Virus record (IMG/VR): IMGVR_UViG_3300025137_000017 | Location: 62,001 to 126,000 of that record | DNA: 64,000 nucleotides | Strand: one strand, 5' to 3' | Origin: a virus | Shown here: in pieces, positions 1-64,000 of the stretch | Layout: each line of letters opens with the position of its first letter | Numbering within the stretch: the first letter of the stretch is position 1 | The notes under the pieces: generated by a model | The model's database searches: none | The model's input: the letters and a program-made list of their open reading frames with translations, nothing else | What the model was told of the DNA's origin: nothing | Position numbers and translations under genes: made by a program

Positions 1-1
1 T

Positions 2-2683
2 GATGCTACTGCTTCAGGAACTATCACAGGTGGAACACTAACTGACGGAGCGGCAAGCTTCACAAGTGGTGCTCTAACAGGTGCAACCACTGGTGCATTT
101 AGTAGTAACGTAACAATCGGCGGAACAGCAGGTATTACAGGACTAACAACAATGTCAACAGCGGCAGTAACAAGTACAAGTACATTTACTGGTGCAATTA
201 CAGCCAATGGTGGATTAGTTGGAGACGTAACTGGTGATATTACTGGTACAGTTTCAGACATTAGTAATCATAACTTAAACGGACTAGGCGATGTAACAAT
301 TTCTAGTGCGGCAAACGGTCAAGTTCTACAATGGAACGGATCTGCTTGGGTTAATGCTACTAAGTTCTTTGCACTAACATCTTTAACAGATGTTGGCGAT
401 AGTTCACTAACAGGTAAAGGCGATTATCTACTACAAGTTAAAGCAGATGCAAGTGGATTTGAATTAGTTGATCCATCAACTGTATCATTTAGTTCGCAAA
501 ATCGTGTCACAATAAACGGTGATGGTGTTGCAACTACATTTAACTTAGGATTTACTCCAAACTCAGCAACAATGGTGTTTGTGGGCGGTGTTATCCAGGA
601 TCCAAGTACACACTATACTATCGATACAGATAATGATCAGATTACTTTAGGCTCAGTAATGCCAACAGGTACATCAGCGGTTATTATGAGTACTGAAAGT
701 AGTGCGGTACCATATGTTCCAACAAATGGTGTTGGTACAACTGAAATCCAGGACGATGCAATCACATCAGCAAAAATTGCCGATGGTAATGTTACTAGTG
801 CTAAATTGGATACCAACATTGCTATTGCAGGTAACTTAACTGTTGCCGGTGATGCAACAATTAGTGGTAACCTAACATTTGGTGATGCGGCAACTGACAC
901 AGTTAGTTTTGGAGCCGATATCGCAAGTGATATTCTTCCAAATGCAAACAACACACTTGATTTAGGTGCTAGTGGTATAGCGTTTGCTGAAGTACACGCT
1001 ACTAACTTTTACGGAATCCATAACGGTAACGTAACAGGTAATGTAACTGGTGATATTACAGGTGATGTAACTGGTAACGTAACTTCTGCAGGAACAAGTG
1101 ATTTCTCAGGAACTGTAGACTTTACAGGCGCAACTATTACTGGACTATCAACTACACTAACAGGTAACTTAACTGGTAACGTAACAGGTAATGTAACTGG
1201 TGATTTAACTGGTGATGTTACAGGTGATGTAACTGGTAACGTAACTGGTGATTTAACTGGTGCTTCAGCTGGTGCACATAACGGTACAATTGGTGCAACA
1301 ACTCCAACAACTATCGTTGGTACAACAATCGGTGGTACAGTTATTACAGCAAGTACAAACTTTGCAGGTGATATTACTGGTGATGTAACTGGTAACGTAA
1401 CTGGTAATGTAACTGGTAACGTAACAGGTAACTTAACTGGCGATGTAACTGGTGATGTAACTGGTGACTTGACAGGTAATAGTGCTGGTACACATACTGG
1501 TGCTTCTGTTGGTGCTCACACTGGTGCAGTAGACGGCATCTTGGGTGGTAACACTCCGGCGGCAGCTACAGTAACAACAATGACAGCAAGTAGTGACGTA
1601 ATTGTACAAGGTAACTTTACAGTTTCAGGAACTACAACCACAGTTAACTCAAATGATGTTAACATTGCAGACTCAACACTAACACTTAATAGTGATGAAG
1701 CTGGAACTCCTTCACAGGATGCGGGTATTGTTATTGAACGTGGTACAGCGGCAAATGTTAGTTTCTTATGGGACGAAACAGGTGACCAATGGACTACAGG
1801 TACAGAAGCAATTAAATCTGGACACCTATTACCAGCAGCAGATGATACTTATGACCTAGGTGCAGACGGAAACGTTTGGAGAGACTTATATCTAAGTGGA
1901 AGTACAATCAAACTTGGTGGTGCAACTCTTAGTGCTAGTGGATCTAACCTAAGTATGGGATCTGGATCCTTTGATCTAAGTAACAGTACAACTGCCAACT
2001 TAGCTGAACATACAGACTACAAGTATTATACTGATACAAGAGTTAGAACACACATCGAAGGTGCAGACCTGGCTATGGGTGCTAACAATATCACAACTAC
2101 TGGTAAGATGTTATACAGTAACGTTTATAGTGCAGAAGGCGATCTTCCAAGTGCAAGTACATATCACGGTATGTTTGCACACGTTCATGGAACAGGATTG
2201 GCTTACTATGCTCACGGTGGAAACTGGGTCAAACTAGCAAAGCATGATGATAGTATTAAGAGCAATGCTAATGATACTGCTTCTGGACAAATTACATTTA
2301 GTAACTCAACTAACTCAACATCCGCAACTACAGGTGCAGTAATTGTAACTGGTGGTGTTGGTGTAGGTGGTAACATTTATGCTAGTGGTGACGTAACTGC
2401 TTACTCAGATGAATCCCTAAAGACTAATATCCAAACTATTGATAATGGTCTAGATAAAGTGATGGCACTTCGTGGTATTACTTTCGATCGTATTGCAGAT
2501 GGATCTACATCAACTGGTGTATCCGCTCAAGACGTGAAGGCGGTTCTTCCGGAAGCTGTGGCAACTGATGACGAAGGTCTAATGGCTGTTAAATATGGTA
2601 ACCTAGTTGGTCTACTTATTGAAGCAATCAAAGATCTTAAGGAAGAAGTTAACGAGCTTAAGACATCTGGAACTGTACATTAA
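2..2683 (+). CDS. tail fibre protein with S74 chaperone domain (5' partial)
   Basis: Long fibre-like protein ending in an intramolecular chaperone (Peptidase_S74) that trimerises the fibre and is then normally released by self-cleavage. The reading frame is open from base 2 with no stop, so the start lies upstream of the window; the ATG at 152 is only internal. The body carries two arrays of short G-[DN]-[VLI]-T-G repeats (about 1021-1270 and 1366-1480), then a module with a GMFAHVH motif (about 2160-2240), then the S74 domain (from about 2400, AYSDESLK motif) with a C-terminal coiled coil. First of three related fibre genes in tandem. A strong terminator follows. The S74 assignment is confident; the receptor is unknown. 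Confidence 0.9.
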   Translation, partial: DATASGTITGGTLTDGAASFTSGALTGATTGAFSSNVTIGGTAGITGLTTMSTAAVTSTSTFTGAITANGGLVGDVTGDITGTVSDISNHNLNGLGDVTISSAANGQVLQWNGSAWVNATKFFALTSLTDVGDSSLTGKGDYLLQVKADASGFELVDPSTVSFSSQNRVTINGDGVATTFNLGFTPNSATMVFVGGVIQDPSTHYTIDTDNDQITLGSVMPTGTSAVIMSTESSAVPYVPTNGVGTTEIQDDAITSAKIADGNVTSAKLDTNIAIAGNLTVAGDATISGNLTFGDAATDTVSFGADIASDILPNANNTLDLGASGIAFAEVHATNFYGIHNGNVTGNVTGDITGDVTGNVTSAGTSDFSGTVDFTGATITGLSTTLTGNLTGNVTGNVTGDLTGDVTGDVTGNVTGDLTGASAGAHNGTIGATTPTTIVGTTIGGTVITASTNFAGDITGDVTGNVTGNVTGNVTGNLTGDVTGDVTGDLTGNSAGTHTGASVGAHTGAVDGILGGNTPAAATVTTMTASSDVIVQGNFTVSGTTTTVNSNDVNIADSTLTLNSDEAGTPSQDAGIVIERGTAANVSFLWDETGDQWTTGTEAIKSGHLLPAADDTYDLGADGNVWRDLYLSGSTIKLGGATLSASGSNLSMGSGSFDLSNSTTANLAEHTDYKYYTDTRVRTHIEGADLAMGANNITTTGKMLYSNVYSAEGDLPSASTYHGMFAHVHGTGLAYYAHGGNWVKLAKHDDSIKSNANDTASGQITFSNSTNSTSATTGAVIVTGGVGVGGNIYASGDVTAYSDESLKTNIQTIDNGLDKVMALRGITFDRIADGSTSTGVSAQDVKAVLPEAVATDDEGLMAVKYGNLVGLLIEAIKDLKEEVNELKTSGTVH

Positions 2684-2716
2684 TAGTAAAGTTTACAGAA
2701 TAAAAAACTAATACTG

Positions 2717-2747
2717 GAAACGGGCAGGAAACTGCCCGTTTTCTTTC
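2717..2747 (+). terminator. rho-independent terminator after first fibre gene
   Basis: Stem AACGGGCAG / CTGCCCGTT with a GAAA tetraloop, followed by TTCTTTC. It lies 34 bases after the stop of the first fibre gene and before the late promoter of the second, so it separates two transcription units. Confidence 0.88.
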
Positions 2748-2771
2748 GTCTAAATTAATCAAGTATTATTG

Positions 2772-2779
2772 CTAAATAC
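2772..2779 (+). promoter_or_regulatory. T4-type late promoter
   Basis: GCTAAATACATACATAC lies 32 bases before the ATG at 2811. It matches the TATAAATA-like late box repeated before virion genes in this window. Confidence 0.6.
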
Positions 2780-2810
2780 ATACATACAAGCAACAGGAGA
2801 CTGAGTCAAG

Positions 2811-4757
2811 ATGACCTTCAGACAAATTAACTTATCGGCAGTCGAAACGACAATAACAGCCCTTGCTGATCCTCTAATAGCTCTTAACTCCTCCGCATCT
2901 GGTTCTAATTCCAAAGATCTTGGGATATTAATGAACAGAGGCTCGGATACAAACGTTGCTTTACTATGGGACGAATCAACAGATCAATTTGCTTTTGTTA
3001 GTACAAGTGAAACAGGTACAACAGCAGGCGATGTAACTATCACAGCTTATTCTGATCTTAGACTTAATGATCTAACAGCAGATGATATAACTAGTGCTAC
3101 AATTTCAGCAACTTCAGGGTTTACAGGAAACTTAGTAGGTAATGTGGTTGGATCCACAACAGGAATTAACTATGGAAATGTAACGGTTGCAGTTGGTACA
3201 AGTACATTTAATAATATAACAATGGCTGGTAACTTAATTGTTAACGGAAGTACAACAACAGTTTCTTCAACAAATACTACACTTGCAGATAACCTAATAG
3301 AATTAAACTCAGGAGCAGGCGATAATGATGCTGATGCTGGTATTGTTATTGAACGTGGTTCAACAGGCGACAATGCATTTATGGGTTGGGACGAAAGTTC
3401 AGATTCGTTTATTTTGGGAACAACTACAGCCACTGGTTCAAGTATAGGCAACTTAACAATTACACCAACTGCACTTCATCTTGGTAGTTTAGATATAACA
3501 AATACAACCGCTGGTAGTGATGCAGGACCAGTAATTACATTACACAGAGATATAACTGGTGCAGACGCAAATTACATTGGACAAATAAAATTTACTGCGG
3601 ATAATGATGCTGACCAAAGCACAGTATTTGCAAAGATTACTGGTAAGATTGACGATGCTAGTGATGGCACTGAAGATGGTATTATTGAAATTGCACATAA
3701 GAAAGCAGGATCAAATAATATTAGTGCAAGGTTTACAAGCGACAAACTTAAATTAATTAATGGAACAGGATTAGAAGTTGATGGTGACCTTAATATGGGT
3801 GACAATAATTATCTTAAAATGGGTGATGGTGAGGATTTTCAAATACACCATGATGGTACAAACAGTATAATAAGAAGTACTAACCACCGAACTTGGATAC
3901 AAACAAATAGTATATTAGAAATTAGTAAATTTGGTGGTGCTGAATACATGGCAAGATTTATTGCCGATGGAGCAGTAGAACTTCGTCATAATAATACGGC
4001 AAGACTTACAACAACCTCAACTGGTGCAACTATTAATGGAAGTCTATTAACCACTAACATTTATGGTGCTAGTGATACTAATACTGGTATTCAGTTTGAA
4101 GGTTCAGATGTGATAACTTTACATACTGGTGGAGCTGAACATATTCGTATTGATAGTTTAGGTCGTGCTGGATTCGGTATTTCAAGTCCATTAGCCAGAA
4201 TCCATGCAAAACAACATAGTGTATCTTATGGTATTGTTGTAGAAGCTAATGGAAACGACTCTTGGTTACGATTACATCATAACGATTCTTTAGGTATAAT
4301 TGAAACAACTTATAATAGTTCAGCAGGCTTTTCTCCATTAACATTTAAAGTAAGTAATGCAGAACGTATGCGTATTGATACGTCAGGTCGTGTTGGTATT
4401 GGTACTAGCAGTCCATCAGAAGTTCTACATGTAGTAGGCAACATACTTGCAAGTGGTGATGTTACAGCCTATTCAGATGAAAGATTAAAAGATAACATAC
4501 AAACAATTGACGGTGCTTTGGGCAAAGTCAATAGTATGCGAGGAGTAACATACACAAAAGATGGCTTAGAAAGCTCGGGTGTTATTGCACAAGAAATTGA
4601 AAAGATTGCTCCAGAACTTGTTAAAGATGGTGAATATAAATCCGTTGCATATGGCAACCTAGTTGGATATTTAATTGAAGCAATCAAAGAGCAACAAAAA
4701 CAGATTGATCAATCCAAAACAGAGATTGAGAATCTTAAAAAAGAGATAAGGGGATAA
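2811..4757 (+). CDS. tail fibre protein with S74 chaperone domain
   Basis: 648-residue fibre protein. The N-terminal two thirds is beta-rich and low in charge, with modules shared with the flanking fibre genes (DAGIVIERG followed by a WDES segment). A central part with repeated histidine-rich beta-strand units resembles carbohydrate-contacting fibre tips. The C-terminal roughly 100 residues form the S74 chaperone (AYSDERLKDNIQ motif, then a coiled coil). The start is supported by an AGGAG upstream and by the late promoter. The next fibre gene starts 4 bases after the stop. Probably a receptor-binding or fibre-shaft subunit; which one cannot be told from sequence. Confidence 0.88.
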   Translation: MTFRQINLSAVETTITALADPLIALNSSASGSNSKDLGILMNRGSDTNVALLWDESTDQFAFVSTSETGTTAGDVTITAYSDLRLNDLTADDITSATISATSGFTGNLVGNVVGSTTGINYGNVTVAVGTSTFNNITMAGNLIVNGSTTTVSSTNTTLADNLIELNSGAGDNDADAGIVIERGSTGDNAFMGWDESSDSFILGTTTATGSSIGNLTITPTALHLGSLDITNTTAGSDAGPVITLHRDITGADANYIGQIKFTADNDADQSTVFAKITGKIDDASDGTEDGIIEIAHKKAGSNNISARFTSDKLKLINGTGLEVDGDLNMGDNNYLKMGDGEDFQIHHDGTNSIIRSTNHRTWIQTNSILEISKFGGAEYMARFIADGAVELRHNNTARLTTTSTGATINGSLLTTNIYGASDTNTGIQFEGSDVITLHTGGAEHIRIDSLGRAGFGISSPLARIHAKQHSVSYGIVVEANGNDSWLRLHHNDSLGIIETTYNSSAGFSPLTFKVSNAERMRIDTSGRVGIGTSSPSEVLHVVGNILASGDVTAYSDERLKDNIQTIDGALGKVNSMRGVTYTKDGLESSGVIAQEIEKIAPELVKDGEYKSVAYGNLVGYLIEAIKEQQKQIDQSKTEIENLKKEIRG

Positions 4758-4761
4758 TAAA

Positions 4762-6444
4762 ATGGCTTTTAAGTTAGGAAACCAAACAGTTTTAAATTTA
4801 GATGCGGCAGGTTCAACACAAGTTAGTAGTGCTTCTGGAAAAGATGTTGCATTGTATCCAGATCAGAATGTTTGGATAAAAGAAGGTACTAAATTAATTT
4901 TTGAAGGTACAACACCAGATGCTCATGAAGCTAAGTTACAGGCAACGACAGTAACAGCAGATAGAGATTTAATTTTACCAGATGAAAGTGGAACATTGGC
5001 TACCCAATCATATGTTAGCTCTGCAGTAGGTGGTTCAGGAGCGTTAGCAACAACCGGTGGTACAATGACTGGTGCTATAGAAATGGGCAGTAACAACATT
5101 ACTACTACTGGTAAAGTATTGTTTGCTAATATGTATGCAACTGAAGGTGATTTACCAAGTGCAACAACATATCACGGTATGTTCGCTCATGTACATGCCA
5201 CAGGCGCAGGTTACTTTGCACATGGTGGTGCTTGGAGAAAATTATTAGATGAAACATCATCAACAACTACAGATTTAACAGAAGGCACAAACTTATATTA
5301 TACAGATGTTAGAGCCGATGCAAGAGTAACAAACGCTCTTGGTGGAACAATTTCCTCTTTAACAACTAGCGGAAACGTGTTAGTTGGTGGAAACTTAACA
5401 GTCAATGGTACTACAAATACGGTTACCTCAAATGAAGTTAATATTGGTGATAATATTCTAAAACTTAATGCAGATGAAACTGGAGCACCTAGTCAAGATG
5501 CTGGATTAGAAATTGAACGTGGTACTAGCACAAATGTTACTTTCTTATGGGACGAAGCAAATGACAGATGGACAACAGGTGGTGAAACCATTAAAGCTGG
5601 ACACCTACTACCAGAGACAGATGTTACATATGATTTAGGTTCAAGTGCATTAAAATGGCGTGACTTATATCTGAGTGGTAGTACAATTAAATTGGGCGGA
5701 GCAACGCTTAGTGCTTCGGGTTCTAACCTAAGTATGGGATCCGGATCATTTGACTTATCCAATAGTACAACTGCTAATTTGCCGGAACATACTGATTACA
5801 AATATTATACAGATACAAGAGTGCGTACACATATGCAAGGTGCAGATTTAGATATGACTACAAATAAAATATTGTATTCAAATGTCTACGCCACAACTGG
5901 TGATTTACCAAGTGCGGCAAGTTACCATGGAATGTTTGCCCATGTACACGCAGAAGGTAAAGGTTATTTTGCACATGGTGGAGCATGGAAAGAATTAGTT
6001 GATACAACAACTAGTAGTACAATTAACTTACAGCTAAATAGTATTGGAGCAGGAACATCAGCCGGCGGTACAGCAGGTGATATTCGTGCAACAGCAGACA
6101 TTACAGCATATTACTCTTCAGATGCAACGCTAAAACAAAACGTTGTACAAATAGAAAATGCATTAGATAAAGTCAACAGAATTCGAGGTGTTGAATTTGA
6201 TTGGACACCTGAGTACTTGGGAGAAAAAGGCGGAGAAGATGGTTATTTTGTCCGCAAACACGATGTAGGTGTTATAGCACAAGAGGTAGAAGAAGTATTA
6301 CCTGAAGTAGTAGGCACCAGAGACAATGGGATAAAAGCAGTACGCTATGATAGGATTGTAGCCTTGCTAATTGAAGCCATAAAAGAACAACAAACACAGA
6401 TTGATGAGCTAAAAGAGTTAGTAAATCACAAAATGAATAAATAA
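4762..6444 (+). CDS. tail fibre protein with S74 chaperone domain
   Basis: 560-residue fibre protein, third of the tandem set. It holds two internal copies of a GMFAHVHA module (nt about 5140-5250 and 5900-5990), and between them a module that is nearly identical, at protein level, to one in the first fibre gene (SGSTIKLGGATLSASG and following). The C terminus is an S74 chaperone (SSDATLKQNV, VIAQEVEEVLPEVV) with a terminal coiled coil. Ribosome site AAGGGG precedes the ATG. The pattern suggests duplication and module exchange among the three fibre genes. Confidence 0.88.
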   Translation: MAFKLGNQTVLNLDAAGSTQVSSASGKDVALYPDQNVWIKEGTKLIFEGTTPDAHEAKLQATTVTADRDLILPDESGTLATQSYVSSAVGGSGALATTGGTMTGAIEMGSNNITTTGKVLFANMYATEGDLPSATTYHGMFAHVHATGAGYFAHGGAWRKLLDETSSTTTDLTEGTNLYYTDVRADARVTNALGGTISSLTTSGNVLVGGNLTVNGTTNTVTSNEVNIGDNILKLNADETGAPSQDAGLEIERGTSTNVTFLWDEANDRWTTGGETIKAGHLLPETDVTYDLGSSALKWRDLYLSGSTIKLGGATLSASGSNLSMGSGSFDLSNSTTANLPEHTDYKYYTDTRVRTHMQGADLDMTTNKILYSNVYATTGDLPSAASYHGMFAHVHAEGKGYFAHGGAWKELVDTTTSSTINLQLNSIGAGTSAGGTAGDIRATADITAYYSSDATLKQNVVQIENALDKVNRIRGVEFDWTPEYLGEKGGEDGYFVRKHDVGVIAQEVEEVLPEVVGTRDNGIKAVRYDRIVALLIEAIKEQQTQIDELKELVNHKMNK

Positions 6445-6473
6445 GACTGTAATCAAATAAGGAGAGTATTACA

Positions 6474-6701
6474 ATGGCATTACCAGCAACTGGTGCCACA
6501 ATTAGCATTGGCACAATTAGAACATACTTCAGTTTATCAGGACAAAAATCCCTGCTAAACTTGGGAAATCATATTTCACCATCTGTAACAACTAATATCA
6601 GACTATCAGCTACATTTGGCGGATGGCAGAATCCAAATCAATGGGGTACAGATTCAGGTGTTGCACCGGACCAAGATGAATACGGTTCATCTAACTACTA
6701 A
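6474..6701 (+). CDS. small tail-fibre-associated structural protein
   Basis: 75-residue protein starting MALPATGATISIGTIR. Small proteins with this MALP.SG..S..... opening occur next to fibre genes in marine T4-like phages and are usually taken as virion proteins; that link is recalled, not searched. An AGGAG lies 10 bases before the ATG. Low in charge, Gly/Ser/Thr-rich, no membrane segment. Last gene of the fibre cluster, followed by an inverted repeat. Confidence 0.65.
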   Translation: MALPATGATISIGTIRTYFSLSGQKSLLNLGNHISPSVTTNIRLSATFGGWQNPNQWGTDSGVAPDQDEYGSSNY

Positions 6702-6715
6702 GATTTATATTAATC

Positions 6716-6749
6716 AGAGTCTGTTGTTTTTTACTTGACAACAGACTCT
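6716..6749. repeat. perfect 12-bp inverted repeat overlapping an early promoter
   Basis: Arms AGAGTCTGTTGT and ACAACAGACTCT are perfectly complementary around a 10-base loop. The right arm overlaps the TTGACA -35 box at 6735-6740. No T-tract follows on either strand, so an operator or processed hairpin fits better than a simple terminator. Confidence 0.75.
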
Positions 6750-6762
6750 ATTAATGTATAAT
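6735..6762 (+). promoter_or_regulatory. sigma70-type early promoter
   Basis: TTGACA (6735-6740), 16-base spacer, TATAAT (6757-6762). It is 45 bases upstream of the ATG at 6808 and matches the host-type promoter class seen elsewhere in the window. Confidence 0.8.
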
Positions 6763-6807
6763 ATAAGAAGAGAAACCTCACAGTAAATTCACACAGGAGA
6801 AAAATAA

Positions 6808-7227
6808 ATGAGTATTCGCACACGTTTCGAAATAGAAACATTTGTATTGGGATCACACCCCACACTAGAAAGAAAAGCACACGCCATTAAAGTTGAGTAT
6901 GAGGCTGCCAAAGCATCTGGTCATCCAGACTTGCCGGTTTTAGAAGCAGTATATAACAACTTTGCATTAACAAATGATATTGATGCATTGATTGCCAACA
7001 TTGAAACCACAGAAGAGACATATTGGGTAGAACGTTTAGCACGTTTGGCCGCAATTGATATCTTAACTATCGGTAAAGTACAACCTGAGACCATGCACCA
7101 CATGGCATCACTAAATGATGATGCATTCGCGGCCAGTGTAAAGAGTGCAACTGTACTAGCTAAAACACTTAATGAATCAGTACGTGAAATTGAAATTGAA
7201 TTAGGTACTGACTTAGTCCAAGACTAA
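6808..7227 (+). CDS. conserved hypothetical protein
   Basis: 139-residue, mainly helical, acidic protein with no motif I recognise. A good AGGAG site precedes the ATG. It is the first gene behind an early-type promoter, and the following glycosyltransferase starts directly at its stop, suggesting co-translation. Contains paired tryptophan/arginine helices (YWVERLARLAA) in the middle. Function unknown. Confidence 0.7.
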   Translation: MSIRTRFEIETFVLGSHPTLERKAHAIKVEYEAAKASGHPDLPVLEAVYNNFALTNDIDALIANIETTEETYWVERLARLAAIDILTIGKVQPETMHHMASLNDDAFAASVKSATVLAKTLNESVREIEIELGTDLVQD

Positions 7228-7872
7228 ATGGTAAGTATACCTAAATTCCATTATTCAGTGGGTACAAACGCCAAGGTTGCAATTTGCGTGCCTGTGCGTG
7301 ATACGGTAACGGCAGTATTCACACAAAGTCTTGCCATGCTTACTAAAAAGTGTGGCGAGACTAAACAAAAGATATCACTACACATGGTAATGGGTAGTGA
7401 AGTTGCAATGCAACGACAACAACTAGTAGACGAAGCAATGGAAACTGATTGTACTCACATACTATGGTTAGATAGTGATATGTCATTTCCAACAAATACA
7501 TTACAGGCATTGTTATCACACGATAAAGATGTCATTGCATGTAATTATAGTACAAGAATAGCACCACATCGACCAGTGGCATTTAAAAGCGAAAATGATT
7601 TAGATGTAAGAGTTGAAAGTGGTATCGGAATACAAAAGATATTTGCAGTAGGTATGGGTTGTATGTTAGTAAAACGACAAGTATATGAAGTAGTGGTTAG
7701 ACCACATTTTAGTGTTACTTGGAATGATGATTATACTAACTTAGTCGGTGAAGATATATACCATTGTAATAAGGCAAAAGAAGCTGGGTTTGATATCTGG
7801 CTAGAGAATGATTTAAGCGAGAATATAGCCCATATTGGAACAAGGGCGTTTACTATTAAAGGTGATTGTTAA
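7228..7872 (+). CDS. GT2-like glycosyltransferase
   Basis: 214 residues with a GT-A Rossmann-like fold signature: VAICVPVRDTV at the N terminus (nucleotide-sugar entry), a run of helix, then LWLDSDM at residues 80-85, giving the DxD metal/nucleotide motif D82-S-D84. A second acidic segment (GEDIYHC) follows near residue 172. Shorter than most bacterial GT2 enzymes but usual for phage versions. It starts right after the previous stop and overlaps the next gene by one base (TAATG). Likely substrates are virion or host surface glycans, or modified DNA bases; the sequence does not decide. Confidence 0.75.
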   Translation: MVSIPKFHYSVGTNAKVAICVPVRDTVTAVFTQSLAMLTKKCGETKQKISLHMVMGSEVAMQRQQLVDEAMETDCTHILWLDSDMSFPTNTLQALLSHDKDVIACNYSTRIAPHRPVAFKSENDLDVRVESGIGIQKIFAVGMGCMLVKRQVYEVVVRPHFSVTWNDDYTNLVGEDIYHCNKAKEAGFDIWLENDLSENIAHIGTRAFTIKGDC

Positions 7873-8972
7873 TGTTAGAATTTAAAAATGTAAAGTCAGA
7901 TTTATTTGATTTTAAAGGACAGTCAGTTATTACTCCATGGGATAGACTAAAAAAGTTTATATTCCAAAGTTACCCAGTAGTTGAGATTACAGAAGATCTA
8001 GAAACACTAGACGAACAACTTGAGGTAGCACTAGCACACCAAGGTCAGAGTAATATGATATGGCTAAAGAATAAAAATACGGTGGTCAGAGAAGATTTCC
8101 CCTGGCATTATAGACCTAGTGATATGGGAAGACAGTTCGTACATAAATTTCCAAGAGTAGGTAAACGTAGTAAACGGGCAGTCAGGTGGGGAGAACTAAA
8201 ACTAGTTCCAACTACTGGTTTTGCTCACGGTACTTTTAAAAACAGAATTAATGCAAGTTATCACGATGCAGATTTTGAGATATTTATGATCAGCTTCCAT
8301 GAAGCAGAAGCAGACAGTAACTTTGCAAAACTAAAAGCACAGTATCCTGATGCAAAACATGTTAAAAATATTGAAGGTATTGGTAATGCACACAGAGAAG
8401 TTGGCGAACTATCAACTACAGAAATGGTTTATATTGTTGATGCAGATGCAGAACTACTTGAAAAGTTTGAATTTGATTTTGTTCCTCCAATGGCAAAACG
8501 ACACAACACAACATATGTGTGGAGTGCAAGAAATCCTATTAACGGATTAGAGTATGGCTATGGCGGAGTTAAATTATTTCCTCGTACACAGTTATTGGAA
8601 TTAGGACATGAACTACCTGATTATACAACAGGTGTTGCATTCTACCAACCAATTGGAGATGTATCAAACGTAACAAACTTTAATAAGGATCCATATAGAA
8701 CATGGCGTAGTGCATTCCGTGAGTGTGTTAAACTAGCATCACAGATTAATCCCAATGCTCCCAAACAAGAAACAGTTGACAGATTAGAAACATGGACTAC
8801 AGTTGACAACGGAGGACGTTTCGGACGTTATTGTATTAAAGGTGCATTAGAAGGAAAAGCATATGGTCTTGAACATAAAGATAATGTTGAAGAACTGAAT
8901 AAAATTAATGACTTTGATTGGCTACGTGAACAGTTTGTTGCTAGTATGAAGAAACGTATTACTGCAGATTAA
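7872..8972 (+). CDS. GT-A-like glycosyltransferase, probable
   Basis: 366 residues from the ATG at 7872, which overlaps the upstream stop (TAATG); an in-frame TTG at 7866 is less likely. Middle part has FEIFMISFHEAEAD and a later MVYIVDADAELL segment, giving a DxD motif like that of GT-A transferases, followed by a conserved NPINGLEYGYGG segment that looks like an acceptor loop. The C terminus is helical and charged. Paired with the preceding glycosyltransferase. The exact reaction is unknown; the GT call rests on the motif and on the pairing. The stop overlaps by 4 bases with the convergent Nudix gene. Confidence 0.55.
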   Translation: MLEFKNVKSDLFDFKGQSVITPWDRLKKFIFQSYPVVEITEDLETLDEQLEVALAHQGQSNMIWLKNKNTVVREDFPWHYRPSDMGRQFVHKFPRVGKRSKRAVRWGELKLVPTTGFAHGTFKNRINASYHDADFEIFMISFHEAEADSNFAKLKAQYPDAKHVKNIEGIGNAHREVGELSTTEMVYIVDADAELLEKFEFDFVPPMAKRHNTTYVWSARNPINGLEYGYGGVKLFPRTQLLELGHELPDYTTGVAFYQPIGDVSNVTNFNKDPYRTWRSAFRECVKLASQINPNAPKQETVDRLETWTTVDNGGRFGRYCIKGALEGKAYGLEHKDNVEELNKINDFDWLREQFVASMKKRITAD

Positions 8973-9424
8973 TCTACTAAAGTATCTAACCAATTAGAAC
9001 CATCTACGATACTAGTCTCGTGGATGGTTTTTATTTTCTTGATTATGTCTTTATTGTATAATTGTGCCTTAGCACCATTGTGTAATGGACGAGGCCAGTT
9101 ACCCATCTTAACCCAACAGAATCCATTGCTTTCATCATTTAGTTGTGGTACAAATTCATCATAAACTGTTACAACAAACGTATTGTATACAAAGTTTTTA
9201 TCTGGACTAGTGAATTTGTTTAGTGGATATACTTTCTGTATATCGGGTAATAGCCCAATCTCTTCTTCTAATTCTCTTAATAGTGTTTGTAAAGGTCGCT
9301 CATCTTTTTCAGCTTTGCCTCCAAAGAATCCCCAAGTACGTGGATGGCTTGTATCGCCACTTCTTTGTTGTAGCATAATTCTACCTGTATCCATAGCAAG
9401 TACTAAGCAACCACTAGCGTTCAT
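8969..9424 (-). CDS. Nudix hydrolase
   Basis: 151 residues. The complete Nudix box lies at residues 36-58 (G-x5-E-x7-REL-x-EE-x-GL), which binds the metal and cleaves a nucleoside diphosphate linked to another group. Phage Nudix enzymes act on dNTPs, ADP-ribose, nucleotide sugars or RNA caps; substrate not predictable here. The PRTWGFFGG run before the box is typical of the MutT branch. Last gene of a minus-strand unit with gp14 and gp15; the start codon overlaps the upstream gene's end by 11 bases. Confidence 0.88.
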   Translation of the reverse strand: MNASGCLVLAMDTGRIMLQQRSGDTSHPRTWGFFGGKAEKDERPLQTLLRELEEEIGLLPDIQKVYPLNKFTSPDKNFVYNTFVVTVYDEFVPQLNDESNGFCWVKMGNWPRPLHNGAKAQLYNKDIIKKIKTIHETSIVDGSNWLDTLVD

Positions 9425-10016
9425 AATCTAATTCCCTAATGACTGTGTCTTGAATTTTTGGATAGTCTACTAATTCCTTTGTCAACATATCGTGAAACTC
9501 ATCTACTCTGTATAACTTGTTGTAACTATGTAACACCTTAAACAGTTTATAATAAAAAGAAGGAGAGTCGTCATTTGTTTCAAAGTATAAATGTTCTTCG
9601 CCATTCCTACACCAAAACAGATTGCGTATATGATGGAATGCTAGACTCCATGCTATTCTAGACATTGTGGATTGTTTTTCTACATGCATATCCACAAACT
9701 CTACTTCAATTGGTAAATCCATAATATTCTGCTTCCATTCATTAAATAATCTAATAGTGTGTAATGATGAATAATTTGGATTTAGATATTCTTTTCTTGA
9801 TCTATATACTAATACATGCTTTATATTTGGGTGATCTCTATGTAGCTCTTGAATAAATCCAGATGACAGTACCTGTAGGTTTAAGAATGACGCTTCAAAG
9901 CATACACTATCAGCTAGTCTAAGTCGCGAGTTCACAACCCTTACAGTTTCTAGAGCACTACCTTTTTTATTATTTAAGAGTTCATGAATACATTCATGAC
10001 CGTCATACCTTATCAT
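9414..10016 (-). CDS. hypothetical protein
   Basis: 201 residues from the ATG at 10016, which begins one base after the gp15 stop; a longer version starting at 10061 would overlap gp15 by 44 bases. No recognised domain. It contains the segment HVLVYRSRKEYLNPNYSSL and a late CRNGEEHLYF stretch; the pattern of alternating strands and helices is compatible with a sulfotransferase- or kinase-like alpha/beta fold, but no active-site motif is convincing. Co-transcribed with gp14 and gp15. Function unknown. Confidence 0.6.
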   Translation of the reverse strand: MIRYDGHECIHELLNNKKGSALETVRVVNSRLRLADSVCFEASFLNLQVLSSGFIQELHRDHPNIKHVLVYRSRKEYLNPNYSSLHTIRLFNEWKQNIMDLPIEVEFVDMHVEKQSTMSRIAWSLAFHHIRNLFWCRNGEEHLYFETNDDSPSFYYKLFKVLHSYNKLYRVDEFHDMLTKELVDYPKIQDTVIRELDYER

Positions 10017-10017
10017 C

Positions 10018-11376
10018 TTAGATATAAATCCGCCAGAATCCTGCTTTATACATACCTTCATGGCTATTAAACCAATCAGTACCATTCCATTCCAATTGAT
10101 CAGTGGATGAAATATTTGTTACATATTTTTGATCACTTACATTACTACTATCAAAACTTACAACCCATGCAGTACCGTTATATTCAATAATATCATCTAT
10201 ACCTGCAACTGCATTAGTCCAGTTTGTTGATAAAGGTAAGTCCTGAGTCAGTAAGTATCTTTGCCCTATTGCGGCCGCCGATACAGTACCATCACCTGGA
10301 TAGTTTGACTGTGGGTCAATAACTGCATCGATTGCCGATAAGCTATTTGATGGCAATGTGCCAGCATCCACAGTAACAACTAAAGCATTTTTGTTAACTG
10401 AATCAAACTCAAGTCTTCCGATAATATCATTATCGCTATCGCTTGGATCACTTGACTTGCGTAGTCTAAGTTGACTGATACCTTCTCTTAAAGTACCAAA
10501 CGGTTTAAGTTCTGTTGCCCACTCTAATATGTTACCACTAGCATCTAAATTTGTCCCATCCTTATTATACAAGTAAGCCTTGCCATCTTCATATTTTAGC
10601 TTTCTATCTTCAAGAGTAATTACTGTATATTGTAATGTAGTTTTATCAAAACTTTCATTTGCCTGAAACTTATCTAAATTTTCATCATCTAAACTATATA
10701 GTTCGTTAATAATATTATATATAAGTTTTTGTTGTTTAACCTTAGCTGGTGGATTAATGAATACGGGCATGTTAAATGTTAAGGTAGCAACATCAACGAT
10801 ATCATCTACACTTGAACCTACACTACGGCTACTCCATATACTGTTTGTCATCTCAACATAACTTAATGCTGACCAATCAAAGGGATTGTTACTTGTTCTA
10901 ATATTAAGTGTGGGATTAAACAGTACCATAATCTGTTCCAACAACTGTAATTTTTGATCTGTGTTTGAAGTCCATATGTCACAGTTCATAACTAAGTTAT
11001 AAGGAACCGGTGCATGTCTTTCAATAGTATATCTATTACCCACTTCGTTTTTATACTTGCCAGTGGTATCATCCATTTTCTTCTCATATACTTGTACTTT
11101 TTCTTCATACTCTTGGTAAGTTCTGCGATCAGCGGCTAGGTTAAGTTCAGTAACATAACAACTAATAAACGGAACAGTATTAACAATATTCTCTGAGTTC
11201 TCACGAGTAATATGTGCGGCCATACGATTTACGTCACCATAACGAACAGGTGTTTTTTGGTATATAGGTAGCCTATCATCATTAAGGCCCATCTGTACAT
11301 TAAAGCCACTAAACAATCTTATAAATTGTTGAATGTATCTTCTTATTTGTTTATCATAAAAATATTGTTGTGGCAT
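10018..11376 (-). CDS. gp15: tail sheath stabiliser/completion protein gp15-like
   Basis: 452 residues. The first 250 match the layout of T4 gp15, which caps the tail and joins it to the head neck: N-terminal QYFYDKQIRRYIQQF (T4 has YFYNSSFRRYA), then PVRYGDVNRM, a short FISCYV-x-L segment, and VMNCDIWTSN..QKLQLLEQI. T4 gp15 is about 270 residues, so roughly 180 residues are extra here; they contain EYNGTAW and EWNGTDW units like those in other virion proteins in this window. The ATG overlaps the gp14 stop by one base. Family call from recalled alignment. Confidence 0.75.
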   Translation of the reverse strand: MPQQYFYDKQIRRYIQQFIRLFSGFNVQMGLNDDRLPIYQKTPVRYGDVNRMAAHITRENSENIVNTVPFISCYVTELNLAADRRTYQEYEEKVQVYEKKMDDTTGKYKNEVGNRYTIERHAPVPYNLVMNCDIWTSNTDQKLQLLEQIMVLFNPTLNIRTSNNPFDWSALSYVEMTNSIWSSRSVGSSVDDIVDVATLTFNMPVFINPPAKVKQQKLIYNIINELYSLDDENLDKFQANESFDKTTLQYTVITLEDRKLKYEDGKAYLYNKDGTNLDASGNILEWATELKPFGTLREGISQLRLRKSSDPSDSDNDIIGRLEFDSVNKNALVVTVDAGTLPSNSLSAIDAVIDPQSNYPGDGTVSAAAIGQRYLLTQDLPLSTNWTNAVAGIDDIIEYNGTAWVVSFDSSNVSDQKYVTNISSTDQLEWNGTDWFNSHEGMYKAGFWRIYI

Positions 11377-12443
11377 TATTCAAAATCACTCTTCGGTTTA
11401 ATAACGTTACTAAGTGGTTGTCTTTCATTAAATTCTTCATTATCAATAATTGTTGTTGCGTCATTGTTAATGTATGAACTTGCATTGTAAGTTTTATCAC
11501 TCCATGTGACATCAGTCACATTATCATATAATCTATTCCATCTGCTACCACGAAAAACAAATAGTCTGTTTGGTTTAAAGTCGTTACGGACAAAGTAATC
11601 GCCATCATTTGGTTCTGTTGGAAACTGGTCACCTGTTGATAATACTTCTCCATGTTCATATACTTCCGAAGTGTCAGGTTGTCCGAACAAGTGTTCAGTT
11701 AATGGTAAGCCTAATGGATCAGCCTCTTCGGCACTTTTTACAATAGCATTACTAATATTAAGTTCTGTTTTGTAAGCACTAAGATCGTTCTTGAGACTTC
11801 CTGGATCATTTGCAGTACCAAGTATATCTGAGTATTCTTGTGTATCTGTAAGTGGTGCAACTTTAACACGCCAAATATGACTATACCACGTTTGACTAAA
11901 ACCTTCACTTCCACGGTTAGCATCTTGTACTACATAAAATTTGTTGACAGCATCTCTGTCATGATCCAATAATAGATCATCTCTTAGGTGAGGCAACTCT
12001 AGAACATCGCCAGGCATAAGTTTACGACCTAGTTTCTCAACCATATCATTTGTATGGAATGTAATAAACAAAGTGTCATTAGTTAAAAACAATCCAAACT
12101 GACTTAGATCAAAGTCATTATCACTTACATTATATACGCCTCGTAATTCAAATATATCTGGATCATACTTACGATCTCTGTTTTCCATGAATAACAAGTC
12201 TTGTATCTTTGTTTCGTTAATGAAGCCTTCTGGATTTGTTTCATCACCAGTAATTAGATCCTTTTCTAAACCACTACCATAGTTAGGTTCACTAGGATCT
12301 TGTTGAGATAATTGTTGTTTAGGTCCCAAGTACTTGTGTACATGTACACCAGTTCCACCAATGTCAAACTGTTCACGGACATTCCAGTCCATAAATTTGT
12401 AATCGTTACCCTTATAATTTCTGTATAAACTTAGTCGTGGCAT
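11376..12443 (-). CDS. gp14: neck protein gp14-like
   Basis: 355 residues from the ATG at 12443 (MPRLSLYRNY), chosen because an AGAGG lies just upstream; a longer frame from 12491 has no such site and would include the promoter. The central part (FGLFLTNDTLFITFHTND, GRKLMPGDVLELPHL, then HIWRVKV) follows T4 gp14, a head-neck protein that closes the portal and binds the tail. The C-terminal part has a GDYFVRNDFKPNRLF-x-FRGSRW module of the kind seen in other marine phage virion proteins. First gene of the minus-strand late unit. Confidence 0.7.
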   Translation of the reverse strand: MPRLSLYRNYKGNDYKFMDWNVREQFDIGGTGVHVHKYLGPKQQLSQQDPSEPNYGSGLEKDLITGDETNPEGFINETKIQDLLFMENRDRKYDPDIFELRGVYNVSDNDFDLSQFGLFLTNDTLFITFHTNDMVEKLGRKLMPGDVLELPHLRDDLLLDHDRDAVNKFYVVQDANRGSEGFSQTWYSHIWRVKVAPLTDTQEYSDILGTANDPGSLKNDLSAYKTELNISNAIVKSAEEADPLGLPLTEHLFGQPDTSEVYEHGEVLSTGDQFPTEPNDGDYFVRNDFKPNRLFVFRGSRWNRLYDNVTDVTWSDKTYNASSYINNDATTIIDNEEFNERQPLSNVIKPKSDFE

Positions 12444-12462
12444 ATCAGTTCCTCTTATAATG

Positions 12463-12470
12463 TATTTATG
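12463..12470 (-). promoter_or_regulatory. late promoter for gp14-gp15 unit
   Basis: On the minus strand the sequence reads CATAAATACATTATAAGAGG, ending in the ribosome site for gp14. Same late-box form as before plus-strand virion genes. It lies back to back with an early promoter on the plus strand. Confidence 0.65.
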
Positions 12471-12484
12471 CAGAAAATAATAGG

Positions 12485-12512
12485 TTGACAATGTCGTAAA
12501 AGATGCTATACT
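12485..12512 (+). promoter_or_regulatory. sigma70-type early promoter
   Basis: TTGACA (12485-12490), 16-base spacer, TATACT (12507-12512). An AGGAG site and the ATG at 12544 follow. Confidence 0.78.
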
Positions 12513-12543
12513 GAATAAGTATTAATTATTAGGAGTTATCTAA

Positions 12544-13821
12544 ATGGCTAAAATTTCAGTACCCAAGAAGTCTCGTAAAACAAAGAACCGTGCTGCCGTT
12601 AGGCGTAAGACTGGTGTCATTACCATTAATTGGGATGGTGCAATGGAAATGTCAGGGCAAGAGTTCGGTAAAAAGCGAAGAAATGCAACTGATGAACTGT
12701 ATCAAACAGTTAAGCATGTCGAGATAATTCCTTTCCTTCACACATGGATGAAGAAAGAAGAATATAGTAAAGACGACATTAAGGCAGTTAAGGCGGCTCC
12801 ACATGTGCCAATTAATGCGGCCATTAATGCTAAGTTACTATTAGATGGTATGCCAGACTTACATCAAGGACATGTAGACTATTGGACTGCATTACCAGGC
12901 ACTGGTGATGAACTAGCACCAGCAAGTGATTATATAAAAAGAACTATTGTTATTGCAATTAAAGAAGGTACTCCTTTAGTAGAAGCAAAGGCTGAAGCTG
13001 ATGCATTACAGAAAGAAAAGAATACAAAGTACTATAAACCTTCAATACAAGAAGTTATGAAAGAAGCAAGTGTTCGTATGACGGAAGAGATAGAGGAGTT
13101 TGTAGAACAATTTATTATTGACTGTGATCCTGCAACTGTTAAGAATTTTGAACCACATAAAGTATTAGTAAAAGTAGGAGCAAAGGCAAATCATGCTCGT
13201 ATTATTAGAACACTTTATGAGGGAGAGTTTAGTGAGTTTACAGAACTTATGAACTTACCTAATGCTACACAACGTAAGAAGTTAAGTGAGCATGACTTAG
13301 ATATGATTGAACAACTAGAAGAAGGATATGCTCATTTTAGTACTGCCCAAAAGAAAGCGGCACTAGAAATGTACAAGAAGATTCTTGATGCTTGTGATAT
13401 GATTATTACTACACAGAAAGCAACTAAGAAACCTCGTAAAGTAAAAGAGAAGTCAGCTGACCAATTGGTTGCTAAGATGAAGTATAAGAAGGTTGATAGT
13501 AATTATGGCATTGCTAGTGTAAGTCCTAGTGGTTTAATTGGTGCCGTATGTGCCGTAGTGTTTAATACTAAGAATCGTAAGTTAGGCGTATATGTTAGTG
13601 TAGATGAGGATGGATTTAAAGCAAGAGGTACAACTCTACTAAGGTATAATGAAGATACAAGTCTACAAAAGACACTTCGTAAACCACAAGAGCAACTAAA
13701 CATCTTTAAGAAAACGACAAAAGCTAGAACTATTAAAGAGTTTGAGTCTACTAAGACAACAGAAACAAAGCTCAATGGTAGGTTTAATGATGAAACTGTT
13801 ATTCTGGCTGTATTTAAATAA
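12544..13821 (+). CDS. conserved hypothetical protein, early-expressed
   Basis: 425 residues, rich in Lys and helices. The N terminus is very basic (KKSRKTKNRAAVRRK), as in nucleic-acid-binding proteins; the middle is a long charged helical region; the C-terminal 110 residues look beta-rich (NYGIASVSPSGLIGAVCAV and on). Transcribed from its own early promoter and placed in front of gp13. No family recognised. A DNA- or RNA-binding or host-takeover role is only a guess based on the basic N terminus and early promoter. Confidence 0.7.
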   Translation: MAKISVPKKSRKTKNRAAVRRKTGVITINWDGAMEMSGQEFGKKRRNATDELYQTVKHVEIIPFLHTWMKKEEYSKDDIKAVKAAPHVPINAAINAKLLLDGMPDLHQGHVDYWTALPGTGDELAPASDYIKRTIVIAIKEGTPLVEAKAEADALQKEKNTKYYKPSIQEVMKEASVRMTEEIEEFVEQFIIDCDPATVKNFEPHKVLVKVGAKANHARIIRTLYEGEFSEFTELMNLPNATQRKKLSEHDLDMIEQLEEGYAHFSTAQKKAALEMYKKILDACDMIITTQKATKKPRKVKEKSADQLVAKMKYKKVDSNYGIASVSPSGLIGAVCAVVFNTKNRKLGVYVSVDEDGFKARGTTLLRYNEDTSLQKTLRKPQEQLNIFKKTTKARTIKEFESTKTTETKLNGRFNDETVILAVFK

Positions 13822-13825
13822 ATAC
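13818..13825 (+). promoter_or_regulatory. possible late promoter for gp13
   Basis: AATAAATACAG overlaps the preceding stop codon region, 16 bases before the ATG at 13842, with AAGGAG in between. The box fits the late class, but it lies at a coding end with AT-rich bias. Confidence 0.45.
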
Positions 13826-13841
13826 AGTTAAGGAGAATAAC

Positions 13842-14579
13842 ATGAGTGCAAAATCAGATGTAATTAAAGAAATGGAACTACGCCTAGGTGGTGGCATGGT
13901 TGATGTAGAGTTGGACCCAGAGCATTATGAACTGGCAGTTAATAAAAGTCTACAAAAATACCGACAACGGGCAGAGAATTCTGTAGAGGAAAGTTATATA
14001 TTTCTGGACTTACAAGAAGATCAAAATGAATATACTCTTCCAGTAGAAATTGTTGAAGTTAGAGATATCTATCGTAGAACAACAGGTGTAAGTAGTGGAA
14101 CAGGTAATGATATAGAACCTTTCCAGGCCGCATTTATGAATACATATCTTTTAAATTCACAAGGTAGTGGTGGTCTTGCAATGTTTGATTTTATGCATCA
14201 GTATCGAGAATCAATGGGAAGACTATTTGGTGCTGAAATGATGTTTACATGGCGTCCTCAGGATCATAAACTTCTAGTACACCGCAAAATAAAATCTGCA
14301 GATACATGCATTTTGCATTGTTATAATCATCGTCCAGATCAAAACATTCTTGTTGATACATATGCAGGACCCTGGGTTAAGGATTATGCATTTGCTCACG
14401 TTAGACTAATGTTAGCAGAAGCACGTGGTAAATTTACACAGATTGCAGGTCCACAAGGTGGAACTACAATGAATGCAGATCAACTTCGTACAGACGCAAT
14501 GACTGAAATCGATAAACTTGAGCAAGAGCTAACACTATATAGTGAGGGCTCAACAGGTTTAAGTTTTGTGATTGGTTAA
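13842..14579 (+). CDS. gp13: neck protein gp13-like
   Basis: 245 residues. The N terminus (KEMELRLGGGMVDVELDPEHYELAVNK broken by short insertions) and the SVEESYIFLDL, YTLPVEIVEVRDIYRR segments match the gp13 head-tail neck protein as I recall it from cyanophages. With gp14 it forms the collar that seals the packaged head. AAGGAG site before the ATG. In T4 gp13, gp14 and gp15 are adjacent; here gp14-gp15 lie upstream on the opposite strand, separated by one gene. Confidence 0.78.
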   Translation: MSAKSDVIKEMELRLGGGMVDVELDPEHYELAVNKSLQKYRQRAENSVEESYIFLDLQEDQNEYTLPVEIVEVRDIYRRTTGVSSGTGNDIEPFQAAFMNTYLLNSQGSGGLAMFDFMHQYRESMGRLFGAEMMFTWRPQDHKLLVHRKIKSADTCILHCYNHRPDQNILVDTYAGPWVKDYAFAHVRLMLAEARGKFTQIAGPQGGTTMNADQLRTDAMTEIDKLEQELTLYSEGSTGLSFVIG

Positions 14580-14588
14580 ACATATACA

Positions 14589-14617
14589 TTGACAACTCAA
14601 AAATTAAAGCATATAAT
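14589..14617 (+). promoter_or_regulatory. sigma70-type early promoter, leaderless type
   Basis: TTGACA (14589-14594), 17-base spacer, TATAAT (14612-14617). The ATG of the kinase gene is at 14624, only six bases after the -10 box, so the predicted transcript starts at or next to the start codon. Confidence 0.78.
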
Positions 14618-14623
14618 AATATT

Positions 14624-15253
14624 ATGAAAAAGGTAATTGGTATATGTGGCTTAATAGGCCACGGTAAAGATACTGCGGCAGGCTTTCTAATCTCAGAAGG
14701 CTTTCAACGTATCAGTTTCGCAGGTGTATTGAAAGATGCATGTGCTAACATATTCGGTTGGGATCGTATCCTACTGGAAGGTAACACACCTGAAAGCAGA
14801 GTGTTTAGAGAAACAGTAGATACTTGGTGGGCTAAACGTTTGGATATGCCAGACTTTACTCCAAGACTAGCATTACAAGTAGTTGGTACTGATGCTTTAA
14901 GAACACATTTTCATCCAGACATCTGGGTTGCGGCCTGTGAACGCCAAATTGAAATGACAGACAATAACGTTGTTATTAGTGACTGTAGATTCTTTAATGA
15001 ATTAGATGTTATTAGACGCTTGGGAGGATCAACTGCCGTTGTATGGAGAAATGAACGACCAATGTGGTGGGCTACTGCTACTAGTATCAATACATGTGGA
15101 CATAAAATTCCAGAGCATAACAGTATGTCAGTAGTATTTCCAGAAATACACAAAAGTGAATGGAGTTGGGCAGGGTGGAAATTTGATTATGTGATAAATA
15201 ACACCACTTCTCTTGAAGATTTAAAAACTCAAGTCCTAAATAGCCTCAATTAA
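14624..15253 (+). CDS. deoxynucleoside monophosphate kinase-like
   Basis: 209 residues. The P-loop GLIGHGKDT lies at residues 9-17, and the KDT ending is typical of dNMP kinases such as T4 gp1, which phosphorylate dNMPs for phage DNA synthesis. A later VISDCRFFNELDVIRR segment fits the Walker B/LID region, and RNERPMWW is a probable nucleotide contact. No ribosome site; expression is expected from the close promoter above. Set between neck and sheath genes but under early control, and fits with NrdAB further on. Confidence 0.8.
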   Translation: MKKVIGICGLIGHGKDTAAGFLISEGFQRISFAGVLKDACANIFGWDRILLEGNTPESRVFRETVDTWWAKRLDMPDFTPRLALQVVGTDALRTHFHPDIWVAACERQIEMTDNNVVISDCRFFNELDVIRRLGGSTAVVWRNERPMWWATATSINTCGHKIPEHNSMSVVFPEIHKSEWSWAGWKFDYVINNTTSLEDLKTQVLNSLN

Positions 15254-15295
15254 ATACATATATAACTCTATAATAAGCACTATTTTGGCTTATCC

Positions 15296-15304
15296 TATAA
15301 ATAC
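15296..15304 (+). promoter_or_regulatory. T4-type late promoter for tail sheath
   Basis: TATAAATAC, identical to the T4 late consensus, 52 bases before the gp18 ATG. A second similar box (ATTAAATACATATATA) overlaps the previous stop at 15249. Confidence 0.72.
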
Positions 15305-15355
15305 GAGTAGAACAAAAATGTTTCTACAAACGTTATTTTTAAAGGAGAATTCCAA

Positions 15356-17812
15356 ATGGCAAATCTTGTTTCACCTGGCGTACAGGTTTCAGTAACAGAC
15401 GAGTCAGTATACGGTCCTGCAGGCGCTGGCACAGTCCCAATGTTGTTTATTGCAACAGGGCAAAATAAAACAGATCCTACGGGCACAGAGACTGACGGTA
15501 TTGCAAAATATACCAAAGCCGTTAATTGTGGTAAACCTATCCTAGTAACATCACAGAGAGAACTAACACAGTACTTCGGTAATATTGATTTCCGTACAGT
15601 AAGTGGTACAGTTCAACAAGGTGATGAAACTAATGATTATGGTCTACTAGCGGCATATAGTTTCTTGGGCCAAAGTGCGGCAGCTTACATTGTGAACGCA
15701 GACGTAAACGTCACACAACTTCGTCCAAGTTCAGCTGAACCAGTTGGTCCAGCGGCTAATCTAACTTATTGGGTAAACCCAACACTATCAAAATATGGCA
15801 TATATGAATATAGTGCCGCAAGTATTTGGGTAGCACAAACACCAACAGTTGAAATTGTAACAACTGCCGGAACTGCATCAGCAGCTGTTGTTAACGATAC
15901 TTACTTAGTAGAAGTTGTTAACGGTGCTTCTAATACACAAATTATATACTACAAAGGCACAGGCGGCAATTGGGTAGCAGTAACAACAGCCACCAATGCC
16001 ACATATGCTCCACACTATTCAGTTCCAACTTCACCAAGTACAGGTGATATATGGGTTAAGACAACAACTCCAGGCGCAGGCTTAGATGTTGATATTTCAC
16101 TTTACTTAACTTCAACTGCAACATTTGTAGCAAAAACACCAGTTTATGCTAATGATCATGCAACTGATCCAACAGGCGTTGTAGGAGACATTCAACAAGA
16201 TGGTACTGCAGGCGTAGCCAATAGTAACTTGTCTGACGGAGAGATTTGGCTATCAATTAACGATGGTACTGGCGTAGTTGAAATTAAACGTTGGGACGAT
16301 ACAGCGGCTCAAGAATGGGATGATATCTCAACTTCTTCAGCAACTGCAACTGGCGGATACATTATGAGTGTATCAACAACACAACCTTCAGGTTCACCAG
16401 TAAACGGTACACTATGGTTTGACCCAGACGTAAACGACTTAGACATTTATGAAGCTGCTCTAGACAGTGGTGTACAAAAATGGCTTAAAGTAAGTGACAT
16501 CCAGTATATTAGTACTGCTCCATTAACAAATAAAAGTGGCGGAGCTCTAGGAGACGGTGACTATTGGATTGATACTGATGCATCTGGTTATCCTGTAATT
16601 TACAGACATAACGGAACATCATGGATTGTTAAAGATAAAACAGACCAAAGCACAAGTGCAGGTGTTGTATTCGGTGATATTACTGATTTAGCAAGTGCAG
16701 GCGGCGCCTTTATTGCGGCTGCAGGCGTATTAGCAGGCGGACCTAATCCACTGGTATATCCAGTAGGTATGTCAGCAATTAACATGTGTCGTTCAGCAGC
16801 TACTGTTAAAAAATACAACAGTTCACTATCAACTACATGGAAATGGCGTAACTTTGCAGGCAACCAAGCAGATGGTTCAGGATCATTTGGTAGACTTGCA
16901 CAACGTAGAGTTATTACTAATGCACTTCAGTCGGCGGCTGGTGCAACAGAACTTCGTGAAGAAGCAGTACAATTCCGTTTAATCGCTGCTCCGGCATATC
17001 CGGAACTATTTGATGAAATGGTTACACTAAACAGTGATCGTAATGAAACAGCATTTATTATTGTTGATACACCATTCCGTATAAATGCCACAGAAGCAGT
17101 TACATGGATTGACGGTACTGCCGCAACAGAGAACGGCGAATCAGGACTAGTAGGAAAGAATACTTATTCAGCAGCTTATTACCCAAGTGTACTAACAACT
17201 GATCCAGTAAGTGGCAAGAGCGTTGTTGCTCCTGCATCACATTCAGTACTATACACATATGCATATAACGACAACGTTAGTTTCCAGTGGTTTGCTCCAG
17301 CAGGACTAACACGCGGTATTGTACAAAATGCAACAAACGTTGGTTTCCTAAATAGTGAGAACGAGTTTACTCCACTATCACTAACACAAGGTTCACGTGA
17401 TGCAATGTATGTTAAGAAACTTAACCCAATTGCAAGATTTCCTGCAGAAGGAATGGTTGTATTTGGACAGAAGTCATTACATTCAGGTGCAAGTGCATTA
17501 GATAGAGTTAACGTAGCACGTTTAACAGCATATCTAAGAGAACGATTTGCAGTTATTGGCAGACCTTACTTGTTTGAGCCAAATGATGCAAACACACGTT
17601 CTAATGCTAAAGGTACGTTTGAAGGATTTATGTCAAACATACTAGCACAAAGAGGTGTATTTGACTATGCAGTAGTTTGTGATACAACAAACAACACTCC
17701 TGCGAGAATCGATGCTAATGAATTATATATTGATGTAGCGATTGAGCCAACTAAAGCGGCTGAATTTATATACATTCCAATTCGTATCGTTAACACAGGC
17801 GAACTTAGTTAA
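15356..17812 (+). CDS. gp18: contractile tail sheath protein gp18
   Basis: 818 residues, longer than T4 gp18 (659). N terminus VSPGVQVSVTDESVYG-PAG-GT and C terminus (SNILAQRGVFDYAV, FIYIPIRIVNTG) are sheath hallmarks. Subunits form the contracting outer tail around the tube. Residues about 130-440 hold an insertion with repeated GDIWVKT / GDYWIDTD...YRHNGTSW units, probably surface decoration domains. AAGGAG site precedes the ATG; late promoter upstream and a strong terminator downstream. Confidence 0.95.
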   Translation: MANLVSPGVQVSVTDESVYGPAGAGTVPMLFIATGQNKTDPTGTETDGIAKYTKAVNCGKPILVTSQRELTQYFGNIDFRTVSGTVQQGDETNDYGLLAAYSFLGQSAAAYIVNADVNVTQLRPSSAEPVGPAANLTYWVNPTLSKYGIYEYSAASIWVAQTPTVEIVTTAGTASAAVVNDTYLVEVVNGASNTQIIYYKGTGGNWVAVTTATNATYAPHYSVPTSPSTGDIWVKTTTPGAGLDVDISLYLTSTATFVAKTPVYANDHATDPTGVVGDIQQDGTAGVANSNLSDGEIWLSINDGTGVVEIKRWDDTAAQEWDDISTSSATATGGYIMSVSTTQPSGSPVNGTLWFDPDVNDLDIYEAALDSGVQKWLKVSDIQYISTAPLTNKSGGALGDGDYWIDTDASGYPVIYRHNGTSWIVKDKTDQSTSAGVVFGDITDLASAGGAFIAAAGVLAGGPNPLVYPVGMSAINMCRSAATVKKYNSSLSTTWKWRNFAGNQADGSGSFGRLAQRRVITNALQSAAGATELREEAVQFRLIAAPAYPELFDEMVTLNSDRNETAFIIVDTPFRINATEAVTWIDGTAATENGESGLVGKNTYSAAYYPSVLTTDPVSGKSVVAPASHSVLYTYAYNDNVSFQWFAPAGLTRGIVQNATNVGFLNSENEFTPLSLTQGSRDAMYVKKLNPIARFPAEGMVVFGQKSLHSGASALDRVNVARLTAYLRERFAVIGRPYLFEPNDANTRSNAKGTFEGFMSNILAQRGVFDYAVVCDTTNNTPARIDANELYIDVAIEPTKAAEFIYIPIRIVNTGELS

Positions 17813-17831
17813 TAAACATATACTTAACTAC

Positions 17832-17867
17832 AAGAACGGTGTCCAGAAATAGGCGCCGTTCTTTTTT
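17832..17867 (+). terminator. rho-independent terminator after gp18
   Basis: An 11-bp stem (AGAACGGTGTC with GGCGCCGTTCT, including G-T pairs) around an eight-base loop, followed by a run of six T. It would reduce readthrough into the tail-tube gene, which has its own late promoter. Confidence 0.88.
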
Positions 17868-17877
17868 GACTGTTTTG

Positions 17878-17885
17878 CATAAATA
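17878..17885 (+). promoter_or_regulatory. late promoter for tail tube
   Basis: GCATAAATAATAC, 36 bases before the gp19 ATG, right after the terminator. Confidence 0.68.
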
Positions 17886-17921
17886 ATACTATAGACAAAC
17901 ACTTTTAAAAGGAGATTTAAG

Positions 17922-18539
17922 ATGGCTGTAATTGCAAATTTTGGTGTACCGGTATCCGGAGGTGGTGATGCCACTCTAATGCCGAAACTACAATATCGTT
18001 TCCGTGTCAAGTTTACAAACTTGGGAAACAGTAACAACGGAGCTCTAGTAACTAAGAATGTTATTAGTGTAACCCGTCCAGCACTAGACCATGAAGATGT
18101 TACAATTGATGTATACAACTCAAAGATTCGTTTAGCTGGAAAACATACATGGCAGGACATTACACTCGTTATTCGTGACGATGTAAACAGTGATGTTATT
18201 ACACAATTAGGAAATCAAATTTCCGCACAAGTTAACCATGCTGGTCAGAGTTCACAAAAAAGTGGCTCAGCTTATAAGTTTGGAATGACAATTGAAACAC
18301 TAGACGGAGCCCACGATGAAGGCGATGCTGGTGTATTAGATAGTTGGGATATTGCAGGTGCATTTATTCCTAGTATCCAATATGGAGATCTAAACTACAG
18401 TTCAAGTGAGTTTGTTCAGTGTACTATAACTATTCGTTATGATAACGCAGCTCATAACATTGGTACAGCAGACGTACTAAGTGGTAGCACAATTACAGCT
18501 GGAGCCGGAGATAGTTCAGCAGTAACAACTACAACATAA
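17922..18539 (+). CDS. gp19: tail tube protein gp19
   Basis: 205 residues. Follows gp18 and has the tube pattern: MPKLQYRFRVKF-N-LG, VISVTRPALDHEDVTIDVYNS, HTWQDITLVIRDD, then a QYGDLNYSSSEFVQCTITIRYD end. Stacked hexamers form the inner tube that passes DNA. T4 gp19 is 163 residues, so this is slightly larger. AAGGAG ribosome site. Confidence 0.92.
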   Translation: MAVIANFGVPVSGGGDATLMPKLQYRFRVKFTNLGNSNNGALVTKNVISVTRPALDHEDVTIDVYNSKIRLAGKHTWQDITLVIRDDVNSDVITQLGNQISAQVNHAGQSSQKSGSAYKFGMTIETLDGAHDEGDAGVLDSWDIAGAFIPSIQYGDLNYSSSEFVQCTITIRYDNAAHNIGTADVLSGSTITAGAGDSSAVTTTT

Positions 18540-18550
18540 GAAGATAGAGA

Positions 18551-19225
18551 ATGGGATACAGTAAATATCTAGGTGATGCCGCATCAGTATTATACAATAC
18601 TGAAGGCAACCAAATACAGTCATTTATACCCAGAACTAGATTTAATTTCTGTGTCATTTTAACTCTTGTTGGTACTGATGGTGCTGACAAGAGTCTTTCT
18701 TTAAAGAAAATTTCAGGCGTAACAATGCCTAGTTATTCAACTAGGACACAAACACTAAATCAATATAATAAGAAACGTGTAGTACAAACTGGTGTAGACT
18801 ATCAACCAGTTCAACTTACTGCATATGATGATTCCAGTGGCCAATTTGAAGAGTTCCTTAAAAGCTATAGTAGATATTATTTCGGACAAACACTTACAGT
18901 AGATGATGCAAGTTCATTTGATTATGATTTACTTAATGATTCATTTTCTAGTACTAGTGGGTACAGCCAAGCAGGTCTAAAAATAAGAGATACTAAAAAC
19001 TTTATTAAAAATATGAGAATCATTAGAACGTCTAGTCCAGAAGACGTTAATGTTATTACAATATATAATCCTTTTATACAGAGCATTACACCAGATGCAC
19101 TAAGTTACACAGAAAGTACACCAGTTAGTTATAGCCTAAGTTTCATGTATGAAGGTTTTGATATAAGATCTGGAACCCAATCCCAAGATTTCTTTAACGA
19201 ATTTTACCAACTAGCTAACGACTAA
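18551..19225 (+). CDS. tail tube-fold protein (gp19/gp54-like)
   Basis: 224 residues. Reads like a diverged tube-fold protein: RTRFNFCVILTLVG, an ISGVTMPSYSTRT segment matching the gp19 loop position, YQPVQLTAYDDSSGQFEEFLKSY, and a final NPFIQSITPDALSYTESTPVSYSLSFMYEG that resembles the end of T4 gp54, the tube initiator. Twelve bases after gp19, so likely co-expressed. Either a second tube protein or the tube initiator/terminator; sequence reading alone does not separate these. Confidence 0.65.
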   Translation: MGYSKYLGDAASVLYNTEGNQIQSFIPRTRFNFCVILTLVGTDGADKSLSLKKISGVTMPSYSTRTQTLNQYNKKRVVQTGVDYQPVQLTAYDDSSGQFEEFLKSYSRYYFGQTLTVDDASSFDYDLLNDSFSSTSGYSQAGLKIRDTKNFIKNMRIIRTSSPEDVNVITIYNPFIQSITPDALSYTESTPVSYSLSFMYEGFDIRSGTQSQDFFNEFYQLAND

Positions 19226-19233
19226 ATAATGTT

Positions 19234-19686
19234 ATGGTTGCAAAGTTTAATCAAGGAGTTTATACTCTCACTAACCCTAAAAAGTATATAGGTAAAAGTC
19301 AGCCTAGATATCGTAGTGGTTGGGAATTAGCAGTATTTAGAATGTGTGATGCACACCCAAGTATAGTAGCCTGGGGTAGCGAGACACATAGGATACCCTA
19401 TAAGAATCCGTTAACAGGAAAGAATACAAACTATGTTCCTGATCTATTGTTGGTATATAATGATAGAAAAAACGAACGCCATGCAGAGATTGTTGAGATT
19501 AAACCAAGTAAACAAATATTAGGTGAAGCAAAGACACAGGATCAAATGGCGGCGGCTGTTGTTAATCATGCTAAATGGGAGGCCGCTAGAGCTTGGTGTA
19601 AAAGCCAAGGATTAGGCTTTAGAGTTATTACTGAAAATGAGATTTTTAATAAACCTCAAACCTCGAAACGAAGGAAGAAGAAATGA
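19234..19686 (+). CDS. gp4: head completion protein gp4-like (TnsA-like nuclease fold)
   Basis: 150 residues. RYRSGWELAVFRMCDAHPSIVAWGSETHRIPYKNP, read in parts, matches T4 gp4 (head completion; YRSSWELK, HPNVLKWSSE). E-x-n(15)-PDLLLVY...EIVEIKP gives the PD-(D/E)xK-like set of TnsA endonucleases. In T4 it is needed for finished heads to join tails. A basic tail (SKRRKKK) may contact DNA. Overlaps the next gene by 4 bases (ATGA). Confidence 0.85.
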   Translation: MVAKFNQGVYTLTNPKKYIGKSQPRYRSGWELAVFRMCDAHPSIVAWGSETHRIPYKNPLTGKNTNYVPDLLLVYNDRKNERHAEIVEIKPSKQILGEAKTQDQMAAAVVNHAKWEAARAWCKSQGLGFRVITENEIFNKPQTSKRRKKK

Positions 19687-20225
19687 CAAAAAAATTAGAA
19701 GAAGAATTTAACTTACCACCTATTGAAGATATTTCATTATTTGGTGAAGAGTCTATACCTATTGAATCTGGTGAACCAACCATTGAAGCTTCAAAGCAAG
19801 ACATAGCATTAACACAAGGTACATTAGAAGTAACCCAACGTATAGATAGTGCTTTACCAATAGTACAGGGTTTAGAACAATTAGATAGAGAAATGGACGA
19901 GTATGCTGTAAAGGCAATGAGTACATTTGAGGACTTGGTTGATCTAGGTAAAAATGTTGAGGATAGACATGCGGCTCCTATATTTGATAGTGCAGCCAAA
20001 ATGATAACGGCGGCTTTACAGGCAAAACAGGCTAAAATGGATAAAAAGATGAAGATGATAGAATTACAAATGCGTAAAGCAAAGTTAGATCTTGATACCC
20101 GTAAGGTAGATGCTAGTCTAGAAGGCAAAGAAGATGCTCCCGAAGAGATTGAGGGCAAGTTTATTGGAGATCGTAGCAGTATGTTAGCCGAGATCATGAA
20201 TAAATTGAATGAAAACGATAAATAA
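19683..20225 (+). CDS. gp16: terminase small subunit gp16-like
   Basis: 180 residues, acidic N terminus (EEEFNLPPIEDISLFG), then two long helices (MDEYAVKAMSTFEDLVDLGKNVE; a Lys/Met-rich coiled coil near residues 110-145). This layout fits marine T4-like gp16, which binds DNA as a ring and loads the gp17 motor. Position after gp4 agrees; gp17 itself lies about 5 kb downstream, separated by cargo genes. Start overlaps gp4 (ATGA). Confidence 0.75.
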   Translation: MTKKLEEEFNLPPIEDISLFGEESIPIESGEPTIEASKQDIALTQGTLEVTQRIDSALPIVQGLEQLDREMDEYAVKAMSTFEDLVDLGKNVEDRHAAPIFDSAAKMITAALQAKQAKMDKKMKMIELQMRKAKLDLDTRKVDASLEGKEDAPEEIEGKFIGDRSSMLAEIMNKLNENDK

Positions 20226-20243
20226 TAGTAGCGGAGAAATGTT

Positions 20244-20750
20244 ATGAAATCTTATAAAGAATATCTAAAAGAATCAAAACAATCTTATAAGTTTCGTGTG
20301 AAATTAGCTCAAGAGCTTTCGGATGAACAAATAGATAAGATTGAACGTCATCTTGGAAAGTATGATGTAAAGAGCGTAAGTGCTCCTAAAAAATTAATGC
20401 TACAAAGCACACCCTATGATTTTCCTACCCTACGTGGATATGAAATTATTGTTATGGAATTTGAAACAGACAGAGTTGCAAGTGCCTATCAAATACAGGT
20501 GGAGCTCAGTAATTTGTTGGGTCTGGGAGAGGGTCTAATGAAAGTTCGCAGTGAGCATGAACCATTAGAAAAGCAAGAACAATCAGCATTGGAAGGTTCG
20601 GATAAAGATGCCGAAGCCCTACTTGCAGATGGTAACTATAGTGAAGCTGAAAAAATTGACGGCAAAGATTACTATGGTGACAAGTACAACACTAAGTTCG
20701 TACAGGAATTACTAGCTCTCCGAAAAACTAAAGAGAAGGAAAGCAAATGA
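20244..20750 (+). CDS. hypothetical protein with capsid-targeting-like N terminus
   Basis: 168 residues. The first residues, MKSYKEYLKES, resemble the capsid-targeting sequence of T4 internal head proteins (MKTYQEFIAEA). The middle (FRVKLAQELSDEQIDKIERHLGKYDV) looks like a small alpha/beta ferredoxin-like domain; the C-terminal third is acidic and disordered. This suggests an internal or core protein packed with the head, but that is an inference. Overlaps the next gene by 4 bases. Confidence 0.65.
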   Translation: MKSYKEYLKESKQSYKFRVKLAQELSDEQIDKIERHLGKYDVKSVSAPKKLMLQSTPYDFPTLRGYEIIVMEFETDRVASAYQIQVELSNLLGLGEGLMKVRSEHEPLEKQEQSALEGSDKDAEALLADGNYSEAEKIDGKDYYGDKYNTKFVQELLALRKTKEKESK

Positions 20751-21853
20751 GCGACTTAGACAGAATTTTAAAACTATCTGGTTTAGTACAAGGCAATGGC
20801 TTTGAAGCACCAGTACAAGAGGGCAAGATGTCCGATTTAGATATTGATGCACAAGACAATAGCAGAGAAGCCTTTATTGAAATGCATTCAAGTACATTAG
20901 GCGGCGCAGAAGCAGCCGGAAAATTTTGGGACGATTCTAAAGAATCAAGAGAAGTAAATGAAGGACCAAGTGTACCATTAAAGAAGTATAGTAATAGTGG
21001 TGACTCACAAGGCAAACATGATATGAAAAAACCAAAACATGATGGTTCACCTGATGATACTTACAGTTCAGCACCAATACAGGATCGAAGACGAGATGCA
21101 TCAAAGGATAGACCAGGTCCTAAATCCACACCAACATATCCAAATAGTGGCGACTCACAGGGCAAACATGATATGAAGGTACCAACAGATTACGGTAGTG
21201 ATACTTATAGTTCAGCACCAATACAGAAACGAAGACGCGATAAATCAAAAGATAGAACAACAGAAGCAGTAGGTTCCTTTGCAGAACCAATGTATGATTT
21301 ATGTGATGAAGTAGGTTGTGATCCAGATCATCCAATATTTGCAGAACTAATTAGATATTTAGATGGTGATACTATTAAAGACTTTGTAGACGAATATCGT
21401 AGAGTTAATGACTATGGCAATGGACTAGAGCCTGATAACATTAATGCTGGTGCATATGAGTCAGAGGTTACTGAAGAGCCAGTACAAGAAGCTGAAGGCA
21501 ATAGAACAATAGAAGTCAACAAAGACATTCAACTAGCAGGCGATAGCATCTGGGATAAACGCAATGAAAACATGACACAAATGGTTCATGTTAAAGAAAT
21601 TGAAATTTATGAAGATGAAGATGGTTATCTAAGTGTTACAGTTGAACATGATGGACCTTGGGAAATTTATACTGACACAGCATTTCCAGAAGCAATTAGT
21701 GAATTATGTGATTGTGATCTTGACTGGTCAGAACAAGGAATGCAAGACGAAGGAATGGCACACCTTGAAGGCGAATTAATGGAAGCATACGAAAGTAAGG
21801 GTTCTATTAGCGAAACATTTCATACAGAACTTATGAGAGAACTAAAAGACTAA
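20747..21853 (+). CDS. repeat-containing probable virion/core protein
   Basis: 368 residues, acidic. It opens with MSDLDRILKLSGL, close to the MNELERILNLAGV opening of the next gene. An EMHSSTLGG...GKFWDD motif follows near residue 45. Residues about 80-165 hold two copies of a unit of about 42 residues (NSGDSQGKHDMK ... DTYSSAPIQ-x-RRRD). The C-terminal 140 residues look folded and contain VKEIEIYEDEDGYLSVTVEHDG and CDCDLDW. No known family recognised; context between gp16 and gp17 points to a head role. Confidence 0.68.
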   Translation: MSDLDRILKLSGLVQGNGFEAPVQEGKMSDLDIDAQDNSREAFIEMHSSTLGGAEAAGKFWDDSKESREVNEGPSVPLKKYSNSGDSQGKHDMKKPKHDGSPDDTYSSAPIQDRRRDASKDRPGPKSTPTYPNSGDSQGKHDMKVPTDYGSDTYSSAPIQKRRRDKSKDRTTEAVGSFAEPMYDLCDEVGCDPDHPIFAELIRYLDGDTIKDFVDEYRRVNDYGNGLEPDNINAGAYESEVTEEPVQEAEGNRTIEVNKDIQLAGDSIWDKRNENMTQMVHVKEIEIYEDEDGYLSVTVEHDGPWEIYTDTAFPEAISELCDCDLDWSEQGMQDEGMAHLEGELMEAYESKGSISETFHTELMRELKD

Positions 21854-21899
21854 CTGTCCACGAGGGTGGTTTTATTGATTTTTAAAGGAGATCAAACAA

Positions 21900-22919
21900 A
21901 TGAATGAACTAGAAAGAATTCTTAATCTAGCAGGAGTAAGTTATGAGGCTCCAAAGAAGATTGAAGAAACAACAGAAATTGCTGAAGATAATCCAAATTA
22001 TGATTCAGCACCGGGTGAAGAAGCTGCGAAGGCGGCAAGAAATAGACGAGATGATGACCAACTAGAACAAGACTACCAGGCTAATAGACAACGTAAAAAA
22101 CGTAGAATCAAAGATCTAATATCCAACAATCCAGCAAGTGAATTTAGTCACATGTATAAAGAAGATGATCTTGATGAAGCACCAAACGAAGGTAACGAAT
22201 TTTCAGGCAATCGTAAGGCGGCTATTGATGCTGGCGAAGACGAGTTTGAAGTAGACGGAAAGAAATATAAAGTCTCCGGAAACAAAAACGAGTCAATCGA
22301 AGAAGACGAAGAGCAACTAGACGAAGAGCAAAGCCAAGCACAAAAAGACGCATTTGCAAAAATGTTAGCTAAGAAAAAAGGCGACAAAAAAGACACAATA
22401 GACCATGAAAAGCAACATGTTAAAGAAGACGATGTTGAAGAAATTGTAGAAGCAGAAGAAGGCAAAATGCCATCCAAAGCAGAAGTAATGAAATGTTGTG
22501 AAGACGGAATGAGTGAAGCAGAGATTTGTAAAAAGTATCCAGATTGTGATCAAGAAAAACTTAAAGAGATGTGTAAAGATTGCAAAGCGGAAATGAACGA
22601 TGTAAAAGAATCATTAGAGGTTGTTGAAGAATCACCTACAATGGACACTACACAGTTAATTACATTACTTAAAAACTCAGGTATTAGTGAAGATCAGATT
22701 GCTAATCGTTTAAAAATAATTGAGGAAGAGTTCGGAAACACTCCAGAAGGCGTTGGTGAAACAGAGCCTACAGTACATGGTAGTGATGACAACTATAACT
22801 TTGCACAAGCAGTAAACCTAAGTCTAAAAAGATATTTGGATGCACATGATATGAAAGTTTCAGTAACAGAGCATACAAAAGAAGATTTAACAGCAAAGTA
22901 TCTAGCTTCTAAGAAGTAA
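21900..22919 (+). CDS. acidic probable virion/core protein
   Basis: 339 residues, highly charged and largely disordered, with a Cys-rich segment (MKCCEDGMSEAEICKKYPDCDQEKLKEMC, read in parts) near residues 195-230 that could bind a metal. Opening MNELERILNLAGV matches the preceding gene. The end (YNFAQAVNLSLKRYLDAHDMKV) looks like a folded helical cap. AAGGAG site precedes the ATG. A weak hairpin (CCAC-GAGG-GTGG then TTTT, 21860-21875) lies in the 46-base gap upstream. Confidence 0.65.
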   Translation: MNELERILNLAGVSYEAPKKIEETTEIAEDNPNYDSAPGEEAAKAARNRRDDDQLEQDYQANRQRKKRRIKDLISNNPASEFSHMYKEDDLDEAPNEGNEFSGNRKAAIDAGEDEFEVDGKKYKVSGNKNESIEEDEEQLDEEQSQAQKDAFAKMLAKKKGDKKDTIDHEKQHVKEDDVEEIVEAEEGKMPSKAEVMKCCEDGMSEAEICKKYPDCDQEKLKEMCKDCKAEMNDVKESLEVVEESPTMDTTQLITLLKNSGISEDQIANRLKIIEEEFGNTPEGVGETEPTVHGSDDNYNFAQAVNLSLKRYLDAHDMKVSVTEHTKEDLTAKYLASKK

Positions 22920-22920
22920 A

Positions 22921-23589
22921 ATGCACGGATTAAACTATTCATTGAATGGTGATATACGAAGATTGAACATTGATTCCAGTAGCAGATGTAATCTATCATG
23001 TCCAGGATGTGGCAGGACAAGAGACATTGCTAATGGAACTAATGGTTCAATTGAAGACATGCCAATGGAATACTTCAAAGCACTGGTACGTCCAGAAAAT
23101 AGAATTACCCAACTAACATATAATTTTGCACTAAGTGATCCTATCTACAGTGGTGTAGTTCTAGATCAACTAGCACATATAAACACATTAGACAATAGAC
23201 CTATTGTCAATTTTAGTACCAATGCGAGTGGTCGTAAACCCAAATGGTGGATTAAATTTGCAGGTCTATTGCGAGAACGAGATAAAGTAGAGTTTGCAAT
23301 TGACGGACTGGAAGATACTAATCACTTATACAGAGTTAATTCAAAATGGGATAGTATTATGTTGGGTGCTAAAACCCTAAGAAAACATTGGAATCCACCG
23401 CCTGGTGGGGGAATGATGTGGCGTTATGTTATATTTGAACATAACTATCATCAAGTAGCTGAAGCAAAAAAACTAGCAATTGAACTAGGCTTTAATAGAT
23501 TTAGGCCTGTTGTAGGGGATAAAAGAACACCCCAACATATGCGATTAAAAAGTAGAACTTGGGAAGAGATAGAACATGATCTATCCTAA
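22921..23589 (+). CDS. radical SAM protein
   Basis: 222 residues. The cluster motif CNLSCPGC (C-x3-C-x2-C) lies near residues 24-31 after IDSSSRCN, so it should bind a [4Fe-4S] cluster and cleave S-adenosylmethionine. Later strands (IVNFSTNASGR, VEFAIDGLEDTNHLYRVN) fit the TIM-barrel of peptide- or sugar-modifying members. It starts 2 bases after the previous stop. The downstream ORF, in the +1 frame with a 14-base overlap, carries a SPASM-like Cys set, so this may be the N-terminal half of one enzyme. Substrate unknown. Confidence 0.85.
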   Translation: MHGLNYSLNGDIRRLNIDSSSRCNLSCPGCGRTRDIANGTNGSIEDMPMEYFKALVRPENRITQLTYNFALSDPIYSGVVLDQLAHINTLDNRPIVNFSTNASGRKPKWWIKFAGLLRERDKVEFAIDGLEDTNHLYRVNSKWDSIMLGAKTLRKHWNPPPGGGMMWRYVIFEHNYHQVAEAKKLAIELGFNRFRPVVGDKRTPQHMRLKSRTWEEIEHDLS

Positions 23590-23896
23590 ATGCAAACATA
23601 AAGAAAAACAAGTACCTGCTGTTAGATATGATGGCTATGTGGTTCCTTGTTGTCACTTCGGAAACTGGAATGATATTGAAGTATTCAGAGAACGCATGGG
23701 AGATCTTGTGGAAACAATGCATATAACTAATGGTACTCTAGATGAAATTAATAATAGTCTAGCTTGGAAGTTTATTGAAGATAGTTTTGATAATGAACCA
23801 TTTGCTAGATGTGTTCAACATTGTAGTGATCCAGAAAACTACAAAAAAACTAAAAGTAATGTAGGAGCAGACTTTAAAGTAATAAGTTTAGAATAA
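23576..23896 (+). CDS. SPASM-like C-terminal partner of radical SAM
   Basis: 106 residues with MIYPKCKHKEKQVPA, then VVPCCHFGN and a late FARCVQHCSDPENYK. Cysteines spaced in this way are typical of SPASM/twitch auxiliary cluster domains, which in known enzymes follow the radical SAM barrel on the same chain. Here the frame differs from the barrel ORF by one base. Either a genuine split enzyme, a programmed frameshift near 23576-23590, or a sequencing indel. Overlaps the next gene by one base (TAATG). Confidence 0.68.
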   Translation: MIYPKCKHKEKQVPAVRYDGYVVPCCHFGNWNDIEVFRERMGDLVETMHITNGTLDEINNSLAWKFIEDSFDNEPFARCVQHCSDPENYKKTKSNVGADFKVISLE

Positions 23897-24144
23897 TGAT
23901 GGTTTGGGAGACATTTATAATATGCTTGGTATTCTTATTAGTTATCATGGCGGCCATGAGTATAGGCCTCCTGAGAGGCCGACGTGTAAAAGGGAGTTGC
24001 GGTGGTGCTACCGGCGTTTGCTCTGTATGTGGCGAAGACAATGCAAAAGAAAAGATAGTTATCAAAGGTGAAGAACATTTAAAACGTCCTGAGCCAACAC
24101 GTTACGGAACGTGGGAAAGTAAAGGCACAGATGTCGACTTTTGA
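23896..24144 (+). CDS. NqrM-like membrane protein
   Basis: 82 residues: one N-terminal membrane helix (residues about 5-25), then LLRGRRVKGSCGG with Cys35, then Cys42 and Cys45, then a charged tail. NqrM (DUF539), which helps insert iron into the Na+-translocating NADH:quinone reductase, has the same order: helix, basic residues, GSCGG, closely spaced cysteines. Family members I recall have a further Cys after the helix, so one may be missing here. Located right after the radical SAM/SPASM pair. Call from motif only. Confidence 0.6.
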   Translation: MMVWETFIICLVFLLVIMAAMSIGLLRGRRVKGSCGGATGVCSVCGEDNAKEKIVIKGEEHLKRPEPTRYGTWESKGTDVDF

Positions 24145-24266
24145 TAAATATGTAGGTAACGCTTAGGACCCGCTGTTACAGGCGTCAAGGTTACTGTTTA
24201 TCCTTAAGGACATGGTTCGCTACTCTTGTCTTTTAAAAAACAGACTTTTAACAGATAAATATTAAT
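24143..24266 (+). other. intergenic segment with unusual composition and possible RNA structure
   Basis: About 120 bases between two genes. It begins with a late-like box (GATAAATA, 24143-24150) and ends with another (24254-24261) just before the next ATG. Between them the sequence is richer in G and C than its surroundings and has complementary pieces: GTAAC near 24155 with GTTAC near 24190, the palindrome CCTTAAGG, GACA with TGTC, and GTCTTTT/AAAACAGAC followed by TTTT. It is not a tRNA. No protein is evident. Confidence 0.4.
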
Positions 24267-24950
24267 ATGAATAAATTATTTGCATTTGGTTGTAGTATGA
24301 CAAGAGGAGATGCATTAGATGATATATGGGATTTCGAACTCAAGCAGACAGATCCAGATGCAGGTCCAAGTAAATATTCCTGGCCACAAATCCTAGCAAA
24401 CAATATGAATTTAGATTGTGTTAACTTAGGAGAAAGTGGTGCTAGTAATAAACAGATTTGGTATAGATTGGTAACTACACATATGACAGAAGTCGATATA
24501 GCATTTGTACAATGGACATCAGTAAATAGATGGTGTGTACTAAATGATGACAAAATACAACAGATTAATTCATTTCGTACAAGCAAACAATCCCTAGCAT
24601 ATTATGGGAATCTACACACTGATATTGATTCAGACTATGATGCAAATTTAAGAATGAGTCATGCAGATTATCATGCTAAAAGTATTGGGGTTAAGTTATA
24701 TCATCTAACATTTGATAAATCAAGTCTATCCGATAACTTACCTTTTAATACAACAGAAACACTTAATAGTGATTTACATGAACTTCAAAGAGATATCCAT
24801 AAAGAATATACAACAGATACACAGGATTTTAATACTGGACACAGCATGACAAGAGGATCTGCCAATGATAAAACTGATAAAAAATTGGGACATCCTTGTG
24901 CTATCACACATAAATTACATGCATACAATCTATACGAGGAGATTTCCTAA
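24267..24950 (+). CDS. SGNH/GDSL-like hydrolase
   Basis: 227 residues. Opens with LFAFGCSMTRGD (block I, Ser10 as candidate nucleophile), then VNLGESGASNKQI (block II/III glycine and asparagine) and a C-terminal GHPCAITHKLHA that could carry the catalytic histidine. Such proteins act as esterases, often on glycans; phage copies are found near virion genes. No ribosome site; a late-like box lies six bases before the ATG, so translation may be leaderless. Its stop overlaps the terminase start by one base. Confidence 0.65.
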   Translation: MNKLFAFGCSMTRGDALDDIWDFELKQTDPDAGPSKYSWPQILANNMNLDCVNLGESGASNKQIWYRLVTTHMTEVDIAFVQWTSVNRWCVLNDDKIQQINSFRTSKQSLAYYGNLHTDIDSDYDANLRMSHADYHAKSIGVKLYHLTFDKSSLSDNLPFNTTETLNSDLHELQRDIHKEYTTDTQDFNTGHSMTRGSANDKTDKKLGHPCAITHKLHAYNLYEEIS

Positions 24951-26500
24951 TGGCAGTAGATACCAAACTAACTAAAACTCCCTATAAGAGAGAAGAATAC
25001 ACAAGTGATCAACTGGTTGAACTTGCCAGGTGTGCGGCTGACCCCAAACACTTTATGCTAAAGTATTGTTATATTCAGCATCCTGTTAAAGGAAGAATGT
25101 TATTTACATTATATGATTATCAAGTTGGACTGGTAGATGTATATCACAATAATAGATACAGTATCAGTATGTTAGCACGACAAACAGGTAAGTCAACCTG
25201 TGCGGCAGGATATCTGTTATGGTATGCTATGTTTAATCCTGATCAAACTATTCTAATCGCGGCTCACAAATACAGTGGTGCCCAAGAGATTATGCAACGT
25301 ATACGATTTGCATACGAACTATTACCTGACTTTATTAGAGCTGGTGTAACTGCTTATAACAAAGGTAGTTTAGAGTTTGATAATGGAAGTCGTATTATTG
25401 CACAAGCAACAACAGACAATACAGGACGTGGTTTGTCTATATCACTAGTATACTTAGACGAGTTTGCATTTGTTAGACCAACTATAGCCCGTGAGTTCTG
25501 GACCTCACTATCGCCTACACTAGCAACAGGTGGTAAATGTATCATTACAAGCACTCCTAATCAGGACGATGATCAATTTGCACAAATATGGAATGAAGCC
25601 CTAAAAAATATTGATGAATTTGGTAATGAAACTACAACAGGCAGGAATGGATTCGCACACTTTTTAGCTAATTGGGAAGTACATCCTGATAGAGATCAAA
25701 AATGGGCAGAATTAGAAGAAGCTAAAATTGGTGAAGAACGATTTAGACGTGAACACAACTGTGAATTTATTGCATTTGATGAAACACTTGTAGACAGTAT
25801 AAGACTAGCAATGATGGAAGGTAAAAACCCATATGCTAAACAAGGACAAGTACGTTGGTATAAGCCTGTAGTTAAAGAAGCAATATACATGATTGGATTA
25901 GATCCTAGTTTAGGTACTGGTGGAGATAATGCGGCTATACAGGTATATGAACTTCCGGGTATGAAACAAGTAGCAGAATGGCAACACAATAAAACACCCG
26001 TTCAACAACAGATTCGTATACTACAACAGATAGGCAATTACCTAGCAGAAGAAGGTGTTAATAAAGATAATGTATACTATAGCATAGAAAATAATACTCT
26101 TGGCGAAGCTGCTCTTGTAATGCTGGAAGAGATTGGTGAAGAGCATTTAGTAGGTACAATGCTAACAGAACCTAAACGTAGAGGAATGGGTAGAATTCGT
26201 AAAGGTTTTACTACAACACACAAAAGTAAAATTGCCGCCTGTGCCAAACTAAAGCATTGGATAGAAAGCGATAGAGTGGAGATTGCTAGTAAGAATCTAC
26301 TTCGTGAGTTAAAGACGTTTGTAGCCAGAGGACAAAGTTTCTCAGCAAAAGAAGGTGAATCTGATGATCTAGTAATGGCACTTATACTTGTTGTTAGAAT
26401 GGCACAAGAAATTACAAAATATGATGACAATGCCTTTGATGCATTAACAGAAATGAATGAAGATGATTACGAAGAACCTATGCCAATGAGCTTTTTATAA
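24950..26500 (+). CDS. gp17: terminase large subunit gp17
   Basis: 516 residues, the DNA-packaging motor. Walker A ARQTGKST at residues 76-83, Walker B VYLDEFAF with D170-E171, coupling segment ITSTPNQDDD, and a C-terminal RNase H-type nuclease starting IGLDPSLGTGGDNAAI with the first metal aspartate near residue 316, then SIENNTLGEAAL and a late SDDLVMAL. Somewhat shorter than T4 gp17 (610). The ATG overlaps the preceding stop (TAATG). Confidence 0.95.
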   Translation: MAVDTKLTKTPYKREEYTSDQLVELARCAADPKHFMLKYCYIQHPVKGRMLFTLYDYQVGLVDVYHNNRYSISMLARQTGKSTCAAGYLLWYAMFNPDQTILIAAHKYSGAQEIMQRIRFAYELLPDFIRAGVTAYNKGSLEFDNGSRIIAQATTDNTGRGLSISLVYLDEFAFVRPTIAREFWTSLSPTLATGGKCIITSTPNQDDDQFAQIWNEALKNIDEFGNETTTGRNGFAHFLANWEVHPDRDQKWAELEEAKIGEERFRREHNCEFIAFDETLVDSIRLAMMEGKNPYAKQGQVRWYKPVVKEAIYMIGLDPSLGTGGDNAAIQVYELPGMKQVAEWQHNKTPVQQQIRILQQIGNYLAEEGVNKDNVYYSIENNTLGEAALVMLEEIGEEHLVGTMLTEPKRRGMGRIRKGFTTTHKSKIAACAKLKHWIESDRVEIASKNLLRELKTFVARGQSFSAKEGESDDLVMALILVVRMAQEITKYDDNAFDALTEMNEDDYEEPMPMSFL

Positions 26501-26509
26501 CTCTAAAGG

Positions 26510-26517
26510 CATAAATA
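26510..26517 (+). promoter_or_regulatory. late promoter
   Basis: GGCATAAATACTATTATAGG lies 22 bases before the GTG start at 26540, after the gp17 stop. Matches the extended late box found at 38045 and 46429. Confidence 0.68.
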
Positions 26518-26539
26518 CTATTATAGGAGAACACTACAC

Positions 26540-27808
26540 GTGACTAACATAGCAGATGAAATATTTAATATACTAAAAGGATCAAACTATAAGGTGAGAC
26601 TTTTTACATCTGAAGGGATTAAAACACTTAATCCAGAAGAAGCCACACGTTTTTATGCTTACGATCAAGACTTAATGATCACCCTCAGACAGGATGAAGC
26701 AAAAAACGAAATAGTTGTTCAAGCTGGAGCCGGATACGATATTCCAGGCAACAAGAAATTATTAGATAGTGTCAAATCAGTGGCACACAAAAATCTAGGA
26801 GAGTATACTGTGAGAAAATTCGATAAAGAAATTGCACCAAAAGACTTTGCACACCAGAGTGTTAAAGAAGGATTTAGCAAACCATTTGGTAGCGTAAAAA
26901 CAAGTTATATCCAAAGCCCTAATGCAAAATTAGTTATTAAGCATAAGCAAGGAATTGATGAAGAAAGACGTGGCGCCCGTAGTAGAAACATTCAAGCACT
27001 CTTTATTGAGAACTCACAAGGTGAAAGATTTTCGTTCCCCCATAGATATATGGCAGGAGCAAAAGCGATGGCGATGCACGTCAATGAAGGCGGTACTCCG
27101 TATGACGACAAAGGGGCAGCAATCCTCAGTCTATGTGAAGAGATCGCAGAACTTAACAAATTTGTAAGGCACGTTAAGTCAAATAATCTAGTTAACGAAG
27201 ATAACAGTGATATTGTAGAAACAATTAGTAATAAATTGGGTGAGTACAAAAACACAGTTAAAAGTTTGTCAACCCTCAGAGGTTATAACAACTTTCAAGT
27301 TCAAGAGAATAAAGAAGAAATTAATGAGGTTGACGTTACAGAAAAATTCCTCTACAATACGTTCAAAACTGAAGAGCTAAATTCAATACTCTCAAAAGTT
27401 GGACGTATTGTAGCAGAAAACACAAGAAAAGAAAATGAAACAAAGGCAGCTATTAAACGTGTTGTAGACATTATTAATAGCGGAGCAGATTTAAAGATCA
27501 CCTATAGTGAAGATGATCCAGAGCATCCAGATAATGAAGATCCTAAAAAGTATGCAGGACAATCTGGAGAGATGGCAAAAATGGCTTCACTACTATCATT
27601 CTTAGGACAGCGATCCAAGAACGATGATTTGTGGAACGCCATTACTGATCTAACAGGTGATGGACAACATATAAATAGTTTTAGCAGTAGAATAATTCAA
27701 AAGATTACTAATTATATTGCTGCCAAAGCACAGGCAACTCCAGCAGTTGAAAGTATTATTGGATTAGACGAAGAAGCAATTCTTGAACTAAGAAAGAAAA
27801 TATCTTAA
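26540..27808 (+). CDS. probable virion protein
   Basis: 422 residues, GTG start supported by an AGGAG ten bases upstream and by the late promoter. N-terminal 100 residues look like a folded alpha/beta domain (YKVRLFTSEGIKTLNP..., ITLRQDE). The rest is helical and charged, with FSFPHRYMAGAKAMAMHVNEGG (read in parts) as the most distinctive segment. No domain recognised. Late control and place after gp17 suggest a structural or head-associated role. Confidence 0.65.
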   Translation: MTNIADEIFNILKGSNYKVRLFTSEGIKTLNPEEATRFYAYDQDLMITLRQDEAKNEIVVQAGAGYDIPGNKKLLDSVKSVAHKNLGEYTVRKFDKEIAPKDFAHQSVKEGFSKPFGSVKTSYIQSPNAKLVIKHKQGIDEERRGARSRNIQALFIENSQGERFSFPHRYMAGAKAMAMHVNEGGTPYDDKGAAILSLCEEIAELNKFVRHVKSNNLVNEDNSDIVETISNKLGEYKNTVKSLSTLRGYNNFQVQENKEEINEVDVTEKFLYNTFKTEELNSILSKVGRIVAENTRKENETKAAIKRVVDIINSGADLKITYSEDDPEHPDNEDPKKYAGQSGEMAKMASLLSFLGQRSKNDDLWNAITDLTGDGQHINSFSSRIIQKITNYIAAKAQATPAVESIIGLDEEAILELRKKIS

Positions 27809-27821
27809 AATAGTTCAAAAA

Positions 27822-27855
27822 AGTACTTGACAGTAAGTACTATAAACGCTATACT
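27822..27855 (+). promoter_or_regulatory. sigma70-type early promoter of gp32 with palindrome
   Basis: TTGACA (27827-27832), 17-base spacer, TATACT (27850-27855). The -35 lies inside an inverted repeat, AGTACTT (27822-27828) and AAGTACT (27835-27841). Transcription would start about 90 bases before the gp32 ATG. Confidence 0.8.
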
Positions 27856-27951
27856 GTAAAGGCTAATAAAGGCAAACGTAGTTAAGAGCTACATTAACAA
27901 AGTGATACACAATAGTATCGCTACTAACAAAGGCTAATATAGGAGAATATC
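27856..27951 (+). promoter_or_regulatory. structured gp32 mRNA leader
   Basis: About 90 bases of leader. A hairpin with eight pairs, AGTGATAC / GTATCGCT (27901-27922, loop ACAATA), and a smaller one, GTAG/CTAC (27878-27892), precede the AGGAG. The element AAAGGCTAATA occurs at both ends of the leader. In T4 the gp32 leader holds a pseudoknot and unstructured repeats through which gp32 represses its own translation; a similar role is inferred here. Confidence 0.5.
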
Positions 27952-28989
27952 ATGGCATCTTTGGCAGAAATTCGTGCGAAATTACTTGCACAAGAAACAA
28001 AATCCTCAGGAACACGTTCCTCAGGTGGTGGCGATAACGCCATTTTCGCTCACTGGAATATTCCAGAAGGCACTTCCGCAACATTGCGTTTCCTCCCAGA
28101 CTTAGACGAAACTAATACGTTCTTTTGGAAAGAACGTCAAATGATTCGTATGGAATTCCCTGGTGTAGTAGGTGGTGATGAACACAAACCTGTTACAGTA
28201 CAAGTTCCTTGTGTTGAAATGTGGGGAGATAGTTGCCCAGTACATGCAGAAATACGTCCTTGGTTTAAGGATGGTACAATGGAAGACATGGCTAGGAAGT
28301 ATTGGAAGAAGAGAAGTTATATCTTCCAAGGCTTTGTAACACAGAGCGAACTACAGGAAGATACGGTTCCTGAAAATCCAATCCGTAGATTCGTTATAAG
28401 CCCACAAATCTTTAAGATTATAAGTCAGGCTTTGATGGATCCAGACTTCCCAGAAATTCCAACTGATTATGAGGCAGGCACAGACTTTAGAGTACAGAAG
28501 TCTACTAAAGGCCAGTATGCTGATTACTCAACATCTAATTGGGCTCGTAGAGAGCGTTCATTAGATCAAGTGGAACGTGATGCAATTGCAAATAATGGGT
28601 TGTTTAATCTCAATGACTTCCTTCCTAAGAAGCCAAGTCCAGAAGAGGTTGGTATTATATTTGAGATGTTTGAAGCAAGTGTAGATGGTCAGTTATATGA
28701 TCCTGCTAGATTTGCCGATTATTATCGTCCATATGGTGTAGAGGCGCCAGGCAATCGTAATGCAAATACTTCCTCAACTCCGGCACCTGCAATAGCACCG
28801 GCTCCAGTAGTACCTCCAGTGGCACCGGCTCCAGTAGCACCTGTTCAAGAAGCAGTAATGCAACCAGCGCCTGTGGCAACACCTGAAGAGATGGGTGCAA
28901 CTGTAACGACAGCACCTGCAAAGACTGACGATGCATCAACTAGTGCGGCGGACATCTTAGCAATGATTCGTCAACGTAAAGAAAATTAG
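27952..28989 (+). CDS. gp32: single-stranded DNA-binding protein gp32
   Basis: 345 residues. Basic N-terminal arm for cooperative binding (MASLAEIRAKLLAQE), OB-type core with FAHWNIPEG-TSATLRFLPD, FFWKERQMIRMEFPG, and a zinc site probably formed by His78, Cys87, Cys95 and His98. T4 uses one His and three Cys, so the last ligand may differ. The C terminus is Pro/Ala/Val-rich and ends with a helical charged tail that would bind partner proteins. Coats ssDNA in replication and recombination. UvsX follows 11 bases after the stop. Confidence 0.93.
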   Translation: MASLAEIRAKLLAQETKSSGTRSSGGGDNAIFAHWNIPEGTSATLRFLPDLDETNTFFWKERQMIRMEFPGVVGGDEHKPVTVQVPCVEMWGDSCPVHAEIRPWFKDGTMEDMARKYWKKRSYIFQGFVTQSELQEDTVPENPIRRFVISPQIFKIISQALMDPDFPEIPTDYEAGTDFRVQKSTKGQYADYSTSNWARRERSLDQVERDAIANNGLFNLNDFLPKKPSPEEVGIIFEMFEASVDGQLYDPARFADYYRPYGVEAPGNRNANTSSTPAPAIAPAPVVPPVAPAPVAPVQEAVMQPAPVATPEEMGATVTTAPAKTDDASTSAADILAMIRQRKEN

Positions 28990-29000
28990 GAGCAGTAAAA

Positions 29001-30110
29001 ATGGCTAGACCTTTTGACGTAAGTAAATTCCGCAAAAGTATCACCAAGGCAGTTCCAGGTTTGAGTGTTGGGTTTAACGATCCCGACACTTGGATCTCTA
29101 CAGGAAATTTTACCCTTAATAAATTAATTAGTGGAGACTTTGAAAAAGGTATTCCACTAGGTAAAGTTACTGTACTGGCTGGTGAATCAGGAGCAGGAAA
29201 AAGCTACATAGCCGCAGGCAATATTGTTAAAGCGGCACAAGAACAAGGCATATTTGTTATCTTAATTGATAGTGAGAATGCACTCGACGAAGCATGGTTA
29301 CATGCATTAGACGTCGACACAGGAGAAGATAAACTTCTCAAACTAAACATGAGTATGATTGATGATGTTGCTAAGACAGTATCAGACTTTATGAAGGACT
29401 ATAAGCTGGAATATGCAGATAAAGAAAGCGAAGAACGTCCTAAAGTATTGTTTGTAGTGGATTCCCTTGGTATGCTATTGACACCTACAGATGTTGATCA
29501 GTTCCAAAAGGGTGATATGAAAGGTGATATGGGTAGAAAACCTAAAGCACTAACATCATTAGTTCGTAACACAGTTAATATGTTTGGCGAATATAACGTT
29601 GGGCTATTAGCAACTAACCACACTTATGCATCACAGGACATGTTTGATCCAGATGATAAGATTAGTGGTGGACAAGGCTTTATCTATGCAAGTAGTATCG
29701 TTATTGCAATGCGAAAACTTAAATTAAAAGTAGACGCAGATGGTAATAAGACTACTACAGTAAATGGTATTAGAGCTGCATGTAAGGTAATGAAGACTCG
29801 TTATGCTAAACCTTTTGAAAGTGTACAAGTTGAAATACCTTATGAAACTGGTATGAGCCCATATAGTGGACTAACTGAATTCTTTGAAGCAAAAGATATT
29901 CTAAAGAAAAGTGGTAATAGTCTAGAATATATTAGTCCAGTTACTGGTGAAGTAGTTAAAATGTTCCGTAAACCTTGGAATGCAAACAAAGATGGTGCAT
30001 TAGATAAGGTTATGATGGAGTTTGGTTCATTACCAGAAGAAGTGCAGGATGCAAATCCTGATGAGGTTCCTGATATAATGGTTGAAGAGGTAGAAGTAGA
30101 TGAATCTTAA
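29001..30110 (+). CDS. uvsX: RecA-like recombinase UvsX
   Basis: 369 residues. Walker A GESGAGKS at residues 61-68, Walker B LFVVDSLGMLL, and a conserved ATNHTYASQDMFDP-x-KISGG loop that contacts DNA. It forms filaments on ssDNA for strand invasion and for recombination-primed replication with gp32, UvsY and UvsW, all close by. AGGAG site; its last 11 bases overlap the next gene. Confidence 0.95.
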   Translation: MARPFDVSKFRKSITKAVPGLSVGFNDPDTWISTGNFTLNKLISGDFEKGIPLGKVTVLAGESGAGKSYIAAGNIVKAAQEQGIFVILIDSENALDEAWLHALDVDTGEDKLLKLNMSMIDDVAKTVSDFMKDYKLEYADKESEERPKVLFVVDSLGMLLTPTDVDQFQKGDMKGDMGRKPKALTSLVRNTVNMFGEYNVGLLATNHTYASQDMFDPDDKISGGQGFIYASSIVIAMRKLKLKVDADGNKTTTVNGIRAACKVMKTRYAKPFESVQVEIPYETGMSPYSGLTEFFEAKDILKKSGNSLEYISPVTGEVVKMFRKPWNANKDGALDKVMMEFGSLPEEVQDANPDEVPDIMVEEVEVDES

Positions 30111-30369
30111 TGACAGTGACCTAGAGTTTATTTTACAACTATATGACGTAGGATATTCGTTTATGGCTGATAAGGCTAAAATGGATTATGCAGAAACCTT
30201 TGTATATAAACTTGTAGATTATGGATTCGACGTAAAGTCTAATGCAGTTGAAATAGGAGAACATGATGAATACTTGGATAAAGCAGTTGATACTGTTTTG
30301 GAAGAGGATGAAAGTGAACCTGAAGACGAATGGCTGGATGAAGAATTCGATACAGAATGGGATGAATAA
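30100..30369 (+). CDS. small acidic hypothetical protein
   Basis: 89 residues, starting within the end of uvsX. The N-terminal 60 residues look helical (DLEFILQLYDVGYSFMADKAKM); the last 30 are almost all Asp/Glu with tryptophans, like a DNA-mimic or protein-docking tail. Its place between uvsX and uvsY suggests recombination-linked regulation, but no homology is recognised. Confidence 0.6.
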   Translation: MNLNDSDLEFILQLYDVGYSFMADKAKMDYAETFVYKLVDYGFDVKSNAVEIGEHDEYLDKAVDTVLEEDESEPEDEWLDEEFDTEWDE

Positions 30370-30374
30370 ATCTC

Positions 30375-30833
30375 ATGAGTAAATGGTATAGACGAGTAAC
30401 GTCAAATATGAGTGATATCGTGGAAGCGATATCACATTTTGAGAAAGAAATAGATGAAGCGAAGTATGAATGTGGAATGAAAGGTAACCTCGAAAAACAG
30501 AGCCGTGACATGCCTGGTATCGTTGAGCACCGTTTTAACCAACTTCAAGAAGTAGAAGCTATACTCGAATACCTCAATACTGAAATGCGAAAAACTCGCA
30601 GTAAAATTTTCCGTAAGTTTCTAGAGTCTTATAATAGGGCACTCAGTTCTAGAGACGCAGAAAAATTCGTTGATGGAGAAGAGGACGTAATATCGCTTCA
30701 ATACCTCATCAACGATTTCAGTCTAGTTCGCAATAGGTTTATCGGTGTTATTAAAGCTCTGGAGGCAAAACAGTTCCAGATTAATAATATCGTTAAACTT
30801 AGGGCGGCGGGACTAGAGGATATTTCTTTATAA
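30375..30833 (+). CDS. uvsY: recombination mediator UvsY-like
   Basis: 152 residues, all-helical. The C-terminal part (SLQYLINDFSLVRNRFIGVIKALEAKQFQINNIVKLRAAG, read in parts) lines up with the end of T4 UvsY (LDFCSGALDAIKSRGFAIKHIQDMRAFEAG, read in parts). UvsY hexamers load UvsX on gp32-covered ssDNA. Length is close to T4 UvsY (137), and it lies just after uvsX. Supported by position and by the C-terminal resemblance. Confidence 0.75.
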   Translation: MSKWYRRVTSNMSDIVEAISHFEKEIDEAKYECGMKGNLEKQSRDMPGIVEHRFNQLQEVEAILEYLNTEMRKTRSKIFRKFLESYNRALSSRDAEKFVDGEEDVISLQYLINDFSLVRNRFIGVIKALEAKQFQINNIVKLRAAGLEDISL

Positions 30834-30841
30834 AAAAACAC

Positions 30842-30869
30842 TTGACACACTGGCTAATTGTGCTATTAT
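30842..30869 (+). promoter_or_regulatory. sigma70-type early promoter
   Basis: TTGACA (30842-30847), 16-base spacer, TATTAT (30864-30869), starting 9 bases after the uvsY stop and ahead of the ATG at 30907. Confidence 0.75.
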
Positions 30870-30906
30870 AGTAATATAGGACAAACAAGCTAATAGGACA
30901 GTGAAA

Positions 30907-31617
30907 ATGGCTAAAAAATCTAAAATTATCAGCGGATACAATCCACAAGAAGTACTTGCTCTAGGAGTACAAACCTACAATGCACAGGGCTTCGTTCGTA
31001 GTGGCGATGGGTATATTAAAGTAGACCCAAATACAGGTGAGAAATCAACCGAAGTCAAGGATAACAAATCGCTTATTCTTGATCTAATCGCTGATAACAC
31101 CCGCCCTTCCCCAGAAGATATGCAAGAAGCACAAGTTATCATGGACAAGTTCAGTGGTAAATTTATGTTGAAAAAACTACAAGGTAGTTTAACTCGCTTT
31201 GAAACCAGTGTAAGTGAGGCGTTCACTAATGATCTTACTAACTTTACTGTTGCAGTTATTGCCAGTATTCCTCATATGAATGTTATTGACAAAGTAAGAC
31301 AAACTATTACAGATAAAATTGAAGAGTTACGTTTTAAAAGTGATTACTTTGGTGATGTCCGTACACGTTATGATCTTTCAGTAGAGATTATTGATGTAAA
31401 GTTTATTCAAACATCAGGTGTATACATGATCACTAGTGTATATAATGACACAGATATTATTAAGTTTTGGTGGAGAGATCAGCCAGATATCAGTGATATT
31501 ATTAACGGTAAAACTGTTACTATTCGTGGAACAGTTCTCAAACATGAGAATAGTAAGTATTCCAAAGCAAAAGAAACAATGTTAAATCGTGTTAAAATTA
31601 TGGGAGAGCTAAAATAA
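30907..31617 (+). CDS. conserved hypothetical protein, possible OB-fold
   Basis: 236 residues from the ATG at 30907, chosen over an in-frame GTG at 30901 because of the AGGACA spacing. No catalytic motif. The C-terminal 50 residues (GKTVTIRGTVLKHENSKYSKAKETMLNRVKI, read in parts) look like an OB-type strand pair seen in some phage DNA-binding proteins. Under early control within the replication block. The stop overlaps the next gene by one base. A DNA-metabolism role is plausible but unproven. Confidence 0.65.
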   Translation: MAKKSKIISGYNPQEVLALGVQTYNAQGFVRSGDGYIKVDPNTGEKSTEVKDNKSLILDLIADNTRPSPEDMQEAQVIMDKFSGKFMLKKLQGSLTRFETSVSEAFTNDLTNFTVAVIASIPHMNVIDKVRQTITDKIEELRFKSDYFGDVRTRYDLSVEIIDVKFIQTSGVYMITSVYNDTDIIKFWWRDQPDISDIINGKTVTIRGTVLKHENSKYSKAKETMLNRVKIMGELK

Positions 31618-31814
31618 TGAAATGGGACGAACCAGAGGTTATGACTGTAACATGTACAGATAACGATAAGACTGCTGAAGTTACTATTATCCGTAAATCA
31701 CACGATATCATTCGTGCAGAACTACAAGGCATACCATTAAACTTTAAGAAATATAAGCCAGGCGTATATATTGCTAATATGAGTGGTATGGAATTTGTCC
31801 TTAAAACAAAATAA
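31617..31814 (+). CDS. small hypothetical protein
   Basis: 65 residues, beta-rich with regular alternating charges (EVMTVTCTDNDKTAEVTIIRK, in parts), no membrane helix. Begins on the last base of the previous stop (TAATG), so it is translationally coupled to the possible OB-fold protein. No family recognised. Confidence 0.6.
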   Translation: MKWDEPEVMTVTCTDNDKTAEVTIIRKSHDIIRAELQGIPLNFKKYKPGVYIANMSGMEFVLKTK

Positions 31815-31851
31815 ATTTCAAAAGATTTATAAGCATTTGATATTGCTGAAT

Positions 31852-31899
31852 AAAAGAGTCAACTCTTTTCTTGACAGTAAGGCATATCGGTGTTATAAT
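31852..31899 (+). promoter_or_regulatory. early promoter next to an inverted repeat
   Basis: TTGACA (31871-31876), 17-base spacer, TATAAT (31894-31899). Directly upstream lies the inverted repeat AAAAGAG/CTCTTTT (31852-31869, loop TCAA), which could end the previous transcript or serve as an operator. Confidence 0.78.
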
Positions 31900-31939
31900 C
31901 TTTATATAATTAGATATTAAACACAAACAGGAGTTTGAA

Positions 31940-32800
31940 TTGAGAACAATGGCACTTAAGACTAACCGCAAGTCTAAAAAAGCGGACTCTATTATTAGTG
32001 TAGTTAACGATGCAGTTGATAATCCTAACGAAACAGATGACCAGATTATTGAAAGACTTCGTACAAGATTTGAGATACTTGATGATATGACACAGGCCTC
32101 AATAGATGGTGTTGTTAGAGGTATGGTAGTAACAGGCCCTCCAGGCGTAGGTAAATCATTTGGTGTAGAAGCACAATTAGAAAAGAACAGTTTGTTCGAT
32201 AAGATTGCAGGCAACAAGTTACGTTTTGAAGTTGTTAAAGGCGCCAGTAGTGCAATTGGCTTGTATAAGACACTATACCAAAATGCAGACAAGAACAATG
32301 TACTAGTATTAGATGATTGTGATACAGTATTGTATGACGAGACAAGTCTTAACCTACTTAAGGCGGCACTAGATTCCAGTAAGAAACGTAAACTTAATTG
32401 GAATACAGATAGTTCATTGTTAAGACGTGAAGGTATTCCAGACTGTTTTGAATTTAAGGGTTCAGTTATTTTTATTACTAACCTAAAGTTTGATAAGGTA
32501 CGTGGTAAAATTAAAGACCACTTGGATGCTATTATGTCACGTTGTCACTACTTAGACTTAACTATGGATACAACTCGTGAAAAGGTTCTACGTTGTAAGC
32601 AGATTGTTAAAGATGGTATGCTTAATGAATACGAATTTGACAAGGCAACTGAGGATCAAGTTGTAAACTTTATGATTGACCAGAAGGATAAAATGAGAGA
32701 GATCTCACTCCGTATGGTAACCAAGATTGCAGACCTTCGTAAAGCAATGCCAGAGAAATGGCAAGCAGTAGCTGAAGTTACTTGTATGCGAAGGATGTGA
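31940..32800 (+). CDS. AAA-type ATPase
   Basis: 286 residues from a TTG start. The AGGAG at 31929-31933 is 6 bases from this TTG but 15 from the next ATG (31949), so TTG is favoured. Walker A GPPGVGKS at residues 66-73, Walker B VLVLDDCD near 121-128, then FKGSVIFITNL as sensor 1 and a late arginine-rich helix. It has its own early promoter and strong terminator. Clamp loader gp44 was considered, but the layout fits a stand-alone remodelling ATPase of cyanophage type better. Target unknown. Confidence 0.8.
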   Translation: MRTMALKTNRKSKKADSIISVVNDAVDNPNETDDQIIERLRTRFEILDDMTQASIDGVVRGMVVTGPPGVGKSFGVEAQLEKNSLFDKIAGNKLRFEVVKGASSAIGLYKTLYQNADKNNVLVLDDCDTVLYDETSLNLLKAALDSSKKRKLNWNTDSSLLRREGIPDCFEFKGSVIFITNLKFDKVRGKIKDHLDAIMSRCHYLDLTMDTTREKVLRCKQIVKDGMLNEYEFDKATEDQVVNFMIDQKDKMREISLRMVTKIADLRKAMPEKWQAVAEVTCMRRM

Positions 32801-32816
32801 TAAACCCCCCAACTAT

Positions 32817-32847
32817 GAGCCTGGCATTCATTTGCCAGGCTCTTTTT
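32817..32847 (+). terminator. rho-independent terminator
   Basis: Perfect 10-bp stem GAGCCTGGCA / TGCCAGGCTC with loop TTCATT, then TTTTT. Ends the AAA ATPase transcript just before the UvsW promoter. Confidence 0.95.
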
Positions 32848-32852
32848 ATATC

Positions 32853-32880
32853 TTGACAAACAAACTAGATCGTGTATAAT
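32853..32880 (+). promoter_or_regulatory. sigma70-type early promoter, leaderless type
   Basis: TTGACA (32853-32858), 16-base spacer, TATAAT (32875-32880). The UvsW ATG follows at 32887, six bases after the -10, leaving no room for a ribosome site. Confidence 0.8.
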
Positions 32881-32886
32881 AGTATT

Positions 32887-34338
32887 ATGAGTTGTAAAAT
32901 AATCCTAAAAGATGAGGTAAATTGTAAGATCGAAGGCTTAGATCTCGATACTCGAAAGAAGATTGAGAAGAAGCTGAAGTTCTTTATGCCCTATGCATAC
33001 CATGTACCAGCATATAAGTTGGGCAGATGGGATGGTTGTATTAGTTTCTTTACTATTGGTGGAGTAACATACAGTAATCTGTTGGATGATATACTTCCAA
33101 TTATCATTGCAGATGGTTATGAAGTAAATGTAGAAGATCACAGATCACAAATAAAGTTAGAGTTTGATATTGTTGATGAGACTACATTCCAACATAAGAG
33201 CTGGCCTGAAGGTCATGTCATGGAAGGGCAACCAGTAACACTTCGTGATTATCAGATTGAGATTGTAAACAAGTTCTTAGAAACTCCACAATGTCTACAG
33301 GAGATTGCCACAGGAGCAGGTAAAACACTTATCACAGCCGCTCTTAGTTCAAAGGTAGAAGAGTATGGGCGTTCAATTGTTATTGTGCCTAACAAAGACC
33401 TAGTAACACAGACGTATGCAGACTATAAAAACTTAGGTTTAGATGTTGGAGTATACTATGGTGATAAGAAAGAATATGGTAAAACACATACTATCTGTAC
33501 ATGGCAGAGTTTAAATAGTATTAAGAAGCAATTTCGTGATGCAAAGACAGACTTTAGTCTACAGGACTTTAGTGAAGATGTAACATGTGTTATAGTAGAT
33601 GAGGTTCATCAGGCTAAAGCAGAAGTACTTAAAGAGCTACTAACAAAAGATTTTGCACATATTCCTATGAGATGGGGATTAACTGGTACTATTCCAAAAG
33701 CAGATCATGAAAAGATTGCACTAAAAGCCTGTCTAGGTGAGGTAGTTAATAAACTTGCTACTGAAACACTACAAGAAGCTGGCGTACTTAGTAACTGTCA
33801 TGTGAACGTAATGCAGTTAGAAGAAACTGTTGAATACAATAACTATCAAAGCGAACTAACATATTTAACCAGCGATAAAAAACGTATGGAATATATAAGT
33901 AAGTTGCTGGAATCTATAGGAGAGAGTGGTAACACACTTATATTAGTTGATAGAATTAAAGCAGGTAACCTAATAGTGGATAATATCCCAGGTGCTAGTT
34001 TTGTTAGTGGTAGTATGAAAAGTGCTACTCGTAAAGAACATTATGATGAAATTAATACTGAGGATAAACAAATCCTCGTAGCAACGTATGGTGTGGCGGC
34101 CGTAGGTATTAATATCCCTAGAATCTTTAACTTAGTTCTAATTGAACCGGGTAAAAGTTTTGTAAGAGTTATACAGAGTATTGGACGTGGCGTTCGTAGA
34201 GCCAACGACAAAGACTTTGTACAGATATGGGATATAACAAGCACGGCTAAGTTCTCAAAAAGACATTTGAGAGAAAGAAAGAACTTCTATAAAGAAGCCA
34301 ACTACCCATTTACAATAGAAAAAGTTAGATACAAATGA
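32887..34338 (+). CDS. uvsW: RNA/DNA helicase UvsW
   Basis: 483 residues from the ATG at 32887; the longer GTG frame from 32872 would start inside the promoter. SF2 helicase: N-terminal DNA-contact domain (YKLGRWDGCISFFTIGG), Walker A ATGAGKT near residue 142, DEVH box, LTGTIPK (motif III) and the QSIGRGVRRAN motif VI. UvsW unwinds branched DNA and R-loops and shifts replication to the recombination mode. Next gene overlaps by 4 bases. Confidence 0.93.
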   Translation: MSCKIILKDEVNCKIEGLDLDTRKKIEKKLKFFMPYAYHVPAYKLGRWDGCISFFTIGGVTYSNLLDDILPIIIADGYEVNVEDHRSQIKLEFDIVDETTFQHKSWPEGHVMEGQPVTLRDYQIEIVNKFLETPQCLQEIATGAGKTLITAALSSKVEEYGRSIVIVPNKDLVTQTYADYKNLGLDVGVYYGDKKEYGKTHTICTWQSLNSIKKQFRDAKTDFSLQDFSEDVTCVIVDEVHQAKAEVLKELLTKDFAHIPMRWGLTGTIPKADHEKIALKACLGEVVNKLATETLQEAGVLSNCHVNVMQLEETVEYNNYQSELTYLTSDKKRMEYISKLLESIGESGNTLILVDRIKAGNLIVDNIPGASFVSGSMKSATRKEHYDEINTEDKQILVATYGVAAVGINIPRIFNLVLIEPGKSFVRVIQSIGRGVRRANDKDFVQIWDITSTAKFSKRHLRERKNFYKEANYPFTIEKVRYK

Positions 34339-34835
34339 AAATATTAACAGTAGAAAATAAAATATATGATTTAGATGAGATACCGGATCAAGTAGATGAT
34401 CTACGTTATGGAATCTTAGATTACAGTGATCCAAAGAATGTGGACTATTATTTTGTCCCACTAGTATTCCTGGAAAGTTTTTATAGTCCAGCCGCAGTAG
34501 TGCAAATTGGAGACAAACAAATTAGTGTTCCATTAGATTGGAGTGTAGTTATCTGTGATCGTGAAGTTGGAGAGCCTGAAGTATTAAATCTAATGAGTCT
34601 AAACGACAGAGGATTTAGTGCTTTTGCATTTAATCCAGTCAATGGATTTAAAGCAGAATATCTTGATATTCAAATAACAAATGTATATACAGATATTAAA
34701 TGGTATGCTCCTAAACTTAAATTTGGACACCTATTATGTGTTCCAGTATCAGACGAACCCAATCCACTATGTTGTCTGTTTGTAAAAGAATCAAGTAAGA
34801 TTCCTGAAGTACTTGATATTAATGTGATGTGGTAA
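34335..34835 (+). CDS. conserved hypothetical protein downstream of uvsW
   Basis: 166 residues, beta-rich, hydrophobic core with WYAPKLKFGHLLCVPV near the end and DLDEIPDQVDDLRYGILDYS, in parts, at the start. Similar proteins sit after uvsW in cyanophage-type genomes as I recall. No signal peptide or catalytic motif. ATGA overlap with uvsW and TAATG overlap with the SufE-like gene mean all three are likely read together. Confidence 0.65.
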   Translation: MKILTVENKIYDLDEIPDQVDDLRYGILDYSDPKNVDYYFVPLVFLESFYSPAAVVQIGDKQISVPLDWSVVICDREVGEPEVLNLMSLNDRGFSAFAFNPVNGFKAEYLDIQITNVYTDIKWYAPKLKFGHLLCVPVSDEPNPLCCLFVKESSKIPEVLDINVMW

Positions 34836-35230
34836 TGAGTAAAATTACAGAATATGCTGAGGAATTTAGTTTCTTAGATGATGAAGACAGATTAATGCAT
34901 CTTATTGATTTGGCAAAGCGACCAGGTAGCTTACCAAAAGAACTAAGATCAGACAACAACCTTGTAAATGGTTGTATGAGTCAAATTTGGGTAGATGTAG
35001 GTTTACAAGATCAAATTGTTAGTGTATACTATGATAGTGATGCAATGATTACAAAAGGTATTACCAGTGTTGTAGCAGATTGTTTTACAGGACTAGATCT
35101 TGCAGACGCAAAGTTACTTACAAAGTCTGACTTTGAAGAATTAGGCATAAAAGAATTGCTATCTGCACAAAGACGTAATGGCTTAGGTAGTCTAATAGAT
35201 ACTATAAGCAAAAGGGTACATAAGTTATGA
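34835..35230 (+). CDS. SufE-like sulphur acceptor protein
   Basis: 131 residues from the ATG at 34835. NLVNGCMSQIWV with Cys47 matches the SufE active-site loop (V-x-GC-x-S-x-[VA]-W; Cys51 in E. coli), MITKGITSVV matches the G-[LIV]-x-x-[IV] helix, and SAQRRNGLGSLI matches the conserved S-x-x-R-x-NG-x near the end. SufE takes sulphur from SufS cysteine desulphurase for iron-sulphur cluster assembly. Complete length (E. coli SufE has 138). Inside a replication operon, with overlaps on both sides. No SufS partner in the window. Confidence 0.85.
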   Translation: MSKITEYAEEFSFLDDEDRLMHLIDLAKRPGSLPKELRSDNNLVNGCMSQIWVDVGLQDQIVSVYYDSDAMITKGITSVVADCFTGLDLADAKLLTKSDFEELGIKELLSAQRRNGLGSLIDTISKRVHKL

Positions 35231-35691
35231 ACGCAAAATTAACAATTAAAGAAGAGATGCGTTCTATTGATGTTAAGGATAGAACTTGGTATAAAAGTCT
35301 AACTGACGAAGAGAAGAAGAAGGTTGGTATATGGGTATTGATGCGATATGCAAGTAGTGTTAAACACGGCATTAAAGACTTCGAGGAACATTATCTTGAA
35401 TGGACTAATGAGCTTGTTAATGTACACTTCAATACACTAAGACATCATCCAGAGCTACAATACCAGTTACTACAAGCAGTAGGGTTAGGTAAGATACAGT
35501 ATCATCCATGGATTGCTCCAGGCAAAAAAGGTACTGATAAGCCGTTGTTTAAGTTTTTTAAAGACAAACACCCTGAATATAATGATGATGAACTTGCCAT
35601 ATTCCTATTACAATATGACAAAGATGAGATCACAGATATACTAGAGCAGTATGGATTAGAGAAAAAAGATATTAAAAAGTTATTAAAGTAA
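35227..35691 (+). CDS. gp62: clamp loader small subunit gp62-like
   Basis: 154 residues, helical. TWYKSLTDEEKKKVGIWVLMRYASSVKHG (in parts), then WIAPGKKGTDKPLF and a C-terminal helix pair follow the pattern of cyanophage gp62, which with gp44 loads the gp45 sliding clamp. Shorter than T4 gp62 (187). gp44 is not in this window. ATGA overlap with the SufE-like gene. Confidence 0.75.
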   Translation: MNAKLTIKEEMRSIDVKDRTWYKSLTDEEKKKVGIWVLMRYASSVKHGIKDFEEHYLEWTNELVNVHFNTLRHHPELQYQLLQAVGLGKIQYHPWIAPGKKGTDKPLFKFFKDKHPEYNDDELAIFLLQYDKDEITDILEQYGLEKKDIKKLLK

Positions 35692-36365
35692 TGTTTAAAT
35701 GTGAGTACTGTAACAAGACTTTTAAAAGAGAAGGCACTCTTGCAGTACATGTCTGTGAGCCTAAACGTAGGTTTCAACAAAAAGACAGTAAGCATGTACA
35801 ACTAGCATTCCGTAGTTATCAGTTATTCTATAGGATAGGAACCAACAGTAAAAAAGAAAAGTCATATGAGGATTTTTCAGGTAGTCAATACTATACTGCA
35901 TTTGTAAAGTTTGGTAGTTATTGTATTGATCTTAAGATAGATGATGTGCCAGTATACACAAAATGGTTACTAAAAAACAATATTGCTATTGATAGATGGT
36001 GTAGTGATAGAAACTTTAATACATGGATTAAAGAAAGACTTAAAAGTGAAAGTTGTGATAGAGCAGTAGAACGTACTATACTCTTTATGCAGGATTGGGG
36101 AGAAGATAATGCTAACGAATGGAATAATTATTTTGACGCAGTACCGAGTAATCTGGCAGTATTCCATATATGCAGTGGAAAAATTAGTCCGTGGGTATTA
36201 TATGCGAGTAACAGGGCTCAATCATTACTTGATCGCCTTAATGAAGAACAAATTAAAATGATCATTGAATACATAGACCCACATGTATGGCAAATTAAAA
36301 TGAAAAGGTTTGAGAAAGACTTTGATTGGGTAAAACAATTGTTAAAAAAGGCACACTTATCATGA
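35691..36365 (+). CDS. zinc-finger conserved hypothetical protein
   Basis: 224 residues. The N terminus is a C2H2-like finger, CEYCNKTFKREGTLAVHVCEPKRRF (in parts), with two Cys, one His and a Cys. The rest is helical with conserved QYYTAFVKFGSYC, KISPWVLYAS and FDWVKQL. Common among marine T4-like phages as I recall, with no known role. The finger suggests binding to nucleic acid or a partner protein. One-base overlap upstream and ATGA overlap downstream. Confidence 0.75.
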   Translation: MFKCEYCNKTFKREGTLAVHVCEPKRRFQQKDSKHVQLAFRSYQLFYRIGTNSKKEKSYEDFSGSQYYTAFVKFGSYCIDLKIDDVPVYTKWLLKNNIAIDRWCSDRNFNTWIKERLKSESCDRAVERTILFMQDWGEDNANEWNNYFDAVPSNLAVFHICSGKISPWVLYASNRAQSLLDRLNEEQIKMIIEYIDPHVWQIKMKRFEKDFDWVKQLLKKAHLS

Positions 36366-37078
36366 ACAACCACTTTATTTTCGATGTAGACGGAACACTA
36401 ACACCAAGTAGAGGAGAGATCAATCTAGGATTTAAGCAGTTTCTAATAGAGTTTGCAATGAGAAATAAAGTCTATCTAGTAACAGGTAGTGATAAACCAA
36501 AGACAGTTGAACAGATAGGCAAAGACTTATACGACAGATGTCATACTGTATATAATTGTAGTGGTAATGATGTATGGCAACGTGATAAAAACATATTTAC
36601 AAATACTTGGAAACTGTCTAGACCGGCAAAGAAGTGGCTACAGGAACAATTAGATGCAAGTAATTTTGAATTGAGAACTGGATTACATTTTGAGCATAGA
36701 ACAGGCATGGTAAACTTTAGTATAGTTGGACGTAATGCTACAATAGAAGAACGTGCTGAATATGTAAAGTGGGATAACAAAAAGAATGAGCGTAACACAA
36801 TAGCAAAGGCATTTAATGCCAAGTTTAAAAAACTAAAAGCACAGCCTGGCGGTGAAACTGGTATTGATATATATCCAAAAAACTGTGATAAAAGTCAGAT
36901 AGTTCGTGACTTTACATATGATGATGTGTTATACTTTATGGGAGATAGAATGGATCCAGATGGAAATGATTATCCATTAGCACAGGAAATAGATAAAGGT
37001 GCAGCCATTGAAGTAACTGGTTGGAAAGATGCATACGACAAACTACTGATGTTAAGAGTGTTAGGAATAGCTAGATGA
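36362..37078 (+). CDS. HAD phosphatase, phosphomannomutase-like
   Basis: 238 residues from the ATG at 36362 (ATGA with the zinc-finger gene). FDVDGTLTPSRGEI supplies the catalytic DxDGT of HAD enzymes; LVTGSDKP is motif II, KNCDKSQIV motif III, and YFMGDRMDPDGNDYP motif IV with the acidic metal site. The cap segment with RTGMVNFS resembles eukaryotic-type phosphomannomutase. Acts on a phosphosugar or similar. Possibly linked to the glycosyltransferases elsewhere in the window, but no direct evidence. Confidence 0.78.
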   Translation: MNNHFIFDVDGTLTPSRGEINLGFKQFLIEFAMRNKVYLVTGSDKPKTVEQIGKDLYDRCHTVYNCSGNDVWQRDKNIFTNTWKLSRPAKKWLQEQLDASNFELRTGLHFEHRTGMVNFSIVGRNATIEERAEYVKWDNKKNERNTIAKAFNAKFKKLKAQPGGETGIDIYPKNCDKSQIVRDFTYDDVLYFMGDRMDPDGNDYPLAQEIDKGAAIEVTGWKDAYDKLLMLRVLGIAR

Positions 37079-37659
37079 TTGTAAATACAGATATTGATAT
37101 TGATGTAGCCAATAGAAATAAACTATTGACTATGATTAAGAATACTCCTGGAATGATTGCAAGGGACGGAAAACAAGTTAAGCACAATACAGGTGTTTAC
37201 TTTCATGAAGTACCCACAAATCCATTTACAGACTTGTGTACAATAGATCATAAGGACGCAGAAAATCTAGGTTACTTTAAGATTGATGTACTTAATGTGA
37301 ATATATATGAGGGAATTGAAAGTAAACAGGAACTAGATAAACTTCTAGATATGCCTGTGCAATGGGATCTACTGAATCACCAAGAGATAGTAAAGCAATG
37401 CTTTCATATACATAATCACTTTGAGGTAGTGAAACGTATGCAACCCAAAAGTCTTGAACAGTTGGCGGCAGTACTTGCAATTATCCGTCCTGCTAAGAGA
37501 CATCTAGTTGGTAAAGACTGGAACACAGTTTTTAGTAGTGTATGGATTAAGCCAACAGACGACTCTTACTTCTTCAAGAAGGCTCATGCACACGCCTATG
37601 CAATGGCAATTATTTTACAACTGAATAAGTTAGTTAGAGACTCTTCTTCACAAGACTAA
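37075..37659 (+). CDS. small DnaE-like (C-family polymerase-related) protein
   Basis: 194 residues. Short pieces align in order with bacterial DNA polymerase III alpha: NTDIDIDV near residues 5-11 (palm D-x-D), KHNTGVYFHEV (H-x-x-GV), LGYFKIDVL at 66-73 (third palm Asp, D71), QPKSLEQLAAVLAIIRP and FFKKAHAHAYAMAI. DnaE is over 1000 residues, so this keeps only palm and thumb/finger pieces. Whether it can polymerise is unknown. It overlaps the convergent next gene by 26 bases. Confidence 0.6.
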   Translation: MIVNTDIDIDVANRNKLLTMIKNTPGMIARDGKQVKHNTGVYFHEVPTNPFTDLCTIDHKDAENLGYFKIDVLNVNIYEGIESKQELDKLLDMPVQWDLLNHQEIVKQCFHIHNHFEVVKRMQPKSLEQLAAVLAIIRPAKRHLVGKDWNTVFSSVWIKPTDDSYFFKKAHAHAYAMAIILQLNKLVRDSSSQD

Positions 37660-38005
37660 TGCTTCGTCTTTTAATACGTTTAGTAATTGAGTTACTTAAA
37701 CGTACTTCGGGACCAGTAATAATCTCCATCTGTTTAACATTAAAACTTTGACTACAATAATTAAATGGCCACCTATTTAAAAGTGCAATGTTAATTGGCA
37801 ATCGACGATTTGTCTCCCACCACCATTCTTCACCAAGCTCTAAGAATAAAGACTTCTCTTCTCTGCCTTTAAGACGTTCGTAGACATACATACTCGCTAT
37901 TTGAGTATCTATATTCTGCATAATTCCGATATATTCGTTTCCGGCATAGGATATGACAGTCAGGAATGGATATTCCTCTAAAAATTCTTGATACTTTGTT
38001 ATCAT
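37634..38005 (-). CDS. conserved hypothetical protein
   Basis: 123 residues from the ATG at 38005 (MITKYQEFLEEYPFLTVIS), the point where similarity to cyanophage hypotheticals begins as I recall; a longer frame to 38047 exists. Contains AGNEYIGIMQN, ELGEEWWWETNR and a basic C terminus (KRIKRRSISLVKK). A single minus-strand gene among plus-strand genes. A CTAAATA box lies just upstream on the minus strand (38014-38020). Function unknown; the basic end may bind RNA or DNA. Confidence 0.7.
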   Translation of the reverse strand: MITKYQEFLEEYPFLTVISYAGNEYIGIMQNIDTQIASMYVYERLKGREEKSLFLELGEEWWWETNRRLPINIALLNRWPFNYCSQSFNVKQMEIITGPEVRLSNSITKRIKRRSISLVKKSL

Positions 38006-38044
38006 TGTACTTCTATTTAGCAAGTAAATTTTTAGGCCAGAGAG

Positions 38045-38053
38045 CATAAATAC
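38045..38053 (+). promoter_or_regulatory. late promoter
   Basis: GCATAAATACTTATATAC lies 21 bases before the ATG at 38074. Good match to the extended late box. Confidence 0.7.
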
Positions 38054-38073
38054 TTATATACAAGGAACATTAG

Positions 38074-38901
38074 ATGAGCAATTACAGTACTAGTTATAAC
38101 ATAAGCCAGACGGGCGATTTGTATACACTACAGGATCACGGAACTTCTACAGGGCAAAGCCAGTATAATAGTAGTCGTGGAACTACAGTTAACAGTCCTC
38201 TGAACTATAGGAAGTTAGAAGCATTCAAAGGTTTAGATAACGAGTTTTGGTTCTACGTTAAGAATCAAGATAGAAAACCTATTATGCTTAATAACCTAAC
38301 AATTAATGCTAGTTTAATATTCAGAGAGAATAAGAATACTATTGTGGCAAAAGCATGTACTATTACAGACTATGATTTAGGCACATGTAAACTTGTATTG
38401 AAAAGCAGTGATATTGCTGATGCAATTTCAGGATTATATGATCTTGTATTAACGTACACAAATAACGAAGGTTTAGTACTTCCACTCTTTGCTGATACTA
38501 ACATGCGACCTACACTAACTGTTGAAATTAGTGAAGATGCATTTAGTGTTCCACTTACTACACAAACAACCACAACATGGTTATATGACGGCACAACTAA
38601 TAATATTGGTGAAAAACTAAACGGGCCTAAGCACTATCAAAAAGTACAAGGTCTAATTACGTTTGCTGTCTATTGCACAGGTTACACTGGCAAGTTCTAC
38701 TTACAGGGTTCAACAAGTCCCTATCCAGATGACTCAGACTGGTTTGATTTAGAACTAGGTGCGGCAACCGATTTCTACCAATTCAATGCATTTACTGGCA
38801 TTGAACCTTTTACAGTCACATCAAACTTATATTATGTAAGATTTAATTGGCAAAAGACTGGAGCAACTGGAACGGTTGACAAAGTTGTAATAAGGCTGTA
38901 G
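38074..38901 (+). CDS. virion structural protein
   Basis: 275 residues, Thr/Ser/Asn-rich and beta-rich, with a low-charge N terminus. AFKGLDNEFWFYVKNQDRKPIMLNNLTINASLIF, read in parts, looks like the N-terminal domain of baseplate upper-type proteins, and the C-terminal half is jelly-roll-like (YTGKFYLQGSTSPYPDDSDWF). Late promoter and AAGGA site support a structural role. It sits alone between replication genes, so its place in the virion is unknown. Confidence 0.7.
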   Translation: MSNYSTSYNISQTGDLYTLQDHGTSTGQSQYNSSRGTTVNSPLNYRKLEAFKGLDNEFWFYVKNQDRKPIMLNNLTINASLIFRENKNTIVAKACTITDYDLGTCKLVLKSSDIADAISGLYDLVLTYTNNEGLVLPLFADTNMRPTLTVEISEDAFSVPLTTQTTTTWLYDGTTNNIGEKLNGPKHYQKVQGLITFAVYCTGYTGKFYLQGSTSPYPDDSDWFDLELGAATDFYQFNAFTGIEPFTVTSNLYYVRFNWQKTGATGTVDKVVIRL

Positions 38902-38910
38902 TATATATGT

Positions 38911-39927
38911 ATGAGCTTAATAACAAACTACGTTAAATCTATTCTCCCTGTCGGCTGGACTAGTTCCCCATCAGGCTGGACTCATGGAAATTGTCCCATG
39001 TGTGTGGTTAATGGTGAATCAAGGCCTGATATAAAAGGTAGAGGTGGATTTCGCTTTGAGGACGACAAGTTTAGTTATAACTGTTTTAACTGTGGTTATA
39101 AGACTGGCTGGAGTCCTGGCAAAGGTATCAGTAATAAAGTTAAAAGACTACTATTACGGTTTGGTGCTGATGAGAGTGATGTACAGAGACTACAACTAGA
39201 GTTATTAAGAGAAGAAGATGTTGCTACTATCCTACTGAGGAAAGAAGCAAGGAATACTCCTATTGTAATTGATTGGGAAGAAATGGCATTGCCTGAAGGT
39301 GCCCAACCAATTAATAATTACAAAGGTGAAGTACATTTAGACTTTATAAAAGCAGTAGAGTATATACATAGTCGTGGATTTAATATTGATGATGATAGAT
39401 TTATGTATAGTCCGGCTTCGGCTCCGGGTAGAATGAAGAGTCGCTTTATAATTCCGTTTCATTATAAAGGTAAGGTTGTAGGTTATACTGCACGTTGGAT
39501 TGGCAAGCCACCTGAAGGAATGCCTAAGTATTATAATCAGCAACCTAAGAATAACTTTATATACGGATTAGATAGACAAACAAAAGATAAAAACATTGTC
39601 ATTGTTACTGAAGGTCCATTAGATGCTATTGTAACTGATGGTATTGCTATTGGAAGCAATAGTATAAATGATGATCAGGCCAATATTATTGACAACTTAC
39701 AGAAGCGTGTTATACTATTGGCAGATAAAGATTTTGCAGGAATTAAGGCAGTTAACACGGCAATCGAAAGAGGTTGGAGTGTTAGTTTTCCTGAATGGAC
39801 TGATTGTAAGGACGCCGGAGATGCTCTGGAACGATATGGTAGATTGTTCACAGTTCGTAGTATCCTAGACGGTGCTATAAGCAATCCAACTAAGATAAAA
39901 CTACTGGCACAGAAATATTGTAAGTGA
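38911..39927 (+). CDS. gp61: DNA primase gp61
   Basis: 338 residues. Zinc ribbon formed by Cys28, Cys31, Cys58 and Cys61 (CPMC, CFNC) reads the priming site; a TOPRIM core follows with VTEGPLDAIVTDG and LLADKDFAG holding the metal acids. Makes the RNA primers on the lagging strand with gp41. Length equals T4 gp61 (342). The helicase gene follows after 7 bases. Confidence 0.93.
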   Translation: MSLITNYVKSILPVGWTSSPSGWTHGNCPMCVVNGESRPDIKGRGGFRFEDDKFSYNCFNCGYKTGWSPGKGISNKVKRLLLRFGADESDVQRLQLELLREEDVATILLRKEARNTPIVIDWEEMALPEGAQPINNYKGEVHLDFIKAVEYIHSRGFNIDDDRFMYSPASAPGRMKSRFIIPFHYKGKVVGYTARWIGKPPEGMPKYYNQQPKNNFIYGLDRQTKDKNIVIVTEGPLDAIVTDGIAIGSNSINDDQANIIDNLQKRVILLADKDFAGIKAVNTAIERGWSVSFPEWTDCKDAGDALERYGRLFTVRSILDGAISNPTKIKLLAQKYCK

Positions 39928-39934
39928 GGGAAAT

Positions 39935-41338
39935 ATGAACACAGAACACAAAGACTATGGATTAGAGGTACAGAAACTATTTGTAGAATTCCTAGCACAG
40001 GATCAAGACTTATTTGTCCGTGTTAATAACATTATGAGTCCAGAGTATTTTGATAGAACACTTAGAAAGAGTGTTGAGTTTATACAAGAACATGCTAATG
40101 AATATGGTGCTTTGCCTAAACGTGAACAAATAATTGCAACAACAGGATTAGAACTTGCAGGTATCCCTGATGTAGATGATAGACATAAAGAATGGTTTGC
40201 AGATGAGTTTGAAAACTTCTGTAAACAAAAAGCTCTTGAAGGTGCTATCCTAAAGAGTACTGACTTATTGGAAAAGGGTGAGTTTGGTGCTGTCGAGAAA
40301 CTTGTTAAAGATGCAGTACAGGTTGGACTTGCTAAACACATGGGTACTAATTATTGGGAATCGCCTAGTGAACGTATTGAAAGAGTACGACAAGCACGTG
40401 GTGGCACAAGCACAGGCTGGAAAGCAATAGATCATAAACTATATGGTGGCTTTAACAGAGGTGAACTAAACATATTTGCGGCGGCTAGTGGTGGAGGTAA
40501 AAGTTTATTCCTACAAAATTTAGCATTGAACTGGGCATTAGAAGGACATAATGTTATCTATATTAGTTTAGAGCTTAGTGAAGAACTATGTAGTATGCGT
40601 CTTGATAGTATGATTACTGGTATGAATACAAAAGAAGTGTTCCGTAATGTTAGTGATGTAGATTTAAAAGTTCGTATGGCAGGTAAGAAAGCTGGAGTAC
40701 TACAAATTGTACAGTTACCCAGTGGTATTACTGTTAATGATCTAAACAGTTATATGAAAGAGTTTGAGGTTAAGAACAACATTAGGATTGATGCAATGTT
40801 AGTTGACTATTTGGATCTAATGATGCCAGCACAACGTAAGGTTCCGCCTAGCGACTTGTTTATTAAGGACAAGTTTGTAAGTGAGGAATTGCGTAACTTT
40901 GCTGTCGAGCATCAGCTACTGTTCGGAACTGCCTCACAGTTGAATCGTAGTGCAGTTGAAGAAGTAGAGTTTGATCATTCGCATATTAGTGGTGGTTTAA
41001 GTAAAATCCAGACAGCAGACAATGTTATTGGTATCTTTACTAGTAATGCAATGAGAGAACGTGGTAGATATCAAGTACAGTTTATGAAGACTCGTAGTAG
41101 TGCTGGTGTGGGACAAAAGGTTGATCTAAACTTTGATGTAGAGGGTTTAAGGATTACAGACTTAGATGATGATGAGGCTGATGCAAATCCGGTGAACAAT
41201 ACAAGTGCAATACACGATAAACTTAAAAGACAATCCCAACTAAAAGGACATGATAACAATTTGTCGGAAAATATGGCAGTTGAAAAAGCAGTAGGCAATG
41301 TGGATAGGATGAGAAGTATCCTTAAAAAGCAAGACTAA
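39935..41338 (+). CDS. gp41: replicative helicase gp41 (DnaB-type)
   Basis: 467 residues. Walker A AAASGGGKS ends at residue 190; then IYISLELSEELCSMRL, MLVDYLDLM (Walker B) and SQLNRSAVEE as sensor, all DnaB-family marks. Forms the hexamer that unwinds DNA ahead of the polymerase and activates gp61. T4 gp41 has 475 residues. The C-terminal 60 residues are charged and probably bind partners. GAGGG ribosome site. Confidence 0.94.
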   Translation: MNTEHKDYGLEVQKLFVEFLAQDQDLFVRVNNIMSPEYFDRTLRKSVEFIQEHANEYGALPKREQIIATTGLELAGIPDVDDRHKEWFADEFENFCKQKALEGAILKSTDLLEKGEFGAVEKLVKDAVQVGLAKHMGTNYWESPSERIERVRQARGGTSTGWKAIDHKLYGGFNRGELNIFAAASGGGKSLFLQNLALNWALEGHNVIYISLELSEELCSMRLDSMITGMNTKEVFRNVSDVDLKVRMAGKKAGVLQIVQLPSGITVNDLNSYMKEFEVKNNIRIDAMLVDYLDLMMPAQRKVPPSDLFIKDKFVSEELRNFAVEHQLLFGTASQLNRSAVEEVEFDHSHISGGLSKIQTADNVIGIFTSNAMRERGRYQVQFMKTRSSAGVGQKVDLNFDVEGLRITDLDDDEADANPVNNTSAIHDKLKRQSQLKGHDNNLSENMAVEKAVGNVDRMRSILKKQD

Positions 41339-41352
41339 AGTATCATTAATAG

Positions 41353-41360
41353 CTAAATAC
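41353..41360 (+). promoter_or_regulatory. late promoter
   Basis: AGCTAAATACACATAGTAAGG, 20 bases before the ATG at 41381. Starts the run of late or virion-type genes that follows gp41. Confidence 0.65.
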
Positions 41361-41380
41361 ACATAGTAAGGAAACTAGTC

Positions 41381-41623
41381 ATGAAAAAACGTACAAGATC
41401 ATTATTAGAAGAAATTAATAGTATTGCTCCTAGTAGACACAAAACTAATCTACTCGAGAGTAGAGGTGTTAATGCAATTAGTAGTATCATTCATCTATTG
41501 GAAATGATTGATCAGCAGTATGATTCAGAAGTAGCTACCGACCTCCATAAACGTGTAATGTTAAGCATTAAGAACAGAGATGCTGATAGGTTTATGCGAG
41601 GAATTAAAAAGATTAGAGATTAA
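41381..41623 (+). CDS. small helical protein
   Basis: 80 residues, basic, helical. The opening MKKRTRSLLEEINSIAP is amphipathic and reminiscent of head-targeting leaders. Four bases before the ligase-like gene and behind a late promoter. No known family; likely packaged or virion-linked, but unproven. Confidence 0.6.
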   Translation: MKKRTRSLLEEINSIAPSRHKTNLLESRGVNAISSIIHLLEMIDQQYDSEVATDLHKRVMLSIKNRDADRFMRGIKKIRD

Positions 41624-41626
41624 AGT

Positions 41627-42829
41627 ATGAAGATAGAAGACATCTTAGCAGGTTCAAAAAAGAGACGTAGCCGTAATAGTAGAATGCAACGTTTAATTCA
41701 GCCTGATAACCTATACCGTGTGGAACCAAAAAAATTATCAGAGGCAGCTCGTATTCAACACGTTGAAGATTTAATTCTTTGGGACGGCAGTGAAGGAGCA
41801 AAACGTAGTTTAATGACTCTGCGTAAAATGGAATCAAGTCCTGGTGATGCAACTATTAAATGGGACGGTTCTCCAGCAGTTATATTTGGGCGTAATGAAG
41901 CAGGTGAGTTTATACTTACAGATAAAAGTGGCTTCGGTGCTACAACATATAATGGTAGGGTAACAAGTGCAGATCAGTTAGCTAGTATGTTTCTTAATAG
42001 AAAACAAAAACCAGATGCAACTGCAAAAGATATCCAAGGCAGAAAAGATTTTGCAGAACGTATGAGAAATGTATGGAGTGAATTTGAAAATGCCACTCCT
42101 GCAGACTATAGAGGCTTTGTACATGGTGATCTGTTGTATTATACAACTCCACCAATGGAAAAAGGACGCTTAGTGTTCGCACCTAATACTACAAAGTATA
42201 GTGTAGACCCTAACAGTAGAATTGGACAACAAATTTCAGACTCAACCGCTGGTGTTGTACTACATGCTTATATTGATTTAGATGGTAATACAGGCAAAGT
42301 AGATGCAACTAAGTTTATTAGTAGTGGGTTACTAGTAGTTCCACCAGTAGTAGTTACACACCCTGCACAAATAGATGCGGCGGGATTAGATCAGCTGGAA
42401 TCATTTGTTAGTAGTAATTCAAATCAAATTGATGCAATGTTTGACGTTCCAGCAGAATTACAAATGAAGAACTTTAGTAATATGCTATATGATTATATTA
42501 ACAATCAAACAAAAGCAGGCACACTAGATGGCTTAGGCGGAAACTTTATACAATGGGTAGAAGGTAATGCAAAAATTAGTGCTAAGAAGAAGAGCAGATT
42601 GTTGGAGTACATACAACAACATGAAAAGGCTTTCCTAGCAGTATTCAAAATTATTAGTGATGTTATGAAAGTAAAGAATGATATTATTGATCAACTAGAT
42701 CAACAACCAGCAGACATTACAGCAACAACTGATGGAAGAGCTGGTGGTGAAGGTTATGTAGTGGGCGGCGATGTTAAATTAGTTAATCGTAAAAACTTCT
42801 CACAAGCAAATATGGCGAGGACCCGTTAA
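41627..42829 (+). CDS. covalent nucleotidyltransferase (ligase-like) protein
   Basis: 400 residues. TIKWDGSPAVIFGR has the KxDG motif of ATP-dependent DNA/RNA ligases and capping enzymes, with Lys78 as candidate AMP attachment site. GFVHGDLLYY (163-172) fits motif III, EGYVVGGDVKLVNR (374-387) fits motifs IV and V, with Glu375 and Lys384. Motif III shows HGD in place of the usual GE. I recall this family being listed as DUF6267 in phages. Late control and the next overlapping gene suggest a virion or late DNA-repair role. Confidence 0.65.
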   Translation: MKIEDILAGSKKRRSRNSRMQRLIQPDNLYRVEPKKLSEAARIQHVEDLILWDGSEGAKRSLMTLRKMESSPGDATIKWDGSPAVIFGRNEAGEFILTDKSGFGATTYNGRVTSADQLASMFLNRKQKPDATAKDIQGRKDFAERMRNVWSEFENATPADYRGFVHGDLLYYTTPPMEKGRLVFAPNTTKYSVDPNSRIGQQISDSTAGVVLHAYIDLDGNTGKVDATKFISSGLLVVPPVVVTHPAQIDAAGLDQLESFVSSNSNQIDAMFDVPAELQMKNFSNMLYDYINNQTKAGTLDGLGGNFIQWVEGNAKISAKKKSRLLEYIQQHEKAFLAVFKIISDVMKVKNDIIDQLDQQPADITATTDGRAGGEGYVVGGDVKLVNRKNFSQANMARTR

Positions 42830-43575
42830 TGCAAAAGAAATATACACCAATGGAATGGAGTTTAATGGAAGGTGGACATAGTTTACCTGAGAAAGAACAA
42901 ACATTCATTCAATCACTTGGCGAAGCTCGTATGTTTCGTGGTAGAGACCAGATAGCTGGTCAAGGTGCTAGAAGTGTTAGCGATCATACATTTGTAAGTC
43001 TAATGAGCTTATATGCTATGAGTCAAGACTATGACTATGCTCCTGTAGCCAAAGAGTATGCAAAAAGAACTCGTGCATTAGGTAATTTTAATAACCCAAG
43101 TCCAGGTGGTACTGATTTGTACCAAACAATATACAGTCTACAACGTCCAAACTTAATGCCAGGTGATAAGAGTCAACTATTAATGAATAAGGTAAATGTA
43201 GACACGCCAAGAATTAAAAGATTCCTAGATAAGATTAGAAATGGTACTGCTTCTAATTCAGATGCACAGCAGTTCTTCTTTAAACTTGAAAGAGATCTCA
43301 AGATACAAGATCCAAAGCTAAAAGCGGCTAGACGTCTAGTACAAAATTGGGATAACCTAGGAACACAACAAAGACAGTTAGTCGGATCACAACTTATGAG
43401 ATACTATACATTGTCTGCTAGACGAAGTGATCTAATGCCATTGTTTGCCAAGTATTCAAAAGATGCTAACCTAAACTTAGATAAAGAAGAAAAGAAATCT
43501 ATTGCACAAAGAGTGGCAAGGGGTGCAGGACTATTTGCAGCCGGCTATGCATTGAGCAAAATAGCTAAAGGCTAA
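42829..43575 (+). CDS. conserved hypothetical protein
   Basis: 248 residues, helical, basic. Begins on the last base of the ligase-like stop (TAATG). Segments PGGTDLYQTIYSLQRPNLMPGD (in parts) and QQRQLVGSQLMRYYTL are conserved-looking; the C terminus ends with a hydrophobic GAGLFAAGYALSK. Always-together genes would point to a two-component function, which the overlap alone only suggests. Confidence 0.65.
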   Translation: MQKKYTPMEWSLMEGGHSLPEKEQTFIQSLGEARMFRGRDQIAGQGARSVSDHTFVSLMSLYAMSQDYDYAPVAKEYAKRTRALGNFNNPSPGGTDLYQTIYSLQRPNLMPGDKSQLLMNKVNVDTPRIKRFLDKIRNGTASNSDAQQFFFKLERDLKIQDPKLKAARRLVQNWDNLGTQQRQLVGSQLMRYYTLSARRSDLMPLFAKYSKDANLNLDKEEKKSIAQRVARGAGLFAAGYALSKIAKG

Positions 43576-43576
43576 T

Positions 43577-44047
43577 ATGACACAAAAGATTCACGGTACT
43601 AGACGACCCGGAGAAGTACTTTCCGGTGATATTAATTTTCTAATTGCATACACTATAGTAGACATAACTGATTCTGGCGACAGTAATCCCAAAGGTAATA
43701 GTAAAACTTACCGACAATCCCAAAACACAAATACCTTAATACAAGTTCTAAGTATGAGAACACAGTTAGTATTATCAAGTATTACTAAATTAGAAACACA
43801 GGACCTAGCTGATTACGACTTTGGTAGTGATTATACAGGTACAGGTACAGTCTGGCAACTAAAATTTGCTAGTGAACATGATGCAGTATGGCAACGTGAG
43901 GGTAATCCTGTATACTGGGCAACCAATGACTGTAATGGTGTTCCTGTTAACAATAGTTTAGACGAAACACATAATACGATTGATTACTTTGAGACAGCAG
44001 ATGCACAAAGTAAAAATTTGTACTTTACTTCCAGTACTTTTTTATAA
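43577..44047 (+). CDS. hypothetical structural-type protein
   Basis: 156 residues, Thr/Asn/Asp-rich, few helices. Segments YDFGSDYTGTGTVWQLKFASEHDAVW (in parts) and a Tyr/Phe-rich end (YFTSSTFL) fit virion proteins with beta structure. Starts 2 bases after the previous stop. Similar in size and composition to the ORF at 47597, which also ends with aromatic residues; a shared role is possible. Confidence 0.6.
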   Translation: MTQKIHGTRRPGEVLSGDINFLIAYTIVDITDSGDSNPKGNSKTYRQSQNTNTLIQVLSMRTQLVLSSITKLETQDLADYDFGSDYTGTGTVWQLKFASEHDAVWQREGNPVYWATNDCNGVPVNNSLDETHNTIDYFETADAQSKNLYFTSSTFL

Positions 44048-44051
44048 ATAC
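44043..44051 (+). promoter_or_regulatory. late promoter
   Basis: TATAAATACATATAACG overlaps the stop of the preceding gene and lies about 70 bases before the ATG at 44120. The rest of the gap holds a small CTCTT/AAGAG inverted repeat and no clear ribosome site. Confidence 0.65.
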
Positions 44052-44119
44052 ATATAACGTACAAGAAGTACTTAATTTGAAAATCAGCTCTTTAAGAGAC
44101 TAGATTGCGGAATTAAACT

Positions 44120-44392
44120 ATGGCAATGCAACAGTCAAGACTAGAGCGTGAAAATCTCGAGGCCCATGTAGATTTATGTGCAGAGAGATACCGCGTAATG
44201 GAAGAAAAATTAGACAACTTAGACAAAAGATTTGATCGCCTAGAAGAGGCATTGAATAAGATAAGTGAAAAACAAGCGTCAGACAAAGCAGGTGGTAATA
44301 AACTTATTATTGGTGCGGCGGCAACAGTTATTGCAGGATTGTTATCAACAGTAGTTTTATTATTGTTGAATCTTCCGGGATTGGGTGGTTAA
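44120..44392 (+). CDS. XhlA-like membrane protein (lysis-associated candidate)
   Basis: 90 residues: a 50-residue coiled coil (MEEKLDNLDKRFDRLEEALNK), a short polar linker, then one membrane helix near residues 63-85 (LIIGAAATVIAGLLSTVVLLLL). This layout matches XhlA-type phage lysis proteins and small holin partners. No lysozyme was found in the window, so the lysis role is inferred from layout. The next gene starts at the base after the stop. Confidence 0.6.
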   Translation: MAMQQSRLERENLEAHVDLCAERYRVMEEKLDNLDKRFDRLEEALNKISEKQASDKAGGNKLIIGAAATVIAGLLSTVVLLLLNLPGLGG

Positions 44393-44680
44393 ATGTTTTT
44401 CAATGAGGCTTACAATACTGTAGTTAGTGAAGCAAAACTTGTCTTTGCAAAACGAGGTAATTCAGTCGTTAAGAAATTTCGTTGTACAGTAGGTAAACGT
44501 AAAGGAAGAGTTGTAAGCTCTCCAGCACAATGTAGTGCTCCTATAGATTTAAAGAAGAGATTTACTCTTAAGAAAACAAAAGCTAGTAAGGGTGCTAGAA
44601 TGACAAAGAAAGCACAAAGAACAAAACGTATTAATCCTGCTAGTAAGATTGTAAAGCAACTTAATAAGGCAAGAAGATAA
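44393..44680 (+). CDS. small basic protein, probable virion DNA-binding
   Basis: 95 residues with more than 25 Lys/Arg. MFFNEAYNTVVSEAKL looks like a head-targeting leader ending in SEA (T4 leaders end in EA before cleavage), followed by VVKKFRCTVGKRKGRVVSSP and a Lys-rich tail. Fits an internal basic head protein that contacts packaged DNA. Inference from composition and leader. Confidence 0.6.
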   Translation: MFFNEAYNTVVSEAKLVFAKRGNSVVKKFRCTVGKRKGRVVSSPAQCSAPIDLKKRFTLKKTKASKGARMTKKAQRTKRINPASKIVKQLNKARR

Positions 44681-44829
44681 TGGAACAAAAAGTAACAGAA
44701 GGTGATGTTCAAGCAGGTATAGAATTTATATATCATATGCGAGAACATATAGTAGATGTAGGCATAGCAACAGTCTACCTATTCGTATGTTATGGATTGT
44801 ATCTATATTTAAAAAAGGTGATAAAGTAA
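44680..44829 (+). CDS. small single-helix membrane protein
   Basis: 49 residues, starting on the last base of the previous stop (TAATG) and ending on the first base of the next start. Sequence MEQKVTEGDVQAGIEFIY is followed by a hydrophobic stretch (VGIATVYLFVCYGLYLYL) and a basic end (KKVIK). The tight overlaps on both sides argue that it is translated. Possibly a lysis or membrane accessory protein. Confidence 0.65.
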   Translation: MEQKVTEGDVQAGIEFIYHMREHIVDVGIATVYLFVCYGLYLYLKKVIK

Positions 44830-45590
44830 TGGATGTAAAAGGCAACAGTATTATTGATACAGTAATTGAATATGCTAATGTAAAGTTTGGAGTTGAACTG
44901 GACATGGAAGAAGTTAGTAAACAACTTAAGAACATGAACTATCGTAACACATTAAACCTAGTAGATGCAATTAAATCAGAGAATGATGAAATGTTTAGTA
45001 ATAACATAGATATGAGTGTAACAAATGAATCAGCCGTTGATGACGACAGTCTAAAAGGTTTCGATCCTAAGACACAATATGCTATTAAGAGACTACAAGC
45101 CAAATATCCACACAGTGAAGACTTAATAAGTGCTCTACTTGCCGATGTAGAAAAGAATGAATTAGATGGTGATACGGCAGACGAACAGAATAAAAAACAT
45201 TTACATGATTTAGAGAAAAGATTAGTTGATGTAATTAAAAAGAACCAATTGAAAGAAGTAGATATTGAAGAAGCTGGTTATGGAACTGGTGGAGCACAAA
45301 GTAACGCCAGTATACAAAACGCCAATAAGAAAAGTAACGTAGCAAATCGTAGAGCAAACAATATGAATCAAGATCAGGTAAGAGCTGGTACAAACAAAAC
45401 TGGCGGAACAATACCAGGTGGAAATAAACAACCTACAGGTACTGGCGGCGGACAAGGCGGAGCCGGTGTTGCTGATCCTGATGATATTGAAAGAGCTGAC
45501 AACCAAGCAAATATTGATAGTAATTCACAACGATTACAGAATCAAGACGCAGAGATACAAAGACTTAAATCCTTAGCAGGTGTAAAATAA
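44829..45590 (+). CDS. hypothetical protein with disordered Gly/Asn-rich region
   Basis: 253 residues from the ATG at 44829 (TAATG with the small membrane protein). N-terminal 150 residues are helical and acidic; residues about 155-230 are Gly/Asn/Gln-rich and disordered (GGTIPGGNKQPTGTGGGQGG); the end returns to a helix (DAEIQRLKSLAGVK). LAGV echoes the short motif at the start of the gene at 21900. Virion or scaffold role suspected. Confidence 0.62.
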   Translation: MDVKGNSIIDTVIEYANVKFGVELDMEEVSKQLKNMNYRNTLNLVDAIKSENDEMFSNNIDMSVTNESAVDDDSLKGFDPKTQYAIKRLQAKYPHSEDLISALLADVEKNELDGDTADEQNKKHLHDLEKRLVDVIKKNQLKEVDIEEAGYGTGGAQSNASIQNANKKSNVANRRANNMNQDQVRAGTNKTGGTIPGGNKQPTGTGGGQGGAGVADPDDIERADNQANIDSNSQRLQNQDAEIQRLKSLAGVK

Positions 45591-45591
45591 A

Positions 45592-45801
45592 ATGAAAATG
45601 GTAGAGAGCCCTGGTGGCATCAATATTATAATCAGTAATTTAGAAAACAAGGTACTGGAATGTATGACTGAAGAAGTATGCAAAGCAGACCTAAGTGAAA
45701 GAGATCAAGACGTTGCACAATCCCTAGTAAACAAAGGTGTGGCAATGAAAGTACGTCGTGAAGGTAAAACCTATTTTAGTAAAGCCAGAGGAAGTTTATA
45801 A
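45592..45801 (+). CDS. small protein, winged-helix-like
   Basis: 69 residues. VLECMTEEVCKADLSERDQDVAQSLVNKGVAMKVRREGKTYFS, read in parts, has the pattern of a winged helix: two helices then a basic hairpin. Could be a small DNA-binding or packing factor. One-base overlap with the next gene. Confidence 0.55.
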   Translation: MKMVESPGGINIIISNLENKVLECMTEEVCKADLSERDQDVAQSLVNKGVAMKVRREGKTYFSKARGSL

Positions 45802-46406
45802 TGTCAATAGAATCACGAGAGATGAAAGCCATCTTACAAAAATTGCAGGACGCTGAAAACGGCCAACCTGCCAAACTATCTGAATCAGCTTCAGAAGTAA
45901 AGGCACACGTTACATCAAATCCCAACAGTCAAGAGATGTTTAATATCCTTAAAAAATTAGAAGATGCCACAACCAATGTAGCAAAAACAATTAATGAAGA
46001 TAGAAACACAGACGAAATAACAGCAGTAGGGATTGCTAATAGAAATAATAATATCACAATGGGTGGATACAACGTTATAATGGAAAAACGCCATTTAGTT
46101 GAAAACTTTCAGAAAACATTTTACGATATTAGTGATGCTGACGGCAATATTCTTTATAGAGATATTAGTTTATTTGAAACAGCAATGTCGATTCTTAAAA
46201 ACTTAGTAACAGAAAATACAAATAAAATTAAAAAGATTGTAGATTTGGATTCCAGATATAATAGTTACTTAACTGAAGCGGCAACACACAAGCATCGTGG
46301 TAAAATGATTAAAGAATCTTATAAGAAAGATGTTTATTCTGCAAAGCAAAGTGCGGCAATGAGCAAGGCTAGTGGTATTAAGAAACAGATTAAGTCCTTA
46401 ATTTAA
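45801..46406 (+). CDS. probable virion/core protein
   Basis: 201 residues, helical, with two similar short units near the N terminus (MKAILQKLQDAENG and MFNILKKLEDATTN) and a basic C-terminal tail. The middle (GYNVIMEKRHLVENFQKTFYDI) looks folded. Resembles internal scaffold or core proteins in composition. Starts on the previous stop (TAATG). Confidence 0.62.
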   Translation: MSIESREMKAILQKLQDAENGQPAKLSESASEVKAHVTSNPNSQEMFNILKKLEDATTNVAKTINEDRNTDEITAVGIANRNNNITMGGYNVIMEKRHLVENFQKTFYDISDADGNILYRDISLFETAMSILKNLVTENTNKIKKIVDLDSRYNSYLTEAATHKHRGKMIKESYKKDVYSAKQSAAMSKASGIKKQIKSLI

Positions 46407-46428
46407 TCTGCAATTAAATTCACAAAAG

Positions 46429-46436
46429 CATAAATA
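46429..46436 (+). promoter_or_regulatory. late promoter
   Basis: GCATAAATACATTATATAC, 29 bases before the ATG at 46466. One of the clearest examples of the extended late box. Confidence 0.72.
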
Positions 46437-46465
46437 CATTATATACAATTAAAGCGAGGTATACC

Positions 46466-47266
46466 ATGATTTTAAACGATTTACAAGAAAAAAAGTTTGC
46501 AAAACTTCACCGTACGCTAACAGAGGTTTTCAATATTGATTTCAATTTTGAAATGCCACTTGAGAAGATTGAAAAGGTAGCAAAAGTTACTGAATCAAGA
46601 CTTGAGGAACTGCGTAGCAATGGTGCAGATGCATCTAATAAAAACTTCCAAAAACTTATGCTAATTGCAGAGGGATTGAAGCTAGTAGTTACTGAAGTAG
46701 CACCAGCTAGACAAGACAAAAAGATTAAGATTAAAGAATCAGCAGATTTAGATCAAGCAGAAGTATTACTGGCGGCAAAGCAAGTAGCTGATGATCTACA
46801 AAAAATGGCTGAGAACTTAGCAAGTATGCAAGTTGAAGACCTAATGTCAATTACTAATGCAATGAAGGAAGAAATCGGACTTGCAGAAGCAGAAGCCTTT
46901 AATATGGCGGCTGAGGCAGCAATTGGTGGAGCTCTAGAAGCAGTTAAATCAGCAAATGATGGTGTTAACAATGCTCTTATGGTTGCACAAGGCCAAGCAC
47001 CAGCAGACGATATGGCAATGGACATGGGTATGGATCCAGAAGCTCCAGCAGAAGACCCAATGCCAGACATGGAAGCACCAGAAATGGACGCACCAGAAGA
47101 TGAGTTTGGTGGAGCCGATGCTGCTGACGCAATGGCAGATGACACTGGTCGTGAAATGAAAGAAGATGCATATTTAAAAGCATTGAAACTTGTTAAAGAA
47201 GCACAAGCTGACGGCAAGGTTAGTAAGGAAGTTCTTAAACAAGCATTCGCAGTAATGAGAAAGTAA
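46466..47266 (+). CDS. acidic helical protein, prohead-core candidate
   Basis: 266 residues. Helical N-terminal half (LNDLQEKKFAKLHRTLTEVF), a long Ala/Glu coiled region, then a very acidic Met/Pro/Asp stretch (about residues 185-235) and a final helix (YLKALKLVKEAQADGK). Composition and late control fit a scaffold or core protein such as T4 gp22, but no direct match is recognised and the usual neighbours gp20-gp23 are not here. Confidence 0.62.
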   Translation: MILNDLQEKKFAKLHRTLTEVFNIDFNFEMPLEKIEKVAKVTESRLEELRSNGADASNKNFQKLMLIAEGLKLVVTEVAPARQDKKIKIKESADLDQAEVLLAAKQVADDLQKMAENLASMQVEDLMSITNAMKEEIGLAEAEAFNMAAEAAIGGALEAVKSANDGVNNALMVAQGQAPADDMAMDMGMDPEAPAEDPMPDMEAPEMDAPEDEFGGADAADAMADDTGREMKEDAYLKALKLVKEAQADGKVSKEVLKQAFAVMRK

Positions 47267-47267
47267 T

Positions 47268-47600
47268 ATGCGACTAGCGGATCTTATCAGGGAAAATGCA
47301 ACAAGTAAAGATGCAGTACTGGATCTCTTAACGGCTATGGCTGGTGAGGGATTGGATAGTATTCCTCTTGAAACACTTTCAGATGAATTATCCCATCAGG
47401 GAATTGATTTAGATGAAAATGCCCTTTTTGATTTATTAGGTAGTCTCGCAATTGTAAGGAACATCAAAGACGGTGTTGCCTTTTTCAATACTGATAGTGA
47501 TCAGAGTCATAATGCAACTGATCTACCGGATCCAGGAGTACAGAAGAACCAAGTTAAGAAACTTGCTAAGAAACAAGTAGACAAAGAGATGAAAAAATGA
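47268..47600 (+). CDS. small conserved hypothetical protein
   Basis: 110 residues. The N-terminal 65 residues (LADLIRENATSKDAVLDLLTAM; IPLETLSDELSHQGIDL) look like a small all-helical fold, then a short beta hairpin and a Lys-rich tail. One base after the previous stop, overlapping the next gene by 4. Function unknown. Confidence 0.6.
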   Translation: MRLADLIRENATSKDAVLDLLTAMAGEGLDSIPLETLSDELSHQGIDLDENALFDLLGSLAIVRNIKDGVAFFNTDSDQSHNATDLPDPGVQKNQVKKLAKKQVDKEMKK

Positions 47601-48217
47601 GTGTAGGATTAAACGCATCACAGGCAAGATCAAAGAGTCGTGAAGACATTACAATCTATAATGAGGTTTCGACTATCATGTTAGCAGTAATTACGGCAAG
47701 TGCCGCAGGTGAATTCGTTGCTTACATAGACGATAAAACAACAATGACAGAATCCTCACCAACTGAAGTAGTAACAGGATCAATAGCAAACCCTACTATT
47801 AGTGTTAGTGATTCAATTATACTCGGATCAACTACTGTAGTACTTGGAACAACAGGTACTAGTTTAAACGCCGTTATTGCTGATATTAATGATGCAGGAA
47901 TAACTGGTGTTGTAGCAAGTAAAAATGCGTCTAACAATCTAGTACTAACGTTTACTGGACAACCTAGTGTAACATGGACTTATGAGATTGGAGCAGGAAC
48001 GGCAAATACAGCTCTTGGATTAACAACAGGTGTTGCAAATATTACTACTCCAACAAGCGTAAATTACTTTCAAACTTGGCAAGGCACAAGAACAAATAGA
48101 GGCGAAAGTCAACAGATGGATCAAGTAATTAAACACTTCCAAAACATGGGTTTTAAGATTGAACGTACTACTAATACAACCTCACAAAACACATATCAGT
48201 GGAATCTTTACTGGTAA
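47597..48217 (+). CDS. virion structural-type protein
   Basis: 206 residues, Thr/Ser/Ala-rich. Starts with MSVGLNASQARSKSR, then beta-rich repeats (TVVLGTTGTSLNAVIADIND, GQPSVTWTYEIG) and ends with KHFQNMGFKIERTTNTTSQN. Composition and style match marine phage fibre- or baseplate-associated proteins. ATGA overlap with the previous gene. Confidence 0.65.
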   Translation: MSVGLNASQARSKSREDITIYNEVSTIMLAVITASAAGEFVAYIDDKTTMTESSPTEVVTGSIANPTISVSDSIILGSTTVVLGTTGTSLNAVIADINDAGITGVVASKNASNNLVLTFTGQPSVTWTYEIGAGTANTALGLTTGVANITTPTSVNYFQTWQGTRTNRGESQQMDQVIKHFQNMGFKIERTTNTTSQNTYQWNLYW

Positions 48218-48231
48218 TTTCAAAATAACTC

Positions 48232-48258
48232 TTGACAACAACAACTAAAGGCTATACT
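48232..48258 (+). promoter_or_regulatory. early promoter, leaderless type
   Basis: TTGACA (48232-48237) and TATACT (48253-48258), with a 15-base spacer, shorter than optimal. The ATGs at 48261 and 48267 follow within 9 bases, so the mRNA would lack a leader. The spacer makes this the weakest of the three leaderless cases. Confidence 0.6.
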
Positions 48259-48266
48259 ATATGAGT

Positions 48267-48953
48267 ATGGTAAAAATAAAATCTCCCTACGATTATAAAG
48301 AGCTACAACGTACAGAAGTGGACGGCAAACGTCTATATATAAATCCTTATGGAGATCCTGTACCAAGTGTCACAACAATATTAAGTGCTACACAACCTGC
48401 TGAAAAACGAAAAGCCCTAGCGAATTGGCGTAAACGTGTTGGTACAACTGAAGCACAACGTATTACTACAACTGCCGCTAATCGTGGAACAGTTATGCAC
48501 AATATATTAGAACATTGGGCATTAGGTAAATACGAAACATATAACCCTGGTAACAATATTGTACATCAACAAGCAAAAGCAATGGCACAAGTTGTAGTTG
48601 AAAATATTGAAAATGATGTTGAAGAAATATGGGGAACAGAAGTAAATTTAGTAGCAAAAGAACTATATGCTGGTACTACTGACTTGGTTGGTATGTATAA
48701 AGGTAAGCCTACTATCATGGACTTTAAACAAACTAACAAGCCTAAGAAGCGTGAATGGATTGATGATTACTTCCTCCAAGGCGCCGCTTATGCCAATGCA
48801 CACAACGAGATGTTCAATACTACTATAGAAAACATAGCAATTTTTATGTGTAGTGGTGATTGCCAGTGGCAATTATTTGAAGCAAATGCTGAAGAATTTA
48901 AGATATGGGAACTAAAATGGGCTCAACGTTTACAACAGTTCTATGGTATTTGA
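48267..48953 (+). CDS. MGME1-like PD-(D/E)xK exonuclease
   Basis: 228 residues from the ATG at 48267, preferred over 48261 because it leaves room for a transcription start. VPSVTTILSAT, RGTVMHNILEHW, YAGTTDLVGMYKGKPTIMDFKQTNKPKK: the last has the Asp...DxK catalytic set of PD-(D/E)xK nucleases, in the arrangement of the mitochondrial exonuclease MGME1 and related phage proteins. Probable role in DNA end processing or host DNA breakdown. Early promoter upstream fits. Confidence 0.78.
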   Translation: MVKIKSPYDYKELQRTEVDGKRLYINPYGDPVPSVTTILSATQPAEKRKALANWRKRVGTTEAQRITTTAANRGTVMHNILEHWALGKYETYNPGNNIVHQQAKAMAQVVVENIENDVEEIWGTEVNLVAKELYAGTTDLVGMYKGKPTIMDFKQTNKPKKREWIDDYFLQGAAYANAHNEMFNTTIENIAIFMCSGDCQWQLFEANAEEFKIWELKWAQRLQQFYGI

Positions 48954-48955
48954 TG

Positions 48956-48963
48956 CTAAATAC
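48956..48963 (+). promoter_or_regulatory. late promoter
   Basis: GCTAAATACATTATACGG begins 3 bases after the nuclease stop and lies 21 bases before the ATG at 48984. Confidence 0.7.
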
Positions 48964-48983
48964 ATTATACGGAGAATAAACAA

Positions 48984-49667
48984 ATGGCAGATACTATAGC
49001 AAAAATTCAATTGAGGAAAGGCGTACTCGCTGATCTTCCTATCTTAGATAGTGGTGAAATGGGATATGCAACTGATGCCCAACGACTATTCATTGGTAAC
49101 GAAACAATTACACGAACAGGCGATGGAACAACAACCGATTTTGACTTTGGTATAGACTTTGATCCATTAGTAGCTTATGCAGTCACAGAAAACGGCTCAG
49201 CAATTAATCCAGCATCAATTACTAAATTGGGTGATGCCACAACAGTTAGGATTACACCTGCTCCAGCAAATTCTAGTGCCGTTGTATTATCATATAATAC
49301 AGAAGTATATACACTAAGTCCAGATGTTGGACTAGATATTCCACTAAGCAGTACGTTAACTAATCAAGCATCGGCAGTCACTGCCGGTATTACTATTGAT
49401 CCGACACGTTATGATAGTGTAAATATTGAATATACATTAAAGCACACGACTCATATTAGAAAAGGTATAATTAGAATTGGTATAGCCGGAGTATCCGGTA
49501 ATGTTACAATTAATGACGAACATACATCTAGTACAACTACTCTACTTGATCATACATTCTCTGGTGCTTGGTCGGGTTCTCCGGCCGTGTGGACCTTACA
49601 ATATACAGCAACAGATACAACTGCAACAACATTTAGTTATGTAACTAAGAACTGGAAGTCAGTATAA
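48984..49667 (+). CDS. virion fibre/adhesin protein with Mtd_N-like start
   Basis: 227 residues. IAKIQLRKGVLADLPILDSGEMGYATDAQRLFIGN, in parts, matches the small N-terminal domain found in major tropism determinant-type and fibre proteins. The rest is beta-rich, ending with a beta-sandwich-like segment. Late promoter and AGGAG-type site (CGGAGAA). Likely part of a baseplate or tail fibre; receptor unknown. Confidence 0.72.
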   Translation: MADTIAKIQLRKGVLADLPILDSGEMGYATDAQRLFIGNETITRTGDGTTTDFDFGIDFDPLVAYAVTENGSAINPASITKLGDATTVRITPAPANSSAVVLSYNTEVYTLSPDVGLDIPLSSTLTNQASAVTAGITIDPTRYDSVNIEYTLKHTTHIRKGIIRIGIAGVSGNVTINDEHTSSTTTLLDHTFSGAWSGSPAVWTLQYTATDTTATTFSYVTKNWKSV

Positions 49668-49673
49668 ACTAAA

Positions 49674-50117
49674 ATGACAAAGAATATCTGGATGTTATCT
49701 CCAGATGACCGACTACGTGAGTGGAGGTCGTTTAGGAAGCAAGTTAGTGCCTTAGGTACTGAACAACAATTAGAATCTGTAATCGCCTGGTGGAAGATGG
49801 CACCATTAGGTACAAGGGTTATAGATATCTATAATTCAAATGATTGGCCTGATCCTTGGGAATTGATACACAAGGGTGAGTTCGACGAAAATGCCATTGC
49901 ACTAGGTATGGCTTACTCTATTCAGTTATTAGAGAAGCAGACTGAACTGTGTTTACTACAAGATAGAATAGATCATTTCCTAGGATTGATTGTTTTAGTT
50001 GACAAGACGCATATACTAAACTATACTTATGGTATAGTAGAAGAAGCAACTAAAGTTCTAGATAATAGTGAAATAGTACAGAAATGGAACGTAGAAGATT
50101 TAATAAAGCACAAGTAA
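49674..50117 (+). CDS. conserved hypothetical protein
   Basis: 147 residues. Opening MTKNIWMLSPDDRLREWRSFR and a central SNDWPDPWELIHKGEF are conserved features of a short protein found in marine T4-like phages next to nucleotide-reduction genes, as I recall. All-helical, no membrane segment. Precedes nrdA by 57 bases; that gap holds a weak ATTAAATA box (50134-50141) but no clear early promoter. Function unknown. Confidence 0.68.
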   Translation: MTKNIWMLSPDDRLREWRSFRKQVSALGTEQQLESVIAWWKMAPLGTRVIDIYNSNDWPDPWELIHKGEFDENAIALGMAYSIQLLEKQTELCLLQDRIDHFLGLIVLVDKTHILNYTYGIVEEATKVLDNSEIVQKWNVEDLIKHK

Positions 50118-50174
50118 ACTTCCCCCATCTAGTATTAAATAGAAGACGTTAAAAAACATAATAGGTAAAATAAC

Positions 50175-52463
50175 ATGACAAAAGAAATTGGCGTACTCAA
50201 ACGAGATGGCTCGAAAGAAAAATTAGATTTAGAAAAGATGCATAATGTAGTATTTTATGCATGTGAGGGGATAACAGGTGTTAGTGCTAGTGAAGTAGAA
50301 ATTAAAAGTCATTTACAATTTTACGATGGTATTAAATCAACAGACATACAAGAAACATTAATCAAATCCGCCGCTGATTTAATTAGCGAAGAGACTCCTG
50401 GATACCAATGGGTAGCAGGTAGACTAATTAACTATCATCTTCGTAAGAATGTATATGATAGTTTTATACCCTGGCACCTCAAGGATGTTATTACAAAAAA
50501 CATTGAACTTGGTTACTATGATGCAGAGATAACAAACTCATATACAGAAGAAGAACTTAATTTAGCTGATTCATATATTAAGCACGCCAGAGATGAAAAC
50601 ATTGCTTATGTAGGTATGGAACAATTCAGAGGCAAGTATCTTGCACAGAATCGTGTGACTGGTGACATTTATGAAACGCCACAAATTACATACATGATGA
50701 TTTCATTAGTTTTATTTGGTAACTATCCTACAGACGAACGTATGAAGTGGGTTAAAGACTACTATGATGCAGTTAGTAACTTTGATATTAGTTTGCCTAC
50801 ACCAGTTATGGCAGGAGTTCGTACTCCACAAAGGCAGTTTTCTTCCTGTGTTCTAATAGAAACAGATGATAGTTTAGATAGTATTAATGCAACATCAAGT
50901 GCTATTGTTAAGTATGTCTCACAGAAGGCAGGCATTGGTATTGGTGCTGGAAAGATTCGTGCTATTGGTAGTCCGATTAGACGTGGTGATGCAAGTCATA
51001 CTGGTGTTATTCCATTTTATAAATTATTTCAGTCAAGTGTTAAGTCATGTAGCCAAGGTGGTGTACGTGGTGGAGCGGCAACTCTATACTATCCTATTTG
51101 GCATTTAGAAGTAGAAGACTTACTAGTACTAAAGAATAACAAAGGTACAGAAGACAACAGAGTAAGACACATGGATTATGGAGTTCAGTTTAATAAACTT
51201 ATGTATGAAAGATTACTTACAAATAAAGATATAACTTTGTTCTCACCTGGTGATGTGCCAGGACTTAATGATGCATTCTTTAATGATCAAGATGAATTTA
51301 AAAGATTGTATGAAGAAGCAGAAAGTAATACAAAACTCCGCAAGAAAACAATACCAGCTGGTGCTTTATTTGGTATGTTTATGGAAGAACGTAAGAATAC
51401 AGGACGCATTTACTTAATGAATGTAGATCATGCAAATACCCATAGTTCATTTGATGAAACAGTAGCACCTATTCACCAATCTAATCTATGTTGTGAGATT
51501 AATTTACCTACTAAGCCACTAAATCATATTATGGATGAAGAAGGCGAAATTAGCCTCTGTACTCTTAGTGCTATTAATTGGGGCAACATCAAGACTCCAG
51601 CAGACTTTGAAAAACCTGCGGCTCTGGCAGTTCGTGGACTTGATGCATTATTAGATTATCAAAATTATCCAGTATTGGCGGCAGAACTTAGTACAATGAA
51701 AAGACGTCCATTAGGTATTGGTATTATTAACTTTGCATACTGGTTGGCAAAAAATGATACAAGCTATCAGGATCCAAATCTAGAACTAGTAGATGAATGG
51801 TCAGAAGCATGGAGTTATTACTTAATTAAAGCAAGTGCAGACTTGGCAATAGAAAAAGGTAGTATTAGTGGCAACATGGAAACAAAATATGGTATAGGCA
51901 TTACACCTAACCAAACATATAAGAAAGAAGTGGATGAGCTAGTACCTCATGTTGAAAGACAAGACTGGTCGGGTTTACGTGAACAGTTAAAAGCAACAGG
52001 TATTCGTAATAGCACATTAATGGCACTTATGCCTAGTGAAACGTCTGCACAAATTAGTAACAGTACTAATGGCATTGAACCTCCTAGAGCGTTTGTGAGT
52101 GTAAAGCAGAGTAAAGATGGCGTTTTAAAGCAAGTTGTTCCTGGATATCCACGCCTTAAAAATAAATACGATTTGCTATGGGATCAGAAGTCACCTGAAG
52201 GTTACTTAAAGATTATGGCAGTTATGCAAAAATATATTGATCAGGGTATTAGTGTAAACACAAGTTACAACCCTGAACACTATCCAGACGAAAAGATACC
52301 TATGAGTGTACTATTACAACATCTTGTAATGTTCTACAAATATGGTGGTAAGCAACTATACTATTTCAATACCTATGACGGACAGGGCGAGATAGAATTT
52401 AAAGATGAACCGTTAGCACAAGGAATAGAAGATGACGCAGATTGCGAAGCATGTACGATATAG
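50175..52463 (+). CDS. nrdA: ribonucleotide reductase class Ia alpha subunit NrdA
   Basis: 762 residues. ATP-cone at the N terminus (EIGVLKRDGSKEKLDLEKMHN, in parts). Redox cysteines Cys225 and Cys462, active-site NLCCEI with Asn437, Cys439 and Glu441, so numbering equals that of E. coli NrdA. The C terminus ends CEAC, the thiol pair recharged by glutaredoxin. Makes dNDPs for phage DNA synthesis. nrdB and glutaredoxin follow, forming one unit. Confidence 0.96.
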   Translation: MTKEIGVLKRDGSKEKLDLEKMHNVVFYACEGITGVSASEVEIKSHLQFYDGIKSTDIQETLIKSAADLISEETPGYQWVAGRLINYHLRKNVYDSFIPWHLKDVITKNIELGYYDAEITNSYTEEELNLADSYIKHARDENIAYVGMEQFRGKYLAQNRVTGDIYETPQITYMMISLVLFGNYPTDERMKWVKDYYDAVSNFDISLPTPVMAGVRTPQRQFSSCVLIETDDSLDSINATSSAIVKYVSQKAGIGIGAGKIRAIGSPIRRGDASHTGVIPFYKLFQSSVKSCSQGGVRGGAATLYYPIWHLEVEDLLVLKNNKGTEDNRVRHMDYGVQFNKLMYERLLTNKDITLFSPGDVPGLNDAFFNDQDEFKRLYEEAESNTKLRKKTIPAGALFGMFMEERKNTGRIYLMNVDHANTHSSFDETVAPIHQSNLCCEINLPTKPLNHIMDEEGEISLCTLSAINWGNIKTPADFEKPAALAVRGLDALLDYQNYPVLAAELSTMKRRPLGIGIINFAYWLAKNDTSYQDPNLELVDEWSEAWSYYLIKASADLAIEKGSISGNMETKYGIGITPNQTYKKEVDELVPHVERQDWSGLREQLKATGIRNSTLMALMPSETSAQISNSTNGIEPPRAFVSVKQSKDGVLKQVVPGYPRLKNKYDLLWDQKSPEGYLKIMAVMQKYIDQGISVNTSYNPEHYPDEKIPMSVLLQHLVMFYKYGGKQLYYFNTYDGQGEIEFKDEPLAQGIEDDADCEACTI

Positions 52464-52478
52464 AGGACAAGGAATAAG

Positions 52479-53606
52479 ATGACTGTTTTAAACATAGACA
52501 ACAAGAAAAATCACACAGAAGCTAATGCATTTCTAGACGAAGCTCTAGGCATGCAACGTTACGACACAATGAAGTATAAGCAGTTTGATAAACTAACTGA
52601 CAAACAACTAGGTTTCTTTTGGAGACCTGAAGAAGTTGATGTAAGTAAGGATTCCAAAGACTTTAAGGATCTTACTGAACATGAGCAACACATCTTTACA
52701 AGTAATCTAAAAAGACAGATCCTACTTGATAGTGTACAAGGGAGAGCACCAAACGAGGCATTCAGTCCTATTGTTTCTTTGCCTGAACTAGAAAATTGGA
52801 TCATTACTTGGACATTTAGTGAGACAATTCATAGTAGAAGTTACACACATATTATCCGTAATATCTTTAGTGACCCAAGTAAAATCTTTGATGAGCTAAT
52901 GGATTCGCAAGAAATTGTTGATTGTGCTGGAGACATTTCCAAGTACTATGATGGACTAATTGAAACGAGTATGTATTATAGATTACTGGGAGAAGGCAAA
53001 CATAAAGTAAACGGCAAGACTATAAATGTTGACCTATACGATCTAAAGAAGAAGATCTGGTTATGCATGAATAGTGTTAACGTACTAGAAGGTATTCGCT
53101 TCTATGTATCGTTTGCATGTAGTTGGGCGTTTGCTGAACTTAAAAAGATGGAAGGCAATGCTAAGATTATTAAGTTTATTGCCCGCGATGAGAATGTGCA
53201 TCTTGGTTCAACACAATACCTAATAAGTAAAGTACTAACAAAAGAAGATCCAGATTTTGCAAAGATTGCCGTTGAATGTGCTGATGAAGTTCAGCAAATG
53301 TTTGTAGATGCAGTTGAGCAAGAAAAAGATTGGGCGAGCTATCTATTTAAAGATGGATCAATGATTGGGCTTAATGCACAATTATTAAGTAACTATATTG
53401 AATGGATTGCTTGTAAGAGAATGACAGCATTAGGATTAAAATGTCCTTATACAACCACACAAGCAAACCCATTGCCCTGGACACAGAAGTGGATATCAGG
53501 AGCAGAAGTACAAGTTGCACCACAAGAAACAGAAATCTCCAGCTACGTTATTGGAGGTGTGAAACAAGATGTTGATACTGAAACTTTTGCAGGACTAAGT
53601 TTATAA
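52479..53606 (+). CDS. nrdB: ribonucleotide reductase class Ia beta subunit NrdB
   Basis: 375 residues. Iron ligands and radical tyrosine at Asp84, Glu115, His118 and Tyr122 (WTFSETIHSRSYTH), then RDENVHLGSTQYL with the second-iron Glu/His. Positions equal those of E. coli NrdB. Holds the di-iron tyrosyl radical that starts the reaction. AAGGA site 15 bases after nrdA. Confidence 0.96.
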   Translation: MTVLNIDNKKNHTEANAFLDEALGMQRYDTMKYKQFDKLTDKQLGFFWRPEEVDVSKDSKDFKDLTEHEQHIFTSNLKRQILLDSVQGRAPNEAFSPIVSLPELENWIITWTFSETIHSRSYTHIIRNIFSDPSKIFDELMDSQEIVDCAGDISKYYDGLIETSMYYRLLGEGKHKVNGKTINVDLYDLKKKIWLCMNSVNVLEGIRFYVSFACSWAFAELKKMEGNAKIIKFIARDENVHLGSTQYLISKVLTKEDPDFAKIAVECADEVQQMFVDAVEQEKDWASYLFKDGSMIGLNAQLLSNYIEWIACKRMTALGLKCPYTTTQANPLPWTQKWISGAEVQVAPQETEISSYVIGGVKQDVDTETFAGLSL

Positions 53607-53619
53607 ACAGGAGCCGGCA

Positions 53620-53880
53620 ATGTCTCAAAACATTGAAGTTTATAGTAAAGAGAATTGCGCCTATTGTATCAGAGCCAAACGCCTACTTGAAAGTATGCAT
53701 ATACAATATGTGGAAAAGAAGATTGGCGTAGACGTCACAAGAGAGCAACTATTAGAAGTAGCACCACAAGCCAGAACAGTACCACAGATTGTTATTAGTG
53801 GTAAAGTTATTGGTGGCTATAACGACTTAGTTGCATACATGGAAAACAGTAATTTTAACGGAACAGGATACGGATCATAA
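53620..53880 (+). CDS. glutaredoxin
   Basis: 86 residues with CAYC (Cys13, Cys16), TVPQIVI (cis-proline) and GGYNDL, the three glutathione-binding marks. Dithiol type, reduces NrdA using glutathione. AGGAG site; 13 bases after nrdB. Confidence 0.93.
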   Translation: MSQNIEVYSKENCAYCIRAKRLLESMHIQYVEKKIGVDVTREQLLEVAPQARTVPQIVISGKVIGGYNDLVAYMENSNFNGTGYGS

Positions 53881-53881
53881 A

Positions 53882-54178
53882 ATGTTAATAGAAGCACCAT
53901 ATAAGGTTGGCGATATCGTCAGCATCAAACTATCAAGTGGCGAAGAAATGGTAGCCACTCTACAATCAGAAACAGACAGCTTAGTAGAGATTAGAAAGCC
54001 TCTAATGTTAGTAGCAGGAAAAGACACTACAATGGGACTTGCTCCCTTTATGTTTACCGTCGGTCCTGATGCTAAGTACAAAATCAAGCTAAATAATATT
54101 ATATGTATAGTAAAGACGGAAAAGGATGCCGCTAGTACATATACACAGAGTACATCAGGTTTAGCGGTAGTTAATTAA
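53882..54178 (+). CDS. Sm-like (LSm-fold) small protein
   Basis: 98 residues from the ATG at 53882, one base after the glutaredoxin stop; the longer frame from 53831 would overlap it. YKVGDIVSIKLSSGEEMVATLQSETDSLVEIRKPLML, in parts, is the five-strand Sm pattern (Sm1 motif with G-x-E). Marine T4-like phages carry such proteins widely. Could form rings that bind RNA. One-base overlap with the PAAR gene. Confidence 0.7.
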   Translation: MLIEAPYKVGDIVSIKLSSGEEMVATLQSETDSLVEIRKPLMLVAGKDTTMGLAPFMFTVGPDAKYKIKLNNIICIVKTEKDAASTYTQSTSGLAVVN

Positions 54179-54465
54179 TGGCAGCAGTTCATAGAGATAC
54201 AGATAGTAGAAGTTGTGGCGCCAGTACAATTGCGGCTAATCCCAACGTTTTTACTAACAATCTCTTGACTGCTATAGACGGAAATCCCAATAGTCATGGT
54301 GGTGGAGGCTTAGTTGCCGCCAACCCCAATGTTTTTATTGGTAATAAGTTAACAGTAATACAAGGTAACGGTGCTAATCCGGACAGTCTATGTCCTATCC
54401 CTGGCGGGCCACATTGTAGTCCGTCAGCGACAAGTGGCAGTGGCAACGTGTACATAGGAGGTTAA
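54178..54465 (+). CDS. PAAR-type baseplate spike tip protein
   Basis: 95 residues. Three similar units (AANPNVFTNNLLTAIDGNPNSHGGGG, in parts; AANPNVFIGNKLTVIQG; GNVYIGG) with conserved Pro, Asn, Gly and His/Cys that can hold a metal at the point. PAAR proteins cap the central spike (gp5.4 in T4) and pierce the cell surface. Next gene starts 1 base after the stop. Confidence 0.85.
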   Translation: MAAVHRDTDSRSCGASTIAANPNVFTNNLLTAIDGNPNSHGGGGLVAANPNVFIGNKLTVIQGNGANPDSLCPIPGGPHCSPSATSGSGNVYIGG

Positions 54466-54466
54466 C

Positions 54467-56143
54467 ATGGTTGACTTTGTAGGCGGCGTAGCCAATGCTA
54501 ATGAATATTTAAATAGAACAGTTAGCATACCAACAAGTGTAACAGTTAATGACCTAGGTACTGTAACAACTACAACAACAGACGTAACAGTTAGAGAGAT
54601 TATTTGTAGCCTACTAGCTGGTAATGGTATTAAACTTCCAAATCTACAGATTTGTTTAAAGGTAAACTTGGGTAGACTTATACCTGAGATACCGGCGGCT
54701 CTTGCAGACCTAAGAACGGCACTAACACAAGCTGAACAAGAACTAGAAAACTTTATAGCACATACAGACATTGAGAATGTACTTAATCGTATGAACTCCG
54801 CCATTGCTGAGGTGGCGGCTGTTGCCAATATGATTAACTTTTGTGGAACACCGATTGTACCTAGAGCAATACCAAACGTACTAGCAGACGCTTTCGGTAG
54901 TTTTACAGGTGCTGGACATGACCTACTAGATAGTTTAGGCACACTAGCAACTAGTGAAATTGGTGGTTGTATTAGTACAAGCGGTGGATTCAAAGCAGAC
55001 TTATTTACAGGTGGACTACTAAAAGATATTGGTGACAACCTAGCCAATATTGCTAGTCTACCAGCATCAATTACTGATCAATGGACTGCAACTGCAAATA
55101 AATTTAAAACAGATATGAAAGCACTAGTTGAACTAGAAAATAAGTTCGGTAGTGGATCAACAGAGAGCAAAGGCGGTAGTAACTTTGCACCAAATAATCG
55201 TGTTAACACAAATGTAGGTGTTGCAATTGATGTTGAAAATATGAGTATCCAACAAGCACAAAGACTTGGTGCTGGATTAAAAGGATCATATGATCAACTA
55301 AAAGGATATGAAGTAGACGGTCAGGGAAATAATATCTTCCATTATATACTTGAACCTGAAATGATTGCTAAACTAGAGGCTACAATTGATCCAGTTAATG
55401 ATGTAAGCGATCGTATACCAACATATGATTATTGTGGTAAAGTAATTGGATATACAGATGTTCCTAAACAAACTACAACAGCAAAATCAACTGGCGAGGC
55501 GGCTGTTCTACCAACACAGCCTGGACTAGACGGTATATCAACAAGTGGAACTATAGTAAATGCACCACCAAGTTCAACAGTAAATCTAGGAGCACCAACT
55601 AGTAGCAGTGGCGGAGGAGCATCGGCAAGTGGATATGCAACTGATGCCGATTTGGCATCTGCTATTGCAGGAATAACAGTCGTACAAAATGCAGTCGGAA
55701 CGGCAGGACTAACATATAGTGGTACAAGCCCAGGAGTATTAACATATACACCACCTGATCTAACTGGCTTACCTCTAACAAGTAGTTTAGCAAGTGTGGC
55801 CTTTAATGGTGACTATAACAGTTTAATTAATAGACCAAGCACATTATCAAATCAGACACTAAACACAACAGATTCAGTAGTATTTGCTACTGTAACAACT
55901 ACAAATTTCAATACAACAGGTACAGGCACAAGTAACTTTAGTGCTGTCGATATTACAATGAATGCAAGTAATAGAACAAGTGTACTTGGCGGTCCATTTC
56001 GTTTACCCAACTTAACTACTGCACAACGAGGTGCAATCGGATCACCAGTGGGTGGAGATATGATATTTAACTCAACTACAAACAAGGTTAATGTTTATCA
56101 GGGAACTGGCTGGATCAACTTAGATGATGGCTCAGCTGCTTAA
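54467..56143 (+). CDS. virion structural protein
   Basis: 558 residues. N-terminal 330 residues mix helical and beta segments (ALADLRTALTQAEQELENFI; CGKVIGYTDVPKQT); the C-terminal 230 are Ser/Thr/Gly-rich with fibre-like beta repeats and end RGAIGSPVGGDMIFNSTTNKVN with WINLD, a common end of fibre-type proteins. Lies between PAAR and the S8 protease. Probably a baseplate or fibre part. GGAGG ribosome site. One-base overlap with the protease. Confidence 0.75.
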   Translation: MVDFVGGVANANEYLNRTVSIPTSVTVNDLGTVTTTTTDVTVREIICSLLAGNGIKLPNLQICLKVNLGRLIPEIPAALADLRTALTQAEQELENFIAHTDIENVLNRMNSAIAEVAAVANMINFCGTPIVPRAIPNVLADAFGSFTGAGHDLLDSLGTLATSEIGGCISTSGGFKADLFTGGLLKDIGDNLANIASLPASITDQWTATANKFKTDMKALVELENKFGSGSTESKGGSNFAPNNRVNTNVGVAIDVENMSIQQAQRLGAGLKGSYDQLKGYEVDGQGNNIFHYILEPEMIAKLEATIDPVNDVSDRIPTYDYCGKVIGYTDVPKQTTTAKSTGEAAVLPTQPGLDGISTSGTIVNAPPSSTVNLGAPTSSSGGGASASGYATDADLASAIAGITVVQNAVGTAGLTYSGTSPGVLTYTPPDLTGLPLTSSLASVAFNGDYNSLINRPSTLSNQTLNTTDSVVFATVTTTNFNTTGTGTSNFSAVDITMNASNRTSVLGGPFRLPNLTTAQRGAIGSPVGGDMIFNSTTNKVNVYQGTGWINLDDGSAA

Positions 56144-57651
56144 TGGAAGAGTATCTAGTAACTCTTAAAAAAGGTGTTGACTTTGATGCATTTTGGCAAG
56201 ACATGGAAACACCCGGTGGATTATATATCCCAGATAGAAGTGTTGATGTATCCAATAGAAAACCAGCAAGTACTCGTACAACCGGCTATCAATTAACAGC
56301 CGAAGAGGCTTTGACCCTAGAAAACGATCCAAGAGTATTAGCAGTACAGACTAACGTTCCTATAGATGCTAAAGGTATAGATGCTATACAGAGTGGTGTC
56401 TTTAGTAGAGCAAGTAGCAAAAACGGTGCTTATGTTAATTGGGGTTTACGTTGTTCAAATGTTAGTATTATAGAATCATCACCAGGAAGCCAATTTAGTC
56501 ATACATTAGATGGAACAGGTGTTGACATTGTTATACAAGACAATGGTGTGATGACTGGACATCCTGAGTGGGAAGATGCCAACGGTGTTACACGATTAAA
56601 AGAGATAGATTGGTATGCAGTTACTGGTGTTAGTGGATCAATGAATGCGGCTCACTATGGCGATGTAGGACCTCATGGTACACATGTAGCTGGAACCGCC
56701 GCAGGCAAAACATATGGTTGGGCCAAGAATGCAAATATATATTCAATGCGATTTGACTCAGGTGGTGGTATTGATGATACTGATGTATTTGATTTAATTA
56801 GAATATGGCATAATCAGAAACCAATTACAGCAACAGGATTTAAACGGCCTACTATTGTTAATGCTAGTTGGGGTTATAGATGGTATTATCCAGGCACACA
56901 CCCTAGTCAAACTGGTACAATAACAGAACTAAATTATAGAGGAGCCAACGTGGGAACCTCAAGGGCAATACAGTATGGTAACACCAACACCAAACATAAC
57001 ATGTCAGGCGTGACGGCTATAGATGCGGCTTGTGAAGACATGACAGATGCTGGCGTTATATTAGTTAAGGCGGCGGGTAACTATTATCATAAAACAGATA
57101 TACTTGGCGGAAACGATTACGATAACTATTATAAGTGTAGTACTACCTGGGCTAGTACTGTATCAGTCGGCTCCCCAATTTACTATCATAGACCCGGTAC
57201 ACCACATAGCGATGATACAATAGTAGTGGCAAATGTAAGTAATGTACAGAGTGGTAGTTTTGAGAATTTATCCAATTCAAGTGAAAAAGGTCCACGAATA
57301 GATATTAGTGCTCCTGGAAGCCAAATAACAAGTGCAACAAATACTACTGGATATGGTGTAGTATATGATAATGACTATCCTCCAGACAGTAATTATAATA
57401 TTTCTAGAATAAGTGGAACTAGTATGGCAAGTCCACAAGTTACAGGCGTTCTAGCATGTTTTCTACAGATTAATCCAGGTGCAACTGCACAACAATGTAA
57501 AGCCTTTCTAACTGCCAACAGTAAAGCATTTATGAATATGGGCACCGGTACTGGTAATGATTATGGCAATAATCAAAGTCAACAGGGTGGTCCTAATAGA
57601 TTTCTACACCAACCGTTCAACGGTTCACAAGTTCTTACCCTAACTGGATAA
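56143..57651 (+). CDS. subtilisin-like (S8) serine protease
   Basis: 502 residues. An N-terminal segment (EEYLVTLKKGVDFDAFWQDME; AEEALTLENDPRVLAVQ) resembles an I9-type propeptide. Catalytic Asp133 (IQDNG), His178 (PHGTH), oxyanion Asn313 (AAGN) and Ser427 (GTSMASP) are all present, so it should be active. No signal peptide. Its position after PAAR and a structural protein suggests a virion-bound protease that processes tail parts or cuts host surface proteins. Confidence 0.9.
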   Translation: MEEYLVTLKKGVDFDAFWQDMETPGGLYIPDRSVDVSNRKPASTRTTGYQLTAEEALTLENDPRVLAVQTNVPIDAKGIDAIQSGVFSRASSKNGAYVNWGLRCSNVSIIESSPGSQFSHTLDGTGVDIVIQDNGVMTGHPEWEDANGVTRLKEIDWYAVTGVSGSMNAAHYGDVGPHGTHVAGTAAGKTYGWAKNANIYSMRFDSGGGIDDTDVFDLIRIWHNQKPITATGFKRPTIVNASWGYRWYYPGTHPSQTGTITELNYRGANVGTSRAIQYGNTNTKHNMSGVTAIDAACEDMTDAGVILVKAAGNYYHKTDILGGNDYDNYYKCSTTWASTVSVGSPIYYHRPGTPHSDDTIVVANVSNVQSGSFENLSNSSEKGPRIDISAPGSQITSATNTTGYGVVYDNDYPPDSNYNISRISGTSMASPQVTGVLACFLQINPGATAQQCKAFLTANSKAFMNMGTGTGNDYGNNQSQQGGPNRFLHQPFNGSQVLTLTG

Positions 57652-57687
57652 AAAGTAAGATTAATTCAGAAAAGTAATACATTTAGG

Positions 57688-57715
57688 TTGACAATAGTGT
57701 ATATTGTGTTATTAT
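57688..57715 (+). promoter_or_regulatory. sigma70-type early promoter with inverted repeat in spacer
   Basis: TTGACA (57688-57693), 16-base spacer, TATTAT (57710-57715). ACAATA/TATTGT (57691-57707) spans the spacer. The 118-base gap before the next gene otherwise shows no feature. Confidence 0.72.
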
Positions 57716-57769
57716 AAGTATATTAATAGAACGTAACCAATAACGGTATAAGAGGTTAAAATAAATAAA

Positions 57770-58057
57770 ATGAGAGCTCAAATCTATCCAGATGGAGTGA
57801 AGCGTATTAATGCAAAAATTGAGATTCCAATGACACACATTGATGTCGCTGAATATGTATTAAGTGCTATAGTCACTGAAAATGTAAATTTAGATCAAGT
57901 ACAACGGTTAAACAAACGAGAGTTACTCCGTGTTGCCAAAGATGAGATCTATACCCAGGGTGTCGATGCACCCAAGCAACAACTTAAAGGTGTTGATAAC
58001 GAAACGAATATTATTGTTCGCAATTATGTAAAGAATATGTTTCCAGAGTTAGTCTAA
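57770..58057 (+). CDS. small conserved hypothetical protein
   Basis: 95 residues, alpha/beta. RAQIYPDGVKRINAKIEIPMTHIDVAEYVL, in parts, then a basic helical segment (LNKRELLRVAKDEIY). Under early control; the following gene begins at the next base. A small regulator is possible; no family recognised. Confidence 0.6.
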   Translation: MRAQIYPDGVKRINAKIEIPMTHIDVAEYVLSAIVTENVNLDQVQRLNKRELLRVAKDEIYTQGVDAPKQQLKGVDNETNIIVRNYVKNMFPELV

Positions 58058-58261
58058 ATGGCCACTGATAAATATGACACAAATTTTGGCGAAGTTATAT
58101 GGACAGGTATTACATGGACTCCTGAAAAAGGATACGCCTTACCTGTAGAAGATCAACAATTAGAACTGTTCATTGAACCAAATAAACTTGGTATAGATGT
58201 GCAGAAAAAGGTTGACAAACTGTATAAAGATGCTACTATTAATATAGTTGTTGAAGAATAG
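58058..58261 (+). CDS. small hypothetical protein
   Basis: 67 residues with WTGITWTPEKGYALPVEDQ and an acidic end. Sits directly between its two neighbours, with no intergenic space upstream. No domain seen. Confidence 0.55.
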   Translation: MATDKYDTNFGEVIWTGITWTPEKGYALPVEDQQLELFIEPNKLGIDVQKKVDKLYKDATINIVVEE

Positions 58262-58270
58262 GAGAATAAA

Positions 58271-58810
58271 ATGTTAAATAAATTTAAAAAAATATCTCTA
58301 GGTATTGCTATAAGTACTGGCTTAATGGTATCAGGCTGTGCAACTAGTATGGCAGGTCCTGCCACCTACAATCAAAATGCTACAGTAATTGGTGCAACCC
58401 CCAAGTACTCAACATCAACACAAAGAATTCCATTTCAAGCATGTACAATGGTAGATGTTCCAATTTACCAACAGTCGCAACAAAATAATAACTCAGCAGG
58501 TAATACTCTAATGGGTGCTATTATAGGTGGTGCTATTGGTAACCAAATAGGCAACTCCAAGGGCAATGGCGCCGTGGGTGCAGTAATTGGTGGACTGGTT
58601 GGTAATTCGCATGGTAAGTCTACAACAAACACAATTGTTGGATATAGACAACAGAACCAATGTACAACAACATATACTAATGAAACTGTTGAAAAGTTTA
58701 TTGGTACATATGTCACTGTAGAATATAACGGCATGAAGATGTCTTATACTACACAACGACAAGTTAATGTTGGTGATACTGTAAGAATTAGAGTTTCACT
58801 TAATAACTAA
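58271..58810 (+). CDS. outer-membrane lipoprotein with glycine zipper
   Basis: 179 residues. A lipoprotein signal (KKISLGIAISTGLMVSGC) gives Cys23 as the lipid site. After an Asn-rich linker, residues about 80-115 form a glycine zipper (GAIIGGAIGNQIGNSKGNGAVGAVIGG, in parts), as in the Rick_17kDa_Anti / SlyB-type host lipoproteins. The C terminus is a small beta domain. Unusual for a phage: probably acquired from a host and possibly used to alter the cell envelope or exclude other phages. AGGAG site. Confidence 0.85.
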   Translation: MLNKFKKISLGIAISTGLMVSGCATSMAGPATYNQNATVIGATPKYSTSTQRIPFQACTMVDVPIYQQSQQNNNSAGNTLMGAIIGGAIGNQIGNSKGNGAVGAVIGGLVGNSHGKSTTNTIVGYRQQNQCTTTYTNETVEKFIGTYVTVEYNGMKMSYTTQRQVNVGDTVRIRVSLNN

Positions 58811-58816
58811 TTAACT

Positions 58817-58892
58817 GCCGCAATAGCTCAGTTGGTAGAGCAATGGTTTTGTAAACCATAGGTCCCGAGTTCGAATCTTGGTTGCGGCACCA
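58817..58892 (+). tRNA. tRNA-Thr (anticodon TGT)
   Basis: Acceptor GCCGCAA / TTGCGGC, anticodon stem ATGGT/ACCAT with loop TTTGTAA (TGT), T-arm with TTCGAAT, discriminator A and encoded CCA. Reads ACA and ACG, common in this AT-rich genome. Confidence 0.95.
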
Positions 58893-58911
58893 TTTTATAG
58901 GGAGATAAAAG

Positions 58912-59124
58912 ATGGCTAAAGTAGGAGAACTAATAACACAAGCGGCTCGCAAACAAGCAGAAGGTGAGATTGCAGTACACCTAGCTAACATTGAAGTATA
59001 CAGGACAATGCCAGCTGGTATTGGCGAACATTCAGATGTTACAGAAGCCGTGATTGCAGAGTTAAACAAACTTGCAGAAGCAGATGATAGACTATCTATG
59101 CTTAACAAATACTTTAGCGAATAG
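58912..59124 (+). CDS. small conserved hypothetical protein
   Basis: 70 residues, helical. VGELITQAARKQAEGEIAVHLANIEVYR, in parts, and EHSDVTEAVIAEL; no membrane segment. Good AGGGAG site. Lies between tRNA genes. Similar short proteins accompany tRNA clusters in marine T4-like genomes as I recall. An inverted repeat (ATAGGC/GCCTAT, 59147-59167) follows it. Confidence 0.65.
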   Translation: MAKVGELITQAARKQAEGEIAVHLANIEVYRTMPAGIGEHSDVTEAVIAELNKLAEADDRLSMLNKYFSE

Positions 59125-59180
59125 GGTAGTTACTTAATAAACTCACATAGGCCAACGGTTAGCCTATTAGGACAAAGTAT

Positions 59181-59265
59181 GCGCCTATGGTGGAATTGGT
59201 AGACACGCAGGTTTTAGGTACCTGTGCTTTACGGCGTGGGGGTTCAAGTCCCTCTAGGCGCACCA
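59181..59265 (+). tRNA. tRNA-Leu (anticodon TAG)
   Basis: Acceptor GCGCCTA / TAGGCGC, anticodon stem CAGGT/ACCTG with loop TTTAGGT (TAG), long variable arm as in leucine tRNAs, T-loop TTCAAGT, discriminator A and encoded CCA. Reads CUA and other CUN codons. Confidence 0.95.
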
Positions 59266-59300
59266 TACCAAAACTTGTAGATGAGATATTATATCACTGT

Positions 59301-59429
59301 ATGCAAGTAGGACAAAACGACTTGGTGGAACAAAATAAACGGACAACGCGGCCACCTGAAAGAATCCGCAACGATAGGAAATACTTATACAAAACAAATA
59401 TTAAAGTAGCCCTGGCAGTTAAATGCTAG
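59301..59429 (+). CDS. possible small protein
   Basis: 42-residue open frame starting MQVGQNDLVEQNKRTTRPPE, strongly basic. No clear ribosome site, and the frame overlaps a hairpin at its end. It is the only coding candidate in the gap between tRNA-Leu and the next gene. Weak call. Confidence 0.25.
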   Translation: MQVGQNDLVEQNKRTTRPPERIRNDRKYLYKTNIKVALAVKC

Positions 59430-59440
59430 GGTTACATTTT
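59408..59440 (+). terminator. possible hairpin terminator
   Basis: Stem AGCCCTGGCA / TGCTAGGGTT (10 pairs, two of them G-T) with loop GTTAAA, followed by ACATTTTC. Reasonable stem, weak T-run. May also help process the tRNA transcript. Confidence 0.5.
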
Positions 59441-59455
59441 CAGAGGATACAATAA

Positions 59456-59767
59456 ATGGCAGATCAAGAAAGACATATGGATTACATGACTAGACGTTTA
59501 AGAGAAGAACGTGAAATTGATGAAGCCAATCAAATAAAGACAGTACAAAATATACAGAGTCAATTGACTAAACTAGAAACTAAAATAGATAGTCTAATTG
59601 AGCTATTATCGGTAAAGTGTTACGGTAGCACATCAGTCTCCAAAACTGAGGGCCTGGGTTCGACTCCTAGTACCGATGCCAATAAGAAACTTGATCATTG
59701 GATGGAAATGCATAACAGTAGCCTAGATCATGAAGGTAAAATGAAAGCAAACTTTTGGAAGGAATAG
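59456..59767 (+). CDS. coiled-coil protein with a tRNA gene inside its frame
   Basis: 103 residues. GAGGA site before the ATG. Residues 1-50 form a coiled coil (RRLREEREIDEANQIKTVQN). The frame then passes without a stop through the tRNA-Trp gene (59608-59681) and continues with a DHWMEMHNSSLDHEG...NFWKE end. That end resembles the EMHSSTLGG...KFWDD motif of the protein at 20747, which supports it being coding. See the finding on this locus. Confidence 0.55.
   Translation: MADQERHMDYMTRRLREEREIDEANQIKTVQNIQSQLTKLETKIDSLIELLSVKCYGSTSVSKTEGLGSTPSTDANKKLDHWMEMHNSSLDHEGKMKANFWKE
59608..59681 (+). tRNA. tRNA-Trp (anticodon CCA)
   Basis: Acceptor ATCGGTA / TACCGAT, D-arm GTGT/GCAC, anticodon stem TCAGT/ACTGA with loop CTCCAAA (CCA), T-stem CTGGG/CCTAG with loop TTCGACT, discriminator G and encoded CCA. 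All arms pair. It lies inside the open frame 59456-59767. Confidence 0.92.
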
Positions 59768-59770
59768 AAA

Positions 59771-59854
59771 ATGAATCCCAACCCACACTACATAAACATG
59801 CTTATTAATATAGGTATTTTTGGATTACTCATTTACGTTGCAATAAACGTATAA
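59771..59854 (+). CDS. very small membrane peptide
   Basis: 27 residues: MNPNPHYINMLINIGIFG followed by LLIYVAINV, one hydrophobic helix. AAGGA lies 9 bases before the ATG. Placed between two tRNA genes and 4 bases after the preceding stop, so translation is plausible. Function unknown. Confidence 0.55.
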   Translation: MNPNPHYINMLINIGIFGLLIYVAINV

Positions 59855-59860
59855 ACGAAT

Positions 59861-59937
<77 letters not shown>

Positions 59938-59940
59938 AAT

Positions 59941-59948
59941 TATAAATA
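59941..59948 (+). promoter_or_regulatory. late promoter
   Basis: TATAAATAGTTTAAATAC follows the tRNA-Arg gene, 28 bases before the ATG at 59977. Confidence 0.62.
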
Positions 59949-59976
59949 GTTTAAATACTATTAGAAAGAGAAAATA

Positions 59977-60174
59977 ATGTCAAAAGAAGATAACACAGGC
60001 AAAATGGAAGTTGCTATCAGAGTATTAGGCAACGAACTAATTGCAATGAAAATGGTTGTAGACGACTTTAAAGTTAAATGGTTGATCTATGGCGTAATTA
60101 CTATTGTAGCATTAGGTTGGTCAGCAAGTAGTTTTGGACCAGCTCTATTTGATATGGTATCCACTACTGAATGA
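59977..60174 (+). CDS. small membrane protein, holin-like layout
   Basis: 65 residues: charged N terminus (MSKEDNTGKMEVAIRVLGNE), one membrane helix near residues 35-55 (LIYGVITIVALGWSASSFG), short tail. Late promoter and ATGA overlap with the next gene. Single-helix layout allows a holin or spanin role, but no lysin is nearby to support it. Confidence 0.6.
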   Translation: MSKEDNTGKMEVAIRVLGNELIAMKMVVDDFKVKWLIYGVITIVALGWSASSFGPALFDMVSTTE

Positions 60175-60860
60175 TTGACTACTTTGAAAAAAATCTAGAG
60201 GCACTGGCTAGACAAGGTGTTACAGAGTTTCAAGCAAAGTATAACATGAAAAAAGACGGATACTACCATAAGTTTATTGCTGGTGGTATTACACATGCTT
60301 TTTTAAAGCATAACGATATTGACCAAATGGTTACTTCAGTAAACCGTCATTGCGATAATTTAATTGAACAATATAAGGCATGGCCAGAACTGGGCGGAAT
60401 ATACTTAAAGTGTCGACAGGTAGACTTTCACTACTTTTTAAACACAGAGGAATTAATTAACAAGTTTGATAATACAGATGCCTATCTAGACTATTTAATT
60501 AAAAATGCAACAGATTTCTCCAGGGCAGTTCATCCCTGTCATTTCAACGACTGGCATACCTGGAATGTAGCAATACAAAAAGATTTAAGTTGGATTGTAG
60601 TTGATATGGATGACCTAATACAATGTGAAACAACGTCAGCAGAGGTTTATGAAACAGAGTTGATATATAAAACAGCCCGTAAAGGTGCTTCATTTGGAAA
60701 TCCTCACATACCTGGAGAATCACTAACAGGTGGTGATCTTGATCCAGATTATGTTGAACAGTATATAAAAAACTACTTTATTAAAAACCCTGACTGTCTA
60801 AGTTTTCTTTCAAAACCAAAGAAGTATTTCGGCCATAATAGTATAAATGGTAAAGAATAG
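60171..60860 (+). CDS. hypothetical protein
   Basis: 229 residues with no recognised domain. Notable segments are GGITHAFLKHNDI, HPCHFNDWHTWNVAIQKDLSWIVVDMDD (in parts) and the C-terminal IKNYFIKNPDCLSFLSKPKKYFG. Rich in aromatic and His residues like metal enzymes, but without a clear ligand pattern. Overlaps the next gene by one base. Confidence 0.6.
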   Translation: MIDYFEKNLEALARQGVTEFQAKYNMKKDGYYHKFIAGGITHAFLKHNDIDQMVTSVNRHCDNLIEQYKAWPELGGIYLKCRQVDFHYFLNTEELINKFDNTDAYLDYLIKNATDFSRAVHPCHFNDWHTWNVAIQKDLSWIVVDMDDLIQCETTSAEVYETELIYKTARKGASFGNPHIPGESLTGGDLDPDYVEQYIKNYFIKNPDCLSFLSKPKKYFGHNSINGKE

Positions 60861-61759
60861 TGTTAACAACAGTATACGGTGATAAAAACGGAACACAGGA
60901 TAGCATAGCATGGTGGTTATGTGAGGAAGACGGTATAGGTCCTCAAATCTATAATGCACCCTGGCGTACAGGCAAAATCCAAGCAAAGTTTGATGATCCC
61001 ATGCTAGGAACACTAGTAGAGGATTGTCGCTTATATGAGGAGCATGATGAAACAATGCGACTCATGGAAAACACAAGTGATGATTTTCTCCAGCCCTGGA
61101 GAAAACACGAAACTGCACATACAAATTTAGTATGGAGTAACTATTTCGGTTGCTTATTAAATCCCCAACAAAAAATTATTAGTGATAAACTTATTATTTG
61201 TCGTGAAACACAACAGGAAGATTGTTTTCACTACATGATCAGTCATGCATTTAAGTTGCTGACTGCTGAAGGGATAGATGATGATAGTGATATATGGTGG
61301 CGTGATCATGTATATGTGGAGGGTAAACATATAGGTGATTGGCATAGATTATGGTACAGTCTATATCATGATCAAATGTTAACCGCACATTCAGAAGGCA
61401 AACTACGGTATATGTGGCAGTTAAACTATATGCATTGGGATTTATACCATGCTATTCAAGAAGGCAAAAACACACATGGTATTGAGTTATGCGATCCAGA
61501 TGATTTAGATAGATTATTCCAAGAGAAACTTGATCCATCTGATTTTACCTTTGAAAATATACCCGATATTGAACAAACAATTAGTAATAATACTGGACTT
61601 GTAGTTGATGATCCACAGTGGTTTAGTTCAGCAGACGTTATACTAGACTACTTAGACATCGCTTGGACCGACAGTTTAAAACAAAACCTACAAGAGTATA
61701 TACAGATGTATACACAAAAGAGACAATGGTATGATGAAAGATTTAAACTTTATCTATAA
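60860..61759 (+). CDS. hypothetical protein
   Basis: 299 residues from a GTG overlapping the previous stop (TAGTG). Trp/His/Asp-rich, with IAWWLCEEDGIGPQIYNAP, DIWWRDHVYVEGKHIGDWHRLWYSLYHDQ (in parts) and MHWDLYHAIQEG. Looks like a globular cytoplasmic protein. Unknown family. Overlaps the next gene by about 29 bases. Confidence 0.6.
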   Translation: MLTTVYGDKNGTQDSIAWWLCEEDGIGPQIYNAPWRTGKIQAKFDDPMLGTLVEDCRLYEEHDETMRLMENTSDDFLQPWRKHETAHTNLVWSNYFGCLLNPQQKIISDKLIICRETQQEDCFHYMISHAFKLLTAEGIDDDSDIWWRDHVYVEGKHIGDWHRLWYSLYHDQMLTAHSEGKLRYMWQLNYMHWDLYHAIQEGKNTHGIELCDPDDLDRLFQEKLDPSDFTFENIPDIEQTISNNTGLVVDDPQWFSSADVILDYLDIAWTDSLKQNLQEYIQMYTQKRQWYDERFKLYL

Positions 61760-62477
61760 GAATCTAAGACCATGTAATGTTCTAGTATTACATCAACCCG
61801 GTGCTGGTGGGCAGTTCTTTTGTAACATGGTGGGTAATATAATGTTACCTCCACATATTAATTGCACTCCTCCTCTTAGAGCTGATAACGATAGTTCGAA
61901 TGAATATCACAGTGATCTAGCACCACTAATAACGGCTACACACTTTCAGACTTTATTCAGACGAAATACTTCACCCAGCATGAGAGATTCACAAATTACT
62001 ATACAACAGTATAGATATATATTGAATTGGTATAAGAACACAAAGATTATTAATTTAGTAACGGGTAAAAACTATCAGGATTATGTAAAGATATTAGGAC
62101 AAATAAAGCTACTACAACGAGAAGACTGCACACTTGGTTTATATGAAGAAGCCATACAGGATATTATAACGTGGAAAGCCCACGACAATACTGATAAACG
62201 TTGTGAACATTCAGATATAGACTATTGGAATTCACATACAGATACATTTATTAAGAATCATGTTGCTAGAGGTGGACAGAGTTTAACTATTAAATACGAA
62301 GACTTCTTTATTAACTTTAATTCAGATGTATTTTCTGAAGCAGTCCACTTCTGTGTGGGTGGGGATATACTTAGTACTACTGAAGATGATTTAATTGATA
62401 GGCATGAACGCAGTATTAGAAAATATCGTATGAAAAATTATCGTTCTATTGAATCATTTTCAATTAGGTGGTCATAA
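61731..62477 (+). CDS. hypothetical protein, possible sulfotransferase-like fold
   Basis: 248 residues. Opening NVLVLHQPGAGGQFFCNMVGN has a P-loop-like glycine turn, and TIKYEDFFINF resembles the YED segment of sulfotransferases. Both are short hints; the family is not established. The ATG at 61734 is an alternative start. Its 3' end overlaps the convergent oxygenase gene by 40 bases. Confidence 0.5.
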   Translation: MMKDLNFIYKNLRPCNVLVLHQPGAGGQFFCNMVGNIMLPPHINCTPPLRADNDSSNEYHSDLAPLITATHFQTLFRRNTSPSMRDSQITIQQYRYILNWYKNTKIINLVTGKNYQDYVKILGQIKLLQREDCTLGLYEEAIQDIITWKAHDNTDKRCEHSDIDYWNSHTDTFIKNHVARGGQSLTIKYEDFFINFNSDVFSEAVHFCVGGDILSTTEDDLIDRHERSIRKYRMKNYRSIESFSIRWS

Positions 62478-63184
62478 CTTTTACACATTAATTCACTACT
62501 TTCCGGTGTACCATTGCCGTGTATAATCATATGTATACGTTTTTTAAAACTATTATTCCATACACAATGTGGTCTTCCTATATCAATAGCACGAACATCA
62601 CCAGCACGCCAGGGTATAATACCAGCGTCTTCCATAGCAAAATCACAACCCGCAGGCTGACTAATAGCAATATTAACTGCTGAACTTAAACTTCTTTCAT
62701 CATAGTCCTGATGGGGTTTAATCCAACCTCCCGGATTCAATAACATAAATCGAACTCTATCGTAACTTGAATAGGGAAATGTATTTGTTAACCAATCAAC
62801 TGTTACAGGACATCTTTCAGCAATATCACACCAGTCCATTTTGGGTTTAGTTTCAAAATTATATTCACTAGCTCTCCAGTCGTTAGTAGTTTCAGTTGAT
62901 ACTCCATGTAAACACATACTATTCCATCCAGGATGAATATTACCACGATGTTTAATAAAGCGATTTTCTATTCTCATAACTTCCTCAAGTATTTCTTCAT
63001 GTGGTATTTCTATCTGTAGACGTAAACTAGCACAATTAGATTTTGTACTAATCCAATCATCATATGCTTTTCGGGTACGCCAGTCCTCACGCCATGTTTT
63101 AAACTCAGCCGGTGGCTGTTTAATATGTTCGTGGTGTGAACTTTGTTTACACTCTTCAAAAAATTCTACTATTTTATCAATCAT
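62438..63184 (-). CDS. 2-oxoglutarate/Fe(II) oxygenase, aspartyl hydroxylase-like
   Basis: 248 residues from the ATG at 63184, with a strong GGAGG site. C-terminal cupin: RVRFMLLNPGGWIKPHQDYD with His158 and Asp160, then GRPHCVWNNSFKKRIHMIIHG with His206 as third iron ligand and Arg216 to bind 2-oxoglutarate. This matches the aspartyl/asparaginyl beta-hydroxylase family. N-terminal 120 residues are unclassified. Substrate may be a phage virion or host protein. Overlaps the next upstream gene by 8 bases. Confidence 0.8.
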   Translation of the reverse strand: MIDKIVEFFEECKQSSHHEHIKQPPAEFKTWREDWRTRKAYDDWISTKSNCASLRLQIEIPHEEILEEVMRIENRFIKHRGNIHPGWNSMCLHGVSTETTNDWRASEYNFETKPKMDWCDIAERCPVTVDWLTNTFPYSSYDRVRFMLLNPGGWIKPHQDYDERSLSSAVNIAISQPAGCDFAMEDAGIIPWRAGDVRAIDIGRPHCVWNNSFKKRIHMIIHGNGTPESSELMCKSYDHLIENDSIER

Positions 63185-64000
63185 TTTTCCTCCAGGGGAA
63201 CATTTCAATTAAGTCATCTCTGACCCACCATATATTGTATTTAACATCTATATCAAGTAACTCATGTTTAGCTTCCAGATCCCATAAGTAATCCAATAAT
63301 TGGCCTCTTATTTCTTTGCGAGCATTATGGTTATATAAGAATGCAGTATGTATAAAAGCAAAACAATTTGAGAAGTTAAAATGCATACGGTGTATTTCAT
63401 CAGTACGTTGACCGGCAACAACTGATCTAATAAATTGGTTTATTTTTGTTTTAAATAAGTCAACATCAAAAAAGTTAATGGGTTGGTAATAACAGTAATT
63501 TAAAGTTTTTTCCTGAAACTCTTCCCGAAACCATTTAGTAAAGTCTGGATGACTATCTATAAAATCGTCTAGGTTCTTTAGTGTATGTTTACCTTTAAGC
63601 ATATTGTCAAAGTTATTTTCTTCTGCCCAGTTTAATATAAATTTACTATAACCTGTGCCTGTCCAATTATTATGAATATGTCTAGTCATTGCTAAACCGG
63701 CTCTACTTGCATCCATTACATATAGTCTATTACCACTACCGGCACCACCATGTGCATGATCCTGACTATAACCTTGAAAGTTATAGGCTTCAAATAGATT
63801 ACTTAATCCACCTGCTGTCGTAAATACGTGGTTACATTCATTTGATTGTTTATCACAACCCAGTGGAAAGTTAGTTTCCAGTACAACATTTTCTGTATTA
63901 CTAACATAGAAACTACCTTCTGTACCAACCAAATACGATAGTCCGTGAGTTAAACTTTTAACTGCATCTATTTCTGGATAAGTGTAATCATATAGTTCGC
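63177..64000 (-). CDS. hypothetical protein (5' partial)
   Basis: At least 274 residues; the frame stays open to the window edge, so the true start lies beyond 64000 and the TTG at 63932 is internal. Segments: THGLSYLVGTEGSFYVSNTENVVLETNFPLG (in parts), SQDHAHGGAGSGNRLYVMDASRAG and IHNNWTGTGYSKFI. No domain recognised. Read before the oxygenase on the same strand, so the two are likely linked in function. Confidence 0.65.
   Translation of the reverse strand, partial: ELYDYTYPEIDAVKSLTHGLSYLVGTEGSFYVSNTENVVLETNFPLGCDKQSNECNHVFTTAGGLSNLFEAYNFQGYSQDHAHGGAGSGNRLYVMDASRAGLAMTRHIHNNWTGTGYSKFILNWAEENNFDNMLKGKHTLKNLDDFIDSHPDFTKWFREEFQEKTLNYCYYQPINFFDVDLFKTKINQFIRSVVAGQRTDEIHRMHFNFSNCFAFIHTAFLYNHNARKEIRGQLLDYLWDLEAKHELLDIDVKYNIWWVRDDLIEMFPWRKND

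Follow-up and report, generated by a model that had tools for sequence, protein, structure and literature searches.

Phages encode a SufE family of their own, with an intact predicted active site and a gene context that indicates its purpose. The member described here comes from an uncultured marine phage and is encoded in a window of 64,000 nucleotides, the whole stretch of DNA analysed (positions 62,001 to 126,000 of the IMG/VR virus record IMGVR_UViG_3300025137_000017; Table 1), where sufE is an exchangeable single-gene cassette within the replication region. Phage SufE probably takes sulphur from the host desulphurase and boosts the Fe-S output available to phage radical SAM/SPASM enzymes, an explanation that we prefer with some reservation.

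Table 1. The sufE gene, its surroundings and the candidate Fe-S client genes, in window coordinates
Feature	Position	Strand	Evidence
Radical SAM core protein, candidate Fe-S client	22921..23589	+	phrog_21308 'radical SAM domain-containing', 1.4e-14
SPASM domain, separate overlapping ORF, probable partner of 22921-23589	23576..23896	+	Pfam SPASM 5.8e-5, above cut-off
UvsX	29001-30110		Profile match
UvsW-like DNA helicase, replication/recombination context	32872..34338	+	Pfam ResIII/Helicase_C, phrog_16
Upstream flank, phrog_11279 family, no assigned function	34335..34835	+	PHROG 1.4e-51
SufE, 131 aa (start ATG 34835, stop TGA 35230), Cys47 equivalent to E. coli Cys51	34835..35230	+	PF02657, PDB sequences, AlphaFold/Foldseek, Cys in 52/52 phage copies
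Exchangeable cassette interval	34836..35235	+	blastn against L159, L162 gene layout
Downstream flank, phrog_11758 family, no assigned function	35227..35691	+	PHROG 5.3e-25
Primase	38911-39927		Profile match
DnaB-like helicase	39935-41338		Profile match

The original prediction was of a SufE-like sulphur carrier, and the motifs that it named (GCMSQIW with Cys47, GITSV and QRRNGLGSL) are all found in the translation. The Pfam SufE profile PF02657 matches the protein with E=1.5e-27 (96.2 bits, curated cut-off 27) and pairs residues 9-126 with profile positions 2-120 of 121, covering the whole domain, a similarity that exceeds chance by far. Sequence matches in the PDB are SufE and CsdE proteins of E. 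coli, Salmonella and others, the best at 1.3e-10 and the rest weaker. The scores against the SufE equivalog NF006792 (61.8 bits) and the CsdE equivalog TIGR03391 (56.6 bits) lie below the respective cut-offs of 160 and 136.4; SufE models outscore CsdE models slightly, and judged by its sequence the phage protein is a SufE/CsdE family member assignable to neither equivalog. An AlphaFold model built from 27 phage sequences (alignment A1) has a mean pLDDT of 93.7 and a pTM of 0.88. Its top Foldseek matches among solved structures are SufE of E. coli and Salmonella at TM 0.82-0.88 (0.86 to 1mzg, 0.88 to 3g0m), with CsdE matched too, so that the predicted fold agrees with SufE. IscU and SufU score far lower (TM 0.35-0.58), and an identity as an IscU/SufU scaffold was discarded. 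Neither an Rfam element nor a promoter excess was found around sufE.

Loss of Cys47 in close relatives, or a fold unlike SufE/IscU, had been named as grounds for abandoning the prediction, and neither was seen: the model resembles SufE, as described, and Cys47, Asp69 and Arg113, which correspond to Cys51, Asp74 and Arg119 of the E. coli protein, are invariant in 52 of 52 phage copies. Together with the Pfam match and the predicted fold, the retained cysteine bears out the SufE identity. Cys51 and Asp74 of E. coli SufE each play a defined part when the protein accepts sulphur from SufS, Asp74 holding the Cys loop, and the SufS-contacting peptides are 38-56 and 66-83 (PMC6006206). Most invariant columns of the phage alignment fall in P34-W52 and Y65-G75, the segments corresponding to these two peptides. 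Most phage sufE pairs with unsaturated dS give a dN/dS of ~0.12-0.28, and the gene is under purifying selection. The phage clade is without some residues common in bacterial SufE; given these absences and the divergence of the clade, partner specificity could have shifted.

IMG/VR holds 61 loci related to the phage sufE, whose clade has no counterpart in PHROGs, in BFVD or among the phage records of GenBank. PHROGs gave no match for the protein, and the viral structures of BFVD none for its model at E<=0.001. The GenBank phage collection gave five SufE matches only, all below 36% identity; at least two of them, in freshwater and Salmonella records, look bacterial, with EvgS, protease II and csdE genes, and none of the five is close to the phage family. 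A phylogeny of phage versus bacterial SufE, the comparison suggested at the outset, was built from 58 phage and 88 cellular or cellular-like SufE/CsdE sequences (the E. coli CsdE row is a provisional sequence and bears on no conclusion). All 58 phage sequences fall on one side of a single branch with 100% SH-aLRT, a separate clade. At 3.1 changes per column its stem is very long, and the clade is therefore presumably old or fast-evolving. A scan of genome contigs with phage-only motifs found no relative, and one with mixed motifs found alphaproteobacterial SufE of up to 42% identity; because the mixed motifs favour that class, a host origin there is at most a candidate.

The sufE gene overlaps both neighbours, as originally described, by 1 nt upstream (TAATG) and 4 nt downstream (ATGA). 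The accompanying description of these neighbours as replication genes has to be given up, both belonging to families of no assigned function. The upstream flank has no PDB relative and the downstream flank neither a Pfam nor a PDB relative; a gp62 clamp-loader label for the latter found no support in Pfam, PHROG or PDB and was dropped. The recognised replication and recombination genes (UvsX, UvsW-like, primase and DnaB-like) sit farther from sufE. Locus L159 is 94% identical to the window in both flanks, but homology in blastn ends at 34836 and restarts at 35236, and in place of sufE there is a QueC-like gene followed or preceded by no more than an ORF of 69 aa; the QueC-like PP-loop protein is encoded at 5703-6431 of that locus (Pfam QueC 5e-6). 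The sufE interval is absent from L162, and both L158 and L161 have a 71-aa ORF ahead of sufE. The dS of the L158 sufE is 0.87 against 0.20-0.50 for its neighbours, as expected if sufE alleles were exchanged separately from the genes around them. In other T4-like relatives the place of sufE varies: it is flanked by an AAA gene and uvsW, adjoins uvsX, or lies close to the polymerase-like gene of phrog_11778. With its slot empty or otherwise filled in close relatives, sufE is not the integral part of a replication operon that it had been taken for; it behaves as an auxiliary metabolic gene, present or absent at one site among relatives and with cellular homologues of up to 42% identity.

The genes that accompany sufE in other phages are those of Fe-S and SAM metabolism. 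In nine loci a gene for MetK (SAM synthetase) lies directly downstream of sufE and one for a QueE-like radical SAM protein (phrog_2076, 7e-50) close upstream; in three loci the gene for FdxA, a proteobacterial-type ferredoxin, lies upstream with a 4-nt overlap with the sufE start, and L014 has a SufT-like gene near sufE. We compared 39 SufE-positive records (3.1 Mb) with 33 SufE-negative records (1.6 Mb) chosen by NrdB or phrog_11279 homology. Counted on these fragmentary records, with a non-random SufE-negative set and leaving relatedness aside, the former carry 235 radical-SAM genes (7.6 per 100 kb, up to 21 per record) and the latter 31 (1.9 per 100 kb), a density about four times that of the sampled SufE-negative relatives. 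The excess persists within length classes and has a Mann-Whitney p of 4e-6 minus ten near-copies, a value uncorrected for relatedness. MetK is found in 16/39 SufE-positive and 1/33 SufE-negative records, FdxA in 14/39 and 1/33, and SufT in 9/39 and 0/33. A-type carriers are not enriched (7/39 versus 7/33) and were rejected as a correlate of sufE.

The 137.8-kb contig G009, which also carries a phage clamp loader, encodes an IscS above the curated cut-off, an Nfu domain protein, an A-type carrier, SufT, FdxA, SufE and MetK alongside 21 radical-SAM genes. Its stretch 90000-108000 (locus L255) has IscS, Nfu-like, A-type carrier, SufT and FdxA in a cluster, most of an Fe-S assembly line. Records G009, G004, G021, G022, G037 and G038 (e.g. 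loci L257 and L260) have 15-21 radical-SAM genes each, often in tandem at about one per 1-1.5 kb, of SPASM/Twitch types and with no assigned function.

The examined phage is more modestly equipped. Its 135.6 kb record carries genes for a T4-type Gp23 capsid protein, terminase, UvsX, NrdAB and glutaredoxin, as well as four tRNA genes, and its radical-SAM content is one split radical SAM/SPASM gene pair only. The core protein has a CxxxCxxC motif and matches Pfam Radical_SAM at 8e-4, under the curated cut-off. The separation of core and SPASM suggests a recurrent split and not a sequencing error. Core and SPASM are two overlapping ORFs also in L009 (1510-2489) and L260 (84-1131 and 1112-2049), and are fused in L014. 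MetK, SufS or another cysteine desulphurase, A-type carrier, SufT and FdxA gave no match in the 135.6 kb record, and the phage must therefore rely on the SufS and SufBCD of its host. Outside the window, the record (G000) further encodes a ferredoxin-NADP reductase-like flavoprotein (128186-128953), a fatty acid desaturase (2455-3102) and, judged by eye, a candidate for a ThyX-like, flavin-dependent thymidylate synthase (6650-7318).

Cellular SufE receives a persulphide on its cysteine from SufS, which makes desulphuration faster, and passes the sulphur to SufB. Cys47 of the phage protein would accept persulphide from a host group II cysteine desulphurase of the SufS/CsdA type, speeding up that enzyme, and phage SufE would hand the sulphur to SufB of the host SufBCD scaffold. 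The extra Fe-S clusters made during infection would go to phage-encoded Fe-S enzymes, chiefly those of the radical SAM/SPASM kind, and in related phages would serve whole radical-SAM arrays, which consume SAM as well. Fe-S supply for a radical SAM protein of the phage was among the purposes first suggested, and we favour it, given the split pair at 22921-23896 and the SufE-positive relatives rich in radical SAM, MetK, FdxA and SufT; for the examined phage we infer the sulphur transfer, the host partner and the client protein alike. The link to a client is weakest in the examined genome itself, because it has one radical-SAM pair and no SufS, A-type carrier, SufT, FdxA or MetK match. Counting against the explanation, the desulphurase that one SufE-positive phage, G009, encodes is an IscS-type enzyme and not of the kind with which SufE is classically paired. 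A wider and more tentative reading, which we think possible but put below even chances, makes SufE the recurrent point at which sulphur enters a supply line for Fe-S and SAM, run by the virus to mature radical-SAM arrays, some marine phages carrying most of the parts of Fe-S biogenesis; its parts would be SufE, MetK, FdxA and SufT, joined in one phage by IscS, Nfu and an A-type carrier.

Phage SufE might instead sustain the Fe-S clusters of the host at large, for respiration and stress repair, with no specific phage client. The examined phage itself encodes few Fe-S proteins, and the di-iron RNR, glutaredoxin, flavin reductase and desaturase genes in its genome suggest a general redox investment; such broad support nevertheless gives no reason to expect so many radical-SAM, MetK and QueE-like genes near or with sufE, and we think it unlikely, though the most serious of the rivals. 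The sulphur could also have another destination. CsdE, a paralogue of SufE, has other acceptors, and a CsdE-like phage SufE could feed tRNA modification or the deazaguanine pathway, which is in keeping with the four tRNA genes of the phage, the QueC-like gene in the L159 slot and the QueE-like genes that flank sufE in nine loci. No phage-encoded tRNA thiolase was seen among the genes considered, however, and SufE models score slightly above CsdE models; neither QueC nor QueE is known to take sulphur from SufE, and QueE, a 4Fe-4S radical-SAM enzyme, itself points back to Fe-S. This makes a different acceptor improbable.

The high divergence of the clade and its long stem would suit a decoy or inhibitor that binds host SufS and redirects or blocks host Fe-S assembly, but a pure decoy needs neither an active cysteine with invariant surroundings nor purifying selection, and we give this reading very little weight. 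Least credible is a functionless host gene in passing, caught in the assembly or newly transferred. Although sufE is an accessory cassette, 61 related viral loci, a phage-only clade, low dN/dS, several genomic positions and the Gp23 gene on the record all speak against it, and because sufE is conserved this reading is in essence refuted. Supply of Fe-S clusters to phage radical SAM/SPASM enzymes remains the explanation that we prefer. In an ocean poor in iron, Fe-S supply would be a bottleneck, and viruses would ease it to keep radical-SAM enzymes running. The analysis turns the vague annotation of a 'virome sufE' into a testable claim, and draws attention to phage radical-SAM genes that stand in tandem, as many as 21 to an array, with products that have no assignment.

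Several precedents exist for parts of this picture, namely viral Fe-S genes with radical SAM (PMC5332604) and sufE in viromes (PMC8940887); what is new is that the SufE clade is confined to phages, that its exchange slot is defined exactly and that it is tightly linked to MetK, QueE-like, FdxA and radical-SAM genes. With bacterial SufE/CsdE (PF02657), the sulphur acceptors of SufS/CsdA, phage SufE shares fold (TM 0.82-0.88), length, the cysteine of the GCxS loop, the DSDA motif and the arginine at the C-terminal RxxGL motif. It differs in being 25-42% identical to them and forming a separate, phage-only clade, in its signatures YYDSDAMI(T/P)KG and RRNGL, in a shorter beta-hairpin loop and in the lack of an adjoining sufS gene. 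The marine T4-like phages of Nishimura et al. 2017 (PMC5332604), with A-type carrier, IscU, PaaD and up to 12 radical-SAM genes, are alike in combining Fe-S assembly factors with radical SAM under a similar proposed logic; SufE is absent from the genes described there, and in our records the radical-SAM load tracks SufE, not A-type carriers. Pelagimyophages exchange radical-SAM gene cassettes among related phages (PMC7029224), a likeness in cassette exchange, and the main text of that report does not mention SufE. A further precedent comes from the ETNP oxygen-minimum-zone viromes, where sufE was reported in 2021 as an auxiliary metabolic gene, also without sufS and proposed to aid host SufS (PMC8940887); whereas those are annotated virome genes, the present work defines the clade, the residues, the insertion slot and the partner genes.
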